Of a stretch of 64,000 nt of DNA, positions 1 through 64,000 are shown piece after piece. Source of the stretch: Psychroflexus aestuariivivens (GTDB lineage Bacteria > Bacteroidota > Bacteroidia > Flavobacteriales > Flavobacteriaceae); the NCBI RefSeq assembly GCF_004010055.1, contig NZ_RQVT01000051.1:124001-188000 (forward strand). The letters are read 5' to 3'. Each line of letters starts with the position of its first letter. The first letter of the stretch is position 1. A program made the position numbers and the translations under genes. The notes beneath the pieces are model-generated. The model was not told the origin of the DNA. It did not search any database and saw only the letters and a list, made by a program, of their open reading frames with translations.

Positions 1-675
1 ATTTTGAAGTTGATTTATAATTTCGAAATGCTTGTCGGCAGTTTTAATTTTCTTTAAAGCAATATTACTCCGTTTGAAACTTTCTGAAATTTCCACAGCA
101 TCTTCAAGTTGCAATTCTTTTGCAATATCTTTTTTTACAGAAGCTGTAGCAGTGGCAGTTAAAGCCATAATGTTTATGCCTGGATGAATTTCTCTCAGCA
201 AACTTATATTGCGATAGGCTGGACGAAAATCGTGTCCCCATTGAGAAATACAATGTGCTTCATCTATTGCGATTAAATTCACGTTCATTTTTCCTATCCT
301 TGCTTGAACAATCTCTTGTTGCAAACGCTCGGGCGAAAGGTACAGAAACTTGTAATTGCCATAAATACAATTGTCCAAACTTTGGTCAACGTCTTTAAAG
401 TTCATACCGCCTTCTAAATAAATAGCTTTAATGCCTTTACTTTTTAAATTTTCTACCTGATCTTTCATCAAGGCTAGGAGTGGAGATATTACAATGCAAA
501 TGCCAGGCATGGTAAGTGCCGGAACTTGAAAACAAATTGATTTCCCGCCGCCAGTTGGTAAAAAAACGCATGCATCTTTTTGACTTAGCGCAGCATCTAC
601 AGCTTTTTTTTGTGCAGGTTTGAAGTTTTCAAAACCCCAATAAGTTTTCAGAATAGTTTCCGGCGTCAATTTCAT
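1..675 (-). CDS. recQ: ATP-dependent DNA helicase RecQ, N-terminal part (cut by window edge)
   Basis: This is the first 225 codons of a RecQ helicase; the rest lies beyond the left edge. RecQ unwinds DNA 3' to 5' in recombinational repair. Translating the minus strand gives a start MKLTPETILKTYWGF, a Walker A motif LPTGGGKS, the ISPLLALMKDQ motif, and the RecQ-type Walker B IDEAHCISQWGHDFRPAY, followed by the TATA(T) helicase motif. The start is the ATG whose complement is at 673-675, and it overlaps the TGA stop of the upstream P-loop ATPase gene by 4 bases (ATGA), so the two are probably translationally coupled. The HRDC end cannot be assessed. Confidence 0.93.
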   Translation of the reverse strand, partial: MKLTPETILKTYWGFENFKPAQKKAVDAALSQKDACVFLPTGGGKSICFQVPALTMPGICIVISPLLALMKDQVENLKSKGIKAIYLEGGMNFKDVDQSLDNCIYGNYKFLYLSPERLQQEIVQARIGKMNVNLIAIDEAHCISQWGHDFRPAYRNISLLREIHPGINIMALTATATASVKKDIAKELQLEDAVEISESFKRSNIALKKIKTADKHFEIINQLQN

Positions 676-1223
676 GTTTTTTTGATTTCGTTTAGAATGA
701 AATCTATTCGTTCATTTATTCTAGCTTTAGGAACTTCAATGAGTTCATAACCTAAACCTTCGTAGGTGTTGATTAATGCTTTTTGAATTTTTGAAGCTAA
801 ATCTAAATCCTCAAATCTTTCGTTATCAGTTTTATAAATATCATTCCATATCGGAAATAAAAATATTTTATCATAAATATATGATTCATTGGCTTTGGTA
901 AAACTTTCTGGGTAATTTTGGTCGAATAAGTCCATATAAGCGGTCACATCTGGAATTCCACGATCTATAAACACTTGATTAACATTGAGTTCTGCGGCAT
1001 CTTCAAATTGCTTTATGCGTCCTTTGAGTAGCATTTCGCTAAATTTCAAAGGTTCTGTGAGGTAAAGCTGATCGATGCCACGTTGTCTTGCTTCTAAAGT
1101 TATTTCTCTTGAAACTTCTGGAAAACACCAATATCCATAATCGGTCAAAGTTTCTATCACACTAGATTTTCCGGTGCTTGGTCCACCGATGAGCAAATTC
1201 TTTTTTGGTTTCAATTTTGTCAT
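672..1223 (-). CDS. AAA_28/NadR-like P-loop ATPase
   Basis: A 183-residue nucleotide-binding protein with an N-terminal Walker A motif GGPSTGKSS (about residues 13-21), followed by a stretch typical of AAA_28 or NadR-like kinase domains, including FIDRGIPD (about 86-93). Such small proteins are found in flavobacteria and are usually annotated only as ATPases; the substrate is unknown. The gene overlaps recQ by 4 bases downstream and diverges from the DUF493 gene upstream, with about 60 bases between the two start codons. A kinase acting on a nucleotide or cofactor is possible, but the sequence does not settle it. Confidence 0.75.
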   Translation of the reverse strand: MTKLKPKKNLLIGGPSTGKSSVIETLTDYGYWCFPEVSREITLEARQRGIDQLYLTEPLKFSEMLLKGRIKQFEDAAELNVNQVFIDRGIPDVTAYMDLFDQNYPESFTKANESYIYDKIFLFPIWNDIYKTDNERFEDLDLASKIQKALINTYEGLGYELIEVPKARINERIDFILNEIKKT

Positions 1224-1264
1224 TGATTTAAGCTACAAGAGTTTATAAAAACGATGAATAACAG

Positions 1265-1272
1265 TATATTTG
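1265..1272 (+). promoter_or_regulatory. Bacteroidota -7 element upstream of the DUF493 gene
   Basis: TATATTTG matches the TAnnTTTG consensus of the primary flavobacterial sigma factor. It sits inside the upstream in-frame extension of the DUF493 reading frame and so favours the ATG at 1287 over the ATG at 1254. No clear TTG is seen at the -33 position. Confidence 0.5.
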
Positions 1273-1286
1273 CAAAAAAAATACAG

Positions 1287-1586
1287 ATGATGACACCCAA
1301 TCAATCTTCAGATGAATTTTATACAAAACTGAGAAAAAGGCTAAAAAAAACCAGTAAATGGCCTTCTCCATACTTGTATAAATTCATTATTCCAACTGAA
1401 AATCAGTCGAATATAGACACATTGATTGCCATATTTGATAATTTAGGCGCTGTTATTTCAACTAAAAAATCTTCAAAGGGCAAATATACCAGCGTTTCTG
1501 TAAATGTAACAATGAAATCGCCGGATATTGTCATAGAAAAATACAAAGAAGTAGGAGAGAAGGTGCAGGATGTGATTTCCCTATAA
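1287..1586 (+). CDS. DUF493 family protein
   Basis: A protein of about 99 residues (110 if the upstream ATG at 1254 is used) resembling the DUF493/YbeD family of small ferredoxin-fold, ACT-like proteins. The recognisable core runs from YKFIIP through LGAVISTKKSSKGKYTSVSVNVTM to the family-like ending YKEVGEKVQDVISL. YbeD-type proteins are thought to have a regulatory role, but no biochemical activity is established. I chose the start at 1287 because a TAnnTTTG promoter element lies at 1265-1272. It is the first gene of a rightward group with the DUF4290 gene and murA, a neighbourhood familiar in flavobacteria. Confidence 0.8.
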   Translation: MMTPNQSSDEFYTKLRKRLKKTSKWPSPYLYKFIIPTENQSNIDTLIAIFDNLGAVISTKKSSKGKYTSVSVNVTMKSPDIVIEKYKEVGEKVQDVISL

Positions 1587-1639
1587 GCAGTTTCAATAAT
1601 ATTCCTTATTTTGCGTTCCATTAATAAAATAACAGAACA

Positions 1640-2275
1640 TTGATAGATAATTTAGAGTACAATTCTGAAAGAAACGAATTGAAAATTCCAGAATACGGTC
1701 GGAATATTCAAAAAATGGTTGAATACGCTTTGACTATTGAGGATAGAGATAAAAGAAATCGAACTGCAAAAACCATCATTGATGTCATGGGAAATATGAG
1801 TCCGCATCTTCGTGATGTGCCAGATTTTCAGCATAAATTATGGGATCAGCTATTTATTATTAGCGATTTCAAACTAGATGTGGATTCTCCTTTTCCTAAG
1901 CCTTCTAAGGAAGAACTTCAAAAAAGGCCTGAACCTTTGTCTTATCCACAGAATTTTCCAAAATATAGATTTTATGGTAACAATATCAAACGAATGATAG
2001 ATGAAGCCAGAAAAATTGAAGATGGTGAAATGAAAGAGGGTTTGACTTATACCATCGCCAATCATATGAAGAAATGTTTTTTGAATTGGAATAGAGATTC
2101 TGTGCCTGATAAGGTTATTTTTGACCACTTGAGAGAACTTAGTGATGGAGAATTGGATTTGAAAAGTGATGATGAGGAATTGAGCGATGCTTCAAATTTA
2201 ATCAGAAATAGACGTCAAAAAACACAGAAGAAAAGTCACAAAAACACTAATCGTAACCGAAAACGTAAATATTAA
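1640..2275 (+). CDS. DUF4290 domain protein
   Basis: A 211-residue cytoplasmic protein beginning with a TTG start codon (MIDNLEYNSERNELKIPEYGRNIQ from codon 1). It matches my memory of the DUF4290 family: conserved IPEYGRNIQKMV near the N terminus, RNRTAKTIIDVMGNM, then a second helical half. The C terminus (about 190-211) is a low-complexity basic tail rich in Arg, Lys and Asn, which could bind nucleic acid; that is inference. The stop codon is immediately followed by the murA ATG with no spacer, so the two genes are almost certainly co-transcribed and possibly translationally coupled. No function is known. Confidence 0.8.
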   Translation: MIDNLEYNSERNELKIPEYGRNIQKMVEYALTIEDRDKRNRTAKTIIDVMGNMSPHLRDVPDFQHKLWDQLFIISDFKLDVDSPFPKPSKEELQKRPEPLSYPQNFPKYRFYGNNIKRMIDEARKIEDGEMKEGLTYTIANHMKKCFLNWNRDSVPDKVIFDHLRELSDGELDLKSDDEELSDASNLIRNRRQKTQKKSHKNTNRNRKRKY

Positions 2276-3589
2276 ATGGCAACTTTCCAAATAGAAGGCG
2301 GTCACCAACTGCAAGGTGAAATTCAGCCACAGGGTGCTAAAAACGAGGCTTTACAAATTCTTTGTGCAGTCTTAATGACACCTGAAGAAATTAAGATTCA
2401 TAATGTTCCAGACATTAGAGACGTCAATAAATTGATTGAAATTCTTAGCAATTTGGGCGTAAAAATTCAAAAGCTTAAAAAAGGAAGTTTCTCTTTTAAG
2501 TCCGATGAATTGAATTTAGAATATTTGGAAAGTCAGCAATTCAAAGAAGAAGGGAGTAGTTTACGAGGTTCTATTATGATCGTAGGTGCACTTCTTGGAA
2601 GATTTGGAAAAGGTTACATTCCAAGACCTGGCGGAGATAAAATTGGCAGGCGTCGTTTAGATACTCATTTTGGTGGTTTTATAAAATTAGGCGCAAATTT
2701 TAGATACAATAAAGAAGAACGTTTTTATGGTGTAGAAGCTCCTAATGGTTTGAAAGGCACTGACATGTTGCTCGAAGAAGCCTCTGTTACCGGAACAGCT
2801 AATATTTTGATGGCAGCTGTTTTAGCTGAAGGGAAAACTACAATATATAATGCAGCTTGTGAGCCGTATATTCAACAGCTTTGTAAAATGTTGTCTGCTA
2901 TGGGTGCAAAAATAAGTGGAATTGGTTCAAATTTATTGACAATCAAAGGTGTAGAATCTCTAGGAGGTTGCACACACACTATTTTGCCAGATATGATAGA
3001 AATTGGTTCATGGATTGGTTTGGCAGCGATGACTAAAAGCGAAATTACCATCAAAAATGTAAGTTGGGAAAATCTAGGAATTATTCCTGTCACATTCGAA
3101 AAGCTTGGTATTACTGTGGAACGAAAAGGTGATGACATTTTTATCCCTGCACATAAAGACGGTTACGAAGTTGCGACGTTTATTGATGGTTCAATTATGA
3201 ATATCAGCGATGCGCCTTGGCCAGGTTTTACGCCAGACTTATTGAGTATTATTTTGGTTGTAGCTACTCAAGCTAGAGGTAGCGTTTTGATACATCAAAA
3301 AATGTTTGAAAGCCGACTGTTTTTTGTTGATAAACTTATTGACATGGGAGCCAAGATAATACTTTGTGATCCACACAGAGCGACAATAATCGGTCATGAC
3401 TTCCAGTCTCAGTTGAAAGCCACAACGATGACGAGTCCGGATATTCGTGCTGGAATTTCACTTTTGATAGCAGCTTTATCGGCAAAAGGCACTTCTACGA
3501 TTCATAATATTGAACAAATAGATCGCGGTTATGAAAATATAGATGGCAGGTTGCGTGCTATTGGTGCAAGAATTAACCGTTATGATTAA
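2276..3589 (+). CDS. murA: UDP-N-acetylglucosamine 1-carboxyvinyltransferase MurA (Asp-type)
   Basis: MurA transfers enolpyruvate from phosphoenolpyruvate to UDP-GlcNAc, the first committed step of peptidoglycan synthesis, in the cytoplasm. The protein has 437 residues, a normal family length. Lys22 in the motif GAKNEA corresponds to the conserved active-site lysine. The mobile loop reads PRPGGDKIGRRRLDTH, so Asp121 stands where Escherichia coli MurA has the catalytic Cys115 that fosfomycin alkylates. Cys-to-Asp MurA variants are known in other bacteria to stay active and resist fosfomycin. The gene directly abuts the DUF4290 gene upstream. Confidence 0.96.
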   Translation: MATFQIEGGHQLQGEIQPQGAKNEALQILCAVLMTPEEIKIHNVPDIRDVNKLIEILSNLGVKIQKLKKGSFSFKSDELNLEYLESQQFKEEGSSLRGSIMIVGALLGRFGKGYIPRPGGDKIGRRRLDTHFGGFIKLGANFRYNKEERFYGVEAPNGLKGTDMLLEEASVTGTANILMAAVLAEGKTTIYNAACEPYIQQLCKMLSAMGAKISGIGSNLLTIKGVESLGGCTHTILPDMIEIGSWIGLAAMTKSEITIKNVSWENLGIIPVTFEKLGITVERKGDDIFIPAHKDGYEVATFIDGSIMNISDAPWPGFTPDLLSIILVVATQARGSVLIHQKMFESRLFFVDKLIDMGAKIILCDPHRATIIGHDFQSQLKATTMTSPDIRAGISLLIAALSAKGTSTIHNIEQIDRGYENIDGRLRAIGARINRYD

Positions 3590-3610
3590 TTTGTTTTAAA
3601 ACTGAATTTT

Positions 3611-3651
3611 CATACAAAAAGCTTTAAATTTAAATCTGAACTTTTTGTATG
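3611..3651. promoter_or_regulatory. Inverted repeat burying the DUF2254 start codon
   Basis: An 11-bp perfect inverted repeat, CATACAAAAAG at 3611-3621 and CTTTTTGTATG at 3641-3651, is separated by 19 bases. The last arm ends in the ATG start codon of the DUF2254 gene (3649-3651). In RNA this could form a hairpin over the ribosome entry site, or form part of a weak terminator for murA. It is AT-rich, so stability may be modest. Confidence 0.4.
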
Positions 3652-4962
3652 AAAAAATTAGCTTTTATTTGGAGCGAATTGACCAATAGTTTTTGGTTCA
3701 TTCCAATATTGATAATCCTTTGTGCTCTAGGATTGTCAGCAGTTTCTATTTATCTCGATCAACTTATTGATTTCAATACTGTGACTTATTTTAAATATTT
3801 TGTCACAGAAAGTGCAGATTCTGCTAGGAGCGTGTTGTCTACAATTTCAGGAGCGATGATTGGTGTTGCCGGTACGGTTTTTTCAATCACTTTAGTGGCT
3901 TTAACTTTAGCATCTAGTCAGTTTGGTTCGCGATTACTTAGAAATTTTATGCATGAGCGGCTCAATCAAGTTGTTTTAGGTATTTATGTTTCGACTTATT
4001 TATATTGCCTTATTATATTGAATGTTGTGAAAGATAATGATGGCATGCAATTTATACCAAGCCTATCTATTTTGATTTCAATTTTTGCTGCTGTTGCCAA
4101 TATTGTTTTACTTATTGTTTTTATTCACCATATTTCTGTAAGTATTCAAGCAGATAATGTAATTTCTGACATCTCTGAATCTTTGACCAAAAATGTTGAA
4201 TTCATATTTTCTGAAGAAATAGAAGAAGACTCTATTTCTAATCCATCTGAAGATGTGGAAGCTATAATCGAAAACTATTCGAAACATACAACTGTAAAAA
4301 GCTCAGAAAGTGGCTATTTACAATATATGCAAAATGAAACGCTATTGAATTTTGCTATTGAAAACAATATATTAATAATCACAAAACATAGACCAGGAAA
4401 TTATTTGGTAAAAGGCGAGAAAATATTTGATATTTATACCAATTCTGATATTGATCAAGAGGCAATTTCAAATTTAAATTCAAATTTTATAACAGGAAAA
4501 TCCAGAACGCCTCAACAAGATGCAGAACATGCTATTCATCAAATGGTAGAAATCGCTTGTCGTGCACTTTCTCCAGGAATAAATGATCCGTATACAGCCA
4601 TAACTTGTATAGATAATTTAACTTCTACAATGTGTTATCTTACCAAAGTGAAATTTCCTGAAAAATATCGCTATGACGATGATGGAAATTTGCGTTATGT
4701 CTTACGACCGTTGACTTACGAAGGAATGCTAAACACTTCATTTCTACAGATCAGACAGTTTTCAAAAGGAAGTCCAGCTGTAGTGATCAGGCTGATGGAA
4801 GCTATGATTACAATTTATCAATTTACAAAATTTACTGAGCATCAAAAAGTTGTGTGCCGCCATGCACAGATGATTTTAGATTTAGCTGAATCATCTTTTG
4901 AAGATGACCATGATCTTAAAGACATGAAAGAACGCAGTCAAATAATTTTTAATAATAATTAA
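3649..4962 (+). CDS. DUF2254 family integral membrane protein
   Basis: A 437-residue membrane protein. The N-terminal 160 residues hold about four hydrophobic helices (starting near residues 17, 63, 108 and 133), followed by a soluble C-terminal domain. Family-like features include STISGAMIGVAGTVFSITLVALTLASSQFGSRLLRNFM and ALSPGINDPYTAITCIDNL. DUF2254 proteins are widespread predicted membrane proteins with no assigned biochemical role. The gene follows murA after 59 bases and is convergent with kdsA, whose stop lies only 4 bases away. The start codon lies inside an inverted repeat. Confidence 0.85.
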   Translation: MKKLAFIWSELTNSFWFIPILIILCALGLSAVSIYLDQLIDFNTVTYFKYFVTESADSARSVLSTISGAMIGVAGTVFSITLVALTLASSQFGSRLLRNFMHERLNQVVLGIYVSTYLYCLIILNVVKDNDGMQFIPSLSILISIFAAVANIVLLIVFIHHISVSIQADNVISDISESLTKNVEFIFSEEIEEDSISNPSEDVEAIIENYSKHTTVKSSESGYLQYMQNETLLNFAIENNILIITKHRPGNYLVKGEKIFDIYTNSDIDQEAISNLNSNFITGKSRTPQQDAEHAIHQMVEIACRALSPGINDPYTAITCIDNLTSTMCYLTKVKFPEKYRYDDDGNLRYVLRPLTYEGMLNTSFLQIRQFSKGSPAVVIRLMEAMITIYQFTKFTEHQKVVCRHAQMILDLAESSFEDDHDLKDMKERSQIIFNNN

Positions 4963-4966
4963 ATTT

Positions 4967-5785
4967 TTAAAAACTATTAATTGTCTTTCTAATTTTAACA
5001 AGACGCGTCAGTAAACCTTCTAAAAGGCTTAAATCTAGCATATTAGCACTGTCGCTTTTAGCTTCTCTAGGATTAAAATGTGTTTCTATAAAAAGTCCAT
5101 CTACATTATTGACAATTCCGGCTCTAGCAATAGTTTCAATCATTTCTGGCCGACCTCCTGTTACTCCTGAAGACTGATTAGGTTGCTGTAGCGAATGGGT
5201 TACGTCTAAAACTGTTGACCCAAATTTTTTCATAGTTGGTATACCTCTGAAATCAACAACTAAATCTTGATAACCAAACATTGTCCCACGATCTGTAATC
5301 ATAACATTATCATTACCAGAATCTTTGACTTTTTGAGCTGCATGTTGCATACTTTCAGGACTCATAAACTGTCCTTTTTTTAGATTGATAACTTTATTTG
5401 TTTTAGCAGCAGCTACAACCAAATCAGTTTGTCTTACTAAAAACGCAGGGATTTGCAATACATCTACATATTTTGCAGCTAAATCCGCATCCTCTTCTTT
5501 GTGGATATCTGTAACGGTAGGAATCTGGAATTTTTCGCTAACTTTTTGTAAAATTTCAAGTGCTTTTTCATCACCAATTCCTGTAAAACTGTCAATTCTG
5601 CTACGATTTGCTTTTTTGAAAGAACCTTTGAAAATAAATGGAATCTCTAGCTTATGAGTGATTTCCATAATCTTTTCAGCAATATGCATAGCCATATCTT
5701 CGCCTTCTATTGCACAAGGTCCAGCTAATAAGAAAAAATTATTCGAATTTGAGTGATTTATTTTTGGTATATCTTTAATATTCAT
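4967..5785 (-). CDS. kdsA: 3-deoxy-8-phosphooctulonate synthase (KDO-8-P synthase), metal-dependent type
   Basis: KdsA condenses phosphoenolpyruvate with arabinose 5-phosphate to give KDO 8-phosphate, the sugar linking lipid A to core in the outer membrane. The 272-residue protein shows FKGSFKKANRSRIDSF, the FLVRQTDL motif, GQFMSPESM and DVTHSLQQP. The N-terminal motif AGPCAIEG places Cys24 where metal-dependent enzymes such as that of Aquifex have their metal-binding cysteine; the E. coli enzyme has Asn there. A KdsC-like phosphatase for the next step is at 16.9-17.4 kb. The gene is convergent with the DUF2254 gene. Confidence 0.96.
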   Translation of the reverse strand: MNIKDIPKINHSNSNNFFLLAGPCAIEGEDMAMHIAEKIMEITHKLEIPFIFKGSFKKANRSRIDSFTGIGDEKALEILQKVSEKFQIPTVTDIHKEEDADLAAKYVDVLQIPAFLVRQTDLVVAAAKTNKVINLKKGQFMSPESMQHAAQKVKDSGNDNVMITDRGTMFGYQDLVVDFRGIPTMKKFGSTVLDVTHSLQQPNQSSGVTGGRPEMIETIARAGIVNNVDGLFIETHFNPREAKSDSANMLDLSLLEGLLTRLVKIRKTINSF

Positions 5786-5846
5786 TTTTTATAATTTTGA
5801 ACAAAGATAAGTATTTGAAAAATGTTTTTTCATTAAGCTGAATACA

Positions 5847-5880
5847 AATAAAAAACCTTGTCCATTTTTGAACAAGGCTT
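5847..5880 (-). terminator. Rho-independent terminator of the metalloprotease gene
   Basis: Read on the minus strand, an 8-bp stem (arms at 5870-5877 and 5856-5863, one G-T wobble) encloses a 6-base loop and is followed by a T-rich tract (complement of 5847-5855). It lies just after the metalloprotease stop. Confidence 0.75.
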
Positions 5881-5904
5881 TCTAAAATAAATATTTACAT
5901 TAAA

Positions 5905-8625
5905 CTATTTAACTATTAATTTTTCAACAGTTTTTTGATTTCCATTAATAACTTCAATTAAATAAACTCCAGATTCTGTATTATTCAAATTGAAAAAATA
6001 AGTGTTTCCTGAAGAATTATTGCTGAAATCACTTTCCTGTACTAAACGACCGCGAATATCATAAATATTCAATTTAGCGTCGTCTTGAATTTGATTGGTC
6101 ATATTCACATCAAACTTTCCATTTAAAGTTGGGTTCGGTGAAATACTAAATTGATTTTGTTCACCAAATTCATCTGAAGATAAGGTTTCACAAAACTCGA
6201 TGGATACAGATTCAATAGTTCCAGTATCTCCAGCAAAACCATCGAATACAGCTACTATCCATTGGCCTTGCGTATTTAATCCTTCAAGATCAGCTAAATT
6301 ATTTCCGGTAAAATCTGAAGAAGAGAATGTTCCTGTTAAGTTATTTTGACAATCACCTTGGGTAATTCCTGGGAAATTGTCATTGAAAGATAGATTAAAA
6401 TTACTGTTACTACCGCAATTCAACTCCCACAAAGCAACTTGAGTTTCATTAGGATGCTGAATTAAAACTAATAAATCACCTACATAAGTATGGTCTACTT
6501 CAACGTTTACAGTAATATCATCAAAAGTAATATTTTCACTTACATTAATTACGCTAAGACCAGGCTGCCCTGGATTGAATTGACCAGTTCCACTTCCATC
6601 TGCAATATTAACAGGCGTGTCTGTAGAAGTAAATGTTGTACATTCGGTTGTAACTTCAGTATCAATAGCAAAAAACTGATCATTTACTGCATAAAAGATA
6701 TTATCTACAGCTTCTACCATAATTCTAGCAAATGCAATTTGATCACTTGGAAGAGTTACCTGCTCAGAACCATCGTTTGCTGTATTTGAAGCTAATACTG
6801 TATCAAAATTATTACCACTATCAGTCGATAAAAGAATATTTACATTTGAAGTGTTGATTTGACCACCATCTGTACCTGCAACATCCCATTCTACAGTAAT
6901 AGTTTCACCTTGTTCAAAATTTAGACCTTCTGAAGATTGAGAAGTTACTTGAAAAGGACCATTATCTGCAACATTCACTTGCATTGTTTCAGTCGAGACT
7001 TGCCCACCGTTGATATTATTATCACGGACTGCTAAACCAAAATTAAGTACACGAGAAACATCAGGTGTAACTTCCCATGTTGGTGACAAATTTCCGTTCA
7101 AAACTGAACTTATATTTGGCATATATCTTACAGGACTTGAAGAAGGAAGTGTCGATCTATAATTTGGACCTGATGGTGAAGACGCTTGAGGTGGTTGTGG
7201 ATTAAATGTCTGATTATCCAATTGATCCCAAGTGTATGTTAAAACATCATTTTCATTATCGGTTGCTTCAGCTTCTAATTTAAAAGCTGTACCGTATGGA
7301 ATAGTATAATCCTGAAAATTTTGGATTGAAGGTGCAGTATTTGAAATTGAAGACTCCTGAGCACAAAATCCACCATTTCCATCAATGTTATTTGAAATAT
7401 CCATTATGCTGATATAGTGAAATGCAGCATCGCTATTGGATTGGACATTTGGTGCGCAAATCCCAGCATACGCCATAATCGTTGAACCACTTCCGGGTTC
7501 GTAGGCTGTAGCTCCATTCCTTGCACCTCCACATGCATTATTAAATGTATGATTTGCACCAAATTGGTGTCCCATTTCATGTGCTACATAGTCAATATCA
7601 AATGGATCACCGACCGGATTTTGCTGACCAGTTACACCTCTTGCTTTTTGATTTGGTACACAAACAACACCAAGTCCAGCAATTCCACCACCTCCGGTAC
7701 TAAATACGTGTCCAATATCATAATTTGATGCACCAATTAAATTGTCGACGGTACTTTGGTTTTGCCCTAATAATACACCACCATTTTGGTTATTAAACGG
7801 ATCACTGCCTCCATTTAGAAATATCAAATCATCGTTGTTTTGAACAATCTCTAAGGTAATAGCCAAATCTCTTTCATATATTTGATTTACTCTATCAACA
7901 GTTACTACCATTGCTGCTAAAACAGCTGCTTTTTGTTCAGCAACCGAACCGTTTTGTTGACCTGCTTGATTAACATGAAACTGAGAATATTCACCAGTAC
8001 CTGATAATGCTAATCTATATGTTCTCAATATGCCATCGTCAATAGTCATGGTTACATTATCTTGATTTGACATTGATTCCGTCTGATCTAAAATTTCAGA
8101 CTCCATTTTACAATTGAAAAATGATTCGTTTTTAGCATGGCTTCTCTCGAAAAGATAGTGGGTAACTCCATCTTTAGCAACGGGATTAACATAGAATGTT
8201 TTACTAGATTCTGGGCTGTTAATCATAGCATAAAAACCAAGATTTGTAAGTGTAATTCTTAGAATTTCGCCTGTTTTAGATTTTCCAACAAAAGAATTAA
8301 TCAAAGGGTATTTTTCAGCTAGTTCACCTGAAATTGTGTTTGTTTTGAAAATTTCAAAATTAAGCAATTCGTCATTTCCAATTGGTATATCCATATTTAT
8401 TTCGGAGCTTTGAGTTTCACTCCTAAGTGGTGCGTTTTTGAAATATTCTCTTATTTCATTGACATCTAAAGAAAAATAATCTGCTTTTGTAACTGTAGCA
8501 GAATAGTCTATCAATTCGTTTTTAGGAATTCTGTCAATATTAGTTTCTTCCCAAAAATTTTGACCATAACCTGAAAGTGTCAAAAGAATAGTGAGGATAA
8601 ATAATAAATTTATTTTTTTACTCAT
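5905..8625 (-). CDS. Secreted reprolysin-like zinc metalloprotease with P-domain and type IX secretion signal
   Basis: A 906-residue exported protease. It starts with a signal peptide (MSKKINLLFILTILLTLSGYGQ) and a propeptide-like region, then a metzincin catalytic domain with the zinc motif HEMGHQFGANH (His349, Glu350, His353, His359) and a Met-turn-like STIMAYAGIC about 25 residues later. An Ig/cadherin-like stretch follows (about 425-560), then a proprotein-convertase P-domain (about 660-810, with VNVEVDHTYVGDLLVLIQHP). The last 75 residues have the type A T9SS sorting pattern (FSISPNPTLNGKF, then ESGVYLIEVINGNQKTVEKLIVK-like ending). It is likely delivered to the cell surface or medium. 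It is monocistronic and ends in a terminator. Confidence 0.93.
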   Translation of the reverse strand: MSKKINLLFILTILLTLSGYGQNFWEETNIDRIPKNELIDYSATVTKADYFSLDVNEIREYFKNAPLRSETQSSEINMDIPIGNDELLNFEIFKTNTISGELAEKYPLINSFVGKSKTGEILRITLTNLGFYAMINSPESSKTFYVNPVAKDGVTHYLFERSHAKNESFFNCKMESEILDQTESMSNQDNVTMTIDDGILRTYRLALSGTGEYSQFHVNQAGQQNGSVAEQKAAVLAAMVVTVDRVNQIYERDLAITLEIVQNNDDLIFLNGGSDPFNNQNGGVLLGQNQSTVDNLIGASNYDIGHVFSTGGGGIAGLGVVCVPNQKARGVTGQQNPVGDPFDIDYVAHEMGHQFGANHTFNNACGGARNGATAYEPGSGSTIMAYAGICAPNVQSNSDAAFHYISIMDISNNIDGNGGFCAQESSISNTAPSIQNFQDYTIPYGTAFKLEAEATDNENDVLTYTWDQLDNQTFNPQPPQASSPSGPNYRSTLPSSSPVRYMPNISSVLNGNLSPTWEVTPDVSRVLNFGLAVRDNNINGGQVSTETMQVNVADNGPFQVTSQSSEGLNFEQGETITVEWDVAGTDGGQINTSNVNILLSTDSGNNFDTVLASNTANDGSEQVTLPSDQIAFARIMVEAVDNIFYAVNDQFFAIDTEVTTECTTFTSTDTPVNIADGSGTGQFNPGQPGLSVINVSENITFDDITVNVEVDHTYVGDLLVLIQHPNETQVALWELNCGSNSNFNLSFNDNFPGITQGDCQNNLTGTFSSSDFTGNNLADLEGLNTQGQWIVAVFDGFAGDTGTIESVSIEFCETLSSDEFGEQNQFSISPNPTLNGKFDVNMTNQIQDDAKLNIYDIRGRLVQESDFSNNSSGNTYFFNLNNTESGVYLIEVINGNQKTVEKLIVK

Positions 8626-8733
8626 AAAACTTATTTTTAATTAGTATAATTTTTATATTGCTACAAATTAATAATTTTTATTATCAAATACATAACTTTA
8701 ATAACAATAATTTAAAAATTAAAACTAAAACTC

Positions 8734-9576
8734 ATGAAATTTAAAATCTTTTTATTCTTTTTGTCGCTATCTTTTTCAGTAATCGCACAAATAGAAACGC
8801 CACAACCAAGTCCAAACATCAACATTACTCAAATTGTTGGATTATCTGAAGTCGGTTTAGCATACTCAAGACCATCTGCTAAAGGAAGAGAAATTTTCGG
8901 AAATTTGGTGCCATACGGTAAAAAATGGAGAACTGGTGCTAACGAAAATACAATCATAACTTTCTCAGATGACGTTGTGATTAACGAACAAACTCTTGAA
9001 GCTGGTAGTTATGCTGTTTTTACAGTCCCAAATAAAGAAGCCTGGGATGTTTATTTTTATGACTCTGTAGACAGTTGGGGATTGCCGAAAATGTGGGAAG
9101 AAGACATGATTGCTGCCTCAATTACAGTTCCAACAAGAACAATAGATCATCATGTTGAAACCTTTACGGTAATGATCGGTGCTATAAACATTAATAAAGC
9201 ACATTTACAAATTTCTTGGGAAAACACTTTAGTCGAAGTTCCTATTCATTTTCCTACTGATCTTCTGGTTTCTGAGAATATCGATAAAGTCATGAATGGA
9301 CCTTCTGCTAGCGATTATTATAGTGCTGCTGTGTATTATAAGGAAGCTGGAAAAGACATTGAAAAATCAGTAGAATGGATTGAAAAAGCAATGGAAATGA
9401 TGGATGAAAAACCATTCTGGATGTTGAGACAACAATCATTAATTTATGCTAAAGCTGGCAAAAAGCAGCAAGCAATTAGTGCTGCTAAAGCTTCACTTGC
9501 CGGAGCTAAAAAAGCTAACAATGAAGATTACATCAAAATGAACCAAAATTCTCTAAAAGAGTGGGGCGCAATGTAA
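8734..9576 (+). CDS. DUF2911 domain protein with signal peptide and TPR-like tail
   Basis: A 280-residue exported protein beginning with a signal peptide (MKFKIFLFFLSLSFSVIAQ). The DUF2911 domain covers about residues 20-170 and shows the family features LAYSRPSAKGREIFG, VPYGKKWRTGANENTII and LEAGSYAVFTVP. The C-terminal third has helices with the TPR-like pattern AAVYYKEAGKDIEKSVEWIEKA and a second repeat around ALIYAKAGKKQQAISAAKAS-like residues. The domain's function is unknown; it is common in Bacteroidota and is predicted to be periplasmic. The gene is divergent from the metalloprotease and ends at a strong terminator shared with the convergent symporter gene. Confidence 0.88.
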   Translation: MKFKIFLFFLSLSFSVIAQIETPQPSPNINITQIVGLSEVGLAYSRPSAKGREIFGNLVPYGKKWRTGANENTIITFSDDVVINEQTLEAGSYAVFTVPNKEAWDVYFYDSVDSWGLPKMWEEDMIAASITVPTRTIDHHVETFTVMIGAININKAHLQISWENTLVEVPIHFPTDLLVSENIDKVMNGPSASDYYSAAVYYKEAGKDIEKSVEWIEKAMEMMDEKPFWMLRQQSLIYAKAGKKQQAISAAKASLAGAKKANNEDYIKMNQNSLKEWGAM

Positions 9577-9600
9577 TTGGTTACTTTTTATAAACACTTA

Positions 9601-9633
9601 AAAGCTGATTTATCTATAAATCAGCTTTTTTTA
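9601..9633. terminator. Bidirectional terminator between DUF2911 and symporter genes
   Basis: A perfect 12-bp stem (9601-9612 with 9617-9628) and a 4-base loop are followed by a T tract. It serves the rightward DUF2911 gene. The stop codon of the leftward symporter gene (complement at 9621-9623) lies inside the stem. Confidence 0.85.
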
Positions 9634-11297
9634 TTCAATATTTCTAAAACTATTGCTATTGAAATAACCAAGCCACACCCAAATAAATTCAGCCATAAAT
9701 AAGGCATCCAATCTTGCGAGTAGCCAAAGATTACAATCGCCTGTGTAATAATTGCAGCGATAAATACAGAACGACTGCTGACGAACTTTATAAAAAAGGC
9801 TAAGAGAAAAATTCCCAAAACATTACCATAAAAAATCGAACCGATAATATTTACCAATTGAATTAAATTATCAAATAAATTCGCTGTACAGGCTATAATA
9901 ATAGCGAAAACGCCCCAACCTAAAGTAAATAACTTTGTAGCATTTAGAAAATGTCTGTCTGAGAGTTTTATAGAGCTATTGCGCTTATACAAATCAATTG
10001 TTGTTGTTGAAGCCAAGGCATTCAATTCTGAAGCGGTTGAAGACATTGCTGCCGACAAAATTACAGCCAATAAAAGTCCAACCAAACCTTTGGGTAAATT
10101 ATTCAGAATGAAATGAATAAACACATAATCTTTATCATTGGTTTCAATTTTTTCATCTACTTGTTTTATTACATCTTTAGCTTGGTCTCTCAATTCAAAT
10201 TCGCGCTCATTCAGTAGTTTCAGTTCATCTTTGAATGCATTCATTTCACTTTTAGAATGCTCTTCAGCAAACTCTTTGGCTAAAATATTTTTTTGATCTT
10301 GAATAACGATCAAATTTTTTTCTAATTGATTGAATTCCGTAGCATATTCTGAATTTTCAACAGCAGTTTTAGCCGCTGGATTAAAATTAATCGGGGAGTG
10401 GTTAAATTGGTAAAAAACAAAAACCATAATTCCGATTAACAAAATGAAAAATTGAAGTGGAACTTTTAAAATAGCGTTGAATATCAAGCCCATCTGACTT
10501 TCTTTCAAACTTCTTGCTGATAAATAACGTTGAACTTGGCTTTGATCTGTACCAAAATAAGAGAGCGCTAAAAAACTGCCACCTATAATTCCGCTCCAAA
10601 AAGTATATCTATTATCAAAACTAAATGAAAAATCCAATACATTCAGTTTGTCGTTAGCGCCAGCAATTTTCATTGCTTTATTAAAAGTGATATCTTGTGG
10701 CAAATCTGAATAAATCATAATAAAAGCGACAACCAAACCAATCAAAATTACTGCCATTTGTTGTTTTTGGGTTACATTAACAGCCTTTGTTCCACCGGTA
10801 ACAGTATAAATAATCACCAAAACGCCTATAATAATATTCAAATAAAATAAATTCCATCCTAAAATGGCTGAAAGAATAATTGATGGCGCATAAATCGTAA
10901 TTCCACAAGCTAAACTCCGTTGGATTAGAAATAAAAGCGCGGTTAAAGTCCTGGTTTTTAAATCGAATCTCGATTCTAGATATTCATAGGCTGTATAAAC
11001 TTTTAAGCGGTGATAAATAGGTATAAACACCAAACAAATTACAATCATTGCTAACGGTAAACCGAAGTAAAACTGCACGAATCCCATGCCATCATGAAAG
11101 GCTTGACCTGGGGTAGATAAAAAAGTAACTGCACTGGCTTGAGTTGCCATTACAGAAAGGCCTACCGTCCACCATTCTGCTGTATTACCACCTTTGATGA
11201 AATCGTTGACGTTATTATTTTTCTTTGATTTTAAAGAACCGTAAATGACAATAAAAGCGAGTGTTGCTCCAAGAATTACAAAATCTATTATTGTCAT
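9621..11297 (-). CDS. Sodium:solute symporter (SSS family) with a coiled-coil insert
   Basis: A 558-residue inner-membrane protein with about 13 hydrophobic segments, of the sodium/solute symporter family. Recognisable parts are NDFIKGGNTAEWWTVGLSVMATQASAVTFLSTPGQAF, the YTVTGGTKAV motif, SYFGTDQSQVQRYLSARS and the ILSAAMSSTASELNALAS helix. A charged segment of roughly 90 residues, rich in Glu and Lys and probably coiled-coil, interrupts the membrane region before YVFIHFILNNLPKGLVGLL. I chose the ATG at 11295-11297 (MTIIDFVILGA) rather than an upstream in-frame ATG at 11360, because the family begins with this helix. The substrate is unknown. The stop codon sits in the shared terminator stem. 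Confidence 0.88.
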   Translation of the reverse strand: MTIIDFVILGATLAFIVIYGSLKSKKNNNVNDFIKGGNTAEWWTVGLSVMATQASAVTFLSTPGQAFHDGMGFVQFYFGLPLAMIVICLVFIPIYHRLKVYTAYEYLESRFDLKTRTLTALLFLIQRSLACGITIYAPSIILSAILGWNLFYLNIIIGVLVIIYTVTGGTKAVNVTQKQQMAVILIGLVVAFIMIYSDLPQDITFNKAMKIAGANDKLNVLDFSFSFDNRYTFWSGIIGGSFLALSYFGTDQSQVQRYLSARSLKESQMGLIFNAILKVPLQFFILLIGIMVFVFYQFNHSPINFNPAAKTAVENSEYATEFNQLEKNLIVIQDQKNILAKEFAEEHSKSEMNAFKDELKLLNEREFELRDQAKDVIKQVDEKIETNDKDYVFIHFILNNLPKGLVGLLLAVILSAAMSSTASELNALASTTTIDLYKRNSSIKLSDRHFLNATKLFTLGWGVFAIIIACTANLFDNLIQLVNIIGSIFYGNVLGIFLLAFFIKFVSSRSVFIAAIITQAIVIFGYSQDWMPYLWLNLFGCGLVISIAIVLEILNKKS

Positions 11298-11416
11298 AAA
11301 GCTTGAATTAAATTTGGAAGTTACGCATGAAGAAATAAAACAAAATGATGTAAATAACATTGAAAATCAGCACCAAAGTGTATGATTTTTTCCATTTGTA
11401 TTTTACACCGTTCCTG

Positions 11417-13906
11417 TTATTCATTTCCCAAAGCAATTAGATTGACCAGTAATTTATAAGCACCTGAAACGCCTGCAGGCAATTCTCTGAAAAAACTTAA
11501 ACCTGTGTAAACATAGTGACCTTTACCATAAGTAGCAACCAAAATACTGCTTTCTTTAGATGTTTCGTTTTTGTCATTCATGCTTATTACTGGAGTAAAT
11601 TCATTACTCCATTCATCTGGGAAATATAAGCCACGTTCTTGAACCCAATTTTCAAAATCAGCTTGACCAATTTTATTTGGAAAATTCAAAACAGGATGAG
11701 AAGGATTCAGAAAAGTAACTTTAGCATTTTCTTCAGTAACACGATCTCTAGAAATTTTCATGTGGTAAGGTGCAACATTGTCCAATTTCAAGCCTCGATT
11801 TGTATTATACTGGACAATCATTGTTCCACCGTTTTCAACGAATTCAAACAAGTCTGACTGCTTATAAGCCAATGATTTGTGAATATTATAAGCTCTTATT
11901 CCAATAATAACAACCTCAAAATCTTTCAAAAGTTTTGCATTGATTTCTTCAGCCTCAAAAGTTTGAATTTCAAATCCTAAATCTGACAAGTTTTTAGCTA
12001 CAGTTGAACCTGCGCCTTTGATATAAGCAATTTTTTTATCAACCAGTTGTATATCAAAATTTATAAATTTTGCTTTGGCACTTTCAATTAAAAAATGTTT
12101 GCCAATATGATCGTAATTGATTTCTGAAATTTTTTGTTCAAATTTTTCACCTGAAATTTCTAAACTCGGATTAATCTCAATTTCGGAATTTTGGGTTGGT
12201 GTTACTTCAAAAGTGAAACTTTTTGAATCACCAGCTTGTTCAATTTCAACTTGATGAAATTTAGGTTGAATTTGCCAATCTGATGGGGCGTCAAGTTTTA
12301 AACGACCAGATATATGGTCATCATAACTTTTGACGTCAACCCTTATAGATTTAGTTTCTCCATTTTTAAATGTGAAAACCGATTCTTGAAAAGCAACTGA
12401 AACTTTAGGTAAAATTTCAAAATTCTCATAAACTTCACCTTTTACGGGGTCATTATACTTGTAAATTAAAGCTTTGGTCAGTTCAAAATTTCTGCCTTCT
12501 ATTTCAAAAATATAAGTGAAGTTTAAAGGCTCTGGAGTTTCTGGTAAACCAATTAAACTCGGATTATCGACTTTATATACACCGAGTTCTCCTTCAGACT
12601 TTAACCAATATGGCGTTGTATAATTACTGTTTTTAGGGATTTTAATAGTTTCAGAAAATTTAAAGTCTGCATTATTTTCAAGTGAAATTTGTTTTACATT
12701 TATTGACTTACTTCGGTTAAGACTGATAGATTTTAAGTTGACATCAACTGGACTTCTGTTGATAATTTCAAAATTAATAGCGACCGAATCGCCAGGATTT
12801 GCGTAAGCAGAACTACTTTTGGCCTCTGCGAATAGTCCTAAACAAGATGAAATGACTTTTTTGATTTGAGCTAACTTTTGTTCTCTCCAAAAGTTGTCTT
12901 CTATCTCTTCAATTGTCCCTAGAGCTTGCATAAGTTTGGGAATACTTTTCCAAGGTTTTTTAAAATTATAATTGTCTTCAACTTTATTTAGAATTTCACC
13001 AATAGCTTTGCCTTCAGGAATTCGCGTCCAAGTCGTATTTATGCCTTCAAAAGGATTTTGAGTAAAATTCATTTCACCTTTAACCAATTCTAGATATTCA
13101 ATTTTATCGCCTCTAGAACCAGTATTTCCAAAGCCTTGTGATTTGTGCTGACTTCGACTAAGTGCTGCTATTTCGTTGTTGGACAAACCTTCAACAGGAT
13201 AAAATTGATTGACATTGAGTTCTGTGAAATTGGATTTATCGGCAGCTTCAAAAGCTTCCTGACTTCCATAAAACCAAGGAGAAGTATTGAAGTACAATCG
13301 CTTTGGTTGCCAAGGTTTTAGCCTTTCAAGCTGGTTGGTATAGATTTGTTGTTGGTTTGATAAATCAAAAGCTTCCACAGAAAGTAGGGCAGAAGTGGTA
13401 TGGTGTCCGTGAGTTGAACCAGATGTTCTATGATCGAAACGATTGATTACGATATCTGGTCGGAATTTTCGTAAAACCCGAACTACATCTGCTAAAATCT
13501 TGTCTTTGTTCCAGATGTCTAATGTTTCTTCTGGTGTTTTGGAATATCCAAAATCCTTTGCTCTAGAGAAAAACTGTTTTCCACCATCAATTTTTCTAGC
13601 TTGCAATAGTTCTTGTGTTCGAATTATTCCAAGTTTTTTTCCTATATCTGGACCAATAAGATTTTGTCCGCCATCACCACGTGTCAATGACAAGTAAGCC
13701 GTATTGGCGTTGTAATATTTTGAAAAATAAGTAATTAAGCTCGTGTTTTCATCATCTGGATGTGCGGCCAAGTAAAGCACATTTCCAAGAAAATTGAGTG
13801 ATTGTATTTGCTGGTAAATTTCTGAAGCTGTGGGTTTTTCTGGAGCTTGGGCTTTCAGAATAAAAGTGAATAATAATATAGGAATCAAGCATAAAATTCT
13901 TCGCAT
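11417..13906 (-). CDS. Large exported PIG-L family deacetylase
   Basis: An 829-residue protein with a signal peptide (about 1-20). The N-terminal PIG-L/LmbE domain carries the zinc motif AAHPDDE (His49, Asp51, Asp52) and the distal HGHHT motif (about 166-170). Members of this family remove N-acyl or N-acetyl groups from sugar amines. The long C-terminal portion includes predicted beta-rich regions and a final domain with ESAKAKFINFDI and IVIGIRAYNIHKSLAYKQ, resembling a glutamine-amidotransferase-like fold; that last point is inference. The protein is far larger than LmbE or BshB, so a periplasmic glycan substrate is more likely than bacillithiol. It lies 120 bases upstream of the symporter gene on the same strand. 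Confidence 0.88.
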   Translation of the reverse strand: MRRILCLIPILLFTFILKAQAPEKPTASEIYQQIQSLNFLGNVLYLAAHPDDENTSLITYFSKYYNANTAYLSLTRGDGGQNLIGPDIGKKLGIIRTQELLQARKIDGGKQFFSRAKDFGYSKTPEETLDIWNKDKILADVVRVLRKFRPDIVINRFDHRTSGSTHGHHTTSALLSVEAFDLSNQQQIYTNQLERLKPWQPKRLYFNTSPWFYGSQEAFEAADKSNFTELNVNQFYPVEGLSNNEIAALSRSQHKSQGFGNTGSRGDKIEYLELVKGEMNFTQNPFEGINTTWTRIPEGKAIGEILNKVEDNYNFKKPWKSIPKLMQALGTIEEIEDNFWREQKLAQIKKVISSCLGLFAEAKSSSAYANPGDSVAINFEIINRSPVDVNLKSISLNRSKSINVKQISLENNADFKFSETIKIPKNSNYTTPYWLKSEGELGVYKVDNPSLIGLPETPEPLNFTYIFEIEGRNFELTKALIYKYNDPVKGEVYENFEILPKVSVAFQESVFTFKNGETKSIRVDVKSYDDHISGRLKLDAPSDWQIQPKFHQVEIEQAGDSKSFTFEVTPTQNSEIEINPSLEISGEKFEQKISEINYDHIGKHFLIESAKAKFINFDIQLVDKKIAYIKGAGSTVAKNLSDLGFEIQTFEAEEINAKLLKDFEVVIIGIRAYNIHKSLAYKQSDLFEFVENGGTMIVQYNTNRGLKLDNVAPYHMKISRDRVTEENAKVTFLNPSHPVLNFPNKIGQADFENWVQERGLYFPDEWSNEFTPVISMNDKNETSKESSILVATYGKGHYVYTGLSFFRELPAGVSGAYKLLVNLIALGNE

Positions 13907-13987
13907 AGCTTCATTTTTGCAACCAAATATAATTTTGTTTATAAAATTTATAGCTGAATTTAGATGCTTTTAACTAATATTAAGCTT

Positions 13988-14518
13988 TTACTCTTTCTCA
14001 AGTATAGCGTCTTTTTTCACTAATGAAACAGGTTTTTGCAATAGCAAGTTATTAGGATAAGTGACTAGTTCGCCTTCATCAGTTCTTAGGTGAAGCTGAA
14101 AAGATTTTATGTCTTCAATAATGGCTTCCAAAGGAAATTCTTTATCATGAATTTGAATTTTGTCACCAATTTTATAAGGACAGGAAAAAAACATGATGAT
14201 ACCCGAAGTAATATTGCTTAATATTGACCAAATGGCAAATAAACCAATGCCGATGACTGCAAAAACAGAAGAAAAAACCAGTGCAAGTTCACGAACCTCT
14301 ACGCCCCAAGTCAATAGCAACGAGAAAATTGCAATGAATGACACCAACACATTTATATATTTGAAAATCAAGCGCGTTCTACCAATATTAATTTCGTCGC
14401 GCTTAGCAATTCTATTGGCAGATTTTTTCAAAATAAATCTGAGTAACAATAAAACTAAAACCACAATACCAGTCCAAATCAACTGCTTGTCGTTATTGAA
14501 AATGAATTCTTCAATCAT
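13988..14518 (-). CDS. Small MscS-type mechanosensitive channel
   Basis: A 176-residue membrane protein with three hydrophobic helices (about 12-30, 50-70, 75-110) and a short soluble part. The pore-helix and beta-domain region GIGLFAIWSILSNITSGIIMFFSCPYKIGDKIQI matches the MscS family. It lacks the large C-terminal vestibule of E. coli MscS (286 residues), ending soon after the beta domain. The gene overlaps the upstream lipoprotein gene by 8 bases and is the last tightly linked gene of the leftward DUF2520-to-MscS operon. Confidence 0.87.
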   Translation of the reverse strand: MIEEFIFNNDKQLIWTGIVVLVLLLLRFILKKSANRIAKRDEINIGRTRLIFKYINVLVSFIAIFSLLLTWGVEVRELALVFSSVFAVIGIGLFAIWSILSNITSGIIMFFSCPYKIGDKIQIHDKEFPLEAIIEDIKSFQLHLRTDEGELVTYPNNLLLQKPVSLVKKDAILEKE

Positions 14519-15401
14519 ATAATCTAAGGTTTAAAGTATCGCGCAAATTTAAATATTTATTCGAATTCATTTGCCAATATTTTACTTTTAAACGCTCCAT
14601 TTTTTTGGCTGATGTCACCAAAGTATCTTTATTTTTAATTTGAATTTCCTCCCATTGTTCAATCTCGAATGGAAAGTTTTTGTTTTGATATATTTTTAAA
14701 TTTCGATTTATAGAATCATAATTTACTTCAGTTACTAAAAATTCATTTTCATATTGTTGAATTTTAGCAGAATATGGTTTTATATCGATATGGTTCAACC
14801 TGATAAAAGCAAAACTTGGTAGTAATTCCTGAGTTCCGGTTTCTATCTTCCTGGGTTGAATGCGAAGTCGTGTCCAAAGTTCATTTTCTGTAAGAACAGG
14901 AGAAATATTTAAATTCTGGTCAGCTTCACCTTCAAAATAAGAATGCGAAACGATTTCAAAATTATCACGATGATTGAGTTGTGCATAAGTTTGGCCACAC
15001 CATTCTTGCGTACTCGATGCGATTTTTAAAACTGGTCTTTTTTCAATCAATGGCAAAAAAGTGCTTTCAAGGATGTGATAGGGATAAATCCCAGTATTGA
15101 ATGATTTTGTTGCATTCAATTTCATTACATTAATGTTGCTGGGGTTTTGTTGATTTGCTTTAACTTGTTGCTCTGGCAGAAAATCTTCACTAACAAATAT
15201 CAAAACCGCCGTGCCTTTTCGTTTTTCTCCGTAACGGTATTGAGTCAATTCATAACTTGTGAGTTCTGCTTTGCCGTCGTACCAATAGTCTTTGAAATCT
15301 TTACTTAGATTTCGAGATTCATAAGTTTCAGAAATCGAAGAATTTGGAGAATTTTTGCAAGCCAAAATGCTAAGTATGAATAAGAAACTTAAGTATTTCA
15401 T
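14511..15401 (-). CDS. Conserved hypothetical lipoprotein between Maf and MscS genes
   Basis: A 296-residue predicted lipoprotein with a lipobox ending at Cys15 (FILSILAC). The mature part is soluble and rich in aromatic residues; I recognise no catalytic motif. Homologues next to maf in flavobacteria have, to my knowledge, sometimes been labelled septum formation inhibitor Maf only because of their position; this protein has none of the Maf sequence signature. It overlaps the downstream MscS gene by 8 bases and follows maf by 24 bases, so it is part of the same operon. Function unknown. Confidence 0.8.
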   Translation of the reverse strand: MKYLSFLFILSILACKNSPNSSISETYESRNLSKDFKDYWYDGKAELTSYELTQYRYGEKRKGTAVLIFVSEDFLPEQQVKANQQNPSNINVMKLNATKSFNTGIYPYHILESTFLPLIEKRPVLKIASSTQEWCGQTYAQLNHRDNFEIVSHSYFEGEADQNLNISPVLTENELWTRLRIQPRKIETGTQELLPSFAFIRLNHIDIKPYSAKIQQYENEFLVTEVNYDSINRNLKIYQNKNFPFEIEQWEEIQIKNKDTLVTSAKKMERLKVKYWQMNSNKYLNLRDTLNLRLYD

Positions 15402-15425
15402 GATTATGGATTTTTTTTATTTTTT

Positions 15426-16010
15426 CTAATCTACAAATTCTTCTAGACTAAGATACAATTTATCTATTGGCAAACCCATCACATTGTAAAAAGAACCTTG
15501 CATTTCAGAAATTCCAATTTTGCCAATCCATTCCTGAATGCCGTAAGCACCAGCTTTATCAAATGGTTTATAATTGTTGATATAAAACCATATTTCATCT
15601 GCACTTAGTTTTCGAAATTTAACTTTAGTGACATCGTAAATCACTTTTTCTTTGTCTAAAGTTTTGATGCAAACAGATGAAATCACTTCGTGTGTGGCAT
15701 CCGATAAAGACGAAAGCATTTCAAACGCATGATTTTCATCACTAGGTTTGTTCAGCGCCTGATTTTGATGCCAAACTATGGTATCGCCAGTAATGAGTAA
15801 GTCGTTAGCTTTTAGGTCTTGAAATTGGTCAGCCTTTAATTTTGCTAGAAAATTGCTGATTTCAGCATGTTTTAAATCATTGCTAAAATCTTCATCGACC
15901 GAACGTAATTTAACCTTGAAATTAACGCCAATAGCTTTCAAAATTTCTTGTCGCCTTGGCGAACCAGAGGCTAAAATTATATTCTTTTGATTGATATTTT
16001 CAATAATCAT
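15426..16010 (-). CDS. maf: Maf-like nucleoside triphosphate pyrophosphatase
   Basis: A 194-residue house-cleaning pyrophosphatase that hydrolyses non-canonical or methylated nucleoside triphosphates such as dTTP and UTP analogues. The N-terminal substrate-binding motif is ILASGSPRRQEIL; further family features are the ITGDTIVW block and FDKAGAYGIQEWIGKIGISEMQGSFYNVMGLP near the C terminus. It starts 1 base after the stop of the UbiA-like gene and is followed by the lipoprotein gene in the same operon. Length and motifs are typical. Confidence 0.94.
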   Translation of the reverse strand: MIIENINQKNIILASGSPRRQEILKAIGVNFKVKLRSVDEDFSNDLKHAEISNFLAKLKADQFQDLKANDLLITGDTIVWHQNQALNKPSDENHAFEMLSSLSDATHEVISSVCIKTLDKEKVIYDVTKVKFRKLSADEIWFYINNYKPFDKAGAYGIQEWIGKIGISEMQGSFYNVMGLPIDKLYLSLEEFVD

Positions 16011-16011
16011 T

Positions 16012-16905
16012 TTATATGAATTTAAAAATTAACATCATAAACAAACCTAATAAATAAACATAGCTCAAGTATTTTTTCAACTGAATTATTTCCTGTTTTG
16101 ACCGTGTTTCCAAAACTTTTTTTGAAATAACAATGAGCGGCAAAACGATCGTGACAAACACATAAAACATGAGTATATTATATTGAATAAAATAAGCCAA
16201 AGTTGAACTGATAATCAGTAATACTGCTAAAATGATAAAAAAGAAAGCCACAAATTGACTTCGACTTTTACCGATTAGAATAGGTAAAGTAGATTTTCCA
16301 GAAAAATAATCACCTTGAATTTCTTCAATATTTTTGAGAATTGAAGAGGCAAAACTCAACAGGAAAGCATTTAAAGTAAATATTGAAATAATATATATTA
16401 AAAAATTTTCATTCAGTAAGTTAAAACTTGAACAACCTATAATAATTATTGAAAATACTGAAAGAAAACTCTTGACAAAATTTCCTAAAATTGCTATATT
16501 TTGAAAATAAATGGCATGCGCTAAATACAAAATCGCTCCCAAAAGAGTGCAAGAAAAGATGAGCCAAGCTTTGTCTGAATGAATTGAAATTGCAAATCCT
16601 AGTGCTGAAATTAATCCCAGAAAAGTGAAAATGAAGTACAAAATCAAAACAGACTTAGAATTGATTTTATTCATTTGAAAATTCATTTTCGGATCATTAA
16701 TTTGAATCGATACAGAATTATATACGTTAATAATAATGTTTGCGCCAGCATACTTAAAACCCAAAGCTGAAATCAGTAGTAAAAATTCAAAATGATTGAT
16801 TTGAATTTCAAAAGTAAAATAAGGAATAAGACTGAATCTCATCAAAAGTGCCATCAAAACTAACATTGCTAGATTTCTCCACTTGATGAGATTCAGAAGT
16901 GACAT
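16012..16905 (-). CDS. UbiA-like integral membrane protein with lost aspartate motifs
   Basis: A 297-residue polytopic protein (about eight hydrophobic helices) sitting in the place where flavobacteria usually have a UbiA-superfamily prenyltransferase, between maf and the KdsC-like gene. Its overall pattern fits that family: the region around AGANIIIN (about 53-60) aligns with the first Asp-rich motif and KNIEEIQGDYFSGKSTLPILIG (about 191-212) with the second. However, the expected NDxxDxxxD reads Asn60-Val-Tyr-Asn-Ser-Val-Ser-Ile-Gln68, so all three aspartates are gone, and the second motif keeps only Asp199. It may be catalytically dead or have a changed role. Spacing is 9 bases to the upstream gene and 1 base to maf. 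Confidence 0.7.
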   Translation of the reverse strand: MSLLNLIKWRNLAMLVLMALLMRFSLIPYFTFEIQINHFEFLLLISALGFKYAGANIIINVYNSVSIQINDPKMNFQMNKINSKSVLILYFIFTFLGLISALGFAISIHSDKAWLIFSCTLLGAILYLAHAIYFQNIAILGNFVKSFLSVFSIIIIGCSSFNLLNENFLIYIISIFTLNAFLLSFASSILKNIEEIQGDYFSGKSTLPILIGKSRSQFVAFFFIILAVLLIISSTLAYFIQYNILMFYVFVTIVLPLIVISKKVLETRSKQEIIQLKKYLSYVYLLGLFMMLIFKFI

Positions 16906-16914
16906 ATTAAAGTA

Positions 16915-17421
16915 TTAAAATTTCCATTTGCCTTGCACTTTCATGACTTGCTCTAGCAAATCACGAACGCAACCTTTGCCACCACCTTTATGAGAAATGT
17001 AAGCTGAAGCAGCTTTGACTTCAGCAACAGCATCTTGTGGACAGGTTGGCAATCCCACTAATTTCATTGGATATAAATCTGGAATATCATCGCCCATATA
17101 AGCCACGTGTTCGGGATTAATGCCATAAACATCAAAAAATTCATCTAGACAAGCCACTTTATCATCAATGCCAAGGTGAATATTGGTGACGCCTAAATCG
17201 CGTAATCTCGCACGAACTGCTTCGTTTTTTCCACCAGAAATAATTGCAATTTCATAACCTTGATTCATGGCGTGTTTCATGGCAAAACCATCTTTTACAT
17301 CCATGGTTCTCAGTAAGTCACCAGAAGTTGAAATTTGTAAAGCGCCGTCGGTTAAAACACCATCTACATCAAAAACAAAAGTGGTGATTTGGTTCAGTAA
17401 TTCTTTGTAATTTTTATTCAT
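16915..17421 (-). CDS. KdsC-like HAD phosphatase (KDO-8-phosphate phosphatase)
   Basis: A 168-residue HAD hydrolase of the compact KdsC type, which removes phosphate from KDO 8-phosphate to give free KDO for lipopolysaccharide. Motif I is FVFDVDGVLTDG with the nucleophile and acid aspartates, motif II is AIISGG, and the later motif is YMGDDIPDL. The C terminus KGGGKGCVRDLLEQVMKVQG is typical of KdsC. KdsA, for the preceding step, is encoded at 5.0-5.8 kb. The gene overlaps the upstream DUF2520 gene by 8 bases. A different sugar phosphate substrate cannot be ruled out. Confidence 0.9.
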   Translation of the reverse strand: MNKNYKELLNQITTFVFDVDGVLTDGALQISTSGDLLRTMDVKDGFAMKHAMNQGYEIAIISGGKNEAVRARLRDLGVTNIHLGIDDKVACLDEFFDVYGINPEHVAYMGDDIPDLYPMKLVGLPTCPQDAVAEVKAASAYISHKGGGKGCVRDLLEQVMKVQGKWKF

Positions 17422-18163
17422 ATTTTTTTATAATCGAGTTTGTGAAAAGTTGATAAATCCTTCGAATTTGTTCGTCCGATATTTGTGACAAATGTCGGTC
17501 TATGGTTTTAAAATCTTGCCTTACCGCAGGTCCTGTTTGTGCTAATTTTGGACTTTGCGTTTGTATTTTATTTGCAGTCTCCAATATCAAAGCTTTCAAA
17601 ATATCGAAAGGAATATCCTCTTTTTTGCAAATATCTTCAGCAATTGTATATAAATGATTTGAAAAATTATTCACAAAAACAGCCGCTAAATGTAAAGTCT
17701 GTCGTTGTTTGGAATCAATTTCAAAAACTTGTTTTGAAACCTCTTTGGCGAGTTTTTTTAAAAGCTGAATGCCAGATTTAGTATTTGACTCCAAGCAAAA
17801 TGGAATGTTTTTATAGTCCAGTTCGGCAAATTTTGAAAACGATTGTAATGGATAAAACACGCCAGATTGTTCTATGTTTTGCAATAAAGGAAAACTGCCA
17901 GAAGTATGCGCAATCATTGTGTTTTTGTATTTCAATTGACTGGCGTAATCTTCAATGACATCGTCTTTCAAACAAATTAGATATAAATCTGCGTCTTTTA
18001 AATTATTAATATTATTGCAAACTTCAGTTTTATTTTTGAAAAATGATAAACTTTCTAATCGGTGGTTATAAACCTGAATAACTTTGGCTGATTCGCTGGT
18101 TTCAAATGCCTTAAACAAATGTGTTGCCACATTTCCTGCGCCTAAAATAACGATGTTCAACAT
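17414..18163 (-). CDS. Rossmann-fold / DUF2520 oxidoreductase-like protein
   Basis: A 249-residue protein with an N-terminal nucleotide-binding motif VILGAGNVATHLF (about 4-16), a Rossmann-like half, and a C-terminal DUF2520 domain with RQTLHLAAVFVNNFSNHLY and the helical QTGPAVRQDFKTIDRHL. The architecture resembles 6-phosphogluconate and pyrroline-5-carboxylate reductases, but the natural substrate of DUF2520 proteins is not established. It is the first gene of the leftward operon running to the MscS gene, and its start ATG has its complement at 18161-18163. Confidence 0.87.
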   Translation of the reverse strand: MLNIVILGAGNVATHLFKAFETSESAKVIQVYNHRLESLSFFKNKTEVCNNINNLKDADLYLICLKDDVIEDYASQLKYKNTMIAHTSGSFPLLQNIEQSGVFYPLQSFSKFAELDYKNIPFCLESNTKSGIQLLKKLAKEVSKQVFEIDSKQRQTLHLAAVFVNNFSNHLYTIAEDICKKEDIPFDILKALILETANKIQTQSPKLAQTGPAVRQDFKTIDRHLSQISDEQIRRIYQLFTNSIIKKYE

Positions 18164-18406
18164 AGGTTTTATTTTGAATCAATATTACAAAAATAGGAGC
18201 AAACCCGATTCAAATTCAACTAAAATTGAACATTAACAAATCGATTTTTTGAATAAATTGAAATATTTTAATTAAAATTCAGAAGATAAATTTATTTAAA
18301 AATTAAAAAAGTAATTTTAAGTTTAAAATAAATGCTTTTCAACTGGTATTTCGTATTTTTTTTCAAACCTAAGATTAACACAATTTCAACGTTCGTCTCT
18401 CTCACT

Positions 18407-18441
18407 TTGACTTAAAAATCTTAGTAGTTTCAGTATCTTTG
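18407..18441 (+). promoter_or_regulatory. Promoter of ccsBA in a 300-base gap
   Basis: TTG at 18407-18409 and TATCTTTG at 18434-18441 (24-base spacer) match the flavobacterial -33/-7 consensus, 23 bases before the ccsBA start. The rest of the divergent gap (18164-18406) is AT-rich, and I see no gene or other structure in it. Confidence 0.6.
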
Positions 18442-18463
18442 CGCCCAATATATTTTTGGAATC

Positions 18464-21400
18464 ATGTTAGAGAAAAAAATAAAAGATATACTGTTTTCTA
18501 CAAGATTGATGGCGGTCTTGTTCATTGTTTACGCTGTTGCTATGGCTATCGGAACTTTTGTTGAAAACTCTTATACAACAGTAACTGCTCGGGAATGGAT
18601 TTATGATGCGTGGTGGTTCGAAGTTATTATGGTCTTTTTTGTGATCAATTTTGTTGGTAATATTTTCAGATACAAATTGTTACGAAAGAAAAAGTTGACA
18701 ACTTTAGTTTTACACTTGTCATTTATATTGATTTTGGTTGGTGCTTGGGTGACAAGATATTTGGGTGAAGAAGGCATCATGCCCATTCGTGAAGGCGAAG
18801 TTGCCAACACGATGTTATCTGAACAAACCTACCTTTCAACTTATATCGATGGAGAAATTGAAGGTGAACCTAAACGAAAGAGTGAAGACCACAAGATTCG
18901 ATTAGGCCCAAAAATTACCAAAGGGAAAACTATAAAAACCGATTTCAATGGCGACCCAATAAAATTTGAATTTTTAGAATATATCCGTGGCGCTGAAGAA
19001 GGCGTTGTGGAAAATGAAACCGGAGACTACTTTTTGAAAATTGTAGAATCAGGCGATGGGACACGCCACGATCACTTTTTGAGATCTGGAGAAGTTGCTA
19101 GTATTCATAATGTATTGTTTGCATTCAATAAGCAAACTGATGGCGCAATAAATATTGTTGGAAGTAATGAAGTTGGTTTCAAAATAGAATCTCCATTCGA
19201 AGGCGAATGGATGCGAATGGCCGACCAAAAAAATGGAGAATTGGTAAAGGATTCTATTCAGGACTTACAAATGCGCTCCTTGTACAATATTGGCGGCATG
19301 CAGTTTGTAATTCCCGATCCTGCAATACGTGGTTCTTACGATATTATAGAAAAAGATATGGTAACCAATAATGATCCTGACGGCATTAAAGTGAAAGTTT
19401 CTGCAGGAAATGAAAGCAAAAACATTTCGCTTTTAGGTGGAAAAGGTTTTCAAATGGATATGAAAAAAATAGAAGTTGCTGGCTACGATATTTATATGCG
19501 TTACGGAAGTAGAGATGTGAAATTACCATTTTCATTGAAGTTAAACGATTTTATTGCGACTAAACATCCTGGTACTGAAGATCGACGCCAACCGAGTTAC
19601 GAATCTTTCAAAAGTAAAGTAGAAGTGGTGGATGGCAGCAATTCTTACCCTTATGAAATCTATATGAATCACGTTTTAGACCACAAAGGTTATCGTTTTT
19701 TTCAATCGTCTTTTGATCCAGACGAACAAGGTACCATTTTGTCGGTAAACAATGATTGGTGGGGCACTTGGATTACTTATATTGGCTATTTTCTATTGTA
19801 TTTAGGATTAATGGCAATTATGTTTGATCCAGGTTCTCGTTTTGGTGAATTGCGAAAAAAACTTGAAAAGATTAAAGTGAAAAAAGCCAAAACCGCAAGC
19901 CTTCTTCTTGTTTTATTTTCACTTTCAGGATTTTCTCAAACGCAAAATGGCAATGTTGTCGAAGAACAAATTCCAACCCATGCGGAATCTATTGAAGCTG
20001 AAACAGATTCGATTATAGATACAGAAGATCATGAACATCAACTGATCAATTCGGTGGATTATGACAAGGTTGTGAAAATGATTCAAGCAAATACGGTAGA
20101 GAAATCTCATGCTGCAAAATTTGGTGAGTTAGTTATTCAAGATTTTGGAGGCAGAATGAAACCTATCAATACTTATTCATCAGAGTTGTTGAGAAAACTG
20201 GGCAAACAAGATGAATATCAAGACCTGAACAGTGATCAAGTCATGTTATCGATGATAGAAAATCCGCAAATTTGGTATTCTGCACCTATCATTTCAATAA
20301 AAGCTAAAAACGACAGTATTCATCACGTTTTGGGCGTTAAAGAAGATATTAAATATGTTTCTCTGACCGATTTTTTCACCATGCAGGGAAGTTACAAATT
20401 GGGTAAATATTTAGACGATGCTTATAAAGCAAAAGTGCCAAACCAATTTCAGAAAGATTTCATCAAAGCAGATGAGAAAGTAAACCTGATTTACAATACA
20501 TTGCAGGGCAAGCAGTTCAGAATATTTCCTGTTCCAGATCACCCGAATAACAAATGGGTCGCTTATCCAGAACTGGACGAAGAAGACTATTTTACGGGCG
20601 TGGACACTTTGTATACTAAGCAAATTTTGCCGCTTTACATGCAATCGCTTAAGCAAGCACGTCAAACTGGAGATTACGAACAATCGAATGATTTGCTTTT
20701 AAGTTTGAAATCTTTTCAAGAAAAGTACGGCAGCGAAGTTTTGCCAAAAGAGGAAAAAATTCAGGCTGAAATTCTATATAATAAAATCGATATTTTCAAT
20801 AAACTTTACAAGTATTATCTCTACATCGGATTGATTATGATTTTGTTTGTGATTCTGAAAATTTTCAAAGAGAAGAAATCCTATAAAATTGTAATTAACG
20901 TCAGTAAAGCTTTGTTGGTTGTGTTGTTTTTAGCACATACTGCTGGATTAATTGCCAGATGGTACATTTCTGGTCATGCGCCTTGGAGTAATGCATACGA
21001 GAGTATGATTTACGTGGCTTGGGCGACTATGTTTTTTGGTTTGGCTTTTGGCCGAAAAAGTGAATTAACAATGGCTTCCACAGCATTTATCACTTCCATA
21101 ATATTAATGGTGGCGCATCTTAATTGGTTAGATCCTAGTATCGGAAATCTACAACCAGTTTTGGATTCTTATTGGTTGATGATTCATGTTGCGGTAATTG
21201 TTGGTAGTTATGGACCTTTTGCCTTAGGAGCAATTATTGGATTGGTCTCCTTGTTTTTGATTATTGCGACTAACAAATCCAATGTGAAGAAAATGAAATT
21301 AAATATTCAGGAACTCACCATCATCAACGAATTAGCTTTAACGGTTGGTTTGGTGATGCTAACAATTGGGAATTTCCTAGGTGGACAGTGGGCCAACGAA

Positions 21401-21709
21401 AGTTGGGGACGCTATTGGGGCTGGGATCCGAAAGAAACTTGGGCGCTAATTAGTATTATGGTTTATGCCTTTGTGATACACATGCGTTTAGTTCCTGGAT
21501 TACGCGGTTTATTTGCCTTCAACTGGGCGGCAGTTATTGCTTTCGGTTCTATATTAATGACCTATTTTGGTGTGAATTTTTATCTCACTGGTTTGCATTC
21601 TTACGCCAGTGGTGACCAAATTATCAGCTATCAGTTTATCTTGATTAGTCTGGCTGTTTGGGTGATTTTAGGTGTCTTGGCAAAATATAAATACAAGAAA
21701 TTTTATTAG
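18464..21709 (+). CDS. ccsBA: CcsBA fused cytochrome c heme lyase
   Basis: A 1081-residue fusion of CcsB (ResB) and CcsA, which exports heme and attaches it to periplasmic apocytochromes c (System II). The N-terminal ResB part has three close helices (about 10-100), a long periplasmic domain, then a helix at about 425-445. A second hydrophobic stretch near 475-490 (LLLVLFSLSGFSQ) looks like an internal signal peptide at the domain junction. The C-terminal CcsA part has about eight helices and the heme-handling WWD signature WGRYWGWDPKETWALI, with conserved His residues in HAPWSNAYES and LHSYASGD. It is preceded by a good promoter and has no close partner gene. Confidence 0.95.
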   Translation: MLEKKIKDILFSTRLMAVLFIVYAVAMAIGTFVENSYTTVTAREWIYDAWWFEVIMVFFVINFVGNIFRYKLLRKKKLTTLVLHLSFILILVGAWVTRYLGEEGIMPIREGEVANTMLSEQTYLSTYIDGEIEGEPKRKSEDHKIRLGPKITKGKTIKTDFNGDPIKFEFLEYIRGAEEGVVENETGDYFLKIVESGDGTRHDHFLRSGEVASIHNVLFAFNKQTDGAINIVGSNEVGFKIESPFEGEWMRMADQKNGELVKDSIQDLQMRSLYNIGGMQFVIPDPAIRGSYDIIEKDMVTNNDPDGIKVKVSAGNESKNISLLGGKGFQMDMKKIEVAGYDIYMRYGSRDVKLPFSLKLNDFIATKHPGTEDRRQPSYESFKSKVEVVDGSNSYPYEIYMNHVLDHKGYRFFQSSFDPDEQGTILSVNNDWWGTWITYIGYFLLYLGLMAIMFDPGSRFGELRKKLEKIKVKKAKTASLLLVLFSLSGFSQTQNGNVVEEQIPTHAESIEAETDSIIDTEDHEHQLINSVDYDKVVKMIQANTVEKSHAAKFGELVIQDFGGRMKPINTYSSELLRKLGKQDEYQDLNSDQVMLSMIENPQIWYSAPIISIKAKNDSIHHVLGVKEDIKYVSLTDFFTMQGSYKLGKYLDDAYKAKVPNQFQKDFIKADEKVNLIYNTLQGKQFRIFPVPDHPNNKWVAYPELDEEDYFTGVDTLYTKQILPLYMQSLKQARQTGDYEQSNDLLLSLKSFQEKYGSEVLPKEEKIQAEILYNKIDIFNKLYKYYLYIGLIMILFVILKIFKEKKSYKIVINVSKALLVVLFLAHTAGLIARWYISGHAPWSNAYESMIYVAWATMFFGLAFGRKSELTMASTAFITSIILMVAHLNWLDPSIGNLQPVLDSYWLMIHVAVIVGSYGPFALGAIIGLVSLFLIIATNKSNVKKMKLNIQELTIINELALTVGLVMLTIGNFLGGQWANESWGRYWGWDPKETWALISIMVYAFVIHMRLVPGLRGLFAFNWAAVIAFGSILMTYFGVNFYLTGLHSYASGDQIISYQFILISLAVWVILGVLAKYKYKKFY

Positions 21710-21880
21710 TCTTTGGTTGATTTTTTTGAAAAATTGAACCTAATTATATTTTTAATTAATGAAGTTATGATTAGAAATTTCTGTGTTAAAATAATTTTTA
21801 TTTTTGATTAATTTGGCACAAAACAATCTTGGCATATGTATTGGTAGTGGTAGGTCATTATAAACCTTAAATAAATTACC

Positions 21881-22536
21881 ATGAAAAAATTAAGTACAAT
21901 TTTGTTAGTTATGTGTTCAATTCTAACAATTTACGGACAAGAACAAGAAGACAATTTCAGTATTGAAAAAGGCACCTGGAGTGTAGAAGGCGATTTTTCA
22001 ATAATTTCTAGAAATACAAATACTGAATTTTCAGATAATAACGATTCTTCTAGTGATAATTTTAATTTCAGTATTTCACCAAAAATCGGGTATGCAGTTG
22101 ATCAAAATTTAATTGTAGGATTAGGTTTAGGATATGGATATGCAAAATCTGAAAATGAAAGAGAATCATCTTCAAACAATCAAACTTCTACAACTAATTC
22201 GTATAGTATTTTTCCTTATGTTAAAAATTCTTTCCAATTAATGAAAAATTTGCCTTAAATCTACAAGGAGAAGGCAGGTATTCTTTTAGTGATAATACTT
22301 CCGAATTTGATAATATTGAAAATGAATCAACACAGAACATTTTTTTTATTGGCATCAGACCGGGTATAAATTATAAGTTATCAGAAAATATTTTACTACA
22401 AGCCAGTTTTGGTACTTTAGGTTATGAAAGTACTAATCGAGAATATGATTACAATCCTGTTACTGAAGAATCAAGTTCATTTCGATTGAATTTAAGCACT
22501 TCTACTTTAATATTTGGAGTCGCTATCCTTTTATAA
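21881..22536 (+). pseudogene. Outer membrane beta-barrel protein, broken by one frameshift
   Basis: A signal peptide (MKKLSTILLVMCSILTIYG) starts a beta-barrel protein with alternating strands and glycine turns (PKIGYAVDQNLIVGLGLGYGYA). The first frame stops at 22256-22258 after 125 codons. Shifting frame near the A5 tract at 22223-22227 restores a continuous barrel (FPINEKFALNLQGEGRYSF, then IGIRPGINYKLSENILL and a terminal strand TLIFGVAILL) ending with TAA at 22534-22536. One added A in the tract would give an intact protein of about 218 residues. It is therefore a recent pseudogene, a phase-variable homopolymer or a sequencing error. Confidence 0.85.
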
Positions 22537-22556
22537 GGAAATAAAAAATGATTTTT

Positions 22557-22607
22557 TAAAATAGTGTACATTATTATATAATTTAATGTACACTATTTTA
22601 TTTTTTT
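22557..22607 (+). terminator. Strong hairpin terminator after the beta-barrel gene
   Basis: A perfect 17-bp stem (22557-22573 with 22584-22600) and a 10-base loop are followed by seven T at 22601-22607. The stem contains two TGTACA hexamers that belong to a phased set of three (see the regulatory entry at 22565). Confidence 0.75.
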
Positions 22608-22614
22608 ATGTACA
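22565..22614. promoter_or_regulatory. Three TGTACA hexamers at exact 22-bp spacing upstream of the HU-like gene
   Basis: The palindrome TGTACA occurs at 22565-22570, 22587-22592 and 22609-22614, each start 22 bp from the last (about two helical turns). The set ends 65 bases before the HU-like start. A further 7-bp inverted repeat, TATAGTT at 22651-22657 and AACTATA at 22669-22675, lies next to the start. They may form an operator, but the first two also lie in a terminator stem. Confidence 0.4.
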
Positions 22615-22679
22615 ATATTGAACTTTATTACTAAGAATAAACATTACATTTATAGTTCATAATATAAAAACTATAAATC

Positions 22680-23102
22680 ATGTCAGTTAAATGTACGATT
22701 TCGAAACGCGGTAGTGGCTTTTCTCAAGACCAATTGCCGCGTTTTCATTTGAAACCAGTTTATAAAACGACCATAAGCATAGATCAATTGGCAAAACGCA
22801 TCAGCGAAACATGTACTTTATCTCAACCTGATATTATTGCTTGTCTTTCCGCACTAAATCTTGAAGTTAAAGACCAATTGCAACAAGGCAATAGAATTGA
22901 TTTGGGTTGGTTGGGGACTTTCAAACTTGCTATAGAAACACAATCTCATACCGATCCTTCTAAATGCTCACCAAAAGATATTAAAAGAGTGAAAGTGAAT
23001 TACCAGCTCAATAAAAACCTGAAACATGAACTCAATAATTTAACGCATTTTAAGGTCGACTCTAAAGCAAAGTTAAAGTATAGTGTGGATTCTGATTTAT
23101 AA
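22680..23102 (+). CDS. HU-related DNA-binding protein (Bacteroidota HU-HIG type)
   Basis: A 140-residue histone-like protein of the HU-related family found in Bacteroidota. The HU-fold core includes ISIDQLAKRISETCTLSQPDIIACLSALNLEVKDQLQQGNRIDLGWLGTFKLAI, where residues after Gly-Asn-Arg form the dimer-forming strand; the N terminus (RFHLKPVYKTT) is the family's extra strand. It likely bends or organises DNA. It is monocistronic, in an otherwise poorly conserved region, and has unusual palindromic sequences upstream that suggest regulated or autoregulated expression. It differs from housekeeping HU (about 90 residues). Confidence 0.85.
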   Translation: MSVKCTISKRGSGFSQDQLPRFHLKPVYKTTISIDQLAKRISETCTLSQPDIIACLSALNLEVKDQLQQGNRIDLGWLGTFKLAIETQSHTDPSKCSPKDIKRVKVNYQLNKNLKHELNNLTHFKVDSKAKLKYSVDSDL

Positions 23103-23252
23103 CATGTATTATGTATGCTAAAACAAGTTTTAATGATGAGTTTTAAAAAGGAAATGAAAAGATTTGGGAAATAAGAATATTAAATACAGATATTACAATA
23201 ACTAAGAAAGTAATAGCCAAATAAATTTTCAGCATTACAGCATTTCGGCTGA

Positions 23253-23316
23253 AAAGTAGAGTTTTAGGTTTTTCTATAAATAAAATCATTAAAATCAAAA
23301 ATAATTATTAATTTTC
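23253..23316. repeat. Intergenic repeat, copy 1
   Basis: The first 23 bases (23253-23275) are identical to 24880-24902, and the next about 40 bases are similar, both copies sharing AAATCAAAAAT and ending TAATTTTC. A shared ATTACAG also precedes each copy; here it is separated by about 12 extra bases. The copy lies 67 bases before the start of the 487-residue secreted protein gene. Confidence 0.6.
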
Positions 23317-23337
23317 CCACATTGTTACAATAAACAA

Positions 23338-23345
23338 TACATTTG
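23338..23345 (+). promoter_or_regulatory. -7 promoter element of the 487-residue secreted protein gene
   Basis: TACATTTG fits TAnnTTTG and lies 37 bases before the start codon. A TTG at 23322-23324 is too close for the usual spacing. The surrounding gap 23103-23382 otherwise contains only the intergenic repeat. Confidence 0.45.
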
Positions 23346-23382
23346 TGCCTTAAAAAATCAACCATTTTCAAATAAAAATAAA

Positions 23383-24846
23383 ATGAAAAACATCTTAACT
23401 GTATTATTGAGTTTTTGGTTCCTAACAACATATGGTCAAACTGAATTTATTGAAAGTGATTTTATCAAATCAGAAAGAAAAATTAACTATCCAATTAAAT
23501 CTTCAACTACAAAAAATGGAGATATAATAGTTTTGAGTGTAGGAAAAAATAGAGGCTCTTACTCATATAAAAGAGACTATACTTTAATTCATTACGATAA
23601 AAATTTAAAATTAATTAAAGAAAAAAAAATCTTTGAAAAATTTAAACACACTATTCTTGGTTTTGAAGTTGTCGATAATTATGTAAATATTATAGTAGCA
23701 GATAAGTATGAAAATAGGATGAAAAAAGTGAAAAGATATTTTTGTCCAGTTGATGATTTTGATATTCAAGAACAAACCCTATATGAGAGAAAAAGTGGTA
23801 AGGGATCTGCAGATTTTTCTATATCAGAGAATAAAAAATATTATAGTTTGGTGGTAGGTGAAAAAACTATCAGAAAAAATCTTTTATATTTCGAAAAAGC
23901 TAATGAAATTTTGAACTTCAATAGCAAATTTGAAGTTATAGAAAGTTATAATGTTGAAGATATGCAGTCTGAAGATATTTATTCTGTAGAATATATTTAT
24001 ACTTTAAATGATAATACCACATTACTTCTAGTTAAAGAAGAAATCGATAAAAATGACTTTGTATATAAATTTATAAAAGTCAAAGATGGATCTAAGGATA
24101 TATTGAATATAGACCTTGATAATAAAATTGTAGAAGATTTGGAAATATTTATAAAAAACAACCAAGTATATTTAGCAGGTCATTATTCTAATGATAAAAA
24201 ATCACGAGAATTAAATGGGTTTTACTTTTCAAAGTTGAATCTTCAAAATTTTAATCAGGATTTCGTAAATACCACACCTTTTGAAAAGGAATATATTGAT
24301 AAAATGAATTTGATAACCTATAATTCAGACTCAGATCAAATAAAAAATCTTGAAATATTAGATTTTTATGAAACCAAAGATTCATATATTCTTTTCAACG
24401 AAGCATCTTACGTTCACACTATTCCTTCGACGCAAACGAATAGTAATTCTGCAGTAAGTTCATTCTATTTTGGAAATATTTCTATCAATAAATTCGATAA
24501 AGAAGGAGAATTAAAGAAATTCAAAATTTTATACAAGAATATTAGAAATCAAAGTAACTATCCAGAAAATAGTTCAGTAGCAATAATAAAAAAACAAGAT
24601 CATTTTCATATTTTTCAAAACTCTTCATCGGTAGAAGAAGATGGACAAAAAGTTTATAAATACACTGATAATGAAAGTTTCAATTATGAATTCATTTACA
24701 ATCATGATTTGGAACAAGAAATCAAAAAACATGAAACACTTCCATTAATTCCAGTTAATTATAACAGTTTTAATAATGACTTCTTACTACTTTTTTCTGA
24801 TGAAACTGATGGTAGCAGATTAATTAAAGTTACTCCTGAAAATTAA
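23383..24846 (+). CDS. Hypothetical secreted protein
   Basis: A 487-residue protein with a signal peptide (MKNILTVLLSFWFLTTYGQ). The mature sequence is rich in Lys, Asn, Asp, Tyr and Phe and shows repeating short beta-strand-like segments (for example DYTLIHYDKNLKLIKEKKIF and VYLAGHYSNDKK), suggestive of a beta-propeller-like fold. I recognise no family or catalytic motif, and there is no T9SS C-terminal domain, so a periplasmic or surface location is only a guess. Codons are strongly AT-biased. It is bracketed by two copies of an intergenic repeat and lies in the least conserved part of the window. Confidence 0.75.
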   Translation: MKNILTVLLSFWFLTTYGQTEFIESDFIKSERKINYPIKSSTTKNGDIIVLSVGKNRGSYSYKRDYTLIHYDKNLKLIKEKKIFEKFKHTILGFEVVDNYVNIIVADKYENRMKKVKRYFCPVDDFDIQEQTLYERKSGKGSADFSISENKKYYSLVVGEKTIRKNLLYFEKANEILNFNSKFEVIESYNVEDMQSEDIYSVEYIYTLNDNTTLLLVKEEIDKNDFVYKFIKVKDGSKDILNIDLDNKIVEDLEIFIKNNQVYLAGHYSNDKKSRELNGFYFSKLNLQNFNQDFVNTTPFEKEYIDKMNLITYNSDSDQIKNLEILDFYETKDSYILFNEASYVHTIPSTQTNSNSAVSSFYFGNISINKFDKEGELKKFKILYKNIRNQSNYPENSSVAIIKKQDHFHIFQNSSSVEEDGQKVYKYTDNESFNYEFIYNHDLEQEIKKHETLPLIPVNYNSFNNDFLLLFSDETDGSRLIKVTPEN

Positions 24847-24879
24847 CATCAATAAAGTTAGATTAGTTTTTTATTACAG

Positions 24880-24942
24880 AAAGTAGAGTTTTAGGTTTTT
24901 CTGGAAGTTAACACCATAAATCAAAAATTATGACTAATTTTC
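24880..24942. repeat. Intergenic repeat, copy 2
   Basis: This is the partner of the repeat at 23253-23316: a 23-base exact match (24880-24902) followed by diverged but alignable sequence to 24942, preceded by ATTACAG at 24873-24879. It lies 58 bases before a small membrane protein gene. Confidence 0.6.
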
Positions 24943-25000
24943 TCGAACAACTAATGACCTAACTGATAGTATTCATCTTAATAACATAAAATCAATAAAA

Positions 25001-25192
25001 ATGAACAAAAAAAAATTAATATTCGATTCTGGCTTTATCTTAAGCGCTGGCGCCATTCTAATTATCTTAGATGAGTTAGAGTTGCTAGAAAAATTTACTG
25101 GATTTGAACTCATTCCTTTACTTATAGTTTATTACTTCGGTCAGTTTATCGAGAGAAAAACAAGTACTAAATTGGAAAAACAAAGCGATTGA
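25001..25192 (+). CDS. Small hypothetical membrane protein
   Basis: A 63-residue open frame starting at ATG 25001. A short Lys-rich N terminus is followed by two hydrophobic stretches (about 10-24 and 36-48), then a charged tail (IERKTSTKLEKQSD), a plausible two-helix inner-membrane protein. I do not recognise a family. It lies between two hypothetical envelope genes on the same strand, about 100 bases from each, and is preceded by the second copy of an intergenic repeat. The coding call rests on the membrane-protein-like composition and its position; it is not certain. Confidence 0.5.
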   Translation: MNKKKLIFDSGFILSAGAILIILDELELLEKFTGFELIPLLIVYYFGQFIERKTSTKLEKQSD

Positions 25193-25292
25193 ATATTTTG
25201 TTGACTAATAAGAATAAATAAAAATTATTAAAACCAAAATTTATTTTAAAAATAACTTGCAAAACCTAGGTCGTAATTTATAAAAATATAAA

Positions 25293-25910
25293 ATGAAAAT
25301 CCTAAGAGTTCTAGTAGCAATTATCCTGGTTTCGTTGTTTTCTTGTAGCAAAAAAAATAATTTGACAGATGAACAAATAAGTCAAATTGAAAATGAAATC
25401 GCAGAGTTAGAAACCTTTGACGCTAAAAAATTATATTTAGAGAACATTTTTTTCGATGATCAAGCTGTAAGAGACGATTCAGACTTGATTTTAAAATACG
25501 GTATGGATTCACCTAAATTTTCGGAATATATAAAAGCTCAATTGAAACAAGATGAAATTAATCTAGTTAAAATTGAAAAATACTTAGAAACTTATGGATA
25601 CCCAGATAAAAAAATGGGGCCAAAAGCGACAACATCTCCTTGGATAGTAATTCATCATGCTCCAGGCTATCAAATTAGAGAAAAATATTTTGAAATAGTT
25701 TATGAAGCATACTTAAAAGATAATATTACTGAGAATGCAATTTCTTTTTATTTAGGCAGAATGTATTCTAAAAAGAATGGTGAAAGATTACGAATGGAAA
25801 GTCCTTATAAACAGGAAGATGAAATCAATCTTTTGATTAAAGAATTGAATTTAGATAAGAAGAAAATTAAAGTTCAAAAGCAACTTGAAAATACCAACGA
25901 TAACATCTAA
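25293..25910 (+). CDS. DUF6624-like lipoprotein
   Basis: A 205-residue predicted lipoprotein with a lipobox ending at Cys18 (VSLFSC). The C-terminal two thirds resembles the DUF6624 family as I remember it: QDEINLVKIEKYLETYGYP, then a W-x-V-I-x-H-A block (SPWIVIHHAPG), and a late segment with ISFYLGRMYSKKNGERLRM, where the family has a LxDRxxxxxGxxQxYG-like motif. Function unknown; likely anchored in the inner or outer membrane facing the periplasm. It is the last gene before the convergent aroE gene. The family assignment is moderate. Confidence 0.7.
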   Translation: MKILRVLVAIILVSLFSCSKKNNLTDEQISQIENEIAELETFDAKKLYLENIFFDDQAVRDDSDLILKYGMDSPKFSEYIKAQLKQDEINLVKIEKYLETYGYPDKKMGPKATTSPWIVIHHAPGYQIREKYFEIVYEAYLKDNITENAISFYLGRMYSKKNGERLRMESPYKQEDEINLLIKELNLDKKKIKVQKQLENTNDNI

Positions 25911-26037
25911 AGATTTGAATTTCGTAAATACCGAGTTTTTTGATCTAAATAAATATTATCAAAATGCTACCGAATAAGCTTAATTTCAAAAAGGTTTTGA
26001 AATTATGAGGTAAAATACCAACCAACAAGCAGTTTTT

Positions 26038-26772
26038 TTATTCCCCACCATTCCAAATTCTCCAGGCTTTTTCTGCTTGGAAGTTCAGCATTTGTTCGCC
26101 ATTCATAATGTTTGCTCCATGTTGTTTACCCTGGGCTAAAAAAGTGGTTACAGTAGGATTGTAAATCAAATCATACAGCAAATGATGTTCGGTGATGAAT
26201 TCAAAAGGAATAGGAGGGCAGTCGCTAGTATTTGGATGCGTGCCAAGGGGCGTACAATTCACAATAAGTTGATGATTTTTCAAAATATCTTCATTCAAAC
26301 TGTCGTAAGTATAATCTGCAATATTTTCGTTTCTAGAAACAAGAGAAACTTCGTAACCTACAGATTTTAAAGCATAAGTTACAGCTTTAGAAGCACCGCC
26401 TGTGCCCAAAACCAAAGCATTTTCATGATGCGGTTCTATCATTAAAAAAATAGATTTTGTAAAACCATATACATCGGTATTGTAGCCAATTAATTTATTA
26501 TCAATTAACTTAATTGTATTGACTGCACCAATTTTTTTAGCCAAAGGATCGATGTCATGCAAAAAGGGAATAATTTTTTCTTTATAAGGAATTGTAACAT
26601 TCAAACCATCCAGATGTGGATGATCATTAAGGACATGCATAAAATCATCAATTGTTTTAATATCAAAATTTTTATACTCTGCTTCAATTTTCAGTCTTTT
26701 AAACTTATTATTGAAATAAGCTTTTGAAAACGAATACTCTATATTTTTCCCTACTAATCCGTATAATTTCAT
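26038..26772 (-). CDS. aroE: Shikimate dehydrogenase
   Basis: AroE reduces 3-dehydroshikimate to shikimate with NADPH in aromatic amino acid synthesis. The 244-residue protein begins with the substrate-binding YGLVGKNIEYSFSKAYFN, has the catalytic-lysine block LNVTIPYKEKIIPFLHDID, the AVNTIK motif, the NADP-binding GTGGASKAV and the C-terminal NGEQMLNFQAEKAWRIW. It is slightly short compared with the E. coli enzyme (272 residues), which seems usual for Bacteroidota. The gene begins 1 base after the DUF368 gene stop. The aroB gene for an earlier step of the pathway is at 62.5 kb. Confidence 0.95.
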   Translation of the reverse strand: MKLYGLVGKNIEYSFSKAYFNNKFKRLKIEAEYKNFDIKTIDDFMHVLNDHPHLDGLNVTIPYKEKIIPFLHDIDPLAKKIGAVNTIKLIDNKLIGYNTDVYGFTKSIFLMIEPHHENALVLGTGGASKAVTYALKSVGYEVSLVSRNENIADYTYDSLNEDILKNHQLIVNCTPLGTHPNTSDCPPIPFEFITEHHLLYDLIYNPTVTTFLAQGKQHGANIMNGEQMLNFQAEKAWRIWNGGE

Positions 26773-26773
26773 A

Positions 26774-27796
26774 TTATTCTACTTTTCGGCGGTTGTCATA
26801 CCACGCCAGACTCAAAACTATTAAAATTCCTATAATGATAAAAAAAATGCCCCACCAAGTTTCAAAATCAGTAATACCTGGCCAATATCTGGAATAATTA
26901 TCTAAAACACGATCGCCATTGGCATCATAAACAATTTCTCCACCAGCCGTAGTTTTGAATATTTTGTCTTTCCAAGGCCAAACAACACCTAAACTACCTG
27001 TTATAAAACCAATGATGATAGCAAAAGTAATATTTTTGAAATGCTTTAAGACATAACTGAGTATATGTGACAAAGTCACCAAACCAAATACAGAACCACC
27101 TGTAAAAACTGTCAAAACCTGTAATAACCGCAAGCGTTCAGAATTATTTGTAAATGAAAAATCAAATTTCAAGATGTCTACTATAGTGTCGTATAAAGCA
27201 TTGACCGAATCGACCAAAAGCAAAACATAATTGCCCAATAAAATTAAAACAAATGAACCAGAAAGTCCTGGTAGAGTCATTCCTGAAACGCTTATAATTC
27301 CACAAAAAAATACAAACCACAGATTGTCATTTTCCGTCGCTGGTTTCAAAAAACTAATGCTAATGCCACCTGCAATACCAATTGCAATGAAAATTAGATT
27401 TCGCATAGATTTCATTTCAAAATCCTTCGCGATGTAATAAATCGAACCGACAATCATACCAAAAAAAGTTGACCAAACATAGAGTTCGTAGCGTTCAATC
27501 AAAAAATCCAAGACCTTGGAAACGCTAAAATAGCTAACAATCATACCCAAGAAAAGAATTCCTATAAACTTCCCATTGATGTATTGGAATAAGCTCTTTA
27601 AACGACCATTTAAAAGTAGGATAAGCGATTTATAATTGAATTTTTGTAAAGAATAAATAAATTCTTCATAAAAACCAGCCACAAAAGCAACCACGCCACC
27701 AGATACACCTGGAACTTTGTTGGCTGCGCCCATAGCTAATCCTTTCAGAAATAGAAATATTTTATCACTAAGCGTCCTTGTGCTTTGCATCAGCAA
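26774..27796 (-). CDS. DUF368 membrane protein, second paralogue (undecaprenyl-phosphate translocase family)
   Basis: A 340-residue polytopic protein of the DUF368 family. Its family signatures are KGLAMGAANKVPGVSGGVVAFVAGFYEEFI at the N terminus and a second internal PGLSGSFVLILLGNYV-like repeat about 155 residues later. DUF368 members (PopT in Vibrio cholerae) have been reported to recycle undecaprenyl phosphate across the inner membrane. The start overlaps the end of the upstream paralogue by 29 bases; a start at 27790 (MQSTRT) is also possible. It has a small extracytoplasmic C-terminal insertion (TTAGGEIVYDANGDRVLDN) absent from its neighbour. Confidence 0.85.
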   Translation of the reverse strand: MLMQSTRTLSDKIFLFLKGLAMGAANKVPGVSGGVVAFVAGFYEEFIYSLQKFNYKSLILLLNGRLKSLFQYINGKFIGILFLGMIVSYFSVSKVLDFLIERYELYVWSTFFGMIVGSIYYIAKDFEMKSMRNLIFIAIGIAGGISISFLKPATENDNLWFVFFCGIISVSGMTLPGLSGSFVLILLGNYVLLLVDSVNALYDTIVDILKFDFSFTNNSERLRLLQVLTVFTGGSVFGLVTLSHILSYVLKHFKNITFAIIIGFITGSLGVVWPWKDKIFKTTAGGEIVYDANGDRVLDNYSRYWPGITDFETWWGIFFIIIGILIVLSLAWYDNRRKVE

Positions 27797-28712
27797 TTGG
27801 TTTTATCTCCGCTAACTTTTCTAAAGCAATGATAAGCAAAAATCCTATGATAGCACAGACAATCGCTAAAAGCAATTGAGAATCGCCTTCAAAATTGTTT
27901 GGCAAAACAGAGACTTCGCTTAAAATAATTTCTTTGTCTTTGACAACTTCAGATTCTAGGACTTTTTTCCACGGCCAAATTTTATTGAGTGAACCAGCAA
28001 TAAATCCTGTTAGCAAGGCTAAAGTCAAAAATTTGTAGTGATTAAACAACCATTTCAATATTTTTGAAAAACTCAACAAACCAACGATAGCACCAGCACC
28101 AACTAGGGCAATAACTTTAAAATCTAAGTTAGATACAGCTTCGCTCACAGATTTGTAAGCACCCAATAATACTAAAATAAAGGCTCCAGAGATTCCCGGT
28201 AAAATCATTGCGCAAATGGCAACTGCACCACAAAGTAAATAGTATAACGGATGATCGATGCCTTGGGAAGGGGTTAACTTAGTGATACCGTAAGCTATTG
28301 CACAACCAAGGACTGCTGCTAGAATCAATTTCCAATTCCAACGATCAATTTGTTTACCAACATACCAAACACTGGCGACGACTAAGCCAAAGAAGAATGA
28401 CCAAACCAAAATAGGATAAGTTTCGAGCAAATAATTTGTTAAGCGCATCAAAGTAAAAACACTGACAAGAATTCCAGCAAAAAGTGCTAAGATGAAATTA
28501 CCATTCAGTTGTTTCCACATAGCAGAGAATCCATTTTTCTTCCACGTGCTCACCAATTGAAAATTTACATTGCCAATCGTAGTGATCAATTCTTCATAAA
28601 TTCCGGTAATAAATGCAATCGTGCCACCAGAAACACCGGGTACAACATCTGCCGCTCCCATACCAAGGCCTTTAAGACCGATGTTTATGTAGGATTTGAA
28701 GTCTCTTTGCAT
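27768..28712 (-). CDS. DUF368 membrane protein, first paralogue (undecaprenyl-phosphate translocase family)
   Basis: A protein of about 314 residues from the ATG at 28712 (MQRDFKSYINIGLKGLGMGAADVVPGVSGG); an in-frame ATG at 28748 would add 12 residues with no family match. It carries the same two PGVSGG / PGISGAF half-repeats and roughly eight to ten membrane helices. Like its downstream paralogue it belongs to the family reported to translocate undecaprenyl phosphate, the carrier lipid for peptidoglycan and O-antigen. The two genes overlap and diverge clearly in sequence, indicating an old tandem duplication rather than a recent one. Confidence 0.85.
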   Translation of the reverse strand: MQRDFKSYINIGLKGLGMGAADVVPGVSGGTIAFITGIYEELITTIGNVNFQLVSTWKKNGFSAMWKQLNGNFILALFAGILVSVFTLMRLTNYLLETYPILVWSFFFGLVVASVWYVGKQIDRWNWKLILAAVLGCAIAYGITKLTPSQGIDHPLYYLLCGAVAICAMILPGISGAFILVLLGAYKSVSEAVSNLDFKVIALVGAGAIVGLLSFSKILKWLFNHYKFLTLALLTGFIAGSLNKIWPWKKVLESEVVKDKEIILSEVSVLPNNFEGDSQLLLAIVCAIIGFLLIIALEKLAEIKPIADAKHKDA

Positions 28713-28885
28713 AAGAATATATTTTGGCTGCAAAATACATTTTTTCAAAATTGTTTATTTCAAATCTGAAATTTAATTCATATCAGTTTTTTGAATGAAT
28801 TATTCTAAAAAAAAATCTAAGAATCTTATTTCTAAACACTCAGCTTTTTCCGGCAAAATTTGAAATGGAAAATCTTAAATATCAA

Positions 28886-28914
28886 TTGGAATTTGAAATA
28901 TTCACTTACTTTTG
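28886..28914 (+). promoter_or_regulatory. Promoter of the RNase P RNA gene
   Basis: TTG at 28886-28888, an 18-base spacer and TACTTTTG at 28907-28914 match the flavobacterial consensus; the RNA begins about six bases downstream. Confidence 0.8.
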
Positions 28915-28919
28915 CAGCT

Positions 28920-29236
28920 GCAGGTCGCCTTATCGCTGTCCCGGATTCGGGAGAGAGGAAAGTCCGGACACCATAGCACAACATAGCGGGTAACGCCCGT
29001 CATTCTATTTAGTTTTTCTAAATAGGAGCGGACCAGTGCAACAGAAAGCAAGTACAGTTCGGCTGTAGTGAAATCGGTAAACTCTATGTGGTGAAATGTT
29101 ATGTAAACCAAGGCTTGAGGGTTGTGCGCCCAATCTTGGAGGGTAAACAGATTGAGGTTTTTGGAAACAAAAATCCTAGATAAATGATAAGGCGTTTGAT
29201 GAATTTCAAACGACAGAATCCGGCTTACAGACCTGC
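28920..29236 (+). ncRNA. rnpB: RNase P RNA
   Basis: The catalytic RNA of ribonuclease P, which removes 5' leaders from precursor tRNAs. The conserved CR-I block GAGAGAGGAAAGTCCGGACA is present near the 5' end and its partner ACAGAATCCGGCTTACAG near the 3' end. The ends pair as P1 (GCAGGTC at 28920-28926 with GACCTGC at 29230-29236). The ACAGAAA region and the internal GGTAAACTC element are also present, and the overall length of about 317 bases is normal for a type A RNA. A run of T follows the 3' end. A long opposite-strand open frame over this region is spurious. Confidence 0.95.
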
Positions 29237-29323
29237 TTTTTATTTTTTTTTGAAAATAATTTCTACTCCAGGCAACTTTTATTGAAATACTTTCGTCTAT
29301 GTTAGTAGAAGCAAAGTTGTATT

Positions 29324-29887
29324 TTGAAAATAATAAACTTACATAAAGATCTAAATCGCGATATAAAACGAGCGCAGAACAACGATAGAAAGTCGCAGTT
29401 TTATATCTACAAAAGATTTTCGCCCAAAATGTTGAGTGTTTGTAGAATGTATATTTCAGATTTACAGTTTGCAGAAGACGTGATGTCAAAAGGTTTCTTG
29501 AAAGTATTTGAAAATATAAATAACTATACATTCAATGGAAGTTTTGAAGGCTGGATAAGAAAGATTATGGTCAATACGGCCATCGATTATTGCCGACAAA
29601 AGAAATCCTTGAGTTTTTCGACAGATAACATCGAGATCTATGAAAAGTATGAAATGCCGAGCATCAATGAATTTGACGCTGATGAGATTCAAAAATTCAT
29701 AGACTTGTTACCAGAAGGATATAAAATAGTTTTCGTAATGTTTGTTGTTGAAGAATATTCGCATAAAGAAATTGCGAAGCAACTCAAAATTTCAGAAAGC
29801 ACTTCGAAATCACAATTGTTCAAAGCCAAAAAGTTTCTGAAACAGAAAATAGAGGCACAAAAGAAAAGTACACATGAAAGAATTTGA
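29324..29887 (+). CDS. RNA polymerase sigma factor, sigma-70 family (ECF-like)
   Basis: A 187-residue sigma factor starting at TTG 29324 (MKIINLHKDLNRDIKRAQNNDR). Region 2 is visible as FAEDVMSKGFLKVFENINNYTFNGSFEGWIRKIMVNTAIDY and region 4 as LPEGYKIVFVMFVVEEYSHKEIAKQLKISESTSKSQLFKAKKFLK. Such ECF-like factors direct stress or envelope regulons. The gene overlaps the next gene by 14 bases and heads a three-gene operon with an anti-sigma-like membrane protein and an exported barrel protein. The TTG start follows the family N terminus; no ATG is available before region 2. Confidence 0.9.
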   Translation: MKIINLHKDLNRDIKRAQNNDRKSQFYIYKRFSPKMLSVCRMYISDLQFAEDVMSKGFLKVFENINNYTFNGSFEGWIRKIMVNTAIDYCRQKKSLSFSTDNIEIYEKYEMPSINEFDADEIQKFIDLLPEGYKIVFVMFVVEEYSHKEIAKQLKISESTSKSQLFKAKKFLKQKIEAQKKSTHERI

Positions 29888-30551
29888 AAATAATATAAAA
29901 GAAATGCTAGAGTCTCGTCGGGAAACCCCGAGTGATGAAGCTTGGCTGAACATCAGTAAGAATTTAGAGAAAAAAACTGTTCAAAAATATAAACGTAAAT
30001 ACTGGATGATTGCTGTTGCAGCTAGTTTTATAGGCGTCTTAGTGACATTAGGAATTTTCAATTTGAATATTAAAACAGAAAATCCAACAGTGGTGACTTC
30101 ACCTGAAAATTCAATTAAAGAGATTCAAGATTCAAAAGTAATTGAACGACCAGTTCTCCAGATTGCAAATGTCTTAAAGCCAAATAAGAAAATTAAAAAT
30201 GAAGTTCAATTGCCGAATTCTAAATTTGAAATAATAAATTTTAAGCAGATTGAGAAGGTTCAAAAATCTAAAATAAATTCAACAAAAGCAGAAAGTTTAT
30301 TAGCAGAAGTGGAACAGGAATTAGTCGAAAATGAAGCAGAGGAAAAGTTACTTTCAGAAGTTGAAGCTTTACTGGCTGAAGCCCAATCGGATTTAGACTC
30401 GGACACGAAACGTAAAATAATTGATAGAGTTGATCCAGCTTCACTCTTGGCCGAAATAGATCCTAACAGTAAGATGGATTTTAAAGATCTTATTATACAG
30501 AAAATAGAAGATAATTATAAGGAACTCAGATCGAGTTTCACTGCTAGATAG
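29874..30551 (+). CDS. Putative anti-sigma factor-like membrane protein
   Basis: A 225-residue protein with an N-terminal cytoplasmic segment (residues 1-42, including ETPSDEAWLNISKNLEKKT), one membrane helix (about 44-64, WMIAVAASFIGVLVTLGIF), and a charged, helical C-terminal part rich in Glu, Lys and Ser, probably extracytoplasmic and partly coiled-coil (AESLLAEVEQELVENEAEEKLL). I recognise no zinc-binding or FecR motif. The topology and the 14-base overlap with the sigma factor gene suggest an anti-sigma factor; that is inference. Confidence 0.72.
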   Translation: MKEFENNIKEMLESRRETPSDEAWLNISKNLEKKTVQKYKRKYWMIAVAASFIGVLVTLGIFNLNIKTENPTVVTSPENSIKEIQDSKVIERPVLQIANVLKPNKKIKNEVQLPNSKFEIINFKQIEKVQKSKINSTKAESLLAEVEQELVENEAEEKLLSEVEALLAEAQSDLDSDTKRKIIDRVDPASLLAEIDPNSKMDFKDLIIQKIEDNYKELRSSFTAR

Positions 30552-30652
30552 TAGAATTAGCCTGGATAATTGACTTTCAAAACGCGCGGTAAATTTTTTG
30601 GAAGTTGACTTGTCCTTAAATTAAATATTTAACCTTTAAACAAAAATTAATT

Positions 30653-31774
30653 ATGAAACCAAAAATGACCATTATTTTGGCTTTTTTACTAAGCCTTTGG
30701 AGTATCGAAATGATTGCGCAAGACAGAGATTACAGCCTTTTCAGTAAAAGTGAAAAACTAGAGCTACAATCTTTAGAAGCGAAAATTGAAGAAGAAGCTA
30801 AGTCTGAATTGAAAAACACCGTTAAGACTATAAATACACAATTAGAAGAAAATGAAATTAGTGAAGAAGAAGCCGATAAGCTGAAAAAAGAAGCTGCAGA
30901 AAATTCTGCAAAGAATATTGAAGAGTTACAAAATGTCCTTTACATCTGGGCAAAATATCAAAAACGAAACAAGGGAGAGATTAACTTCGATGATTTTGAT
31001 AAGCAAACAGAAATTGAATTTTTAAGAAAATTAGGCTTCGATAGAGAATATACTTTCTCTATAGATTATGAAAGCAAAGATGAAGATGATTCTGAAAAAT
31101 CTAAAAAACCTCTCAAAGAGCGTGATTTACCTTATTCTCCAAGGACAGATGGTAGCGTATTTTGGAGTTTATCTTTCAATAATGCTGTCAAAGACGGAGA
31201 AGGTTTTGATGATACACCATTCAAATTTGCTGGTAGCCGTAGTTTTGAAATCGGTTACGAATGGAGTACTCGTGTTTTCAAAGAATCAAATTTTTTAAGA
31301 TTTAACTATGGGTTTTCATTTCAATTCAATGGCTTGAAACCAAAAAACAATTCTATTTTAGTAGAAAACGGAGAGCAAACTGATTTAGTTCAATCTGAAA
31401 TAGAATTAGACAAATCTAAATTCAGAATGGATAACTTAATTATTCCGTTGCATTTACAATTTGGAACTAGCAAAACTACAGTACTTGATAACGGTAATAA
31501 ACGCTTTACCGATCATGATTTCAAAGTCGGAATTGGTGGTTTTGTAGGAGTTAATCTTTTGAATACCCAGAAAATTAAATATTCTGAAGACGGCGAAAAC
31601 TTTAAAGAACGTAGGAGAGATGATTATAATACCAACGATTTGCTTTACGGTCTTAGCACTTATATTGGTTGGGAAGATTTTTCTGTTTTTGCTCAGTATA
31701 ATGTCAATCCAATTTTCAAAGACAACGCAGTGGATTTAAACAACTTCCAAATAGGAATGCGTATTACGCTTTAA
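30653..31774 (+). CDS. Exported outer membrane beta-barrel protein with helical N-terminal domain
   Basis: A 373-residue protein with a signal peptide (cleavage near IAQ). Residues about 30-115 are charged and helical, probably coiled-coil (LEAKIEEEAKSELKNTV). The C-terminal half shows alternating beta strands typical of a small outer membrane barrel (RSFEIGYEWSTRVF, FLRFNYGFSFQFNGL, and a terminal strand LNNFQIGMRITL ending in hydrophobic residues). It follows the sigma and anti-sigma-like genes after 101 bases and ends in a strong terminator. A role in the envelope-stress response of this sigma factor is plausible but unproven. Confidence 0.78.
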   Translation: MKPKMTIILAFLLSLWSIEMIAQDRDYSLFSKSEKLELQSLEAKIEEEAKSELKNTVKTINTQLEENEISEEEADKLKKEAAENSAKNIEELQNVLYIWAKYQKRNKGEINFDDFDKQTEIEFLRKLGFDREYTFSIDYESKDEDDSEKSKKPLKERDLPYSPRTDGSVFWSLSFNNAVKDGEGFDDTPFKFAGSRSFEIGYEWSTRVFKESNFLRFNYGFSFQFNGLKPKNNSILVENGEQTDLVQSEIELDKSKFRMDNLIIPLHLQFGTSKTTVLDNGNKRFTDHDFKVGIGGFVGVNLLNTQKIKYSEDGENFKERRRDDYNTNDLLYGLSTYIGWEDFSVFAQYNVNPIFKDNAVDLNNFQIGMRITL

Positions 31775-31796
31775 AAGAATACTAATTGATAAAATT

Positions 31797-31833
31797 AAAA
31801 AAGGCTAGTTTCATTTTGAAACTAGCCTTTTTT
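31797..31833. terminator. Bidirectional terminator
   Basis: A perfect 10-bp stem (31803-31812 with 31818-31827) and a 5-base loop are flanked by A6 and T6. It separates the convergent barrel and porin-like genes and can work in both directions. Confidence 0.88.
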
Positions 31834-31904
31834 GTAAGTAAAAATTTCTAACTTTTAGATTTTAGTGAGAAAGTTCTCGCAAAATCCTTTTTTGATAGTT
31901 CGAT

Positions 31905-32435
31905 TTATAAAAACGAGTATCCTAAAGCGATAGAATAAAATTTGTTTTTACCTTCAAAATTTTCAAAGGCGTCTGTAAAACCAACATTATAACGAGCATC
32001 TACTCTAAGTCCTGAAGGTAAATTCAAACCAACACCAACAGCGCCAGAGACGTCTAATTTTTCAGATTCAATAAAATCTGATTCGTTAACTAAATAGCTG
32101 AATTGTGGACCCGCCTGAACATTAAAGATTCTTAAAAAGTGAATTTTCGCAATAATTGGTACTAGCGCATAATCCAAATCTACTTTTTCAGAATCGAATT
32201 CTGCCCCTTGTTGAGAAAATAAGACTTCCGCATTTACAGATAGCGCATTAAACCTTGCACCGATAAAAACACCTCCAGTAAAACCAATCTTACTATCAGG
32301 ATCTCCACCTTCAATATCTGCGATTGAAGCATAGTTAACACCTGCTTTGATTCCAAAATCTAAATCTTGAGCCTGAGTTGTAGCTGCTCCAAAAACTAAA
32401 GCAATCAACAAAGTCAATTTGTAAAAATTTTTCAT
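31905..32435 (-). CDS. Porin-family outer membrane beta-barrel protein
   Basis: A 176-residue protein with a signal peptide (MKNFYKLTLLIALVFGAATTQAQ) followed by an eight-strand barrel pattern of the PorT/OmpA-barrel type: FGIKAGVNYASIADI, IGFTGGVFIGARFNALSVNAEVLFSQQGAEF, VGVGLNLPSGLRVDARYNVGFTDAF and a C-terminal strand FYSIALGYSFL ending in an aromatic-hydrophobic pattern. Such proteins reside in the outer membrane; transport or structural function is unspecified. It lies downstream of the TlpA-like gene on the same strand with a 36-base gap, so the two may be co-transcribed. Confidence 0.88.
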   Translation of the reverse strand: MKNFYKLTLLIALVFGAATTQAQDLDFGIKAGVNYASIADIEGGDPDSKIGFTGGVFIGARFNALSVNAEVLFSQQGAEFDSEKVDLDYALVPIIAKIHFLRIFNVQAGPQFSYLVNESDFIESEKLDVSGAVGVGLNLPSGLRVDARYNVGFTDAFENFEGKNKFYSIALGYSFL

Positions 32436-32471
32436 AATTTATGTTTTAAAGTTATTCAGTAAAAATATGAA

Positions 32472-33524
32472 TTATTTCAGATTTGAATTTAAAATAATAA
32501 TTAATTCTTTAAGATTGATATTGATATCCAAAATATGTCCCTGTTTGTTCAATAAATAGTTTTGAGGTAAATTCACAATGCCTAAATCATTGGCCAAATC
32601 GCCTGTAAAACCTTTAGTGTCAATCAGGTTTTTCCATGGCACAACATTCTCCATCAATTTTTCTATCCAAACTTCTTTATTCGTATTCAGGGAAATATCA
32701 ACAATTTCAAAGCCTTTGTAATTATAAACTCGGTAAATCTTTTCCAATTGTTCGTGGTTCATTTTACAATTGTTGCACCAAGTTGTCCAAAATTGAACAA
32801 GAGTTAATTCGGCTTCACCATCTATTATCTTTTCTTTTTCATTTTGAATATTGGTCAATTCAGGATTTGGAAACTTATTGCCTATTTGAAATTCTTTACG
32901 TCTCTCAAGGTATTTTTTAAAAAGCATAACATCTTCATCATAAAGCTGATTTTTATCAAATTTTACATACAATTTTTGTAAATCATCATAAAGCAAAGTT
33001 TGATCTGTAGCAATTTGCGAGAGTCTTTCTCCCAAATAATCATGATTTGGATGTGCATCTATCAAACTGTCCATCAATCGGAAAAGTTGATTCCGATTGG
33101 ACTTTGAAATTTCAAAATCATTATAAAACGATTCAAATTTTGTCTTGAGTTCTGTCGTAGAATTTTCTGAGATTCTGTTAATGAAAAAATTTTCGATGGG
33201 CTGACCAGCAATTGTATCATTTTCAATTAAAACCTCAACGAAAATCGTGTCGTTTGGTGAAATATAAATCCGTTCGGAAGTGTTTTCATCATTAAAAATT
33301 AATTTAGAAACGCTTGGACTTTCTATTTCTCCTCTGAATTCAAAAGTATTGTTTTCGACTTTTGCTGTGTCCGAAGTTTGATTGTATTTCAAAATAATTT
33401 GTTCACCAAAATCACCACTTATGATGCCTTTTAGATAAAATTGATCGGTTTTGGTTTCTTTTTTAGTGGTTTCACAACCCATAAAAACGATCAGAATTAT
33501 GCTGAATAAAAATAATTGTTTCAT
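32472..33524 (-). CDS. TlpA-like thioredoxin-fold lipoprotein
   Basis: A 350-residue predicted lipoprotein. I chose the ATG at 33524, which begins a lipoprotein signal (MKQLFLFSIILIVFMGC, Cys17); an upstream ATG at 33587 would bury it. Residues about 25-110 look like the DUF4369 domain often placed before thioredoxin domains in Bacteroidota. The C-terminal thioredoxin-like domain has the redox motif WCNNC (Cys250, Cys253) after TLVQFWTTW and the cis-proline region IVNLPQNYLLNKQG. It probably acts as a periplasmic thiol-disulfide oxidoreductase. The next gene upstream encodes an MBL-fold/rhodanese protein but is separated by a terminator. Confidence 0.87.
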   Translation of the reverse strand: MKQLFLFSIILIVFMGCETTKKETKTDQFYLKGIISGDFGEQIILKYNQTSDTAKVENNTFEFRGEIESPSVSKLIFNDENTSERIYISPNDTIFVEVLIENDTIAGQPIENFFINRISENSTTELKTKFESFYNDFEISKSNRNQLFRLMDSLIDAHPNHDYLGERLSQIATDQTLLYDDLQKLYVKFDKNQLYDEDVMLFKKYLERRKEFQIGNKFPNPELTNIQNEKEKIIDGEAELTLVQFWTTWCNNCKMNHEQLEKIYRVYNYKGFEIVDISLNTNKEVWIEKLMENVVPWKNLIDTKGFTGDLANDLGIVNLPQNYLLNKQGHILDININLKELIIILNSNLK

Positions 33525-33545
33525 AATTTTAAAAATATTCTGCAA

Positions 33546-33582
33546 ATTAAAAAAGGCTGACGAATTAACGACAGCCTTTAGT
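33546..33582 (-). terminator. Terminator of the rhodanese-HMA-MBL operon
   Basis: On the minus strand, an 8-bp stem (33572-33579 with 33552-33559) is followed by a T tract (complement of 33549-33554). It lies 19 bases after the MBL gene stop and before the TlpA-like gene. Confidence 0.8.
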
Positions 33583-33600
33583 CTCATATTTATTTATGAT

Positions 33601-34944
33601 TTAATTGAAATCCTTAATTTTTTCACTTAAATCATAAACTTTTGCATTTGGTAAAATAGATTCAAGAATGCTACTTCCCGCAGAACTTCTGTAACCGCCA
33701 GCACAATGTACCATAATCGGTTTATCTGTTGGAATGTTTTTAGCAGTATCGCGAAGTTCATTTAAAGGATGATTTTTTGCAGAATCGAATTTTTGTGAAT
33801 CTTCAAATTCACTAACATTCCTGATGTCGATAATGGTATATTTATCTGGATTTTCTTTAAAATCTGCATAATTTAAATCTTCTGAAGATTCGAATTCTGT
33901 TTTTCCTAAAGTCAAGACTGCTTTGACTTGGGATTCATAACCGATTTTTGCAATTCTAGAGAGAATCTCATCGTAGTCTGAAATCGAATTCAATACCAAA
34001 TAGAACTTTTCATTCGGCTTGATAATCGCACCCAACCAAGTTTCAAATTTATCTTTTTCAGTTCTAGCCATAATATTGAAACTATTTTTCAAATGATTGG
34101 CTTTAAAACTTGCTTCAGGTCGCGTATCAATGACTGGCGCATCTGCAGAAAAAGATTCAATGTTCAGTTGAATTTCGATATTTGACACTGAGGCTTTGAA
34201 ATTCGCTGCACCATTTTTATTGATGTCCACATCATGTCCGAAATAGGAAGGAATAAATGGTTGCCCATCCAAAATTTCATTTACAAATTCTTCTTCCGTT
34301 TGCTTTTGAAACGCCCAGTTTCCAATGCGTTCGTTACCTAAAGTACTCACGTTGTCACTGCTCATATTTTTGCCACACAAACTTCCTGCGCCGTGTGCTG
34401 GATAGACCCAAACATTATCGGATAAATCATTGAATTTGGTGGTCATAGTTTTATACATGGCTTGGGCCAATTCACGACGTTTTGCCGTCATATTGCCAGC
34501 TTTTTCTCTTAAATCTGGACGCCCAACATCTCCGATAAATAAAGTGTCTCCTGTGAAAATTGCTTCTTTGTCAGAAGTTTTGTCTTTTGCATAAATCGTG
34601 ATACCATCTGGCGAATGTCCTGGCGTATGAATGGCTTTGAAAGTGGTTTCACCCATTTCAAAAGTATCGCCTTCATCAAAAGTTTTGTGGGGGTAATCCG
34701 CTGCTACAAGTTTGCTTACATAAATATCAGCGCCAGTTTCTTTGTGTATTTGAAGATGACTACTTACAAAATCGGCGTGTGGATGGGTTTCAAAAACAGC
34801 CACAATTTTGGCATTGTTTTCTTCAGCAAATTCATAATAAGGTTTTGGATCTCTAGCTGGATCGACAATTGCCATTTCTCCATTGCTCACAATAGCGTAA
34901 GATAAATGGGAAAGTGCTTTGTCGTTATATTGTTTAATTGTCAT
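33601..34944 (-). CDS. MBL-fold persulfide dioxygenase-like protein fused to rhodanese domains
   Basis: A 447-residue protein from the ATG at 34944 (MTIKQYNDKALSHLSY). The N-terminal metallo-beta-lactamase domain carries THPHADFVSSH (His54, His56, Asp58), the GHSPDGIT block and GDTLFIGDVGRPDLR, typical of ETHE1/Blh-type glutathione- or thiol-persulfide dioxygenases. Two rhodanese-like domains follow; the first lacks a visible catalytic Cys, while the second has VHCAGGYRSSAGSS with a potential sulfur-carrying Cys. It likely oxidises persulfide sulfur to sulfite. It is the last gene of a sulfur cluster and may overlap the HMA gene if the upstream in-frame ATG (34992) were used. Confidence 0.93.
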   Translation of the reverse strand: MTIKQYNDKALSHLSYAIVSNGEMAIVDPARDPKPYYEFAEENNAKIVAVFETHPHADFVSSHLQIHKETGADIYVSKLVAADYPHKTFDEGDTFEMGETTFKAIHTPGHSPDGITIYAKDKTSDKEAIFTGDTLFIGDVGRPDLREKAGNMTAKRRELAQAMYKTMTTKFNDLSDNVWVYPAHGAGSLCGKNMSSDNVSTLGNERIGNWAFQKQTEEEFVNEILDGQPFIPSYFGHDVDINKNGAANFKASVSNIEIQLNIESFSADAPVIDTRPEASFKANHLKNSFNIMARTEKDKFETWLGAIIKPNEKFYLVLNSISDYDEILSRIAKIGYESQVKAVLTLGKTEFESSEDLNYADFKENPDKYTIIDIRNVSEFEDSQKFDSAKNHPLNELRDTAKNIPTDKPIMVHCAGGYRSSAGSSILESILPNAKVYDLSEKIKDFN

Positions 34945-34964
34945 AATGTATTTTTTTAAAAGAT

Positions 34965-35234
34965 TTATTGATTCATTCTTCCTGTCGCGCAACTCACAAA
35001 AGATTTGGCTTTGTTTATTATAGAATTCTGATCGCCTTCAGCTGGGTAACCCAATTTTGTAAGTTGAATTTTGACATTTTCTAAGATATTATTAGAATCG
35101 TATTCAAACTGAATGCTAGATTTTTCAACATCTATATTCAAATTTGAAACGCCATCTATAGTTTGAATTTTCTTGGTAATTGTACTGGCACAACCACCAC
35201 ATTTTAAGTTTTGTATAATTATATTTGTTTGCAT
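34965..35234 (-). CDS. Heavy-metal-associated (HMA) domain protein
   Basis: An 89-residue single-domain protein of the HMA/copper-chaperone fold. The metal-binding loop is NLKCGGCASTITKKI (Cys12 and Cys15, a CxxC with preceding Lys), followed by the typical second-helix region ENVKIQLTKLGYPAEGD. A third cysteine lies near the C terminus (FVSCATGRMNQ). In this context, between rhodanese and persulfide dioxygenase genes, it may bind copper or may carry sulfur on its cysteines; the latter is speculation. It begins 1 base after the rhodanese gene stop. Confidence 0.88.
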   Translation of the reverse strand: MQTNIIIQNLKCGGCASTITKKIQTIDGVSNLNIDVEKSSIQFEYDSNNILENVKIQLTKLGYPAEGDQNSIINKAKSFVSCATGRMNQ

Positions 35235-35235
35235 A

Positions 35236-35571
35236 TTAGTTGTTTTTAATCCATTTGATATATCCGCCTTCTAAATCTATGATGTTTTGAAAACCAATAG
35301 AAACCATAATTCTCGCGGCTTTTTGACTTCGATTGCCACTTCTACAATAAATATAAATTGGCTCAGATTTATTGAATTTATCTATTTTCGTTTCAAAATC
35401 TGATCTTAAAACGTCAATATTTATTGATCCATTTATTTTTCCTAGTAGGAATTCATTTTTTGTTCTTACATCTACGAGCTGAACATTCGGTTTTTGAATG
35501 GCAACTTTGTATTGATTAGCGTTGATTACGCTAATTTCTTTAAATTTCTTTGTTTTAAAAATAGAAAACAT
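35236..35571 (-). CDS. Single-domain rhodanese
   Basis: A 111-residue rhodanese. The LVDVRTKNEFLLGKINGSINIDV block and the active-site loop YIYCRSGNRSQKAARIM (Cys76) are clear, so it should transfer sulfane sulfur to a thiol acceptor. It is the first enzyme gene of the operon and follows a candidate Crp/Fnr operator at 35617-35630. No signal peptide is obvious; a short N-terminal extension (MFSIFKTKKFKEISVI) precedes the domain. It probably supplies or relays persulfide sulfur for the dioxygenase downstream. Confidence 0.93.
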   Translation of the reverse strand: MFSIFKTKKFKEISVINANQYKVAIQKPNVQLVDVRTKNEFLLGKINGSINIDVLRSDFETKIDKFNKSEPIYIYCRSGNRSQKAARIMVSIGFQNIIDLEGGYIKWIKNN

Positions 35572-35616
35572 AAATTAAATTTCCTACAAATTAAAACGAT
35601 TTAAGCGAGCCCTACA

Positions 35617-35630
35617 GTAACAAAAGTTAC
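35617..35630. promoter_or_regulatory. Candidate Crp/Fnr operator upstream of the rhodanese operon
   Basis: The perfect palindrome GTAACAAAAGTTAC (5-4-5 geometry, as in FNR-type sites) lies between the Crp/Fnr gene stop and the rhodanese start. A TAATTTG sequence near the -7 position (complement at 35587-35593) would put the operator centre near -41 to -44, as for class II activation. The spacing is inferred. Confidence 0.5.
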
Positions 35631-35640
35631 GAATTTAGTT

Positions 35641-36267
35641 TTAGAACAATTTGATAGAATTACGTTGCAAAGCGATTCTTTTTTCTTTTTCCAATTGTTT
35701 CAGTAGTCTAGAAACAACCACGCGACTGGTATGAAGATCGTAAGCGATTTCTTGGTGAGTAGTTTTGATTTCCGAATTTTCATAAAATTTTGCTTTATTA
35801 TGAAGGTATTTTAAAAGGCGTTGGTCCATTTTTTTGAAAGCTATATTATCAATGGTTTCCAAAACTTCCATTAAACGGTTGTGGTAACTGTCGAAAACAA
35901 AATTTCGCCAGGATTTATATTTCGAAATCCAAGCTTCCATTTTTTCAATAGGAATCATCACCAGAGTGGAATCGATCTCGGCGACTGCTCGAATTTCGCT
36001 TACAGCGGTTGCAGTACAACAGGAAAGTGTCATGGCGCAAGTTTCTCCTTTTTCTAGAAAGTAGAGGAGAAGTTCAAAACCTTCTTTGTCTTCGCGCATC
36101 ACTTTGATGACGCCGTCCAAAAGCAATGGCATTGCCGTCAAATATTGACCGATACGGATGAGTTCGTCACCGGATTTTACTTTTTTGACAATTCCAACTT
36201 CATTGATTTCTTCCAGCAGTTCTTCTTCAAAAATATGGGCGTAATTTGTTTTTATTTCTTCTAACAT
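35641..36267 (-). CDS. Crp/Fnr family transcriptional regulator
   Basis: A 208-residue regulator with an N-terminal cyclic-nucleotide-binding-like sensor domain (SGDELIRIGQYLTAMPLLLDGVIKVMRED...LLLYFLEKGETCAMTLSCC) and a C-terminal winged helix (TTHQEIAYDLHTSRVVVSRLLKQLEKEKRI). Cys77, Cys83 and Cys84 sit where other Crp members bind ligand or sense redox; no N-terminal [4Fe-4S] cluster cysteines are seen. It lies 69 bases upstream of the rhodanese-HMA-MBL genes on the same strand, with a palindrome in the gap. Regulation of sulfide or persulfide detoxification is a reasonable inference. Confidence 0.9.
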   Translation of the reverse strand: MLEEIKTNYAHIFEEELLEEINEVGIVKKVKSGDELIRIGQYLTAMPLLLDGVIKVMREDKEGFELLLYFLEKGETCAMTLSCCTATAVSEIRAVAEIDSTLVMIPIEKMEAWISKYKSWRNFVFDSYHNRLMEVLETIDNIAFKKMDQRLLKYLHNKAKFYENSEIKTTHQEIAYDLHTSRVVVSRLLKQLEKEKRIALQRNSIKLF

Positions 36268-36281
36268 TATTTAGTAATTGA

Positions 36282-36289
36282 TATTTTTG
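36282..36289 (+). promoter_or_regulatory. -7 promoter element of the pseudouridine synthase gene
   Basis: TATTTTTG fits TAnnTTTG, 39 bases before the start codon. No TTG is seen at the expected -33 distance. Confidence 0.45.
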
Positions 36290-36328
36290 CACTAAGATAG
36301 AGATTTCAACAAAAACTAGAATCCATTT

Positions 36329-36892
36329 ATGGCGCATTATTTCAAAATATTCAAACCTTATGGCATGTTGAGTCAATTTATATATAACCAAAAGCAGCGA
36401 AAAAATAAACGTTTGCTAGGAGAGTTGGGGGAATTTCCTGAAGGAACAATGTCTGTTGGTAGATTAGATGAAGATTCTGAAGGATTGTTGTTTTTGACCA
36501 CTGATGGAAAATTCAGTTACAAAATTACATCTACAAATGTTGACAAAGAGTACTGGGTTCAAGTGGATGGTATTATATCTGAAAAAGATGTTGAAAAGTT
36601 ATCAGATGGTATTGAAATAAGTATCTATGGAAAACCTTACCAAACATTGCCTTGTGAAGTCAGATTAATGTCGCCTCCACAAAACTTACCTGAACGAGCC
36701 AAAAGAATTAGAAGTGAAGCACATGGGCCGACTTCTTGGATTTCCATCGTTCTAAATGAAGGAAAATATCGACAAGTTCGTAAAATGACTGCTAAAATTG
36801 GATTTCCAACTTTACGTTTAATTCGTTATCGAATTGGAGATGAAACTATTGAAGGAATGGATTCTGAAGAAATACAAAACATTAGTTTTTAG
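36329..36892 (+). CDS. RsuA/RluE-family pseudouridine synthase
   Basis: A 187-residue pseudouridine synthase that isomerises uridine in rRNA. The catalytic motif is SVGRLDEDSEGLLFLTTDG (Asp47), followed by KEYWVQVDG and the C-terminal RQVRKMTAKIGFPTLRLIRYRIG. It has no N-terminal S4 domain, as in the RluE branch, which modifies 23S rRNA; the exact target nucleotide is not readable from the sequence. It is monocistronic and divergent from the Crp/Fnr gene. Confidence 0.9.
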   Translation: MAHYFKIFKPYGMLSQFIYNQKQRKNKRLLGELGEFPEGTMSVGRLDEDSEGLLFLTTDGKFSYKITSTNVDKEYWVQVDGIISEKDVEKLSDGIEISIYGKPYQTLPCEVRLMSPPQNLPERAKRIRSEAHGPTSWISIVLNEGKYRQVRKMTAKIGFPTLRLIRYRIGDETIEGMDSEEIQNISF

Positions 36893-37040
36893 TTAATTAA
36901 GTAGTTTTATCTAAAGTCATTAATTATATTTTTCATTTTAAAAAAATCATTAAAAATAAACCTCAATTCTCTAAGTTTAATGTGAAATAAATTCTATTCA
37001 CAAAATGAAATCCTAAACTTTATAGCTTTCAAAAAAACCT

Positions 37041-37048
37041 TACATTTG
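37041..37048 (+). promoter_or_regulatory. -7 promoter element of ychF
   Basis: TACATTTG fits TAnnTTTG and lies 28 bases before the ychF start. The upstream gap (36893-37040) is AT-rich with no recognisable gene. Confidence 0.5.
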
Positions 37049-37075
37049 CGCTTTTAAAATTGAAGAATAAAACTT

Positions 37076-38170
37076 ATGAAAGCAGGAATTGTAGGCCTAC
37101 CAAATGTGGGGAAATCCACATTATTTAACTCGTTATCCAATGCCAAAGCACAAAGTGCGAATTTCCCATTTTGTACTATAGAACCAAACATAGGCGTAGT
37201 AAATGTGCCCGATCCGAGATTACAAAAGTTAGAATCTCTGGTTAATCCAGAACGCGTTGTTCCTGCAACAGTTGAAATTGTTGATATTGCAGGATTGGTC
37301 AAAGGGGCAAGCAAGGGCGAAGGTTTAGGAAACCAATTCTTGGGAAATATCCGCGAAACCGATGCAATTTTGCATGTTCTGCGTTGTTTTGATGACGATA
37401 ACGTTGTTCATGTTGATGGTAGTATCGATCCGATTCGTGATAAGGAAACTATAGATATTGAATTGCAACTTAAAGATTTAGAAGCTGTTGACAAGAAAAT
37501 TGAAAAAACTAAACGCGCCGCAAAAACTGGCAATAAAGAAGCACAACGTGAACTTGGTGTTTTAGAAAAATTAAAATCAGGTTTAGAAAGCGGTACATCG
37601 GTTAGAGCCCTTGAAATTCCTGAAGAAGACCGTGAAGATATTGTAAAACCAATGCAATTTATCACAGATAAACCCGTCATGTATGTTTGCAATGTGGACG
37701 AAGCTTCAGCTGTTGAAGGTAACGCCCATGTAGAACGTGTCAAAGAAGCTGTGAAAGACGAAGATGCAGAAGTTATTGTTTTAGCCGTTGGCATTGAAGC
37801 TGACATTGCTGAACTTGATGATTATGAAGAACGTCAGATGTTTTTGGAAGATATTGGCTTATCCGAAGCAGGTGTGGCAAAAATGATTCGTTCTGCTTAC
37901 AAATTATTGAATCAACAAACTTATTTTACGGCCGGAGTGAAGGAAGTACGAGCTTGGACTGTAAAAGTTGGTGCTACAGCACCACAAGCAGCGGGCGTAA
38001 TTCATACTGATTTTGAACGTGGATTTATCCGTGCTGAAGTTATCAAATACGATGACTTTGTCAGTTACGGTAGTGAAGCTAAAGTTCGAGATGCTGGAAA
38101 ACTTAATGTTGAAGGCAAAGAATACATTGTTAAAGACGGAGATGTTATGAATTTTAGATTTAACGTTTAA
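37076..38170 (+). CDS. ychF: Redox-regulated ATPase YchF (Obg family)
   Basis: A 364-residue Obg-superfamily P-loop NTPase that prefers ATP and binds ribosomes, linked to oxidative-stress control. Motif G1 is GIVGLPNVGKSTLFN, G3 is DIAGLVKGASKGEGLGNQFL, and a central coiled-coil region follows (KKIEKTKRAAKTGNKEAQREL). The C-terminal TGS domain includes LLNQQTYFTAGVKEVRAWTV and DFERGFIRAEVIKYDDF. Length and sequence are typical. A terminator follows. Confidence 0.97.
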   Translation: MKAGIVGLPNVGKSTLFNSLSNAKAQSANFPFCTIEPNIGVVNVPDPRLQKLESLVNPERVVPATVEIVDIAGLVKGASKGEGLGNQFLGNIRETDAILHVLRCFDDDNVVHVDGSIDPIRDKETIDIELQLKDLEAVDKKIEKTKRAAKTGNKEAQRELGVLEKLKSGLESGTSVRALEIPEEDREDIVKPMQFITDKPVMYVCNVDEASAVEGNAHVERVKEAVKDEDAEVIVLAVGIEADIAELDDYEERQMFLEDIGLSEAGVAKMIRSAYKLLNQQTYFTAGVKEVRAWTVKVGATAPQAAGVIHTDFERGFIRAEVIKYDDFVSYGSEAKVRDAGKLNVEGKEYIVKDGDVMNFRFNV

Positions 38171-38190
38171 ATACAGTTTCCAACAAATAT

Positions 38191-38228
38191 AAAAAGCCTC
38201 AGTTTCTAATTTAAACTGGGGCTTTTTT
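38191..38228 (+). terminator. Terminator of ychF
   Basis: A 10-bp stem (38196-38205 with 38213-38222, one T-G pair) and a 7-base loop are followed by six T. Confidence 0.85.
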
Positions 38229-38243
38229 AGCCTTATAAAAGTT

Positions 38244-38251
38244 TATCTTTG
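38244..38251 (+). promoter_or_regulatory. -7 promoter element of the first DEAD-box helicase gene
   Basis: TATCTTTG fits TAnnTTTG and lies 18 bases before the start codon, just after the ychF terminator. No TTG is seen at the -33 position. Confidence 0.5.
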
Positions 38252-38268
38252 CCGAAATATTATTTTTT

Positions 38269-39600
38269 ATGCCAGTTCATTTCTCCGATTTAGGAATCAA
38301 TATACAATTTCAAAAAAGCTTATCTGAATTACAAATTTCTGCACCGACAGAAGTTCAAGAAAAAACCATTCCCATTATACTAAATCAAAAGGAAGATTTA
38401 GTGGTTTTATCAAAAACCGGAAGTGGAAAAACAGCAGCCTTTGGCTTGCCATTATTACAATTGATAGATTCTGAAAATACTAACATACAAACGCTTATTT
38501 TAGCACCTACTCGAGAATTAGCGCAGCAGATTTATCATAATCTTTCGTCATTTGCTCATAATCAAAATCAGATTAAAATAGTTGGACTATATGGCGGAAC
38601 ACCAGTTAAACCACAAATAGAAGCTTTATCAAACACCACTCATATGGTCGTGGCGACTCCAGGACGTTTACTCGATTTGATGAAACGCGATGCAATCGAC
38701 CTTAAAAACTTGCAGTATTTAGTGTTAGACGAAGCCGACGAGATGCTCAGTGCTTTAAAAGAAGAAGTCAATCAAATTATTTCTGTGATTCCACAATCAA
38801 GGCGAACTCTATTATTCACGGCGACTATGCCAGGAACACTTAAGCAATTGGTTCAGAATTACATGTCAAAAGATGTCATTCAGATTGAAGTTGATACAGA
38901 AACTCTTGGTCATCAAGATATTGATCATCAATATGTGGTTGTTGAACCCATCGAAAAGTTAGAAGTATTACTTCATTTTTTGAATTCGAAATCTGGTGAA
39001 CGTGGTATTATTTTCTGTAAAACTAAAGCTGCCGTCAATAAATTAGCCAAAAAATTAGCGATTAACAGGTTTTCATCGGGGGCAATTCATGGAAGTCTCA
39101 CACAAAAAATACGCGATCGCATTATGGAGCAATTTCGCGCTGGACAAATCGATATTTTAGTGGCAACTGATTTAGCTGCACGTGGCATTGATGTCAAGGA
39201 ACTATCTTTCGTAATCAACTATCATTTACCAGACACTTTTGAAGCCTATGTCCATCGTAGTGGTCGAACCGCAAGAGCAGGAGCAAAGGGACTTTCTTTA
39301 AGTATTTTGCAAACCGATGAAGTTCAAAAGATTCCAGAATTTGAAGCTGCGCTAGGAATCAATTTTTCTAAATTAGCTAAAGCAGATGCTCAAAGCATAG
39401 AAGAAAATAATGCGCTACTCTGGGCAAAGAAAATATTTAAAACTAAACCTAATAGAGAGGTTTCAGAAGAATTTAAAGGGAAAATCAAAACGATTTTTCA
39501 CCATTTGACAAAAGAAGAACTTTTAGACAAAGTTTTAGCTGATTATCTAGCTCAATCAAAATCAGATTTAAAATCATCAGGAAGTTCAAAAAAGAATTAA
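38269..39600 (+). CDS. DEAD-box ATP-dependent RNA helicase, first of a tandem pair
   Basis: A 443-residue RNA helicase. Motifs appear in order: the Q motif region (APTEVQEKTIPIIL), motif I SKTGSGKTAAFG, PTRELAQQI, TPGRLLDL, motif II VLDEADEML, motif III TATMPG, and in the second RecA domain ATDLAARGIDV and YVHRSGRTARAG. The short C-terminal extension (about 70 residues) is basic and helical and lacks the glycine-rich or DbpA-type tail. It probably remodels RNA or assists ribosome assembly, though no substrate is identifiable. The second helicase gene starts 5 bases downstream. Confidence 0.94.
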   Translation: MPVHFSDLGINIQFQKSLSELQISAPTEVQEKTIPIILNQKEDLVVLSKTGSGKTAAFGLPLLQLIDSENTNIQTLILAPTRELAQQIYHNLSSFAHNQNQIKIVGLYGGTPVKPQIEALSNTTHMVVATPGRLLDLMKRDAIDLKNLQYLVLDEADEMLSALKEEVNQIISVIPQSRRTLLFTATMPGTLKQLVQNYMSKDVIQIEVDTETLGHQDIDHQYVVVEPIEKLEVLLHFLNSKSGERGIIFCKTKAAVNKLAKKLAINRFSSGAIHGSLTQKIRDRIMEQFRAGQIDILVATDLAARGIDVKELSFVINYHLPDTFEAYVHRSGRTARAGAKGLSLSILQTDEVQKIPEFEAALGINFSKLAKADAQSIEENNALLWAKKIFKTKPNREVSEEFKGKIKTIFHHLTKEELLDKVLADYLAQSKSDLKSSGSSKKN

Positions 39601-39605
39601 TTATT

Positions 39606-40925
39606 ATGGCAAACCACATAAAATCACAACAGGATATTCTGAATAAGTTAAAAATTCAAGCTTTAAATCCGATGCAGGAAGAAGCGATTCCTATAATTGA
39701 AAATTCTACCAATACCATTATTTTATCACCCACAGGAACGGGAAAAACATTGGCTTTTTCATTACCACTCCTAAAAGCTTTAGATCCTGAATCTTCCGAG
39801 GTACAAGCTCTTATTTTAGTTCCGTCAAGAGAATTGGCTATTCAAATTGAACAAGTCTTACGTTCAATGGGTTCAGGACACAAAATCAATGCTGTCTATG
39901 GTGGGAGAGCTATGGCTAAGGATAAAATAGAACTAAAGCATAATCCAGCCATTTTAATAGGAACGCCAGGCCGAATTCTCGATCACTTTACCAGCGAGCG
40001 TTTTTCTAAAACAGATATTCAAACCCTTGTTTTAGATGAATTTGATAAGTCTTTAGAAGTTGGTTTTGAAGAAGAAATGAAAGCTATTATTTCGCAATTA
40101 CCTAATTTAAATAAACGTGTTTTAACTTCTGCAACACAAGGCGTTAAGATTCCTGGTTTTGTACATTTAGATCAACCTAAGACAATCAATTATTTAAACG
40201 TTAAAACACCTTCTAAATTAAGTATTAAAATAGTGGTTTCACCTACTGAAAATAAGTTGAAAACATTACTGAATTTAGTTCAGCATATTGGCTCAGAACC
40301 CGGTATTGTGTTTTGCAATTTACGTGAAAGTATTGCTGAAGTCAGTGCATATTTGACGCGTCATAAAATCAGTCATGCTTGTTTTTCTGGTGAGATGGAA
40401 CAAAAAGATCGGGAACGGGCATTAATCAAATTTAGAAATGGTACATGCCAACTACTAATTGCTACAGATTTGGCTGCACGTGGAATTGATATTCCTGAAA
40501 TGAAATTCATCATTCACTATGAACTTCCTCGACACGAAGAAGAATTTATTCATCGAAATGGCAGAACAGCAAGAGTGAGCGAAAAGGGAACTGCTTATAT
40601 TTTGAAATGGGAGCGCGAGACTTTACCAGAATTCATTAAAGATGTGAAAGGGATAGATGTTTCTCAAAAAGCTCCAAAAAAATCCCAATATTGGGAAACT
40701 CTTTTTGTTTCAGGTGGTAGAAAAGACAAAATTTCTAAAGGTGACATTGCCGGTTTGTTTTTTAAACAAGGTGTATTAAATAAGGACCAACTCGGTTTAA
40801 TTGAACTTAAACCTGATTGTGCATTTGTCGCTGTTCCGTTAGATCTTGCGGACGAATTAGTCGAAAAATTAAGTGAATCCCGTTTGAAGAAGAAAAAAGT
40901 TCGAATTAGAGTTTTAGATAGTTAA
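39606..40925 (+). CDS. DEAD-box-like RNA helicase with DEFD motif II
   Basis: A 439-residue helicase in the same operon. Motif I is SPTGTGKTLAFS, followed by PSRELAIQI and TPGRILDHF; motif II reads DEFD instead of DEAD (VLDEFDKSL), and motif III is SAT (TSATQG). The second domain has ATDLAARGIDI and FIHRNGRTARVS. The C-terminal portion (about 355-439) contains a DbpA-like RNA-binding fold pattern (RKDKISKGDIAGLFFKQG, with FVAVPLDLADELVEKL), suggesting 23S rRNA binding. The 3' end overlaps the convergent esterase gene by 12 bases. Confidence 0.92.
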   Translation: MANHIKSQQDILNKLKIQALNPMQEEAIPIIENSTNTIILSPTGTGKTLAFSLPLLKALDPESSEVQALILVPSRELAIQIEQVLRSMGSGHKINAVYGGRAMAKDKIELKHNPAILIGTPGRILDHFTSERFSKTDIQTLVLDEFDKSLEVGFEEEMKAIISQLPNLNKRVLTSATQGVKIPGFVHLDQPKTINYLNVKTPSKLSIKIVVSPTENKLKTLLNLVQHIGSEPGIVFCNLRESIAEVSAYLTRHKISHACFSGEMEQKDRERALIKFRNGTCQLLIATDLAARGIDIPEMKFIIHYELPRHEEEFIHRNGRTARVSEKGTAYILKWERETLPEFIKDVKGIDVSQKAPKKSQYWETLFVSGGRKDKISKGDIAGLFFKQGVLNKDQLGLIELKPDCAFVAVPLDLADELVEKLSESRLKKKKVRIRVLDS

Positions 40926-41783
40926 AACTAATTTCAAAAGAAATGAGAATAGCATTTTTAAAATAACGATGTAGATTTTTTCTAATGATGAAAAAATTTG
41001 AATTCTAATTTTTCCCCCTAACATCGGTTCTAAAACTTCCCATACATTTTGAGCAACGATTTCATGTCCTTCTGCTGTAGGATGAATGCCATCGCTTTGA
41101 TTGAGTGATTCAATGCCACCTACATCTTTCAAAATGAATGGTATAAAGGCTAGATCATTAGTTTTTGCGAGTTCTTGATAGAGCTGTTTGAATTCTGATG
41201 TATAAGTTTCACCCATATTTGGCGGTAATTGCATGCCAGCTAAAATTATTTTTGTTCCTGGACTTTGTTTCTGAACACTGTTTATGATTGCTTGAAGATT
41301 GCGCTTTGTTTCAGATAAATCTACGCCACGCAATCCATCATTTGCCCCAAGTTCTAATAGAAAAATATCAATATCTTGTTTCAAAATCCAGTCAATTCTA
41401 CGCTTGCCGCCAGCGGTAGTTTCACCACTCACTCCAGAATTAATAACTTCATAATTCAGACCCAAACTGTCAATTTTTTCTTGCAAAATTGCAGGATAAG
41501 CTTGGTCAGGGTCATCAAGACCGTAACCGGCAGTAATACTGTCTCCAAAACACAAGATAACTTTTGACTCTTTAGATTTTGATTTGCTTTCGTTTACACT
41601 TTGGGTATTTTCAGTTTGTGTTTCAACCGTTTCATCTTTCGAGTTGTCAGTGACTTCTTTATTTTGATTGCCATTACAACTTAGAATCAGGAATAGAGGA
41701 ATTAAATAATAAAACTTTATGATTTTCTGAACAAATGAAATTACTGTGTTTGAAAGCAATTGTTTATTTTGGAATTTAGACAT
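40914..41783 (-). CDS. SGNH/GDSL arylesterase lipoprotein (TesA-like)
   Basis: A 289-residue predicted lipoprotein with a lipobox ending at Cys36 (FLILSC), a Ser/Thr/Glu/Lys-rich linker and a TesA-like SGNH hydrolase domain. Block I is FGDSITAGYG (Ser82), block III is GANDGLRG and block V is DGIHPTAEGH. It hydrolyses esters or thioesters, probably in the periplasm. The last 33 or so residues after the natural end of the domain (EPMLGG) are hydrophobic and look non-homologous; they begin at a GGGGGAAAAA tract and overlap the helicase gene, so the true C terminus may be shorter. It diverges from a LolD/YbbA-like ABC gene, mirroring E. coli tesA-ybbA. Confidence 0.88.
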   Translation of the reverse strand: MSKFQNKQLLSNTVISFVQKIIKFYYLIPLFLILSCNGNQNKEVTDNSKDETVETQTENTQSVNESKSKSKESKVILCFGDSITAGYGLDDPDQAYPAILQEKIDSLGLNYEVINSGVSGETTAGGKRRIDWILKQDIDIFLLELGANDGLRGVDLSETKRNLQAIINSVQKQSPGTKIILAGMQLPPNMGETYTSEFKQLYQELAKTNDLAFIPFILKDVGGIESLNQSDGIHPTAEGHEIVAQNVWEVLEPMLGGKIRIQIFSSLEKIYIVILKMLFSFLLKLVLTI

Positions 41784-41809
41784 AAGTAGTCAATTAAATT
41801 AAACATGAT

Positions 41810-42496
41810 ATGCCAAAGATATTGAAGATTGCTGGGTTAACAAAGACTTATTCTAGCGGTCGCAAAGAATTAACGGTTTTACAAGACATTTCTTTTGAAG
41901 TTGAAAAAGGTCAAAGCTTTTCAATTGTAGGTCCTTCTGGAAGTGGAAAAACAACTTTATTAGGTTTATGTGCAGGTTTGGACAATCCAGATTCTGGTCA
42001 AGTCGAATTGTGCGGTCAAGACTTAAATGCTTTAAATGAAGATGAACGCGCTCAACTTCGAAATAAAGAAGTGGGATTTATTTTTCAGAATTTTCAACTC
42101 TTACCGACATTAACGGCGCTTGAAAATGTGAGTGTCCCTTTAGAACTTCAAGGTTCAAAAAACGCCACTAAAAAAAGTATGGCTTTATTGGAGAAAGTGG
42201 GATTGGCTAAGCGTTCGGATCATTATCCTTCACAACTTTCAGGTGGAGAACAGCAACGTGTAGCTTTAGCAAGAGCTTTTGCCAACGCGCCATCTATTTT
42301 ATTTGCCGATGAGCCAACAGGAAATTTAGACGAAGAAACGGGAGAAAAAGTGATTAAATTATTGTTCGATTTAAATCAAGAAGCCGGAACAACTTTGGTT
42401 ATTATTTCTCATGATTTAGACCTCGCCAATCGAACTCAACAAATTTTGCGCCTGAAAGGAGGTCAAGTCTTAACCAACGAACGTATAAAAGTCTAA
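41810..42496 (+). CDS. ABC transporter ATP-binding protein, YbbA/LolD type
   Basis: A 228-residue ATPase subunit with Walker [10 protein letters not shown], the signature [16 protein letters not shown], Walker [17 protein letters not shown] and the switch His in ISHDLDL. The length and NLDEETG region are characteristic of the MacB/LolD/YbbA group. It pairs with the FtsX-like permease 19 bases downstream and is divergent from the TesA-like gene, as in the E. coli tesA-ybbA-ybbP locus. It likely powers extraction of a lipid or hydrophobic substrate; the substrate is not known. Confidence 0.93.
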
Positions 42497-42515
42497 TAAG
42501 TATATTTCCATTACC

Positions 42516-45041
42516 ATGAATTATAAAACCAAATGGCTTTTTAAAATGGCCTGGCGTGATGCCAAAGCAAGCCGAGTACGTTTGTTACTATTCATGTCTT
42601 CAATTATTTTAGGGATTGCCGCTGTGGTTTCCATTCAGTTGTTTAGTAGTAATTTAACTGACAACATTCAGCGACAATCTAAAGCCTTGATGGGAGCAGA
42701 TTACATTATAGATAGCCGACAAACTTTGACAGATCGCGCTCAAGCCATTGTCGATTCTTTACAGCCTGATGCCTCTGAGGTGAACTTTGTATCGATGGTT
42801 GCATTTCCTAAAAATAACGGCACGAAATTGGTCAAAGTGCGCGGGATAAAAGGTTCATTTCCCTTTTATGGTAAAATTGATACACAACCGACTTCAGCAG
42901 CAGATAATTACCAAGAATCTGGAGGCGCTTTGGTTGACGCTACTTTATTGCTTCAATTCAATATTCAGCCTGGCGATTCTATCAAAATCGGTGAACTTAC
43001 TTTACCTATAGCAGGAGCATTAAAAGCTATTCCTGGAACTACTGCTATTTCTTCTTCAGTGGCACCACCAGTTATTATTCCTGAACGATTGGTAAAAGAA
43101 ACCGAACTCTTGCAATTTGGAAGCCGTAAAGAATATCAGTTCTTTTTTAAGGCTTCAGATACTTTAGATTTGAAACGATTTGAAGAAAAGATTGATCCAA
43201 TGTTAGACGCTGAAGATGCTGATCTAGATACACATACGAGTACAAGTCAGCGATTAGGACAACGCTATGAAAATGTTGGTCGGTTCTTATATTTGGCAGC
43301 TTTTATTGCATTGCTTTTAGGCTGTATTGGAATTTCTAGTTCTGTTCACATTTATATCAAAGAGAAACTAAAATCTATAGCTGTACTGAAATGTATGGGT
43401 GCTTCCAGAACACAAAGCTTTCTTATTTTTCTTATTCAAATTGCTGGTATTGGTATTGCTGGTGGTTTTATTGGTTCGTTAATTGGTATTGGATTACAAG
43501 GATTATTTCCTTATATATTACAAAGCTTTTTACCTTTCGATATTGAATTCAGCATTTCTCCACAACCTATATTTATTGGCTTGTTTTTGGGTCTTTTTAT
43601 GTCAATTTTATTTGCTTTACTGCCATTATTAAGCACTTGGTATGTTTCACCTTTGGAAGTTTTGCGTGTAAATGAACAAGCGAAACAAGGTCCAAAGAAA
43701 ATGCGATTTATTGTGTTTTTCGCTATTATATTATTTCTATTCTTGTTTTCCTTTTGGATGCTTGAAGATGCAATTTACGCATTAGGTTTTGTTGGCTCAA
43801 CTCTAATAACTTTTAGCATTTTAGCAGGTATTGCTAAGGGAAGTATGAAACTCATTAAAACTTACTTTCCAAAATCTTGGGGTTTTACCACACGACAAAG
43901 TCTTTTGAATTTATTCAGACCCAATAACCAAACCCTGGTATTAGTTGTATCTATTGGTCTGGGTACTTTTTTAATTAGTACTTTGTATTTTACCAAAGAT
44001 ATTTTGCTGGCAAAAACTCAAGTCGAACAATCTTCTGAAGATGCCAATATCATTATCCTAGATGTTCAAAGCGATCAGCGTGAAGCCTTGAAACAGAATT
44101 TGATCAATCGAGACTTGCCTATCATTAGCAGTATTCCGCTAGTAACCATGCGAATGCATAAAATTAAAGATCGATTGGTAAAGGACATCGAGCAAGATTC
44201 GACTGCCCAAATAAACGGTTGGATTTTGAATCCTGAATTCAGAACCACCTATCGAGACACGCTAATTGATTCTGAATCTATTATTAAAGGCGAATGGATT
44301 CCTGAACTCCAATCTGAAGATTCAATTAAAATATCTATTTCTGAAAATATTGCTGAAGATGCCAAAGTTGATGTTGGTGACACTATTGTGTTTAATGTAC
44401 AAGGTGTCTTGATGGAAACCACAATCGGAAGCATCCGTAAAGTGGATTGGGGACAAATACAACTCAATTTTAGTATTGTGTTTCCAAAAGGCGTTTTGGA
44501 AGATGCACCTCAGTTTAATGTGGTCACGACAGCTGTTCCTGATGAAGCAACTTCAGCTGAATTACAACAAAGTTTGGTTTCTGAATTTCCTAATGTTTCA
44601 ATAATCGATTTGCGTCAGGTTTACACTATATTGGAAGATATTTTAAGCAAGATTTCATGGGTGATTAACTTTATGGCATTTTTCAGCATTTTGACTGGAA
44701 TTATTGTTTTAATTGGATCAGTTCGGACTAGTAAATACCAACGCATCAAAGAAAGTGTGTTACTTAGAACTTTAGGTGCAACGAACAAGCAAATCTTAAA
44801 AATTTCAGCTTTGGAATATGTGTTTTTAGGACTGCTAGGGAGTTTTGTTGGGATTCTATTGGCGATAATAAGTAGTTTAGCTTTGGCTGTTTTCGTTTTT
44901 AAAGAACCTTTTGTACCATCATTGATTCCGTTTATCGTATTTCTGCCTGGCATTACACTTTTGGTTTTGGGCATTGGTTTAAGCAACATTCAACGGGTGC
45001 TGAGTAGTTCGCCTTTAGAAGTTCTTCGTAGAGAAGGCTAG
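42516..45041 (+). CDS. ABC transporter permease, YbbP type (FtsX family)
   Basis: An 841-residue membrane protein with about ten helices in two FtsX-like halves. One helix at the N terminus precedes a periplasmic domain (ending near YENVGRFLYLAAFIALLLG), then the first FtsX core (SIAVLKCMGASRTQSFLIFLIQ). The second half mirrors it (KESVLLRTLGATNKQILKISALEYVFLGLLG). The C terminus LEVLRREG is typical of the family. It is the permease partner of the preceding ATPase. Functional assignment beyond lipid or envelope export is not possible from sequence. Confidence 0.9.
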   Translation: MNYKTKWLFKMAWRDAKASRVRLLLFMSSIILGIAAVVSIQLFSSNLTDNIQRQSKALMGADYIIDSRQTLTDRAQAIVDSLQPDASEVNFVSMVAFPKNNGTKLVKVRGIKGSFPFYGKIDTQPTSAADNYQESGGALVDATLLLQFNIQPGDSIKIGELTLPIAGALKAIPGTTAISSSVAPPVIIPERLVKETELLQFGSRKEYQFFFKASDTLDLKRFEEKIDPMLDAEDADLDTHTSTSQRLGQRYENVGRFLYLAAFIALLLGCIGISSSVHIYIKEKLKSIAVLKCMGASRTQSFLIFLIQIAGIGIAGGFIGSLIGIGLQGLFPYILQSFLPFDIEFSISPQPIFIGLFLGLFMSILFALLPLLSTWYVSPLEVLRVNEQAKQGPKKMRFIVFFAIILFLFLFSFWMLEDAIYALGFVGSTLITFSILAGIAKGSMKLIKTYFPKSWGFTTRQSLLNLFRPNNQTLVLVVSIGLGTFLISTLYFTKDILLAKTQVEQSSEDANIIILDVQSDQREALKQNLINRDLPIISSIPLVTMRMHKIKDRLVKDIEQDSTAQINGWILNPEFRTTYRDTLIDSESIIKGEWIPELQSEDSIKISISENIAEDAKVDVGDTIVFNVQGVLMETTIGSIRKVDWGQIQLNFSIVFPKGVLEDAPQFNVVTTAVPDEATSAELQQSLVSEFPNVSIIDLRQVYTILEDILSKISWVINFMAFFSILTGIIVLIGSVRTSKYQRIKESVLLRTLGATNKQILKISALEYVFLGLLGSFVGILLAIISSLALAVFVFKEPFVPSLIPFIVFLPGITLLVLGIGLSNIQRVLSSSPLEVLRREG

Positions 45042-45096
45042 TGGTGTAAAATTTCAGCCCTGATATAAATTTAATTTTGTCAATAAATAAGAAATA

Positions 45097-46908
45097 ATGG
45101 CTCAATCTAAAGAACAGACTTCAAATTTTGCTTCTCTGCGTTTTATTCCACGTTTTTTAAGTCGAGTTTATCAAACACATTCAGGGTTATTTATTGGAAA
45201 CGTTCTCCTAAGATTGCTGAAATCCTTGATTCCGATTGCCTTATTATGGGTTGGTAAAGAAATTATTGATGAAGTGATTTTACAAGTTGACCTTGAGCCT
45301 TCAGATTTGACGCGTTTATATTGGTTGATTGGAATTGAGTTATTATTGGCGATTTTGAGTGATGTTTTTAACCGTTTGATTGCTTTGACTGATGGCTTAT
45401 TGGGCGATTTATATTCAAATGCCTCTTCAATTGAATTAATTCAAAAAACGGCAAAAGTCGAATTGGCTAGCTTAGAAGATTCTGAATTTTACGATAAATT
45501 AGAACGTGCACGACAACAAACAACCAGTCGAGTGTCACTCATGTCGAATGTACTGGCACAAATTCAAGATATCATCACAATTATATCTTTGATTTCAGGA
45601 TTGATATATTTTTATCCGATTCTTATTTTGCTTTTGGTGATTTCTATTATTCCTTCGTTTATCAATGAATTAAAATACAGTCAATCCAGCTATTCACTTC
45701 AAAAAAGTTGGACGCCAGAACGCAGAGAACTCGACTATATGCGAATGATTGGTGCTAGTGATGTAACAGCTAAAGAAATAAAATTATTTGGCTTGGCCGA
45801 TTTTATCAGTAATACTTTTAAGCGAATATCAGACAAATACTATAAAGCCAACAAAAAGCTGTCAATTAAAAAAAGCCTATGGGGCGGCATATTTCATGTT
45901 TTAGGCGATTTAGCCTATTATGGCGCTTATATTTTTATTGTTCTCAAAGCAGTTGCTGGTTTTGTAACAATAGGAGATTTAACATTTTTAGCAGGATCTT
46001 TCAGTCAATTGCGAAATCAACTGCAAACCGTATTTTCTCGCTTTTCGAATATCACCCAAAGTGCGATGTATTTGCAGGATTATTTCGAATTTATAGACAT
46101 GGACTTTAGTGATGATCATCCTGAACAGTACCGTGAAGCGCCAACAGAATTTAAAGATCGCATTACTTTCGAAAAAGTAAGTTTCAGCTATCCGCAATCT
46201 GAAAAAGAAGTTTTATCGAACTTAAGTTTCGAATTGAAAAAAGGGGAGAAACTTGCCTTAGTTGGCGAAAATGGTGCCGGTAAAACCACTTTAATCAAGC
46301 TTTTATTACGATTATACGAACCAACTTCTGGTCAAATTTTAATGGATGGCGTACCAATTCGCGAGTACCGAAAAGAAGATTATCAAAAAATGCTGGGCGC
46401 AATTTTTCAAGATTTTGTTAAGTATTATCTCACCGCTAAAATTAATATTGCTGTTGGCAATATCGACGAAGAACAAAATACCGACAAGATTAAAGGTGCT
46501 GCAGTGCAAAGTTTGGCTAATGATGTGATTGAAAGTTTGCCGATGGGTTACGAGCAAGGCTTAGGACGACGTTTTAAAAAAGGAGCAGAGTTGTCTGGTG
46601 GACAATGGCAGAAAATTGCTTTGGCTAGGGCTTATATGTCAGACGCACCTATTATTATTTTAGATGAACCAACTTCAGCTTTGGACGCGCGAGCAGAATC
46701 TGAAGTTTTTCAGCGTTTTATTGGTTTAACGAAAGACCGCACAAGTATAATTATTTCACACCGATTTTCAACAGTCAGAATGGCTGATCGAATTTTGGTA
46801 TTACAACAGGGTGAAATTTTAGAACTCGGTACTCATGAAGAACTTTTGGCAAAACCAAAACTCTATGCAGAACTTTTTGAACTGCAAGCTGAAGGTTATC
46901 GTTCATAA
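45097..46908 (+). CDS. ABC transporter fused ATPase-permease (exporter type)
   Basis: A 603-residue half-exporter: an N-terminal transmembrane domain with about six helices (residues 30-330) and a C-terminal ATPase domain. The ATPase shows Walker A GENGAGKTTLIK, the signature LSGGQWQKIALARAYM, Walker B IIILDEPTSALDA and ISHRFSTVRMADRILVL. The Q-loop region is LGAIFQDFVKYYLTAKINI. It probably works as a homodimer; the substrate is unknown. It follows the YbbP-like gene after 55 bases, and may be in the same transcript. Confidence 0.92.
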   Translation: MAQSKEQTSNFASLRFIPRFLSRVYQTHSGLFIGNVLLRLLKSLIPIALLWVGKEIIDEVILQVDLEPSDLTRLYWLIGIELLLAILSDVFNRLIALTDGLLGDLYSNASSIELIQKTAKVELASLEDSEFYDKLERARQQTTSRVSLMSNVLAQIQDIITIISLISGLIYFYPILILLLVISIIPSFINELKYSQSSYSLQKSWTPERRELDYMRMIGASDVTAKEIKLFGLADFISNTFKRISDKYYKANKKLSIKKSLWGGIFHVLGDLAYYGAYIFIVLKAVAGFVTIGDLTFLAGSFSQLRNQLQTVFSRFSNITQSAMYLQDYFEFIDMDFSDDHPEQYREAPTEFKDRITFEKVSFSYPQSEKEVLSNLSFELKKGEKLALVGENGAGKTTLIKLLLRLYEPTSGQILMDGVPIREYRKEDYQKMLGAIFQDFVKYYLTAKINIAVGNIDEEQNTDKIKGAAVQSLANDVIESLPMGYEQGLGRRFKKGAELSGGQWQKIALARAYMSDAPIIILDEPTSALDARAESEVFQRFIGLTKDRTSIIISHRFSTVRMADRILVLQQGEILELGTHEELLAKPKLYAELFELQAEGYRS

Positions 46909-47111
46909 ATCTCTCGCCAATATTTTTTATCAATTTCATAAATTAGCTCTGCCAGATATCATTAAAACTAAAATAGAGTAGGAGGTTTGAAAAAAATTCC
47001 AATATCATAAACTTTAAATAACTGGTTTTAAGTTATTTGAATAATTTAATTTGAAGTCATTGAATCACATATATTAAATGATAAAAAAAGAATTCCTATA
47101 ACATTTTAGTC

Positions 47112-47119
47112 TACTTTTG
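47112..47119 (+). promoter_or_regulatory. -7 promoter element of the J-KTSC gene
   Basis: TACTTTTG fits TAnnTTTG, 20 bases before the ATG at 47140. The upstream gap 46909-47111 shows no other feature. Confidence 0.5.
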
Positions 47120-47139
47120 CCGCTTGAAAAATTTTGTAC

Positions 47140-47577
47140 ATGAAGCGTATTAACGAATACAAAAAACTCTTTGGGGTAGAGTCTAATATTGAATTGAAAC
47201 CGCTAAAGAAATCATACCGTAATCTTGTGAAAGAATGGCATCCTGATAAATTTCAAGACGGTGACGCATTAAAATCTGAAGCTGAAATCAAAAGCCGTAA
47301 AATTATCGATGGTTATCATTTTTTGGTAAGCATTGCCCCGGAAACAATTGAAGCCAATGCTTCAAAATACGCTGAAAGTGTCAACACTGGCATTGCAGAT
47401 TTTCAACACAAAGGCATGTTGTTGGAAATTACCTTTATGGATGGTGCGACTTATGAATATTTTGGAGTCACCAAACAAGTTTACATCAAAATGATCAACG
47501 CCAACAAACTGAACCGTTTTGCCAAGCGGTCGATCTTTCCAAATTATACCTATCGCATGAGTAAACGCGAGCAATAG
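47140..47577 (+). CDS. J-domain / KTSC fusion protein
   Basis: A 145-residue protein from the ATG at 47140 (MKRINEYKKLFGV). The N-terminal third is a compact J domain: LKKSYRNLVKEWHPDKF with the HPD motif that stimulates DnaK-type chaperones. The C-terminal part (about 85-145) resembles the KTSC domain: LLEITFMDGATYEYFGVTKQVYIKMINANKLNRF and the RSIFPNYTYRM end. KTSC domains are associated with nucleic-acid-related or lysyl-tRNA-synthetase-like proteins; no firm function is known. The fusion suggests a J-protein that targets DnaK to a specific client. It is monocistronic. Confidence 0.85.
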   Translation: MKRINEYKKLFGVESNIELKPLKKSYRNLVKEWHPDKFQDGDALKSEAEIKSRKIIDGYHFLVSIAPETIEANASKYAESVNTGIADFQHKGMLLEITFMDGATYEYFGVTKQVYIKMINANKLNRFAKRSIFPNYTYRMSKREQ

Positions 47578-47590
47578 CGTTTTTGAGAAA

Positions 47591-47785
47591 TTATAAATTA
47601 CTTGAATCCAGCTTTAAATATTCATTTTTTATAGTGGCATTTACTCGTTCAGCATAAGCATTATCTTGAGCTACCACACCCCATACTTAGTTTTATACCA
47701 GCATCTTTAAGCATACTTGGTATGCATTAATATTGTATTGAGAGTCTCGATCTGTATGCAATTTTAAATAGTTCGTATTCGATAT
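47591..47785 (-). pseudogene. Remnant of an IS3-type transposase (DDE, orfB C-terminal part)
   Basis: Read on the minus strand in three frames, the region gives NYLKLHTDRDSQYNINAYQ (around the second catalytic Asp, HTDR), then LKDAGIKLSMG, then VAQDNAYAERVNATIKNEYL ending in a stop (around the third catalytic residue, Glu in AERVN). The order and spacing match the end of an IS3-family rve transposase. At least two frameshifts separate the pieces, so it is decayed. No terminal inverted repeats are obvious. It lies directly upstream of the RES/Xre toxin-antitoxin pair. Confidence 0.85.
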
Positions 47786-47812
47786 CGAAAAGTGAAAATA
47801 TTGAAAAAATAT

Positions 47813-47822
47813 GACAATTGTC
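47813..47822. promoter_or_regulatory. Palindrome in the toxin-antitoxin promoter region
   Basis: GACAATTGTC is a perfect 10-bp palindrome, 48 bases before the antitoxin start, overlapping the expected -33 region. It is a candidate site for autorepression by the antitoxin. Confidence 0.4.
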
Positions 47823-47844
47823 TTTTAAATCCAGACAAAATGCG

Positions 47845-47852
47845 TAAATTTG
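47845..47852 (+). promoter_or_regulatory. -7 promoter element of the RES/Xre module
   Basis: TAAATTTG fits TAnnTTTG, 18 bases before the antitoxin ATG. The nearest TTG (47818-47820) is 24 bases upstream and lies in the palindrome. Confidence 0.5.
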
Positions 47853-47870
47853 TGGTGTAATTTTTAAGAT

Positions 47871-48392
47871 ATGGATACCGATAAATCAAAACGAGGAGAA
47901 ATAGCCTATCAAATCCTGTTTCCAGATGAAAACCAATCTGTCGAAAGTCAGCATGAATCTGTGGATCAAGTTTCAGATGTTGATGTCATTTATTCATCCA
48001 GAATACTCGATGACGATAGTAGTTTTATAAAACTCATAAACGCCACAAGACGGGGTTTGCCTTTTAAAAGTTTAAGCAAAGCGCTAGTTGTTATGCCATT
48101 TTCTATCCAAGAATGGGCGGATATTCTTCATATATCTACACGATCTATCGATAGGTTGAAAAAAGAACGGAAAAAACTAAATAGCTCCCAGTCTGAAAAA
48201 CTCATTGAAATCACCTTACTTTACGATTATGGTGTAGATGTGTTCGGATCTTCAGAGAAATTTTCCAAATGGTTGAACAGAAACAACATCGTTTTAGGCG
48301 GTGTTGAGCCGAAAACCCTTTTAGACACAAATCAGGGCATCCAAGCCGTAAAATCTGAGTTGTCCAAAATAGAATATGGAGTTTTGGCCTAA
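47871..48392 (+). CDS. Xre/MbcA/ParS-type antitoxin
   Basis: A 173-residue antitoxin. A variable acidic N terminus is followed by an Xre-like helix-turn-helix (ALVVMPFSIQEWADILHISTRSIDRLKKERKKLNSSQSEKLIEI) and a C-terminal toxin-binding domain (DUF2384) with the typical VFGSSEKFSKWLNRNNIVLGGVEPKTLLDTNQGIQAVKSELSKIEYG. It is expected to bind the RES toxin and repress the operon. Its TAA stop overlaps the toxin ATG by 1 base (TAATG), the usual coupled arrangement. Promoter elements and a palindrome lie upstream. Confidence 0.92.
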   Translation: MDTDKSKRGEIAYQILFPDENQSVESQHESVDQVSDVDVIYSSRILDDDSSFIKLINATRRGLPFKSLSKALVVMPFSIQEWADILHISTRSIDRLKKERKKLNSSQSEKLIEITLLYDYGVDVFGSSEKFSKWLNRNNIVLGGVEPKTLLDTNQGIQAVKSELSKIEYGVLA

Positions 48393-48850
48393 TGAAAATT
48401 TATAGACTGTCAAGACGGAAATACGCCAAAGATCTTTCAGGTACTGGAGCTAGACTCAATGGTGGGCGATGGAATTCTAGAGGCAATGAAGCTTTGTACA
48501 CGGCGGAACACATTTCTTTAGCTAAACTTGAAGTTGCTGTTCATTTGAATTTAGATTTGATTCCAGATGATTATTGTTTAGTTGAAATTGAATTGCCAGA
48601 CGATTCCAAAATCAAAACCTTGAAAGTCTCAGAGCTTCCCAAACATTGGGATTGTATTCCTTATGCGAAAGCTACACAATTGATTGGTGACAGCTTTTTG
48701 AGTGAGACTCAATTTCTGGCTTTAAAAGTACCGTCGGCTATCGTTCATCAAGAACATAATATTATTCTAAATCCAAATCATCCTGATTATAACACAATCC
48801 AAATTTCAAATATTGAAGCGTTTCAGTTTGATAGTCGGTTGTTTGGTTAG
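48392..48850 (+). CDS. RES-domain toxin (NAD+ phosphorylase/glycohydrolase family)
   Basis: A 152-residue RES-domain toxin. Members of this family (such as MbcT) destroy cellular NAD+ when freed from their antitoxin. The signature residues are present: the Arg block RLNGGRWNSRGNEALYTAEH, the Glu in LAKLEVAVHL and the Ser block VPSAIVHQEHNIILNPNHPDY. The gene is translationally coupled to the Xre-type antitoxin. No truncation is seen, so the module appears intact despite lying next to a decayed transposase. Confidence 0.94.
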   Translation: MKIYRLSRRKYAKDLSGTGARLNGGRWNSRGNEALYTAEHISLAKLEVAVHLNLDLIPDDYCLVEIELPDDSKIKTLKVSELPKHWDCIPYAKATQLIGDSFLSETQFLALKVPSAIVHQEHNIILNPNHPDYNTIQISNIEAFQFDSRLFG

Positions 48851-48964
48851 AACTTAAAGCTAACGGTTTTCAACTGATTGAACTATCTAGAATCTGCTGC
48901 GACTATAAACTATTAATAGTATATTATTTATAACCTCGGTGATAAAAAACTTAATCTTAAATAA

Positions 48965-48994
48965 TACTTTTGTTACATAATTTATATTATGTAA
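48965..48994. other. Promoter-like element next to a small inverted repeat in an intergenic gap
   Basis: TACTTTTG (48965-48972, plus strand) is immediately followed by a perfect 9-bp inverted repeat TTACATAAT/ATTATGTAA with a 4-base loop (48973-48994). There is no T tract, so it is not a good terminator. No gene follows on the plus strand for over 2 kb. Confidence 0.3.
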
Positions 48995-49041
48995 AATAGA
49001 ATAAAAAAACTTCAAGCATTTATCATAATTGAAATAACTCA

Positions 49042-49617
49042 CTATTTAATCTCTTCTTCTATTGCCTCAGCACGACCGCCATAATTTATGCCTAACCTGT
49101 GCGAACTGTTGACGAAAATATCAGTTTTGAGATTTGGGAAGATTTTTATACTAACCTGAAAACTTTCTGTGCCGTTACTTATTGAAAACTCAATGTTATA
49201 AAAATTTTTCTTCTCATTTTTTTCAATAACCAAATCCTTAGGTTCACCTTCAAATGTTATTGATTGGTCAGAATTGTAACCGCCACCAGATTGTCTTTCG
49301 CCATAATATGGCAAATCAGCTGAGACGCTATCTCCTTCAAATTTTAAATAATTTGCATTTCCAATCAAATCAATTCTACTCACGCTGCTGCCATTTCCCA
49401 ACAATCCGCTTTGTGCAATATAGTTCATACTAGTTGTTGATGAAGGTCTTGCCCAATTAGATTCAATTTCAAAAGACTTGCTTTCGACCAAGTTGGTCAA
49501 CTTTTGCATATTTTCTTCAGATCCTTGCTGTTTTGAAGCCGCGCATCCACAAACGAATATACTGATGAGTACAATATAGAATTGTTTTGAAATTATATGT
49601 TTAAAAAAGTAAATCAT
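49042..49617 (-). CDS. DUF4251 lipoprotein
   Basis: A 191-residue predicted lipoprotein with the lipobox ending FVCGC near residue 25. The mature part matches the DUF4251 family: VESKSFEIESNWARPSSTTSMNYIAQSG, then the central LIGNANYLKFEGDSVSADLPYYGERQSGGGY and a strand-rich end (NFYNIEFSISNGTESFQVSIKIFPN). The family is confined to Bacteroidota as far as I know and has no known function. It is convergent with the RES toxin gene and 48 bases from the following flavoprotein gene, which is upstream on the same strand. Confidence 0.87.
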   Translation of the reverse strand: MIYFFKHIISKQFYIVLISIFVCGCAASKQQGSEENMQKLTNLVESKSFEIESNWARPSSTTSMNYIAQSGLLGNGSSVSRIDLIGNANYLKFEGDSVSADLPYYGERQSGGGYNSDQSITFEGEPKDLVIEKNEKKNFYNIEFSISNGTESFQVSIKIFPNLKTDIFVNSSHRLGINYGGRAEAIEEEIK

Positions 49618-49665
49618 ACCACTAATATACTAAAAATCAGTAACATTTATTAATGATGTATAAAA

Positions 49666-50910
49666 CTAACGAACATTGATAATGCCATCTTTTATTCTAG
49701 AAATTACGGCTTGTGCAGCAGATTCACCATTCAACATGGCTGCATTCAAAGACCCATTAGCCAAATGATCGCCCGCTAAAAAGATTTGATCTTTCAGTTG
49801 AGTTTCAGATTTTGGCAACATATAGTTTACGCTTGGCATTATTGGCAAAGCTTTTTTGATGTGATAATATTTTAGAAAATCTATACTTTCAATATTTGCA
49901 TATGATTTCAGGTCGTCAACAACTTTTTCTTTAAGTTGTTCTAAAGTCAAATGGTGTTGTTTTACAATACTAACTGACAAAATATGAGAAGTTTCATCAA
50001 GTTTTGAAACGTAATAAAAATTGTTGACCAAAGATTTTTCATCTGAAATTAAACCAATCATAGGTTCTTTGAAATTGCGATTCTTCACTTTCAAATAAAA
50101 GTTTTCAACGGATTTCCAATCAACGCTTTGGTTTTTCAAATTTGAAATTAAACCGCTAGCATCCGTTGCGATAATGATATAATCAAAAGTTTTTGTAGTT
50201 TCATTTTCAAAAGTAATCACTTGATCTTTAATGTTTTTCACGTGTGAATTAAAGTGAAACTTCGTGTGTTTCAATTTTGCTGCTAATTGATTTGGAATGG
50301 CTTGAATCCCTTTTTTTGGAATTGCCGCACTACCTTCACCAAACATTTTATAAACAAATTCAAATTTTCTTGAAGAGGTTTTTAATTCACTTTCCAAGAA
50401 GATTCCACTGAAAAAAGGAAGAAAAAATTTATGGATTATTTCATCTGAAAATCCAAAATCTCTTAAATATTGAAAGCTTGTTTGTTCTTTGGCTAGAAAA
50501 ATATCATCAAAAGATTTCTTTTTCAATAAATTGTTCAGTTTCAAAATTTTCATTTTATCTGAAAAACTGCCTATTTTTGAAAAAATCGTAGGAATCAATA
50601 AACTCAATTGTCTTGTTGGGTCGCCGATTTTATCAGCCTTTCCCCCATTATAAATCACAGCACCGGGATAAAACTTCTCCAATTCCAACAAATCGTAATC
50701 CAAGTATTTTTGAGTAGCCGGATAACTTGTCAACATGACCTGAAAGCCGTGATCGTAGGAATTTCCATCTCTATAATCTGTTTTGACGCGCCCACCTACT
50801 CTATCGGTTGCTTCAAATATTTCAGGTGAAAATCCTGCTTGCTCCAAATTGATGGCAGCGACCAATCCACTTAAACCTGCACCGACAATCGCTATTCTTT
50901 CATTTCTCAT
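49666..50910 (-). CDS. FAD-dependent amine oxidase / phytoene desaturase-like protein
   Basis: A 414-residue flavoprotein. The N-terminal dinucleotide-binding motif is IAIVGAGLSGLVAAINLEQAGFSPEIFEATDRVGGRVKTD, typical of the amine oxidase/protoporphyrinogen oxidase/phytoene desaturase superfamily, and a second FAD-contacting motif near the C terminus is IFLAGDHLANGSLNAAMLNGESAAQ. The substrate is not identifiable; carotenoid or amine oxidation are possibilities. No neighbouring carotenoid genes are present. The gene diverges from the ArsC-like gene with about 120 bases between. Confidence 0.85.
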   Translation of the reverse strand: MRNERIAIVGAGLSGLVAAINLEQAGFSPEIFEATDRVGGRVKTDYRDGNSYDHGFQVMLTSYPATQKYLDYDLLELEKFYPGAVIYNGGKADKIGDPTRQLSLLIPTIFSKIGSFSDKMKILKLNNLLKKKSFDDIFLAKEQTSFQYLRDFGFSDEIIHKFFLPFFSGIFLESELKTSSRKFEFVYKMFGEGSAAIPKKGIQAIPNQLAAKLKHTKFHFNSHVKNIKDQVITFENETTKTFDYIIIATDASGLISNLKNQSVDWKSVENFYLKVKNRNFKEPMIGLISDEKSLVNNFYYVSKLDETSHILSVSIVKQHHLTLEQLKEKVVDDLKSYANIESIDFLKYYHIKKALPIMPSVNYMLPKSETQLKDQIFLAGDHLANGSLNAAMLNGESAAQAVISRIKDGIINVR

Positions 50911-51029
50911 TAAAAATTATATTTTGGCTACAATTTCATTAAAAACTTTTGAAATAAATATGAAAATATTGCTAAAAGTTTCCAATCAGCTTTATAAATT
51001 CATATTTTAGAGAAAAATTTAATTTAATT

Positions 51030-51446
51030 ATGAACGACAAAGATATGGGAGTTATCGCGAAAAGTGAAAATGAATTGAAACTATATTACCACCCAGACAA
51101 TAGAATTGCTAAGCAAAGTATCGCTGTCGCAGAAGCGACAAATGCTGAAAAACATCTAGTCAACTTGGCTGAAGTGAAGTTAACAGAAACACAATGGGCA
51201 GAGCTAGCAAACATGCTGGATATGAAGCCGACAGAGCTTTTCAATACAGAACATGATTTGGTAAAAGATAAGTTAAGCGATTCTCCTGAAATGGATGAAA
51301 ACGAGGCTTTGAAAGTCCTGACACACAATCCTGAAGTCTTGATGCATTGCATTGCTTTGCGTGGTAACAAAGCTATTTTGGTGAAATCCATCAACGATAT
51401 AATGAAATTGCAGGAAATGGATTCTAAAGATGCACCTTTACCTTAA
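51030..51446 (+). CDS. ArsC/Spx-like thioredoxin-fold protein without the catalytic cysteine
   Basis: A 138-residue protein resembling ArsC/Spx-family arsenate reductase-like proteins of flavobacteria: an N-terminal strand (LKLYYHPDNRIAKQ), LTETQWAELANMLDMKPTELFNTEH, and the C-terminal EVLMHCIALRGNKAILVKS. The CX5R active-site region reads HPDNRIAKQ and has no cysteine; the only Cys is in LMHCI near the C terminus. It is therefore unlikely to be an arsenate reductase and may have a binding or regulatory role. The start may be the ATG at 51045 (MGVIAKSE). A strong terminator follows. Confidence 0.82.
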   Translation: MNDKDMGVIAKSENELKLYYHPDNRIAKQSIAVAEATNAEKHLVNLAEVKLTETQWAELANMLDMKPTELFNTEHDLVKDKLSDSPEMDENEALKVLTHNPEVLMHCIALRGNKAILVKSINDIMKLQEMDSKDAPLP

Positions 51447-51468
51447 ATCTCTTAAAAATGATTACATA

Positions 51469-51501
51469 AAAAAATCGCTCCATAACAGAGCGATTTTTTT
51501 A
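51469..51501. terminator. Bidirectional terminator
   Basis: A perfect 13-bp stem (51469-51481 with 51489-51501, A7/T7 at the base) and a 7-base loop lie between the convergent ArsC-like and aconitase genes. Confidence 0.9.
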
Positions 51502-51519
51502 TGCCCAAAATTTTCTGAA

Positions 51520-53484
51520 TTATAATTTCTCTTTAAAGTCATTGATAATTCCACCTTTGATTAATATTTGAATTTGGCGATCACTCAAAGTATGTTTGGT
51601 TTCAATTTCAATCTTTTTGTCGTTGTCTTTGTGAATAATAACTTTAATATTATCACCCGTTTTCACAGATTCTACAACATCTTTTAATTCAATTTCGTCA
51701 CCTTGTTCGATTTTATCGTAATCAGATTCATTAACAAATTCTAAAGGCAGAATACCAAAATTCACTAAATTCTGCCAAGCAATTCTTGCGTAATTTTTTG
51801 CAATAACAGCCACCTGACCTAAATATTTTGGAGCCAAAGCTGCATGTTCGCGACTTGAACCCTGGGCGTAATTTTCAGCAGCAACCACAACATGTCCTCC
51901 ATGAGAATCTTTAGCTTTCATTGCGCGATCATAAAAAGATTCATCGATAACTGTGTAAGAGTATTTGCTAATTTCAGGTAAATTACTTCTGTATGGCAAG
52001 ACTTCAGCACCTGCTTTTAGGATTTCATCTGTAGAAACGTTGTCACCCATTTTCAATAATACGGGCACGCGATATTCACTTTGAAGTTTAGGAATATGGG
52101 GCAAGGTTTTGATATTAGGTCCTTTTTCTAATTCAATATCTTTGTTGTTGTCTATTGGAGCAACCAACATATCGGTATTGATGATTTCGTAAGTTGGATA
52201 TTCAAACTTCGGATATTTCATATCATAAAGTTCTTCAAGATCTCTTGGATCGGTGATTTTTCCTGTCAAGGCAGAAGCTGCAGCGGTTTCAGGACTACAT
52301 AAATGCACTTGATCGTCCTTAGTTCCACTTCTGTCTGGAAAATTCCTAGGCATCGTTCTTAAACTGATTGTTCCACTCGCTGGCGCTTGACCCATTCCTA
52401 TACAACCCATGCAACCCGATTGGTGAAATCTAGCACCAGATTTTATGAGGTTTCCAAAAGTTTTGTTATCAATCATGTTTTGCATAATTTGTCTTGACGT
52501 TGGGTTGATATCGAAACTTACTTCTGGACTCACGCTTTTATCTTTAACGATAGCACTTGCTACCCAAAAATCTCGTAATCCAGGATTTGCCGAAGAGCCA
52601 ATGACGACTTGACTGATTTCTTTACCTGCAACTTCAGAAACAGGAACAACATTTCCAGGACTTGTCGGTAAAGCAATCAGCGGCACTAAATCATCTAATA
52701 CTATTTCATCATGCAACTCATATTCGCAACCTTCATCCGCTAACAATTCTGTCCAATCCTCTTCTCTGTCTTGAGATTTCAAAAAACGTCTAGTTTCTTC
52801 ATCACTAGGAAAAACAGTAGTTGTGGCACCAAGTTCTGCACCCATATTGGCAATCACATGGCGATCCATGGCACTGAGTTCTTTGAGTCCATCACCGTAA
52901 TATTCAATTATTTTTCCAACGCCACCTTTCACATCATGTCGTCTCAACATTTCTAAAACCACATCCTTGGCACTTACCCAATCTGGCATTTTTCCAGTAA
53001 GTTTTACACCCATGACTTGTGGCATTTTTACAAAATATGGCTGTCCGGCAATAGCGGCAGCAACGTCTAAACCGCCAGTTCCAATGGCTAACATTCCTAA
53101 AGATCCAGCCGCACAGGAATGTGAGTCTGAACCGACTAATGTTTTGCCAGGTTTTCCAAATCTTTCCATGTGAACCGGGTGACTCACGCCATTTCCTGGA
53201 CGACTGAACCACAATCCAAAGCGTTGTGCGGCTGACTTAAGAAATTTGTGATCGTCAGCATTTTTGAAGTCAGTTTGTAAGAGATTGTGGTCTACATATT
53301 GAACCGCAACTTCTGTTTTAGCACGATCTAAACCCATGGCTTCCAACTCCAATTGAACTAAAGTTCCTGTGGCATCTTGCAATAAGGCTTGGTCTATTTT
53401 AAGGCCAATTTCTTCTCCGGGCTTCATTTCTCCCTCGATTAAATGGCTTTTTATCAGTTTCTGTGTGACGTTTAGTTTGCTCAT
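51520..53484 (-). CDS. Aconitate hydratase, Aquifex-type
   Basis: A 654-residue aconitase, which isomerises citrate to isocitrate in the TCA cycle using a [4Fe-4S] cluster. The shorter length, compared with about 890 for AcnA, and overall order fit the Aquifex-type subfamily. Cluster and substrate motifs include VGSDSHSCAAGSLG, FHQSGCMGCIGMGQAP, and in the swivel domain NYAQGSSREHAALAPKYLG. The start is the ATG with complement at 53482-53484. The gene is transcribed leftward with no close neighbour on its strand; a bidirectional terminator follows. Confidence 0.95.
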   Translation of the reverse strand: MSKLNVTQKLIKSHLIEGEMKPGEEIGLKIDQALLQDATGTLVQLELEAMGLDRAKTEVAVQYVDHNLLQTDFKNADDHKFLKSAAQRFGLWFSRPGNGVSHPVHMERFGKPGKTLVGSDSHSCAAGSLGMLAIGTGGLDVAAAIAGQPYFVKMPQVMGVKLTGKMPDWVSAKDVVLEMLRRHDVKGGVGKIIEYYGDGLKELSAMDRHVIANMGAELGATTTVFPSDEETRRFLKSQDREEDWTELLADEGCEYELHDEIVLDDLVPLIALPTSPGNVVPVSEVAGKEISQVVIGSSANPGLRDFWVASAIVKDKSVSPEVSFDINPTSRQIMQNMIDNKTFGNLIKSGARFHQSGCMGCIGMGQAPASGTISLRTMPRNFPDRSGTKDDQVHLCSPETAAASALTGKITDPRDLEELYDMKYPKFEYPTYEIINTDMLVAPIDNNKDIELEKGPNIKTLPHIPKLQSEYRVPVLLKMGDNVSTDEILKAGAEVLPYRSNLPEISKYSYTVIDESFYDRAMKAKDSHGGHVVVAAENYAQGSSREHAALAPKYLGQVAVIAKNYARIAWQNLVNFGILPLEFVNESDYDKIEQGDEIELKDVVESVKTGDNIKVIIHKDNDKKIEIETKHTLSDRQIQILIKGGIINDFKEKL

Positions 53485-53577
53485 AATTATTTATTTTAAC
53501 GTAAATTATTAAAATGAAATCGCGAATCAAATGTTTTTAACTATTATTTAAATTCACTAACAAACCTGCGCCTGAGT

Positions 53578-53607
53578 TTGAGCGTTTATTAAAAATAATT
53601 ACTTTTG
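53578..53607 (+). promoter_or_regulatory. Promoter of upp
   Basis: TTG at 53578-53580, a 19-base spacer and TACTTTTG at 53600-53607 match the flavobacterial consensus; the start codon is 14 bases further on. Confidence 0.8.
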
Positions 53608-53621
53608 ACGAAAATAAATAT

Positions 53622-54275
53622 ATGGAAGTCCTTGATTTCAGTCAAAAGAATTCAATTTTGAATCAATTTATGAGACAATTGCGTGATGTCAATATTCAAA
53701 ATGATAGGATGAAATTCAGAAGAAATATCGAAAGAATTGGTGAAATTTTAAGCTATGAACTCAGTAAATCAATGAATTATAAAGCTGAATCTTTCAATTC
53801 TCCTCTATCAGAAATGCAAAGTCCCCAACTTCAAAATGAAATTGTTGTCTGTTCGATTTTACGCGCTGGATTGCCACTGCACAATGGCATTTTAAATTAT
53901 TTTGATGATGCAGATAATGCTTTTATTTCCGCATACCGAAAATTGAAACCAAACGGAATTGATTTCAATATAGAAGTTGAATATTTTTCCTCACCCAGTT
54001 TAGAAGGTAAGACTTTGATTTTAGCAGATCCAATGTTGGCCACAGGGAATTCTATGGTGAGTGTTTATGATGCTTTATTAAAACACGGTCAACCAAAAGA
54101 CATACATATTGTTTCTGTCATTGGTGCCAAAGCTGGCGTAGAATTATTGGTAGATCATTTTCCGAAATCTACAAAATTATGGATTGCTGCCATAGATGAA
54201 AAATTAAATGAGAAAGGTTATATTGTACCCGGATTGGGCGATGCCGGAGATTTAGCTTATGGTTCAAAATTATAA
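53622..54275 (+). CDS. upp: Uracil phosphoribosyltransferase
   Basis: A 217-residue pyrimidine-salvage enzyme that makes UMP from uracil and PRPP. The PRPP-binding loop is LILADPMLATGNSMVSVYDAL, preceded by the ILRAGLPLHNGIL block and followed by GLGDAGDLAYGS near the C terminus, typical for Upp. A promoter of the Bacteroidota type lies just upstream. The OmpA-like gene begins 32 bases downstream on the same strand and may be co-transcribed. Confidence 0.95.
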   Translation: MEVLDFSQKNSILNQFMRQLRDVNIQNDRMKFRRNIERIGEILSYELSKSMNYKAESFNSPLSEMQSPQLQNEIVVCSILRAGLPLHNGILNYFDDADNAFISAYRKLKPNGIDFNIEVEYFSSPSLEGKTLILADPMLATGNSMVSVYDALLKHGQPKDIHIVSVIGAKAGVELLVDHFPKSTKLWIAAIDEKLNEKGYIVPGLGDAGDLAYGSKL

Positions 54276-54307
54276 AAATTAAAATTCAATACATTAAATA
54301 TTAAACA

Positions 54308-55147
54308 ATGAGAAATTACACATTATTAGGTCTTGCTTTGGTTTTTACATTTTCATCTTGTGTGTCCAAGAAGAAACTTACAGAAGAAGAAAACAAGAAT
54401 AAAGCTTTACAAGAAGAAGTCGCTGAGTTGAGAAGCGAAAAAGATAATTGTCAAGAAAACGTCGCTGAAATTGAAGACGAAATGGAATCTTATGATTCTA
54501 AAATTGCTAAACTTCAGGGCGATAATGACCGCAAAATTGATTTAACAGAAAATGGTGGTGTTATTTCTGGAAAAACCAGAAAAAACATCAAAGATATTTT
54601 TAAAAATATTCCTGAAAATCAAAGAAATCAGGCCAAAACTCTAGAAGATTCTATCAATTTGGCTGTTGCTCACAACATTAAAGCGAATTTAGCTGAACAG
54701 TTTGAAGGTGAAAATGCTTATGAAAATATCGATGTTAAAGTCGATAAATCCATTGTTTTGATATCATTGACAGATAAAATTTTATTCAAAAGTGGCAGTT
54801 ACTGGGTAGATAGTAAATCGCATAAACTTATTGAAAAAATTGCTAATGTCATCAATTCAGAACCAAACATAGAAGTTAGAGTTGAAGGACATACAGACAA
54901 CAAAGCTATTGTTGAAGGTTCATTTTTGGAAGATAACTGGGATTTGAGTGTAAGACGTGCTGCTTCTGTAGTAAGAACTTTAGAAAATAAATTTGGTGTG
55001 AATGGTGATAGAATGATTGCATCAGGGAGAAGTGAATTCAGCCCTGTAGCCGACAATTCTACTGCTGAAGGAAGACAATTAAATAGAAGAACTACAATTC
55101 TTTTGTTGCCAGATGTTAAAAAATATATGGAAATCCTAGACAGATAG
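54308..55147 (+). CDS. OmpA-family lipoprotein with coiled-coil N-terminal region
   Basis: A 279-residue protein with a lipobox near residue 18 (FTFSSC), a long helical coiled-coil segment (about 20-75, KKLTEEENKNKALQEEVAEL), and a C-terminal OmpA peptidoglycan-binding domain (about 150-275) with VRVEGHTDNKAIVEG, DLSVRRAASVVRTLENKFGV and SEFSPVADNSTAEGRQLNRRTTILLLP. It probably links the outer membrane to peptidoglycan. It may be co-transcribed with upp and is followed by a strong terminator. Confidence 0.92.
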   Translation: MRNYTLLGLALVFTFSSCVSKKKLTEEENKNKALQEEVAELRSEKDNCQENVAEIEDEMESYDSKIAKLQGDNDRKIDLTENGGVISGKTRKNIKDIFKNIPENQRNQAKTLEDSINLAVAHNIKANLAEQFEGENAYENIDVKVDKSIVLISLTDKILFKSGSYWVDSKSHKLIEKIANVINSEPNIEVRVEGHTDNKAIVEGSFLEDNWDLSVRRAASVVRTLENKFGVNGDRMIASGRSEFSPVADNSTAEGRQLNRRTTILLLPDVKKYMEILDR

Positions 55148-55167
55148 AATTTTCAAATCAAAATTTT

Positions 55168-55201
55168 AAGCGCATAAAATCAGTTTTTATGCGCTTTTTT
55201 T
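55168..55201 (+). terminator. Terminator of the OmpA-like gene
   Basis: A perfect 12-bp stem (55168-55179 with 55185-55196) with a 5-base loop is followed by T residues. Confidence 0.88.
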
Positions 55202-55218
55202 ATGTTGAATTTTGAGCA

Positions 55219-55253
55219 ACAAAAAACCATGAACATTTAATTAGTTCATGGTT
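55219..55253 (-). terminator. Terminator of the hisS gene
   Basis: On the minus strand, a perfect 10-bp stem (55244-55253 with 55225-55234) and a 9-base loop are followed by a T tract (complement of 55221-55226). It lies about 30 bases beyond the hisS stop. Confidence 0.82.
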
Positions 55254-55281
55254 GAATATTTTAAAAACAAAATCTATTTAG

Positions 55282-56652
55282 CTAAACAAATTTAGCAATC
55301 AATTCTTCTAAATTCACTGCATTTTGCTCGCCAGTTTTCATGTTTTTTAGATTGTAAACTTCAGCATTCATTTCATTACCGCCTGCCAAAACAACATACG
55401 GAATGTTGCGTTTATCGGCATAAGTCATTTGTTTTTTCATTTTGGCAGCGTCAGGATATAATTCTGCAGCAATGTTCTTTGCTCTCAAGGCGCGAACAGC
55501 TTTCATCGCATACATGGCTTCAGTTTCACCAAAATTAATAAAAATCACTTTGGTATTTTCGGTAATAGTTTCTGGGAACAAATCGAGTTCTTCCAAAACC
55601 AAATAAATCCTGTCTAAACCAAATGAAATGCCAACTCCGCTCATATTTTTAAGGCCGAAAATTCCGGTCAAATCATCATATCGTCCGCCACCGCCAATAG
55701 AACCCATGTTGACGTTTTCAGGTGCTGAAATTTCAAAAATCGCGCCAGTGTAATAATTCAACCCACGTGCTAAAGTGACATCTAAATCCAATTTAGCGGT
55801 TTGAAGCGGCATGGCATCGATGGCATTTTGAAGAAATTTTAGTTCTTTGATGCCTTTTTGTCCAACTTCAGAATTGGATAATAAAGATTCTAACAAAGTT
55901 ATTTTTTCAGAAAAATCACCTTTAAAATTAAAAATCGGTTGAATATTTTCAATAGCATTTTCAGAAATACCTTTGTCCAGCATTTCTTTTTTCACGCCCT
56001 CCTCGCCTATTTTGTCAAGTTTATCCAAAGCAACGGTAAAATCGATGAGTTTATCGCTTTCGCCAATCACTTCTGCCAATCCTGATAAGATTTTACGATT
56101 ATTGAGTTTGATGTGGACACCTTCTAATTTCAAATTTGAAAACACGGCATCATAAAGTTGAATAAATTCAACTTCTTGCCACAAACTATCGCTGCCAATC
56201 ACGTCGGCATCGCATTGTGTAAATTCCCTAAAACGTCCTTTTTGAGGTCGATCTGCTCTGTAAACATTTTGAATTTGGTAGCGTTTGAACGGAAAATCAA
56301 TTTCATTTTGATGCTGAACCACATATCTGGCAAATGGTACGGTGAGATCATATTTTAAGGCTTTTTCAGAAATTTTTGGTGCAAACTTCAAACTGTCTTT
56401 TGTTGAAAACGTGTTTTCGCCTACTTTTTTCAAAAAATCCCCACTATTCAAAATTTTAAAAATCAAACGGTCACCTTCATCGCCGTATTTTCCCATTAAG
56501 GTGTCGGAGTTTTCAAAAGTTGGGGTTTCAATAGGTTGAAAACCAAATTTTTGGAAATTCTCCTGAATGGTTTTGATGATATAATTTCGCTTGCTGACTT
56601 CTGCTGGAGAAAAATCGCGCGTTCCTTTTGGTATAGATGCTTTGCTTGCCAT
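55282..56652 (-). CDS. hisS: Histidine--tRNA ligase
   Basis: A 456-residue class II aminoacyl-tRNA synthetase. It shows motif 1 near GTRDFSPAEVSKRNYI, motif 2 with FKRYQIQNVYRADRPQKGRFREFTQCDADVIG, the histidine-binding LDVTLARGLNYYTGAIFE, motif 3 GVGISFGLDRIYLVLEEL and a C-terminal anticodon-binding domain. Length and motifs are normal. The DUF6495 gene is immediately upstream on the same strand with a 33-base gap, so the two are probably co-transcribed. Confidence 0.97.
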   Translation of the reverse strand: MASKASIPKGTRDFSPAEVSKRNYIIKTIQENFQKFGFQPIETPTFENSDTLMGKYGDEGDRLIFKILNSGDFLKKVGENTFSTKDSLKFAPKISEKALKYDLTVPFARYVVQHQNEIDFPFKRYQIQNVYRADRPQKGRFREFTQCDADVIGSDSLWQEVEFIQLYDAVFSNLKLEGVHIKLNNRKILSGLAEVIGESDKLIDFTVALDKLDKIGEEGVKKEMLDKGISENAIENIQPIFNFKGDFSEKITLLESLLSNSEVGQKGIKELKFLQNAIDAMPLQTAKLDLDVTLARGLNYYTGAIFEISAPENVNMGSIGGGGRYDDLTGIFGLKNMSGVGISFGLDRIYLVLEELDLFPETITENTKVIFINFGETEAMYAMKAVRALRAKNIAAELYPDAAKMKKQMTYADKRNIPYVVLAGGNEMNAEVYNLKNMKTGEQNAVNLEELIAKFV

Positions 56653-56685
56653 GATTTATGATTCTGATAAAAATGCTAAAATAAA

Positions 56686-57159
56686 CTACTTTTCAACCAT
56701 TTGATTGAAATATTTATAAAGTTCACCTTTTGTGATATGTGCACCTTGTTTCATCAGTGCGAAAATATCTTTATTGCGGTCATCGCTCAATGCTTTGGAA
56801 GACGTATAGATTTCAACATCTTCATTTAGCAAGTTGTCACGCAACCATTGAAAACCTTCTTTGGTATTGATATCCACAGCTTCATTGTTGATTCTTATGC
56901 CAATCAAATTGATAGCGTTGTCGGTAAATTCAAATAGGAAAAGTTGTTGCGGAGAAAAATGTTCTAGATAATTCACTTTATTCAAAACACCTTCCCAAAC
57001 CAAATCGCTAAATACGTCAAGTTCGTCTTCAGCTACTTTGGGTTTATTGCGTTTGATGTTTTCCCATTCGTCTTTAGTAATGGATTGAGATGCCAAAAAA
57101 TTGGTGAATTCTTTGTGCATTTCTTTGAGTTGTTCTTGTGTAAGTCTCTCGTATTTCAT
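56686..57159 (-). CDS. DUF6495-like conserved protein
   Basis: A 157-residue soluble protein beginning MKYERLTQEQLKEMHKEFTNFLASQSITKDEW. It matches my memory of a conserved flavobacterial family (DUF6495) found near hisS. The central part has NYLEHFSPQQLFLFEFTDNAINLIGIRI and the end KGELYKYFNQMVEK. No catalytic motif is recognised, and its job is unknown. It lies after the rplI terminator and 33 bases before hisS on the same strand, so it probably heads a two-gene unit with hisS. Family name moderately certain. Confidence 0.78.
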   Translation of the reverse strand: MKYERLTQEQLKEMHKEFTNFLASQSITKDEWENIKRNKPKVAEDELDVFSDLVWEGVLNKVNYLEHFSPQQLFLFEFTDNAINLIGIRINNEAVDINTKEGFQWLRDNLLNEDVEIYTSSKALSDDRNKDIFALMKQGAHITKGELYKYFNQMVEK

Positions 57160-57164
57160 AGATA

Positions 57165-57203
57165 CAAAAATAAAAAAGACCGATAGTTTTTGCTATCGAT
57201 CTT
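57165..57203 (-). terminator. Terminator of the rpsF-rpsR-rplI operon
   Basis: On the minus strand, an 11-bp stem (57193-57203 with 57176-57186, one T-G wobble) and a 6-base loop are followed by a T-rich tract (complement of 57165-57177). Confidence 0.8.
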
Positions 57204-57250
57204 AATTTATAAATTTAATTTCTTTAAGTTGAAATCAAATGAAGTAATAT

Positions 57251-57700
57251 TTAGTTTTCTCCAACTACTTCAAAAGTAAAATCTACAATCACATCTCTGT
57301 GGAATCTCAACTTAGCTTCATACTGACCAAGTCTTTTAATATTTCCACCAAGAATAGTAATGTATTTTTTGTCGATATCTACTTCGTGTTTAGCCAAAGC
57401 ATCTTTCAAATCAGCAGCAGTAATACTTCCGAAAAGTTTATCACCAGCACCAGTTTTAGAAGTAATTTTCAAATCAACTTCTTTAACTTTTTCTGCTAAT
57501 TGCTTAGCTTCATCAACTACTTTTTGTTCTTTATAAGCGCGTTGCTTAAGGTTTTCTGCCAATACTTTTTTTGCAGAAGGCGTTGCCAATACTGCAAAAC
57601 CTTGCGGGATTAAAAAATTACGACCGTAACCGTTTTTCACAGATACAAGGTCATCGGCAAAACCTAGATTGTCAACGTCTTTCTTTAGTATAATTTCCAT
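57251..57700 (-). CDS. rplI: 50S ribosomal protein L9
   Basis: A 149-residue L9 that binds 23S rRNA and extends from the L1 stalk base. The N-terminal domain has MEIILKKDVDNLGFADDLVSVKNGYGRNFLIPQGFAV, a central helix (AKKVLAENLKQRAYKEQKVVDEAKQLAEKVKE), and the C-terminal domain with GAGDKLFGSITAADLKDAL. The gene ends the three-gene ribosomal operon, 12 bases after rpsR, and a terminator lies about 50 bases beyond. Confidence 0.97.
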   Translation of the reverse strand: MEIILKKDVDNLGFADDLVSVKNGYGRNFLIPQGFAVLATPSAKKVLAENLKQRAYKEQKVVDEAKQLAEKVKEVDLKITSKTGAGDKLFGSITAADLKDALAKHEVDIDKKYITILGGNIKRLGQYEAKLRFHRDVIVDFTFEVVGEN

Positions 57701-57712
57701 GTTTTTTGCCTT

Positions 57713-58009
57713 TTATTTTAATAAATCTCCAATGTATGGCATCAAAGCTAAGTGACGAGAACGCTTAATAGCTTGAGATACTTTTCTTTGGTATTTCAAA
57801 GATGTTCCTGTCAATCGTCTTGGTAAAATTTTACCTTGTTCGTTAACAAACTCCATCAAGAAATCCGCATTTTTGTAATCAACATATTTGATACCGGCTC
57901 TTTTGAAACGGCAAAAACGCTTTTTACTTTTAGTTTCAATGTCTAATGGCGTTAAATATCTAATTTCGCCATCATTTTTTCCTTTCGATTGTTCTTCAAT
58001 TGTAGCCAT
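57713..58009 (-). CDS. rpsR: 30S ribosomal protein S18
   Basis: A 98-residue S18. The conserved core is [76 protein letters not shown], with a Cys (CRFKR) as in many S18 proteins and the typical C terminus. It lies 2 bases after the rpsF stop and before rplI, the usual order. Confidence 0.97.
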
Positions 58010-58011
58010 AA

Positions 58012-58350
58012 TTAAGCGCTTTTTTTCATTCGTTTAACTCTCTCTTTAGCCCAATCGACTGCAAATTTGTCTAGTTTGACGGTTAAATAACGCATCATGC
58101 GCTCGTCTCTTCTAAACATAACTTCTAAAGGATCGATTGTTGTGCCATCGACTTTGTACTCAAATAAGTGGTAAAATCCACTTTTCTTGTGTTGAATTGG
58201 GTAAGCTAATTTTTTCAGCCCCCAATCTTCTTTGTTCACCATCTCTGCACCTTTAGAAACAAGAAAATCTTCGTATTTCTTTACTGTTTCCTTTATCTGA
58301 TCTTCAGATAAAACGGGATTCAAGATGAAAACAGTTTCATAATGATTCAT
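58012..58350 (-). CDS. rpsF: 30S ribosomal protein S6
   Basis: A 112-residue S6 from the ATG at 58348-58350 (complement), [30 protein letters not shown]; a longer in-frame start at 58404 would include the promoter and is not used. The rest shows [31 protein letters not shown] and [21 protein letters not shown]. It is the first gene of the rpsF-rpsR-rplI operon and is preceded by a strong Bacteroidota-type promoter. Confidence 0.96.
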
Positions 58351-58376
58351 AATTATACATTTAATTTTAATGCCTG

Positions 58377-58406
58377 CAAAAGTACAATATATTTTGAATA
58401 CCACAA
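58377..58406 (-). promoter_or_regulatory. Promoter of the rpsF operon
   Basis: On the minus strand, TTG (complement 58404-58406), a 19-base spacer and TACTTTTG (complement 58377-58384) match the consensus, 26 bases before the rpsF start codon. It confirms the shorter rpsF start. Confidence 0.82.
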
Positions 58407-58501
58407 AGCCTGTTATTGTTTTAATTTCACAATTTAGGGAACTCTACTTTTCTCTTGAATTAAGTCTTCAAAAGGCTTTATATTTACAAAAAAATATAAT
58501 T

Positions 58502-59158
58502 ATGAATAAATATATAGATCATACATTGCTGAAAGCCGACGCAACTTTGCCTCAGATTCACAATTTATGTGAAGAAGCTTTGGCACACAAATTTGCTACA
58601 GTTTGCATAAATTCTTCCTACGTAGAAGCTGCTGCTGAAATCCTTAAAGACAGTGATGTTGATGTTTGTACGGTTGTTGGTTTTCCGCTTGGCGCCTGCC
58701 TGACAGAAGCGAAAGTTGAAGAAGCTAAAAGCGCTATTGACAAAGGAGCAAGTGAAATTGATATGGTAATTAACCAAGGATTTATGAAAAGTCATAAATT
58801 TGCGGAAGTTGAAAATGATATTCGAGCGGTTAAAAACGCCATTGGTGACAAAATACTAAAAGTCATACTTGAAATTTGTAACCTTACTGATGAAGAAATT
58901 GCGAAAGCTTGTCAACTTTCTGAAAGTGCTGGCGCAGATTTTGTAAAAACTTCTACTGGTTTTGGTAGTTATGGTGCTACAGAAGACGCGGTTAAAATTA
59001 TGAGAAAAAACGTTTCTGACAGAGTAAAAATAAAAGCCTCGGGCGGTATTAAAGATTATAAAACTGCCAAAAGATATATTGATTTGGGTGTTTCTAGAAT
59101 CGGTGCTTCTTCAGGAATTGCCATTTTAGAAGGCGGAACTTCGAATTCAGACTATTAA
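58502..59158 (+). CDS. deoC: Deoxyribose-phosphate aldolase
   Basis: A 218-residue class I aldolase that cleaves deoxyribose 5-phosphate to acetaldehyde and glyceraldehyde 3-phosphate. I chose ATG 58502 ([16 protein letters not shown]) because it begins the family N terminus; a longer frame from 58370 crosses the rpsF promoter. The Schiff-base Lys is in [12 protein letters not shown], and [11 protein letters not shown] and a C-terminal [10 protein letters not shown] are present. It is followed 13 bases later by deoD and together they catabolise deoxynucleosides. Confidence 0.96.
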
Positions 59159-59171
59159 AAATTTAAAATTT

Positions 59172-59876
59172 ATGAGTGTACATATAGAAGCTAAAAAAGG
59201 TGATATTGCCGAAACTATACTTTTACCTGGCGATCCGCTAAGGGCAAAATGGATTGCTGAAACTTACTTAGAAAACCCTGTTTGTTACAATAATGTTCGT
59301 GGAATGCTCGGTTATACTGGTCATTATAACGGTAAAAGAATCTCTGTCCAAGGCACAGGAATGGGAATTCCATCTATAAGTATTTACGCCCACGAACTTA
59401 TTAACGAATATGGTGTGAAAAATTTGATTCGTGTGGGAAGCGCTGGCGCAATGCACGAATCTTTAAACATGCGCGATGTTGTAATTGCTATGGCAGCGTC
59501 TTCAAATTCTTCCATTAACAGAAATCGTTTTGATGGTGGGGATTTTGCGCCAACTGCAAGTTATGATTTATTTAGCAAAGCAGTTAACACGGCAGCACAA
59601 CAAGATATTTCTATTAAAGCAGGAAATGTTTTGTCTTCAGACTTATTTTATACTGATGATCCTGAAGATTACAAAAAATGGGCAGCATTTGGCGTTTTAT
59701 GTGTAGAAATGGAAGCCGCAGGATTATACACGATTGCCGCTCAACATCAAGTCAATGCCTTGGCAATTTTAACCATTTCAGATTCTTTGGTTACTGGAGA
59801 ACGTACAAGTGCTGAAGAGCGAGAAACGACTTTTGATAATATGATTAAAATTGCATTAGAGCTTGCCGAAGATTGA
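59172..59876 (+). CDS. deoD: Purine-nucleoside phosphorylase, DeoD type
   Basis: A 234-residue hexameric-type purine nucleoside phosphorylase. The N terminus [29 protein letters not shown], the [21 protein letters not shown] block, [16 protein letters not shown] and the late [21 protein letters not shown] are all family features. It releases the base and sugar 1-phosphate from purine nucleosides, feeding the deoC step. The DUF1853 gene overlaps its end by 14 bases. Confidence 0.96.
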
Positions 59877-60705
59877 TACAAAAACTGAAATATTAAAGCA
59901 ATTTCAAGGATTTCTGAATACCAATTCGATAATTGATCAGATGCCGAATTCAGAAATCCTTGCTTTTGACCCCGCTTCAAAAATCGATTTTGATTCTGAT
60001 GAATTCCCGTTTGAAGATATCCTGAAACATAAGTTTGTAGGAAAACGCGCAGAACATTTTCTCTATTATTATTTTTTAAAAAGCAATCATTTTGAAATCA
60101 TTTCTTTCAGTCTGCAAGTGATTTTGAATAAGCAAACTTTTGGTGAGTTTGACTTTATTGTAAAAGATTTACGGTCAGATGAAATTCTTCACATAGAATT
60201 GGTCAACAAGATTTATTTATTTGATGAAAATCTTCACGAAGACATTGATTATTGCTGGATTGGCCCAAATAGAAAAGACCGATTTTTGGATAAAATCAAC
60301 AAACTAGAACAGCACCAATTTCCATTATTGTATCGACAAGAAACTGAAAGTTTTCTTGAAGATTTGAATTTAAAAACTATAAATATTTCACAGAAAATAT
60401 GTTATAAAGCAATTTTGTTCATTCCTGAAAATTGCAAATTTCGATTTTTCAGAACAAATTTGAATTGTTTGTCAGGCTATTATTATCGGTTTGATGAGAT
60501 TTTGAACAAAAAATGGCAAAAACATCAATTTTATATTCCTGAAAAATTGAATTGGTTTATTGATGAAACTCAACACAATGATTGGGAAAATTTTAATTCA
60601 GTTTTAATCAAAATCGAAAAATTGCTCGCCAACAAACAATCACCGATGGTCTTTAGAAAAAACGAATCTGGTGAAGTTTTTAAACTATTTGTAACTTGGT
60701 GGTAG
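59863..60705 (+). CDS. DUF1853 family protein
   Basis: A 280-residue protein of the DUF1853 family. It shows the characteristic blocks [15 protein letters not shown]-like ([12 protein letters not shown]), [19 protein letters not shown] and [36 protein letters not shown], a pattern reminiscent of PD-(D/E)XK nucleases (Glu then E-x-x). The TTG start at 59863 lies inside deoD, overlapping by 14 bases, so coupled translation is likely; other starts are possible. No function is established. It is convergent with the DinB gene, whose stop abuts its own at 60706. Confidence 0.85.
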
Positions 60706-61233
60706 CTACAAATACCTGGATTCAATAATATTCATATGGTGTTTTTCGTGACCATTCAAAATGAACGGAATAACCCGCACTGAAAAATAGCCACCACTCG
60801 CCTGCCCTTTATTTTTCAATGTTTCATCTGAAAAACTTTCATACATAGAAATATTTGATAAGCGAAGATTCCTGTATTCTTCAATCATACTTTTCAAACT
60901 TCTATCGTTAGCGTTACAGTTTTCGGCATATTCGTTTTCATCGAAACCAGATAATTCACTAAAATCATTTCTTGCAAAACGCAATGCTCTGTAACTAAAA
61001 ATTCTTTCAGTGTCAATCAAGTGTTGAAAGATTTGTTTTGGCGTCCATTTTTCAGGTCGATAACGATGCATTAATTTTTCCTCAGGTAGCTTTTCATAAA
61101 AATGTATAAGAGAAAAATAACTTTCTAATACTGAATTTAAACTTGTGCCTTCCGATACCAATTTGAGATAAGTATCATAGTAAGACTTGTATTCGTCGGA
61201 ATGGATATCGGACTTTTTCAATATGTTATTCAT
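60706..61233 (-). CDS. DinB family protein
   Basis: A 175-residue four-helix-bundle protein of the DinB/YfiT superfamily, from the ATG at 61231-61233 (complement; MNNILKKSDIHSDEYKS). A metal-site pattern is seen: QIFQHLIDTERIFSYRALRFARND and a late NGHEKHHMNIIESRYL, with the three expected histidines. Such proteins act as metal-dependent thiol S-transferases or have unknown roles. Its start lies 1 base after the proline dehydrogenase stop, so the two genes form an operon. Confidence 0.9.
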   Translation of the reverse strand: MNNILKKSDIHSDEYKSYYDTYLKLVSEGTSLNSVLESYFSLIHFYEKLPEEKLMHRYRPEKWTPKQIFQHLIDTERIFSYRALRFARNDFSELSGFDENEYAENCNANDRSLKSMIEEYRNLRLSNISMYESFSDETLKNKGQASGGYFSVRVIPFILNGHEKHHMNIIESRYL

Positions 61234-61234
61234 A

Positions 61235-62428
61235 TTAATCCACACGTTTTACGTATTGTCCATCTCGTCTCTGTTTTTCTTCACGTAACAAAGCAAGTTC
61301 ACGACCTGTTTGTCCTTGAACGGAAGAGTTTTCTTGCGCACGACGAATTAAATAAGGAACAACATCTTTTATTGGTCCAAATGGCACCAACTTAATCGCA
61401 TTAGAGTTTATTCTTCCAATATTATAACTAATATGGTCACTCATTCCATAAAGTTGACCAAACCAAATTCTATCGTCACTCAATGCAATTTCTTTTTGGC
61501 TCATCAACTGTAAAGCCATGTAAGTACTGACTTCATTATGAGTTCCTATAAATTGAGAAATATCTTCAATATTATCGATACAATAGCACATAATCGCGTT
61601 GAAATTAACGTCTGTTGCTTCTTTATCTTCGCAAATAGGTGTCGAATAGCCTTTGCGTTTTGCTCTGGCATTTTCTTTTTCCATATAAGCGCCACGAACA
61701 GTTTTGAAACCTAACTTAAAACCTTTTTCGGCTGCTCTTTCGTGAATCTCTTTCACATAAGACAATCTATCCCAACGATAGCATTGCAAAGTGTTATAAA
61801 TAATAGCTTTTTCCTTATTGAATTTGCTCATCATTTCTTCACACAAATCGTCTGCAGCATCTTGCATCCAAGATTCTTCAGCATCAATCAGTAGTTTGGT
61901 GTCATGGTCGTAAGCCGCTTGACAAACCTTTTCAAATCTTGCCTTAACATTCTTCCACTCTTTTTCTTCGGTTGGTGAAAGCGGTTCGTTGGCAGTAACT
62001 TTTTCCCAGATTTCAAAACGACCTAAACCCGTAGGTTTTGCAACTGCAAAAGGTAATTCTTTCGATTTTGAAGCATATCGTATAATTTCAATTTTAGTAT
62101 TTGCTGCTTTATCGAATTCTTCCTCGGTTTCTTTACCTTCAACTGAATAGTCCAAAACGCTATGCACATTTTTAGAATACATTTTTTTGACTAAGGGCAT
62201 GCAGTCGTCTTGAGAGACACCACCACAAAATTGTTCGAAAATTGTAGCTTTTATAATCCCGTCAATTGGAAGTTTTAACTTTAAAGCTGCTTTGGTTCCA
62301 AAGGTTGAAATTGGAACAAAAAAAGGAATGTTCATTAAAGAAAAAATAAATAATGAACGTTTTAAGTCTTTATCGGATTTTAATACAAACGCATGTTTTG
62401 TATTATTAAAAATCTTAGTATCAATCAT
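61235..62428 (-). CDS. Proline dehydrogenase
   Basis: A 397-residue FAD-dependent PRODH that oxidises proline to pyrroline-5-carboxylate. The barrel motifs include IFEQFCGGVSQDDCMPLV, HSVLDYSVEGKETEEEFD, the LLIDAEESWMQDAADDL block, YNTLQCYRWDRLSYVKEIHERAAEKGFKLGFKTVRGAYMEKENARA and the terminal VPYLIRRAQENSSVQGQTGRELALL with the paired arginines that bind proline. It is a monofunctional enzyme; no PutA aldehyde dehydrogenase half is present. It is divergent from aroB and followed by the DinB gene. Confidence 0.95.
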   Translation of the reverse strand: MIDTKIFNNTKHAFVLKSDKDLKRSLFIFSLMNIPFFVPISTFGTKAALKLKLPIDGIIKATIFEQFCGGVSQDDCMPLVKKMYSKNVHSVLDYSVEGKETEEEFDKAANTKIEIIRYASKSKELPFAVAKPTGLGRFEIWEKVTANEPLSPTEEKEWKNVKARFEKVCQAAYDHDTKLLIDAEESWMQDAADDLCEEMMSKFNKEKAIIYNTLQCYRWDRLSYVKEIHERAAEKGFKLGFKTVRGAYMEKENARAKRKGYSTPICEDKEATDVNFNAIMCYCIDNIEDISQFIGTHNEVSTYMALQLMSQKEIALSDDRIWFGQLYGMSDHISYNIGRINSNAIKLVPFGPIKDVVPYLIRRAQENSSVQGQTGRELALLREEKQRRDGQYVKRVD

Positions 62429-62527
62429 ATTTTATTTTAAAAAATTATATTCAAATATACCTATTGAAGTCTTATTTTCGTGCTTAGTATAATGCTATTT
62501 TTATAATCTTAACAAAGCTTTTTATAG

Positions 62528-63598
62528 ATGAATTCAATTCTTTTAAATAAATGCCAAATTATATTTCAGCCAGAAAGTTATACTTCACTAAATTCCTTAC
62601 TTAAAGGCAAAAGCTATTCCTCTGTTTTTGTGTTAGTTGATGAAAATACACATCATTTTTGTGCTCATTATTTACTTCAAAATTTGGAAACTGATCTAAA
62701 TATTGAGATCATAGAAATAGAGCCTGGCGAAAATTTTAAAACGATTGAAACCTGTTTGCAAATTTGGCAAAGTTTGAATGAACTTGGTGCAGATCGAAGT
62801 TCGCTTTTAATTAATCTTGGTGGTGGAATTGTGACAGATATTGGCGGTTTTGTTGGTTCAACTTTCAAAAGAGGAATTGATTTTGTTCACATTCCAACTA
62901 CTTTACTTGGTATGGTAGATGCCTCAATTGGTGGAAAAAATGGAGTAAATCTAGAAGGTTTGAAAAACCAGATTGGCGTAATTCGACCACCTTTACAAAT
63001 ATTGATCGACGTAGGGTTTTTAGCCACTTTACCACAGCAAGAAATGCGAAGCGGTTTAGCAGAAATGCTTAAACATGGACTGATTTCAGATGAAAAATAT
63101 TTCAACAATTTTGAAGATTTGTCAAATTTTGATATAGAAAAAATTAATGATTTTATTTATGAATCTATTCAAATAAAAACAAATATCACAGAAAAAGATG
63201 CTGAAGAAAAATCTTTGAGAATGCAACTAAATTTTGGTCATACTTTAGGTCATGCTATTGAAACCTATTGTATGAATTCGTCTAAAATGAACAAACTTCT
63301 ACATGGTGAAGCTGTAGCCATCGGAATGATTTTAGCTTTGTACTTATCTGCTGAAATTTGTAATTTCCCTGTTAATCAACTCGATAAGAGCTCAAAAATC
63401 ATAAATAGTTATTTTGACAAAGTTGATTTTGACAAAAATGATATTAAAGAAATTATCACACTTTTAATTCATGATAAGAAGAACCGCAACGGAAATATCA
63501 ATTTTGTACTTTTGGAAAACATCGGCGTAGCAAAAATCAATTGTCAAGTCGATTCAGAATTGATTTACAAAGCATTTGAATTTTATAAAAATCTATAA
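62528..63598 (+). CDS. aroB: 3-dehydroquinate synthase
   Basis: A 356-residue AroB, which converts DAHP to 3-dehydroquinate in the shikimate pathway using NAD+ and zinc. Motifs are EPGENFKTIETCLQIW, LINLGGGIVTDIGGFVGSTFKRGIDFVHIPTTLLGMVDASIGGKNGVNLEGLKNQIG, the zinc ligands in LAEMLKHGLI, NFGHTLGHAIE and LLHGEAVAIGM, and HDKKNRNGNINFVLL near the C terminus. aroE, a later step, is encoded at 26.0-26.8 kb. A bidirectional terminator follows. Confidence 0.97.
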   Translation: MNSILLNKCQIIFQPESYTSLNSLLKGKSYSSVFVLVDENTHHFCAHYLLQNLETDLNIEIIEIEPGENFKTIETCLQIWQSLNELGADRSSLLINLGGGIVTDIGGFVGSTFKRGIDFVHIPTTLLGMVDASIGGKNGVNLEGLKNQIGVIRPPLQILIDVGFLATLPQQEMRSGLAEMLKHGLISDEKYFNNFEDLSNFDIEKINDFIYESIQIKTNITEKDAEEKSLRMQLNFGHTLGHAIETYCMNSSKMNKLLHGEAVAIGMILALYLSAEICNFPVNQLDKSSKIINSYFDKVDFDKNDIKEIITLLIHDKKNRNGNINFVLLENIGVAKINCQVDSELIYKAFEFYKNL

Positions 63599-63601
63599 AA
63601 A

Positions 63602-63636
63602 AAACCGTCTCAAGACGGAGACGGTTTCTGAATTTT
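63602..63636. terminator. Bidirectional terminator
   Basis: A perfect 10-bp stem (63602-63611 with 63618-63627) with a 6-base loop lies between the convergent aroB and trxB genes; A-rich sequence precedes it and a T run follows at 63632. Confidence 0.78.
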
Positions 63637-63651
63637 TTAAATAAATATAAT

Positions 63652-64000
<349 letters not shown>

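Follow-up and report, generated by a model that had tools for sequence, protein, structure and literature searches.

A Crp/Fnr-family protein as the probable activator of a sulfide/persulfide regulon in Psychroflexus aestuariivivens and related Flavobacteriaceae

Introduction

Sulfide is widespread both as a poison and as a signal, and proteins that sense persulfides have been described in several families of regulators. YeeE-type transport belongs to the persulfide regulons of the CstR, SqrR/BigR and FisR type. In the marine-type Flavobacteriaceae bacterium Psychroflexus aestuariivivens, a gene for a Crp/Fnr-family protein lies beside genes for persulfide handling, which raises the question of whether a protein of this family governs them, through which site and in response to which signal. 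CstR (Staphylococcus aureus), SqrR/BigR (Proteobacteria) and FisR perform a like task and, as far as the available text of the two sources goes, share with the system described here the MBL-type (metallo-beta-lactamase) persulfide dioxygenase, rhodanese/sulfurtransferase, SQR and TauE (PMC8148161, PMC9774590); multi-cysteine regulators occur in both. The available part of PMC9774590 assigns them to the CsoR, ArsR and Fis families, respectively, the first two being repressors, whereas the regulator considered here is a Crp/Fnr protein with an activator-type site placement and a different operator. No prior report of a Crp/Fnr-type persulfide sensor appeared in the literature searched, which was covered mostly at the level of titles and the start of abstracts, subscription papers and most preprints lying outside it; the accessible portions of PMC13370916 and PMC12345210 hold nothing on the box or on any regulator.

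The gene cluster and its predicted operator

The window (the whole stretch of DNA analysed, 64 kb) carries the four genes in the order and on the one strand given in the earlier note. Pfam assigns to them cNMP_binding plus HTH_Crp_2, Rhodanese, HMA, and Lactamase_B plus Rhodanese. The features of the locus are as follows.

35641..36267, minus strand: Crp/Fnr-family regulator, 208 aa; Cys77/Cys83/Cys84 replace the cyclic-nucleotide phosphate-binding cassette, and Val183 corresponds to Glu181 of CRP
35617..35630, minus strand: predicted operator, GTAACTTTTGTTAC as read on the minus strand (sequence match and conservation)
35587..35593, minus strand: TAATTTG, the predicted -7 box of the target promoter; its TTTG starts 26 nt past the palindrome
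35236..35571, minus strand: single-domain rhodanese (Pfam), loop CRSGNRS read from the sequence
34965..35234, minus strand: HMA-domain protein carrying CGGC and, as a conserved motif at its C-terminal end, SCATGRM
33601..34944, minus strand: metallo-beta-lactamase plus rhodanese protein (Pfam and structure matches), probable CstB-like persulfide dioxygenase/sulfurtransferase
33549..33579, minus strand: hairpin with U residues after it, immediately downstream of the stop codon of the MBL-rhodanese gene (folding of a 56-nt stretch, z -5.2)

The MBL-rhodanese protein more likely starts at the ATG at 34944 than at the TTG at 34992. Its best solved structures are 3tp9 (E 4e-63) and 3r2u (E 3e-50), the latter presumably CstB, both of them MBL(-rhodanese) proteins, followed by 5ve3 (BpPRF, E 1e-12). 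Both the MBL plus rhodanese architecture and these matches are those of CstB/PRF-type proteins, and the protein is a probable CstB-like persulfide dioxygenase/sulfurtransferase. The hairpin is likely the terminator of a three-gene rhodanese-HMA-MBL/rhodanese operon, in which case the TlpA-like gene, whose end is at 32472, probably forms a transcription unit of its own. The scan for sigma-70 promoters and terminators was uninformative, and this hairpin, whose loop exceeds the 8-nt limit of the scan, was not in its list.

The palindrome GTAACAAAAGTTAC, which the earlier note had placed in the 69-nt gap between the regulator and the rhodanese genes (35572-35640), is found at 35617-35630, past the Crp/Fnr stop codon, and its exact sequence occurs only once in the window. 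A first-order Markov model gives a chance expectation of about 2e-5 for the gap; because it predicts too few copies for the whole genome (0.9, against 6 counted), the rate observed in the genome itself, which gives about 1e-4, is the safer basis. Genome-wide, the exact palindrome on its own shows no enrichment (6 occurrences versus 6 for the pattern read backwards); the evidence lies in its conserved position and spacing. The proposal that the palindrome sits as a class II activator site relative to a -7-like TAATTTG holds at the locus, where TAATTTG lies at 35593-35587 on the minus strand. The predicted sites keep a fixed spacing to the -7/-10 element and would be centred near -41.5, the arrangement of a class II promoter. 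A predicted operator with class II geometry before the rhodanese-HMA-MBL/rhodanese operon is strongly supported by sequence comparison.

Conservation of the operator and its spacing

Loss of the site in relatives had been named beforehand as grounds for abandoning the proposal. This was checked and the site turned out to be conserved, the exact palindrome being present within 250 nt behind the regulator at 52 of 80 relatives' loci. Control palindromes were found at the same loci once (half-sites reversed, CAATG-N4-CATTG) and never (pattern fully backwards). Fourteen of the 20 named genera have the site in at least one species and six have none. Among the 28 loci lacking the exact site in 250 nt, the first 120 nt hold a one-mismatch version in five cases and a two-mismatch version in four, and at L039 the exact site overlaps the called stop codon. 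The spacing is likewise preserved: of 177 aligned sites, 111 have TTTG at one offset, 26 nt past the palindrome, whereas no offset scored above 8 in any of 1000 mononucleotide shuffles, and TAnnTTTG starts 29 nt past the palindrome centre in 88 of the 177. Judged by these alignments, the palindrome behind the regulator is an evolutionary footprint.

The same box raises the alternative of an HcpR-like regulator of NO/nitrosative stress that senses NO through haem. According to the available text of PMC1274295, the HcpR2 branch of NO regulators described in 2005 (Clostridium, Bacteroides, Thermotogales, Treponema) has the consensus GTAACnnnnGTTAC, identical to the box found here, and HcpR2 shares the Crp/Fnr fold. 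HcpR2 differs in its other targets, in its hcp partner and, in the same partial source, in a Pro at position 181 of the recognition helix, where the Psychroflexus regulator has Val and its homologs Val or Glu. A search for the hcp family (PF03063) found no member in the Psychroflexus genome and only a 42-position fragment in 1 of 149 family genomes, against positives in 5 of 14 control genomes, and no hcp occurs among the labelled genes behind the sites. An NO regulator is therefore a very unlikely reading. Another Crp/Fnr protein, PgRsp of Porphyromonas, binds haem, as stated in the available part of PMC6955866.

A composite site before sulfur genes across the family

When the palindrome and the -7 box were searched for together, 249 composite sites were found in 149 family genomes versus 25 for controls. 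The exact composite is present in 96 of the 116 family genomes with a close regulator (absent from 20) and in 4 of the 33 without one. Outside the family there is no enrichment overall, with 14 composites versus 7 controls in the 30 genomes that belong to the same order or class and 4 versus 21 in 149 genomes of other classes (hardly or not enriched). Since Crp/Fnr boxes resemble one another and some genomes encode several homologs, the palindrome might belong to another Crp/Fnr protein, the adjacent gene being a mere neighbour. No composite site occurs in the 14 family genomes that lack a homolog altogether, and the class of box tracks residue 183 of the neighbouring regulator; this reading has little probability.

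Residue 183, in the recognition helix, co-varies with the box, Val going with GTAAC and Glu with GTGAC. Val-type homologs have GTAAC downstream in 77 of 132 cases and GTGAC in none; Glu-type homologs have GTAAC in 0 of 28 and GTGAC in 4 of 28 (3 downstream, 1 upstream). Hybrid boxes number 2 and 3 in the Val/Glu comparison. These counts are to be read with the switches on the tree being few (5 counted, 2 forced) and with most Val rows having been fetched by similarity to the Psychroflexus regulator. Val183/GTAAC and Glu183/GTGAC would represent a regulator-operator specificity pair.

The genes preceded by the sites encode TauE, persulfide-dioxygenase-type MBL, YeeE, SulP, rhodanese, SQR and thioredoxin-type proteins, and sulfur genes lie downstream at 78 of 80 regulator loci, HMA and cytochrome bd being left out of the count. 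Comparative evidence thus points to predicted control of persulfide dioxygenase, sulfurtransferase and TauE-type genes, and the link between the Crp/Fnr protein and persulfide handling, first drawn from a single cluster, gains strong comparative support from sites, spacing and downstream genes. The position of the HMA protein between sulfur enzymes had been considered unusual, but the HMA gene recurs at 23 of the 80 loci. This recurrence could also suit a sensor of a thiophilic metal such as copper, with HMA and RND efflux as the core and the sulfur genes secondary, as could operons for efflux, with outer-membrane protein and RND genes, that follow sites at four fetched loci, a SCO1-like gene behind a one-mismatch composite in the Psychroflexus genome and a P-type-ATPase-like gene directly upstream of the regulator in L258. 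Yet sites were assigned to TauE clusters 50 times and to MBL-rhodanese clusters 48 times against 9 for HMA, at 57 of the 80 loci the 6 kb downstream contain no HMA gene, and relatives of the L258 ATPase occur in 1 of 109 loci (L008-L116), all of which makes a metal sensor highly improbable.

Taken together, the footprint, the spacing, the family-wide composites, their targets and the pairing of residue 183 with the box indicate that this Crp/Fnr protein very probably activates a sulfide/persulfide regulon. The conserved operator would make the sulfide response of the Flavobacteriaceae readable straight from genomes, and it points to the HMA protein, a 120-aa protein and an RND pump as candidate members. 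RND efflux, fatty-acid hydroxylase and DUF983 genes within the putative regulon are not obviously related to sulfur.

The regulator and its cysteines

Both regulator domains score over the Pfam cut-off, and AlphaFold and Foldseek agree with membership of the Crp/Fnr superfamily; Pfam gives only Crp/Fnr domains, none of the CsoR, ArsR or Fis families. The AlphaFold model (pLDDT 88.9) is weaker at residues 71-80 (mean 74) and 81-90 (mean 66). Foldseek matches it to CRP with E 1.5e-15 and TM 0.79 to 1i5z_A and 0.82 to 2cgp_A, and E. coli CRP has a like fold and class II-type position. The protein is not a CRP, scoring 50.4 bits where the NCBIfam CRP equivalog requires 266. GE...R residues mark the phosphate-binding cassette of CRP; the CRP stretch GELGLF...ERS aligns with TCAMTLSCC...VS, so that the cassette kept in CRP is not kept here, and CRP further differs in its TGTGA box (GTAAC here) and in Glu181 (Val here). 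NtcA shares SRV in the recognition helix according to the alignment, and its box, GTA-N8-TAC, is contained in GTAAC-N4-GTTAC, but it is a cyanobacterial nitrogen regulator with no aligned cysteine motif. The best sequence and fold match is 3dv8, a Crp/Fnr protein of Eubacterium rectale with cysteines aligned with Cys77 and Cys83, at 25% identity and with an entry title that gives no function.

Cys77, Cys83 and Cys84, pointed out earlier in the sensor domain, are indeed there and are the sole cysteines of the regulator. Cys77 is kept in 159 of 160 homologs and all three in 127 of 160; 19 of 160 have Cys77 alone, and Cys83 and/or Cys84 are absent in 12 of 132 Val-type homologs. Because the cysteines are conserved and placed in the lost cAMP-binding cassette, they are consistent with direct sensing of sulfide or persulfide, which is plausible. 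In persulfide sensors of the CstR/BigR/SqrR/FisR type, cysteines become joined by di- to tetrasulfide links. Three conserved cysteines could alternatively ligate an Fe-S cluster or form an oxidative disulfide in a redox or O2 sensor, with sulfide appearing together with anoxia accounting for the sulfur genes, and thioredoxins, peroxiredoxin and cytochrome bd do occur behind or near sites. The regulator lacks the N-terminal cysteine cluster of FNR, having only residues 77, 83 and 84, while 32 of the 159 Cys77-keeping homologs lack Cys83 and/or Cys84 and the commonest targets are sulfur genes; such a sensor is considered unlikely.

A model for the regulon

To the operator, the spacing, the regulon and the regulator-operator pairing, which come from sequence comparison, the model adds what we infer, namely that the protein works as a dimer and activates instead of repressing, and which effector it senses by which chemistry. 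The protein encoded at 35641-36267 would act as a dimeric Crp/Fnr-family activator: bound in class II position to GTAAC-N4-GTTAC, the centre of which falls near -41.5 of a promoter of the Bacteroidota type, it would recruit RNA polymerase to the neighbouring rhodanese-HMA-MBL/rhodanese operon. The effector is most likely persulfide or polysulfide, which would modify Cys77 together with Cys83/Cys84 at the place of the cAMP site of CRP and switch the dimer into the form that binds DNA. Unlinked targets in the same genome would be a TauE permease and a YeeE/YedE pair, further probable ones being a DsrE plus SoxB/5'-nucleotidase-like operon and DUF983. The regulon as a whole may serve the transport, transfer and oxidation of sulfane sulfur. 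This explanation as a whole, a cysteine-bearing Crp/Fnr activator with a class II site, a persulfide effector and a sulfane-sulfur regulon, is considered likely. A broader proposal has about even chances: a Bacteroidota-wide Crp/Fnr clade in which the cAMP cassette was turned into a C-x5-CC sulfane-sulfur sensor, commanding a large sulfide/persulfide regulon (PDO, rhodanese, TauE, YeeE, SulP, SQR, SoxB-like/DsrE, thioredoxins, cytochrome bd, RND pump) and split into Val/GTAAC and Glu/GTGAC types that sometimes stand side by side in one cluster.

Further sites in the Psychroflexus genome

Unlinked exact composites precede TauE and YeeE/YedE. Two-mismatch composites are not enriched in this genome (38 versus 64 controls), nor is the bare motif, and degenerate sites were therefore not used for any claim. 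Sites L003 and L005, both within called genes, were taken as chance. Four one-mismatch composites were found, of which L123 also lies inside a called gene and was set aside; possible regulon sites are L120, before DUF983, L121, at the L004 operon, and L122, before a SCO1-like gene. An assignment of the L004 site to chance was dropped, since the same operon type stands behind sites in relatives. From its position, the 142-aa first gene of the L004 operon would be related to the 120-aa proteins.

Organisation of the cluster and conservation of the operator

Adjacent Crp/Fnr, rhodanese, HMA and MBL-rhodanese genes had been described on one strand in the earlier note, and they are present on the minus strand from 36267 to 33601:

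36267-35641, minus strand, Crp/Fnr regulator
35571-35236, minus strand, rhodanese gene
35234-34965, minus strand, HMA protein gene
34944-33601, minus strand, MBL-rhodanese protein gene

The last three genes probably form one three-gene operon, because the MBL-rhodanese gene has behind it a strong hairpin (z -5.2) with U residues after it. The 69-nt gap between the regulator and rhodanese genes on this strand contains the palindrome GTAACAAAAGTTAC, the sole exact copy within the window, which the same note had proposed as operator. Among 80 relatives fetched by similarity to the regulator, an exact GTAAC-N4-GTTAC was found within 250 nt 3′ of the regulator stop codon in 52, compared with 1/80 for a control palindrome with each half reversed and 0/80 for the pattern read backwards. 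This conservation upholds the proposal, and GTAAC-N4-GTTAC would almost certainly be a real operator paired with this regulator. At least one exact site behind the regulator occurred in 14 of the 20 named genera, including Psychroflexus (9/11), Aquimarina (15/16) and Salegentibacter (8/8); it was absent from this position in Salinimicrobium (0/5) and Wenyingzhuangia (0/3). The genome belongs to the Flavobacteriaceae, and its nearest named relatives are Psychroflexus (regulator identity 75-79% in nine loci); the site stretch of L204, from a genome of the same genus as the window, is identical to that of L039 (Psychroflexus curvus), so Psychroflexus is the most likely source of the window. Within Psychroflexus, nine loci keep GTAAC....GTTACTG and a TTTG 26 nt on, while the letters around the palindrome vary. 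Across the fetched loci L008-L116, a called gene start lies within 200 nt of 172 of the 179 exact sites, the rest being within genes only (three) or neither (four).

At L258 (1-471), the end of a P-type-ATPase-like gene (DGIND motif, by reading) lies directly upstream of the regulator; relatives of this gene are rare elsewhere (1/109 loci).

Promoter geometry

The palindrome served as anchor for an alignment of 177 distinct site-gene rows. In 111 of them TTTG started exactly 26 nt past the palindrome, and in 88 TAnnTTTG, the Bacteroidota -7 element, started 22 nt past it. In 1000 mononucleotide shuffles the maximum at any offset was 8, with a mean of 1.2 at the observed TTTG offset, and with one row per locus the 26-nt offset was still found in 69/93. 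In 116/177 rows, 40-59 nt separate the palindrome from the start codon. By the TTTG and TAnnTTTG offsets, the palindrome centre stands 29 nt before the -7 element, predicted to be near -41, which is the class II position. The window site has its TTTG at exactly this offset, in agreement with the class II activator placement suggested earlier from the -7-like box, and activation by the regulator is likely, rather than repression.

Distribution of the composite site

The composite GTAACN4GTTACN26TTTG was searched as an exact pattern, with the pattern read backwards as control. The window's genome has 3 composites versus 0 controls, and 149 family genomes have 249 versus 25. Genomes were binned by their best regulator match, a gap in the values between 5e-60 and 1e-49 separating close matches (E<1e-55) from weaker ones. 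At least one composite was present in 96/116 genomes with a close regulator, 4/19 with a weaker match and 0/14 without a match (Fisher 9e-14, relatedness ignored). A second draw, counted by reading rows, took in 198 genomes from the phylum. Its 19 family members had 27 composites versus 0 controls; 30 further genomes from the order or class had 14 versus 7, and 149 from other classes had 4 versus 21. On these counts, the composite alone carries little beyond the family. There, the evidence is the position of the site: in five loci of another class, with regulators 46-48% identical, the exact palindrome lies within 250 nt behind the regulator.

Residue 183 and the choice of box

Residue 183 of the regulator, equivalent to CRP Glu181, is Val in 132 and Glu in 28 of 160 distinct homologs. 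Within 300 nt, the Val rows contain GTAAC-N4-GTTAC 77 times downstream and 6 upstream, no GTGAC-N4-GTCAC and 2 hybrids. The Glu rows contain no GTAAC, three GTGAC downstream and one upstream, and 3 hybrids; 21/28 have no GTAAC, GTGAC or hybrid box. Over 198 genomes from the class, GTGAC composites with the same spacing numbered 39, versus 7 for the controls (by reading rows). A published rule holds that the recognised box moves with substitutions at residue 181 of CRP (PMC1274295). The pairing seen in these sequences fits this rule and NtcA, whose SRV helix is the same as the regulator's. On the tree, Val and Glu switched about five times, two of them forced by supported branches, so independent events are few.

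Locus L246 (G234:C2:436217-439795) carries a paralogous regulator of the Glu type that has Cys77 but neither Cys83 nor Cys84. It is flanked by an HMA gene on one side and by YgaP-like/YeeE genes on the other; a GTGAC box lies behind it, a GTAAC composite follows at a greater distance, and the Val-type regulator is about 4 kb off.

The predicted regulon

Downstream clusters were defined by our own ORF calls, with Pfam run on representatives. A TauE, MBL-rhodanese, rhodanese, YeeE, SulP or SQR-cluster gene lies within 6 kb downstream on the same strand in 78/80 loci, which bears out the suggested link of the regulator to persulfide-handling genes; TauE is the first gene in 52 of the 78 loci with a first gene. 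Cytochrome bd is downstream in 15/80 loci; a review describes it as H2S-resistant and sulfide-induced in Acinetobacter (PMC8148161).

Genes behind composite sites were labelled by reading. In a first sample (33 sites in 30 loci, of the 249 family-genome sites), sulfur or thiol genes made up 20/33: TauE (6), MBL (4), SulP and rhodanese (2 each), YeeE and YgaP-like (1 each), thioredoxin-type (3) and peroxiredoxin (1). The remainder were outer-membrane efflux (4), a 120-aa protein (3), fatty-acid hydroxylase (1), others (2) and none (3). In a second sample, 27 loci (L177-L203) from the 198-genome draw, the total was 15/27: MBL (5), YgaP-like (3), TauE-like (2), and rhodanese, SulP, SQR, CoA-disulfide-reductase-like and redoxin (1 each), followed by efflux (5), DUF983 (2), HMA, thiopurine-methyltransferase-like and other (1 each) and none (2). 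The window's genome has its three exact composites ahead of the window operon, of TauE and of a YeeE/DUF6691 pair. An operon encoding DsrE and a SoxB/5′-nucleotidase-like metallophosphatase follows an exact palindrome whose TTTG has one mismatch, while DUF983 and an SCO1-like gene each follow a 1-mismatch composite. Judged from these gene contexts, the regulator very likely controls a sulfide/persulfide regulon.

A small protein heads operons in L255-L257 (105-120 aa) and in L004 of the window's genome (142 aa), and the three scanned had no Pfam match. Its operon includes DsrE-like genes, a SoxB/5′-nucleotidase-like gene in L256, L257 and L004, and DoxX and redoxin in the relatives. At L253, L254, L259 and L260 the operator precedes operons that combine genes for an outer-membrane efflux protein, an RND pump (Pfam on L254), a membrane-fusion-type protein (by reading) and a 101-aa protein without Pfam match; these operons possibly encode an exporter of sulfur or thiol compounds.

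Putative sensor cysteines and relation to known sensors

Cys77, Cys83 and Cys84 are the sole cysteines of the regulator. Cys77 is present in 159/160 homologs; all three cysteines are kept in 127, just one of Cys83 and Cys84 in 13, and neither of these two in 19. The predicted model folds as CRP, and the nearest structure, 3dv8, has cysteines at the regulator's 77 and 83 positions. In the alignment to CRP the cysteines stand in place of the GELGLF...ERS cassette, and the regulator scores 50 on the CRP equivalog model, whose cut-off is 266, so cAMP is unlikely as ligand. The best guess for the effector would be sulfane sulfur, because the regulon is centred on a CstB/PRF-type protein, and the cysteines may well sense persulfide directly.

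The available part of a sulfur-sensing review names CstR, SqrR/BigR, PigS and FisR; Fnr is absent from the review and Crp appears in its references only (PMC9774590). No Crp/Fnr persulfide sensor was found in the available parts of the literature searched. The box itself is already known (HcpR2, 2005); to our knowledge, the regulator-regulon pairing, the conservation and spacing of the operator and the Val/Glu split are new.

The HMA protein

The HMA cluster (26 rows, 24 distinct, including 34965-35234) has KCxGC and a C-terminal SCA.GK/R motif in all rows, the latter giving these proteins a third cysteine; the protein may carry sulfur instead of acting as a copper chaperone. In eight Psychroflexus loci (L037-L044) the distance from site to HMA is 92-138 nt, where a rhodanese would not fit, unlike the window, which has a rhodanese gene (35236-35571) between them.
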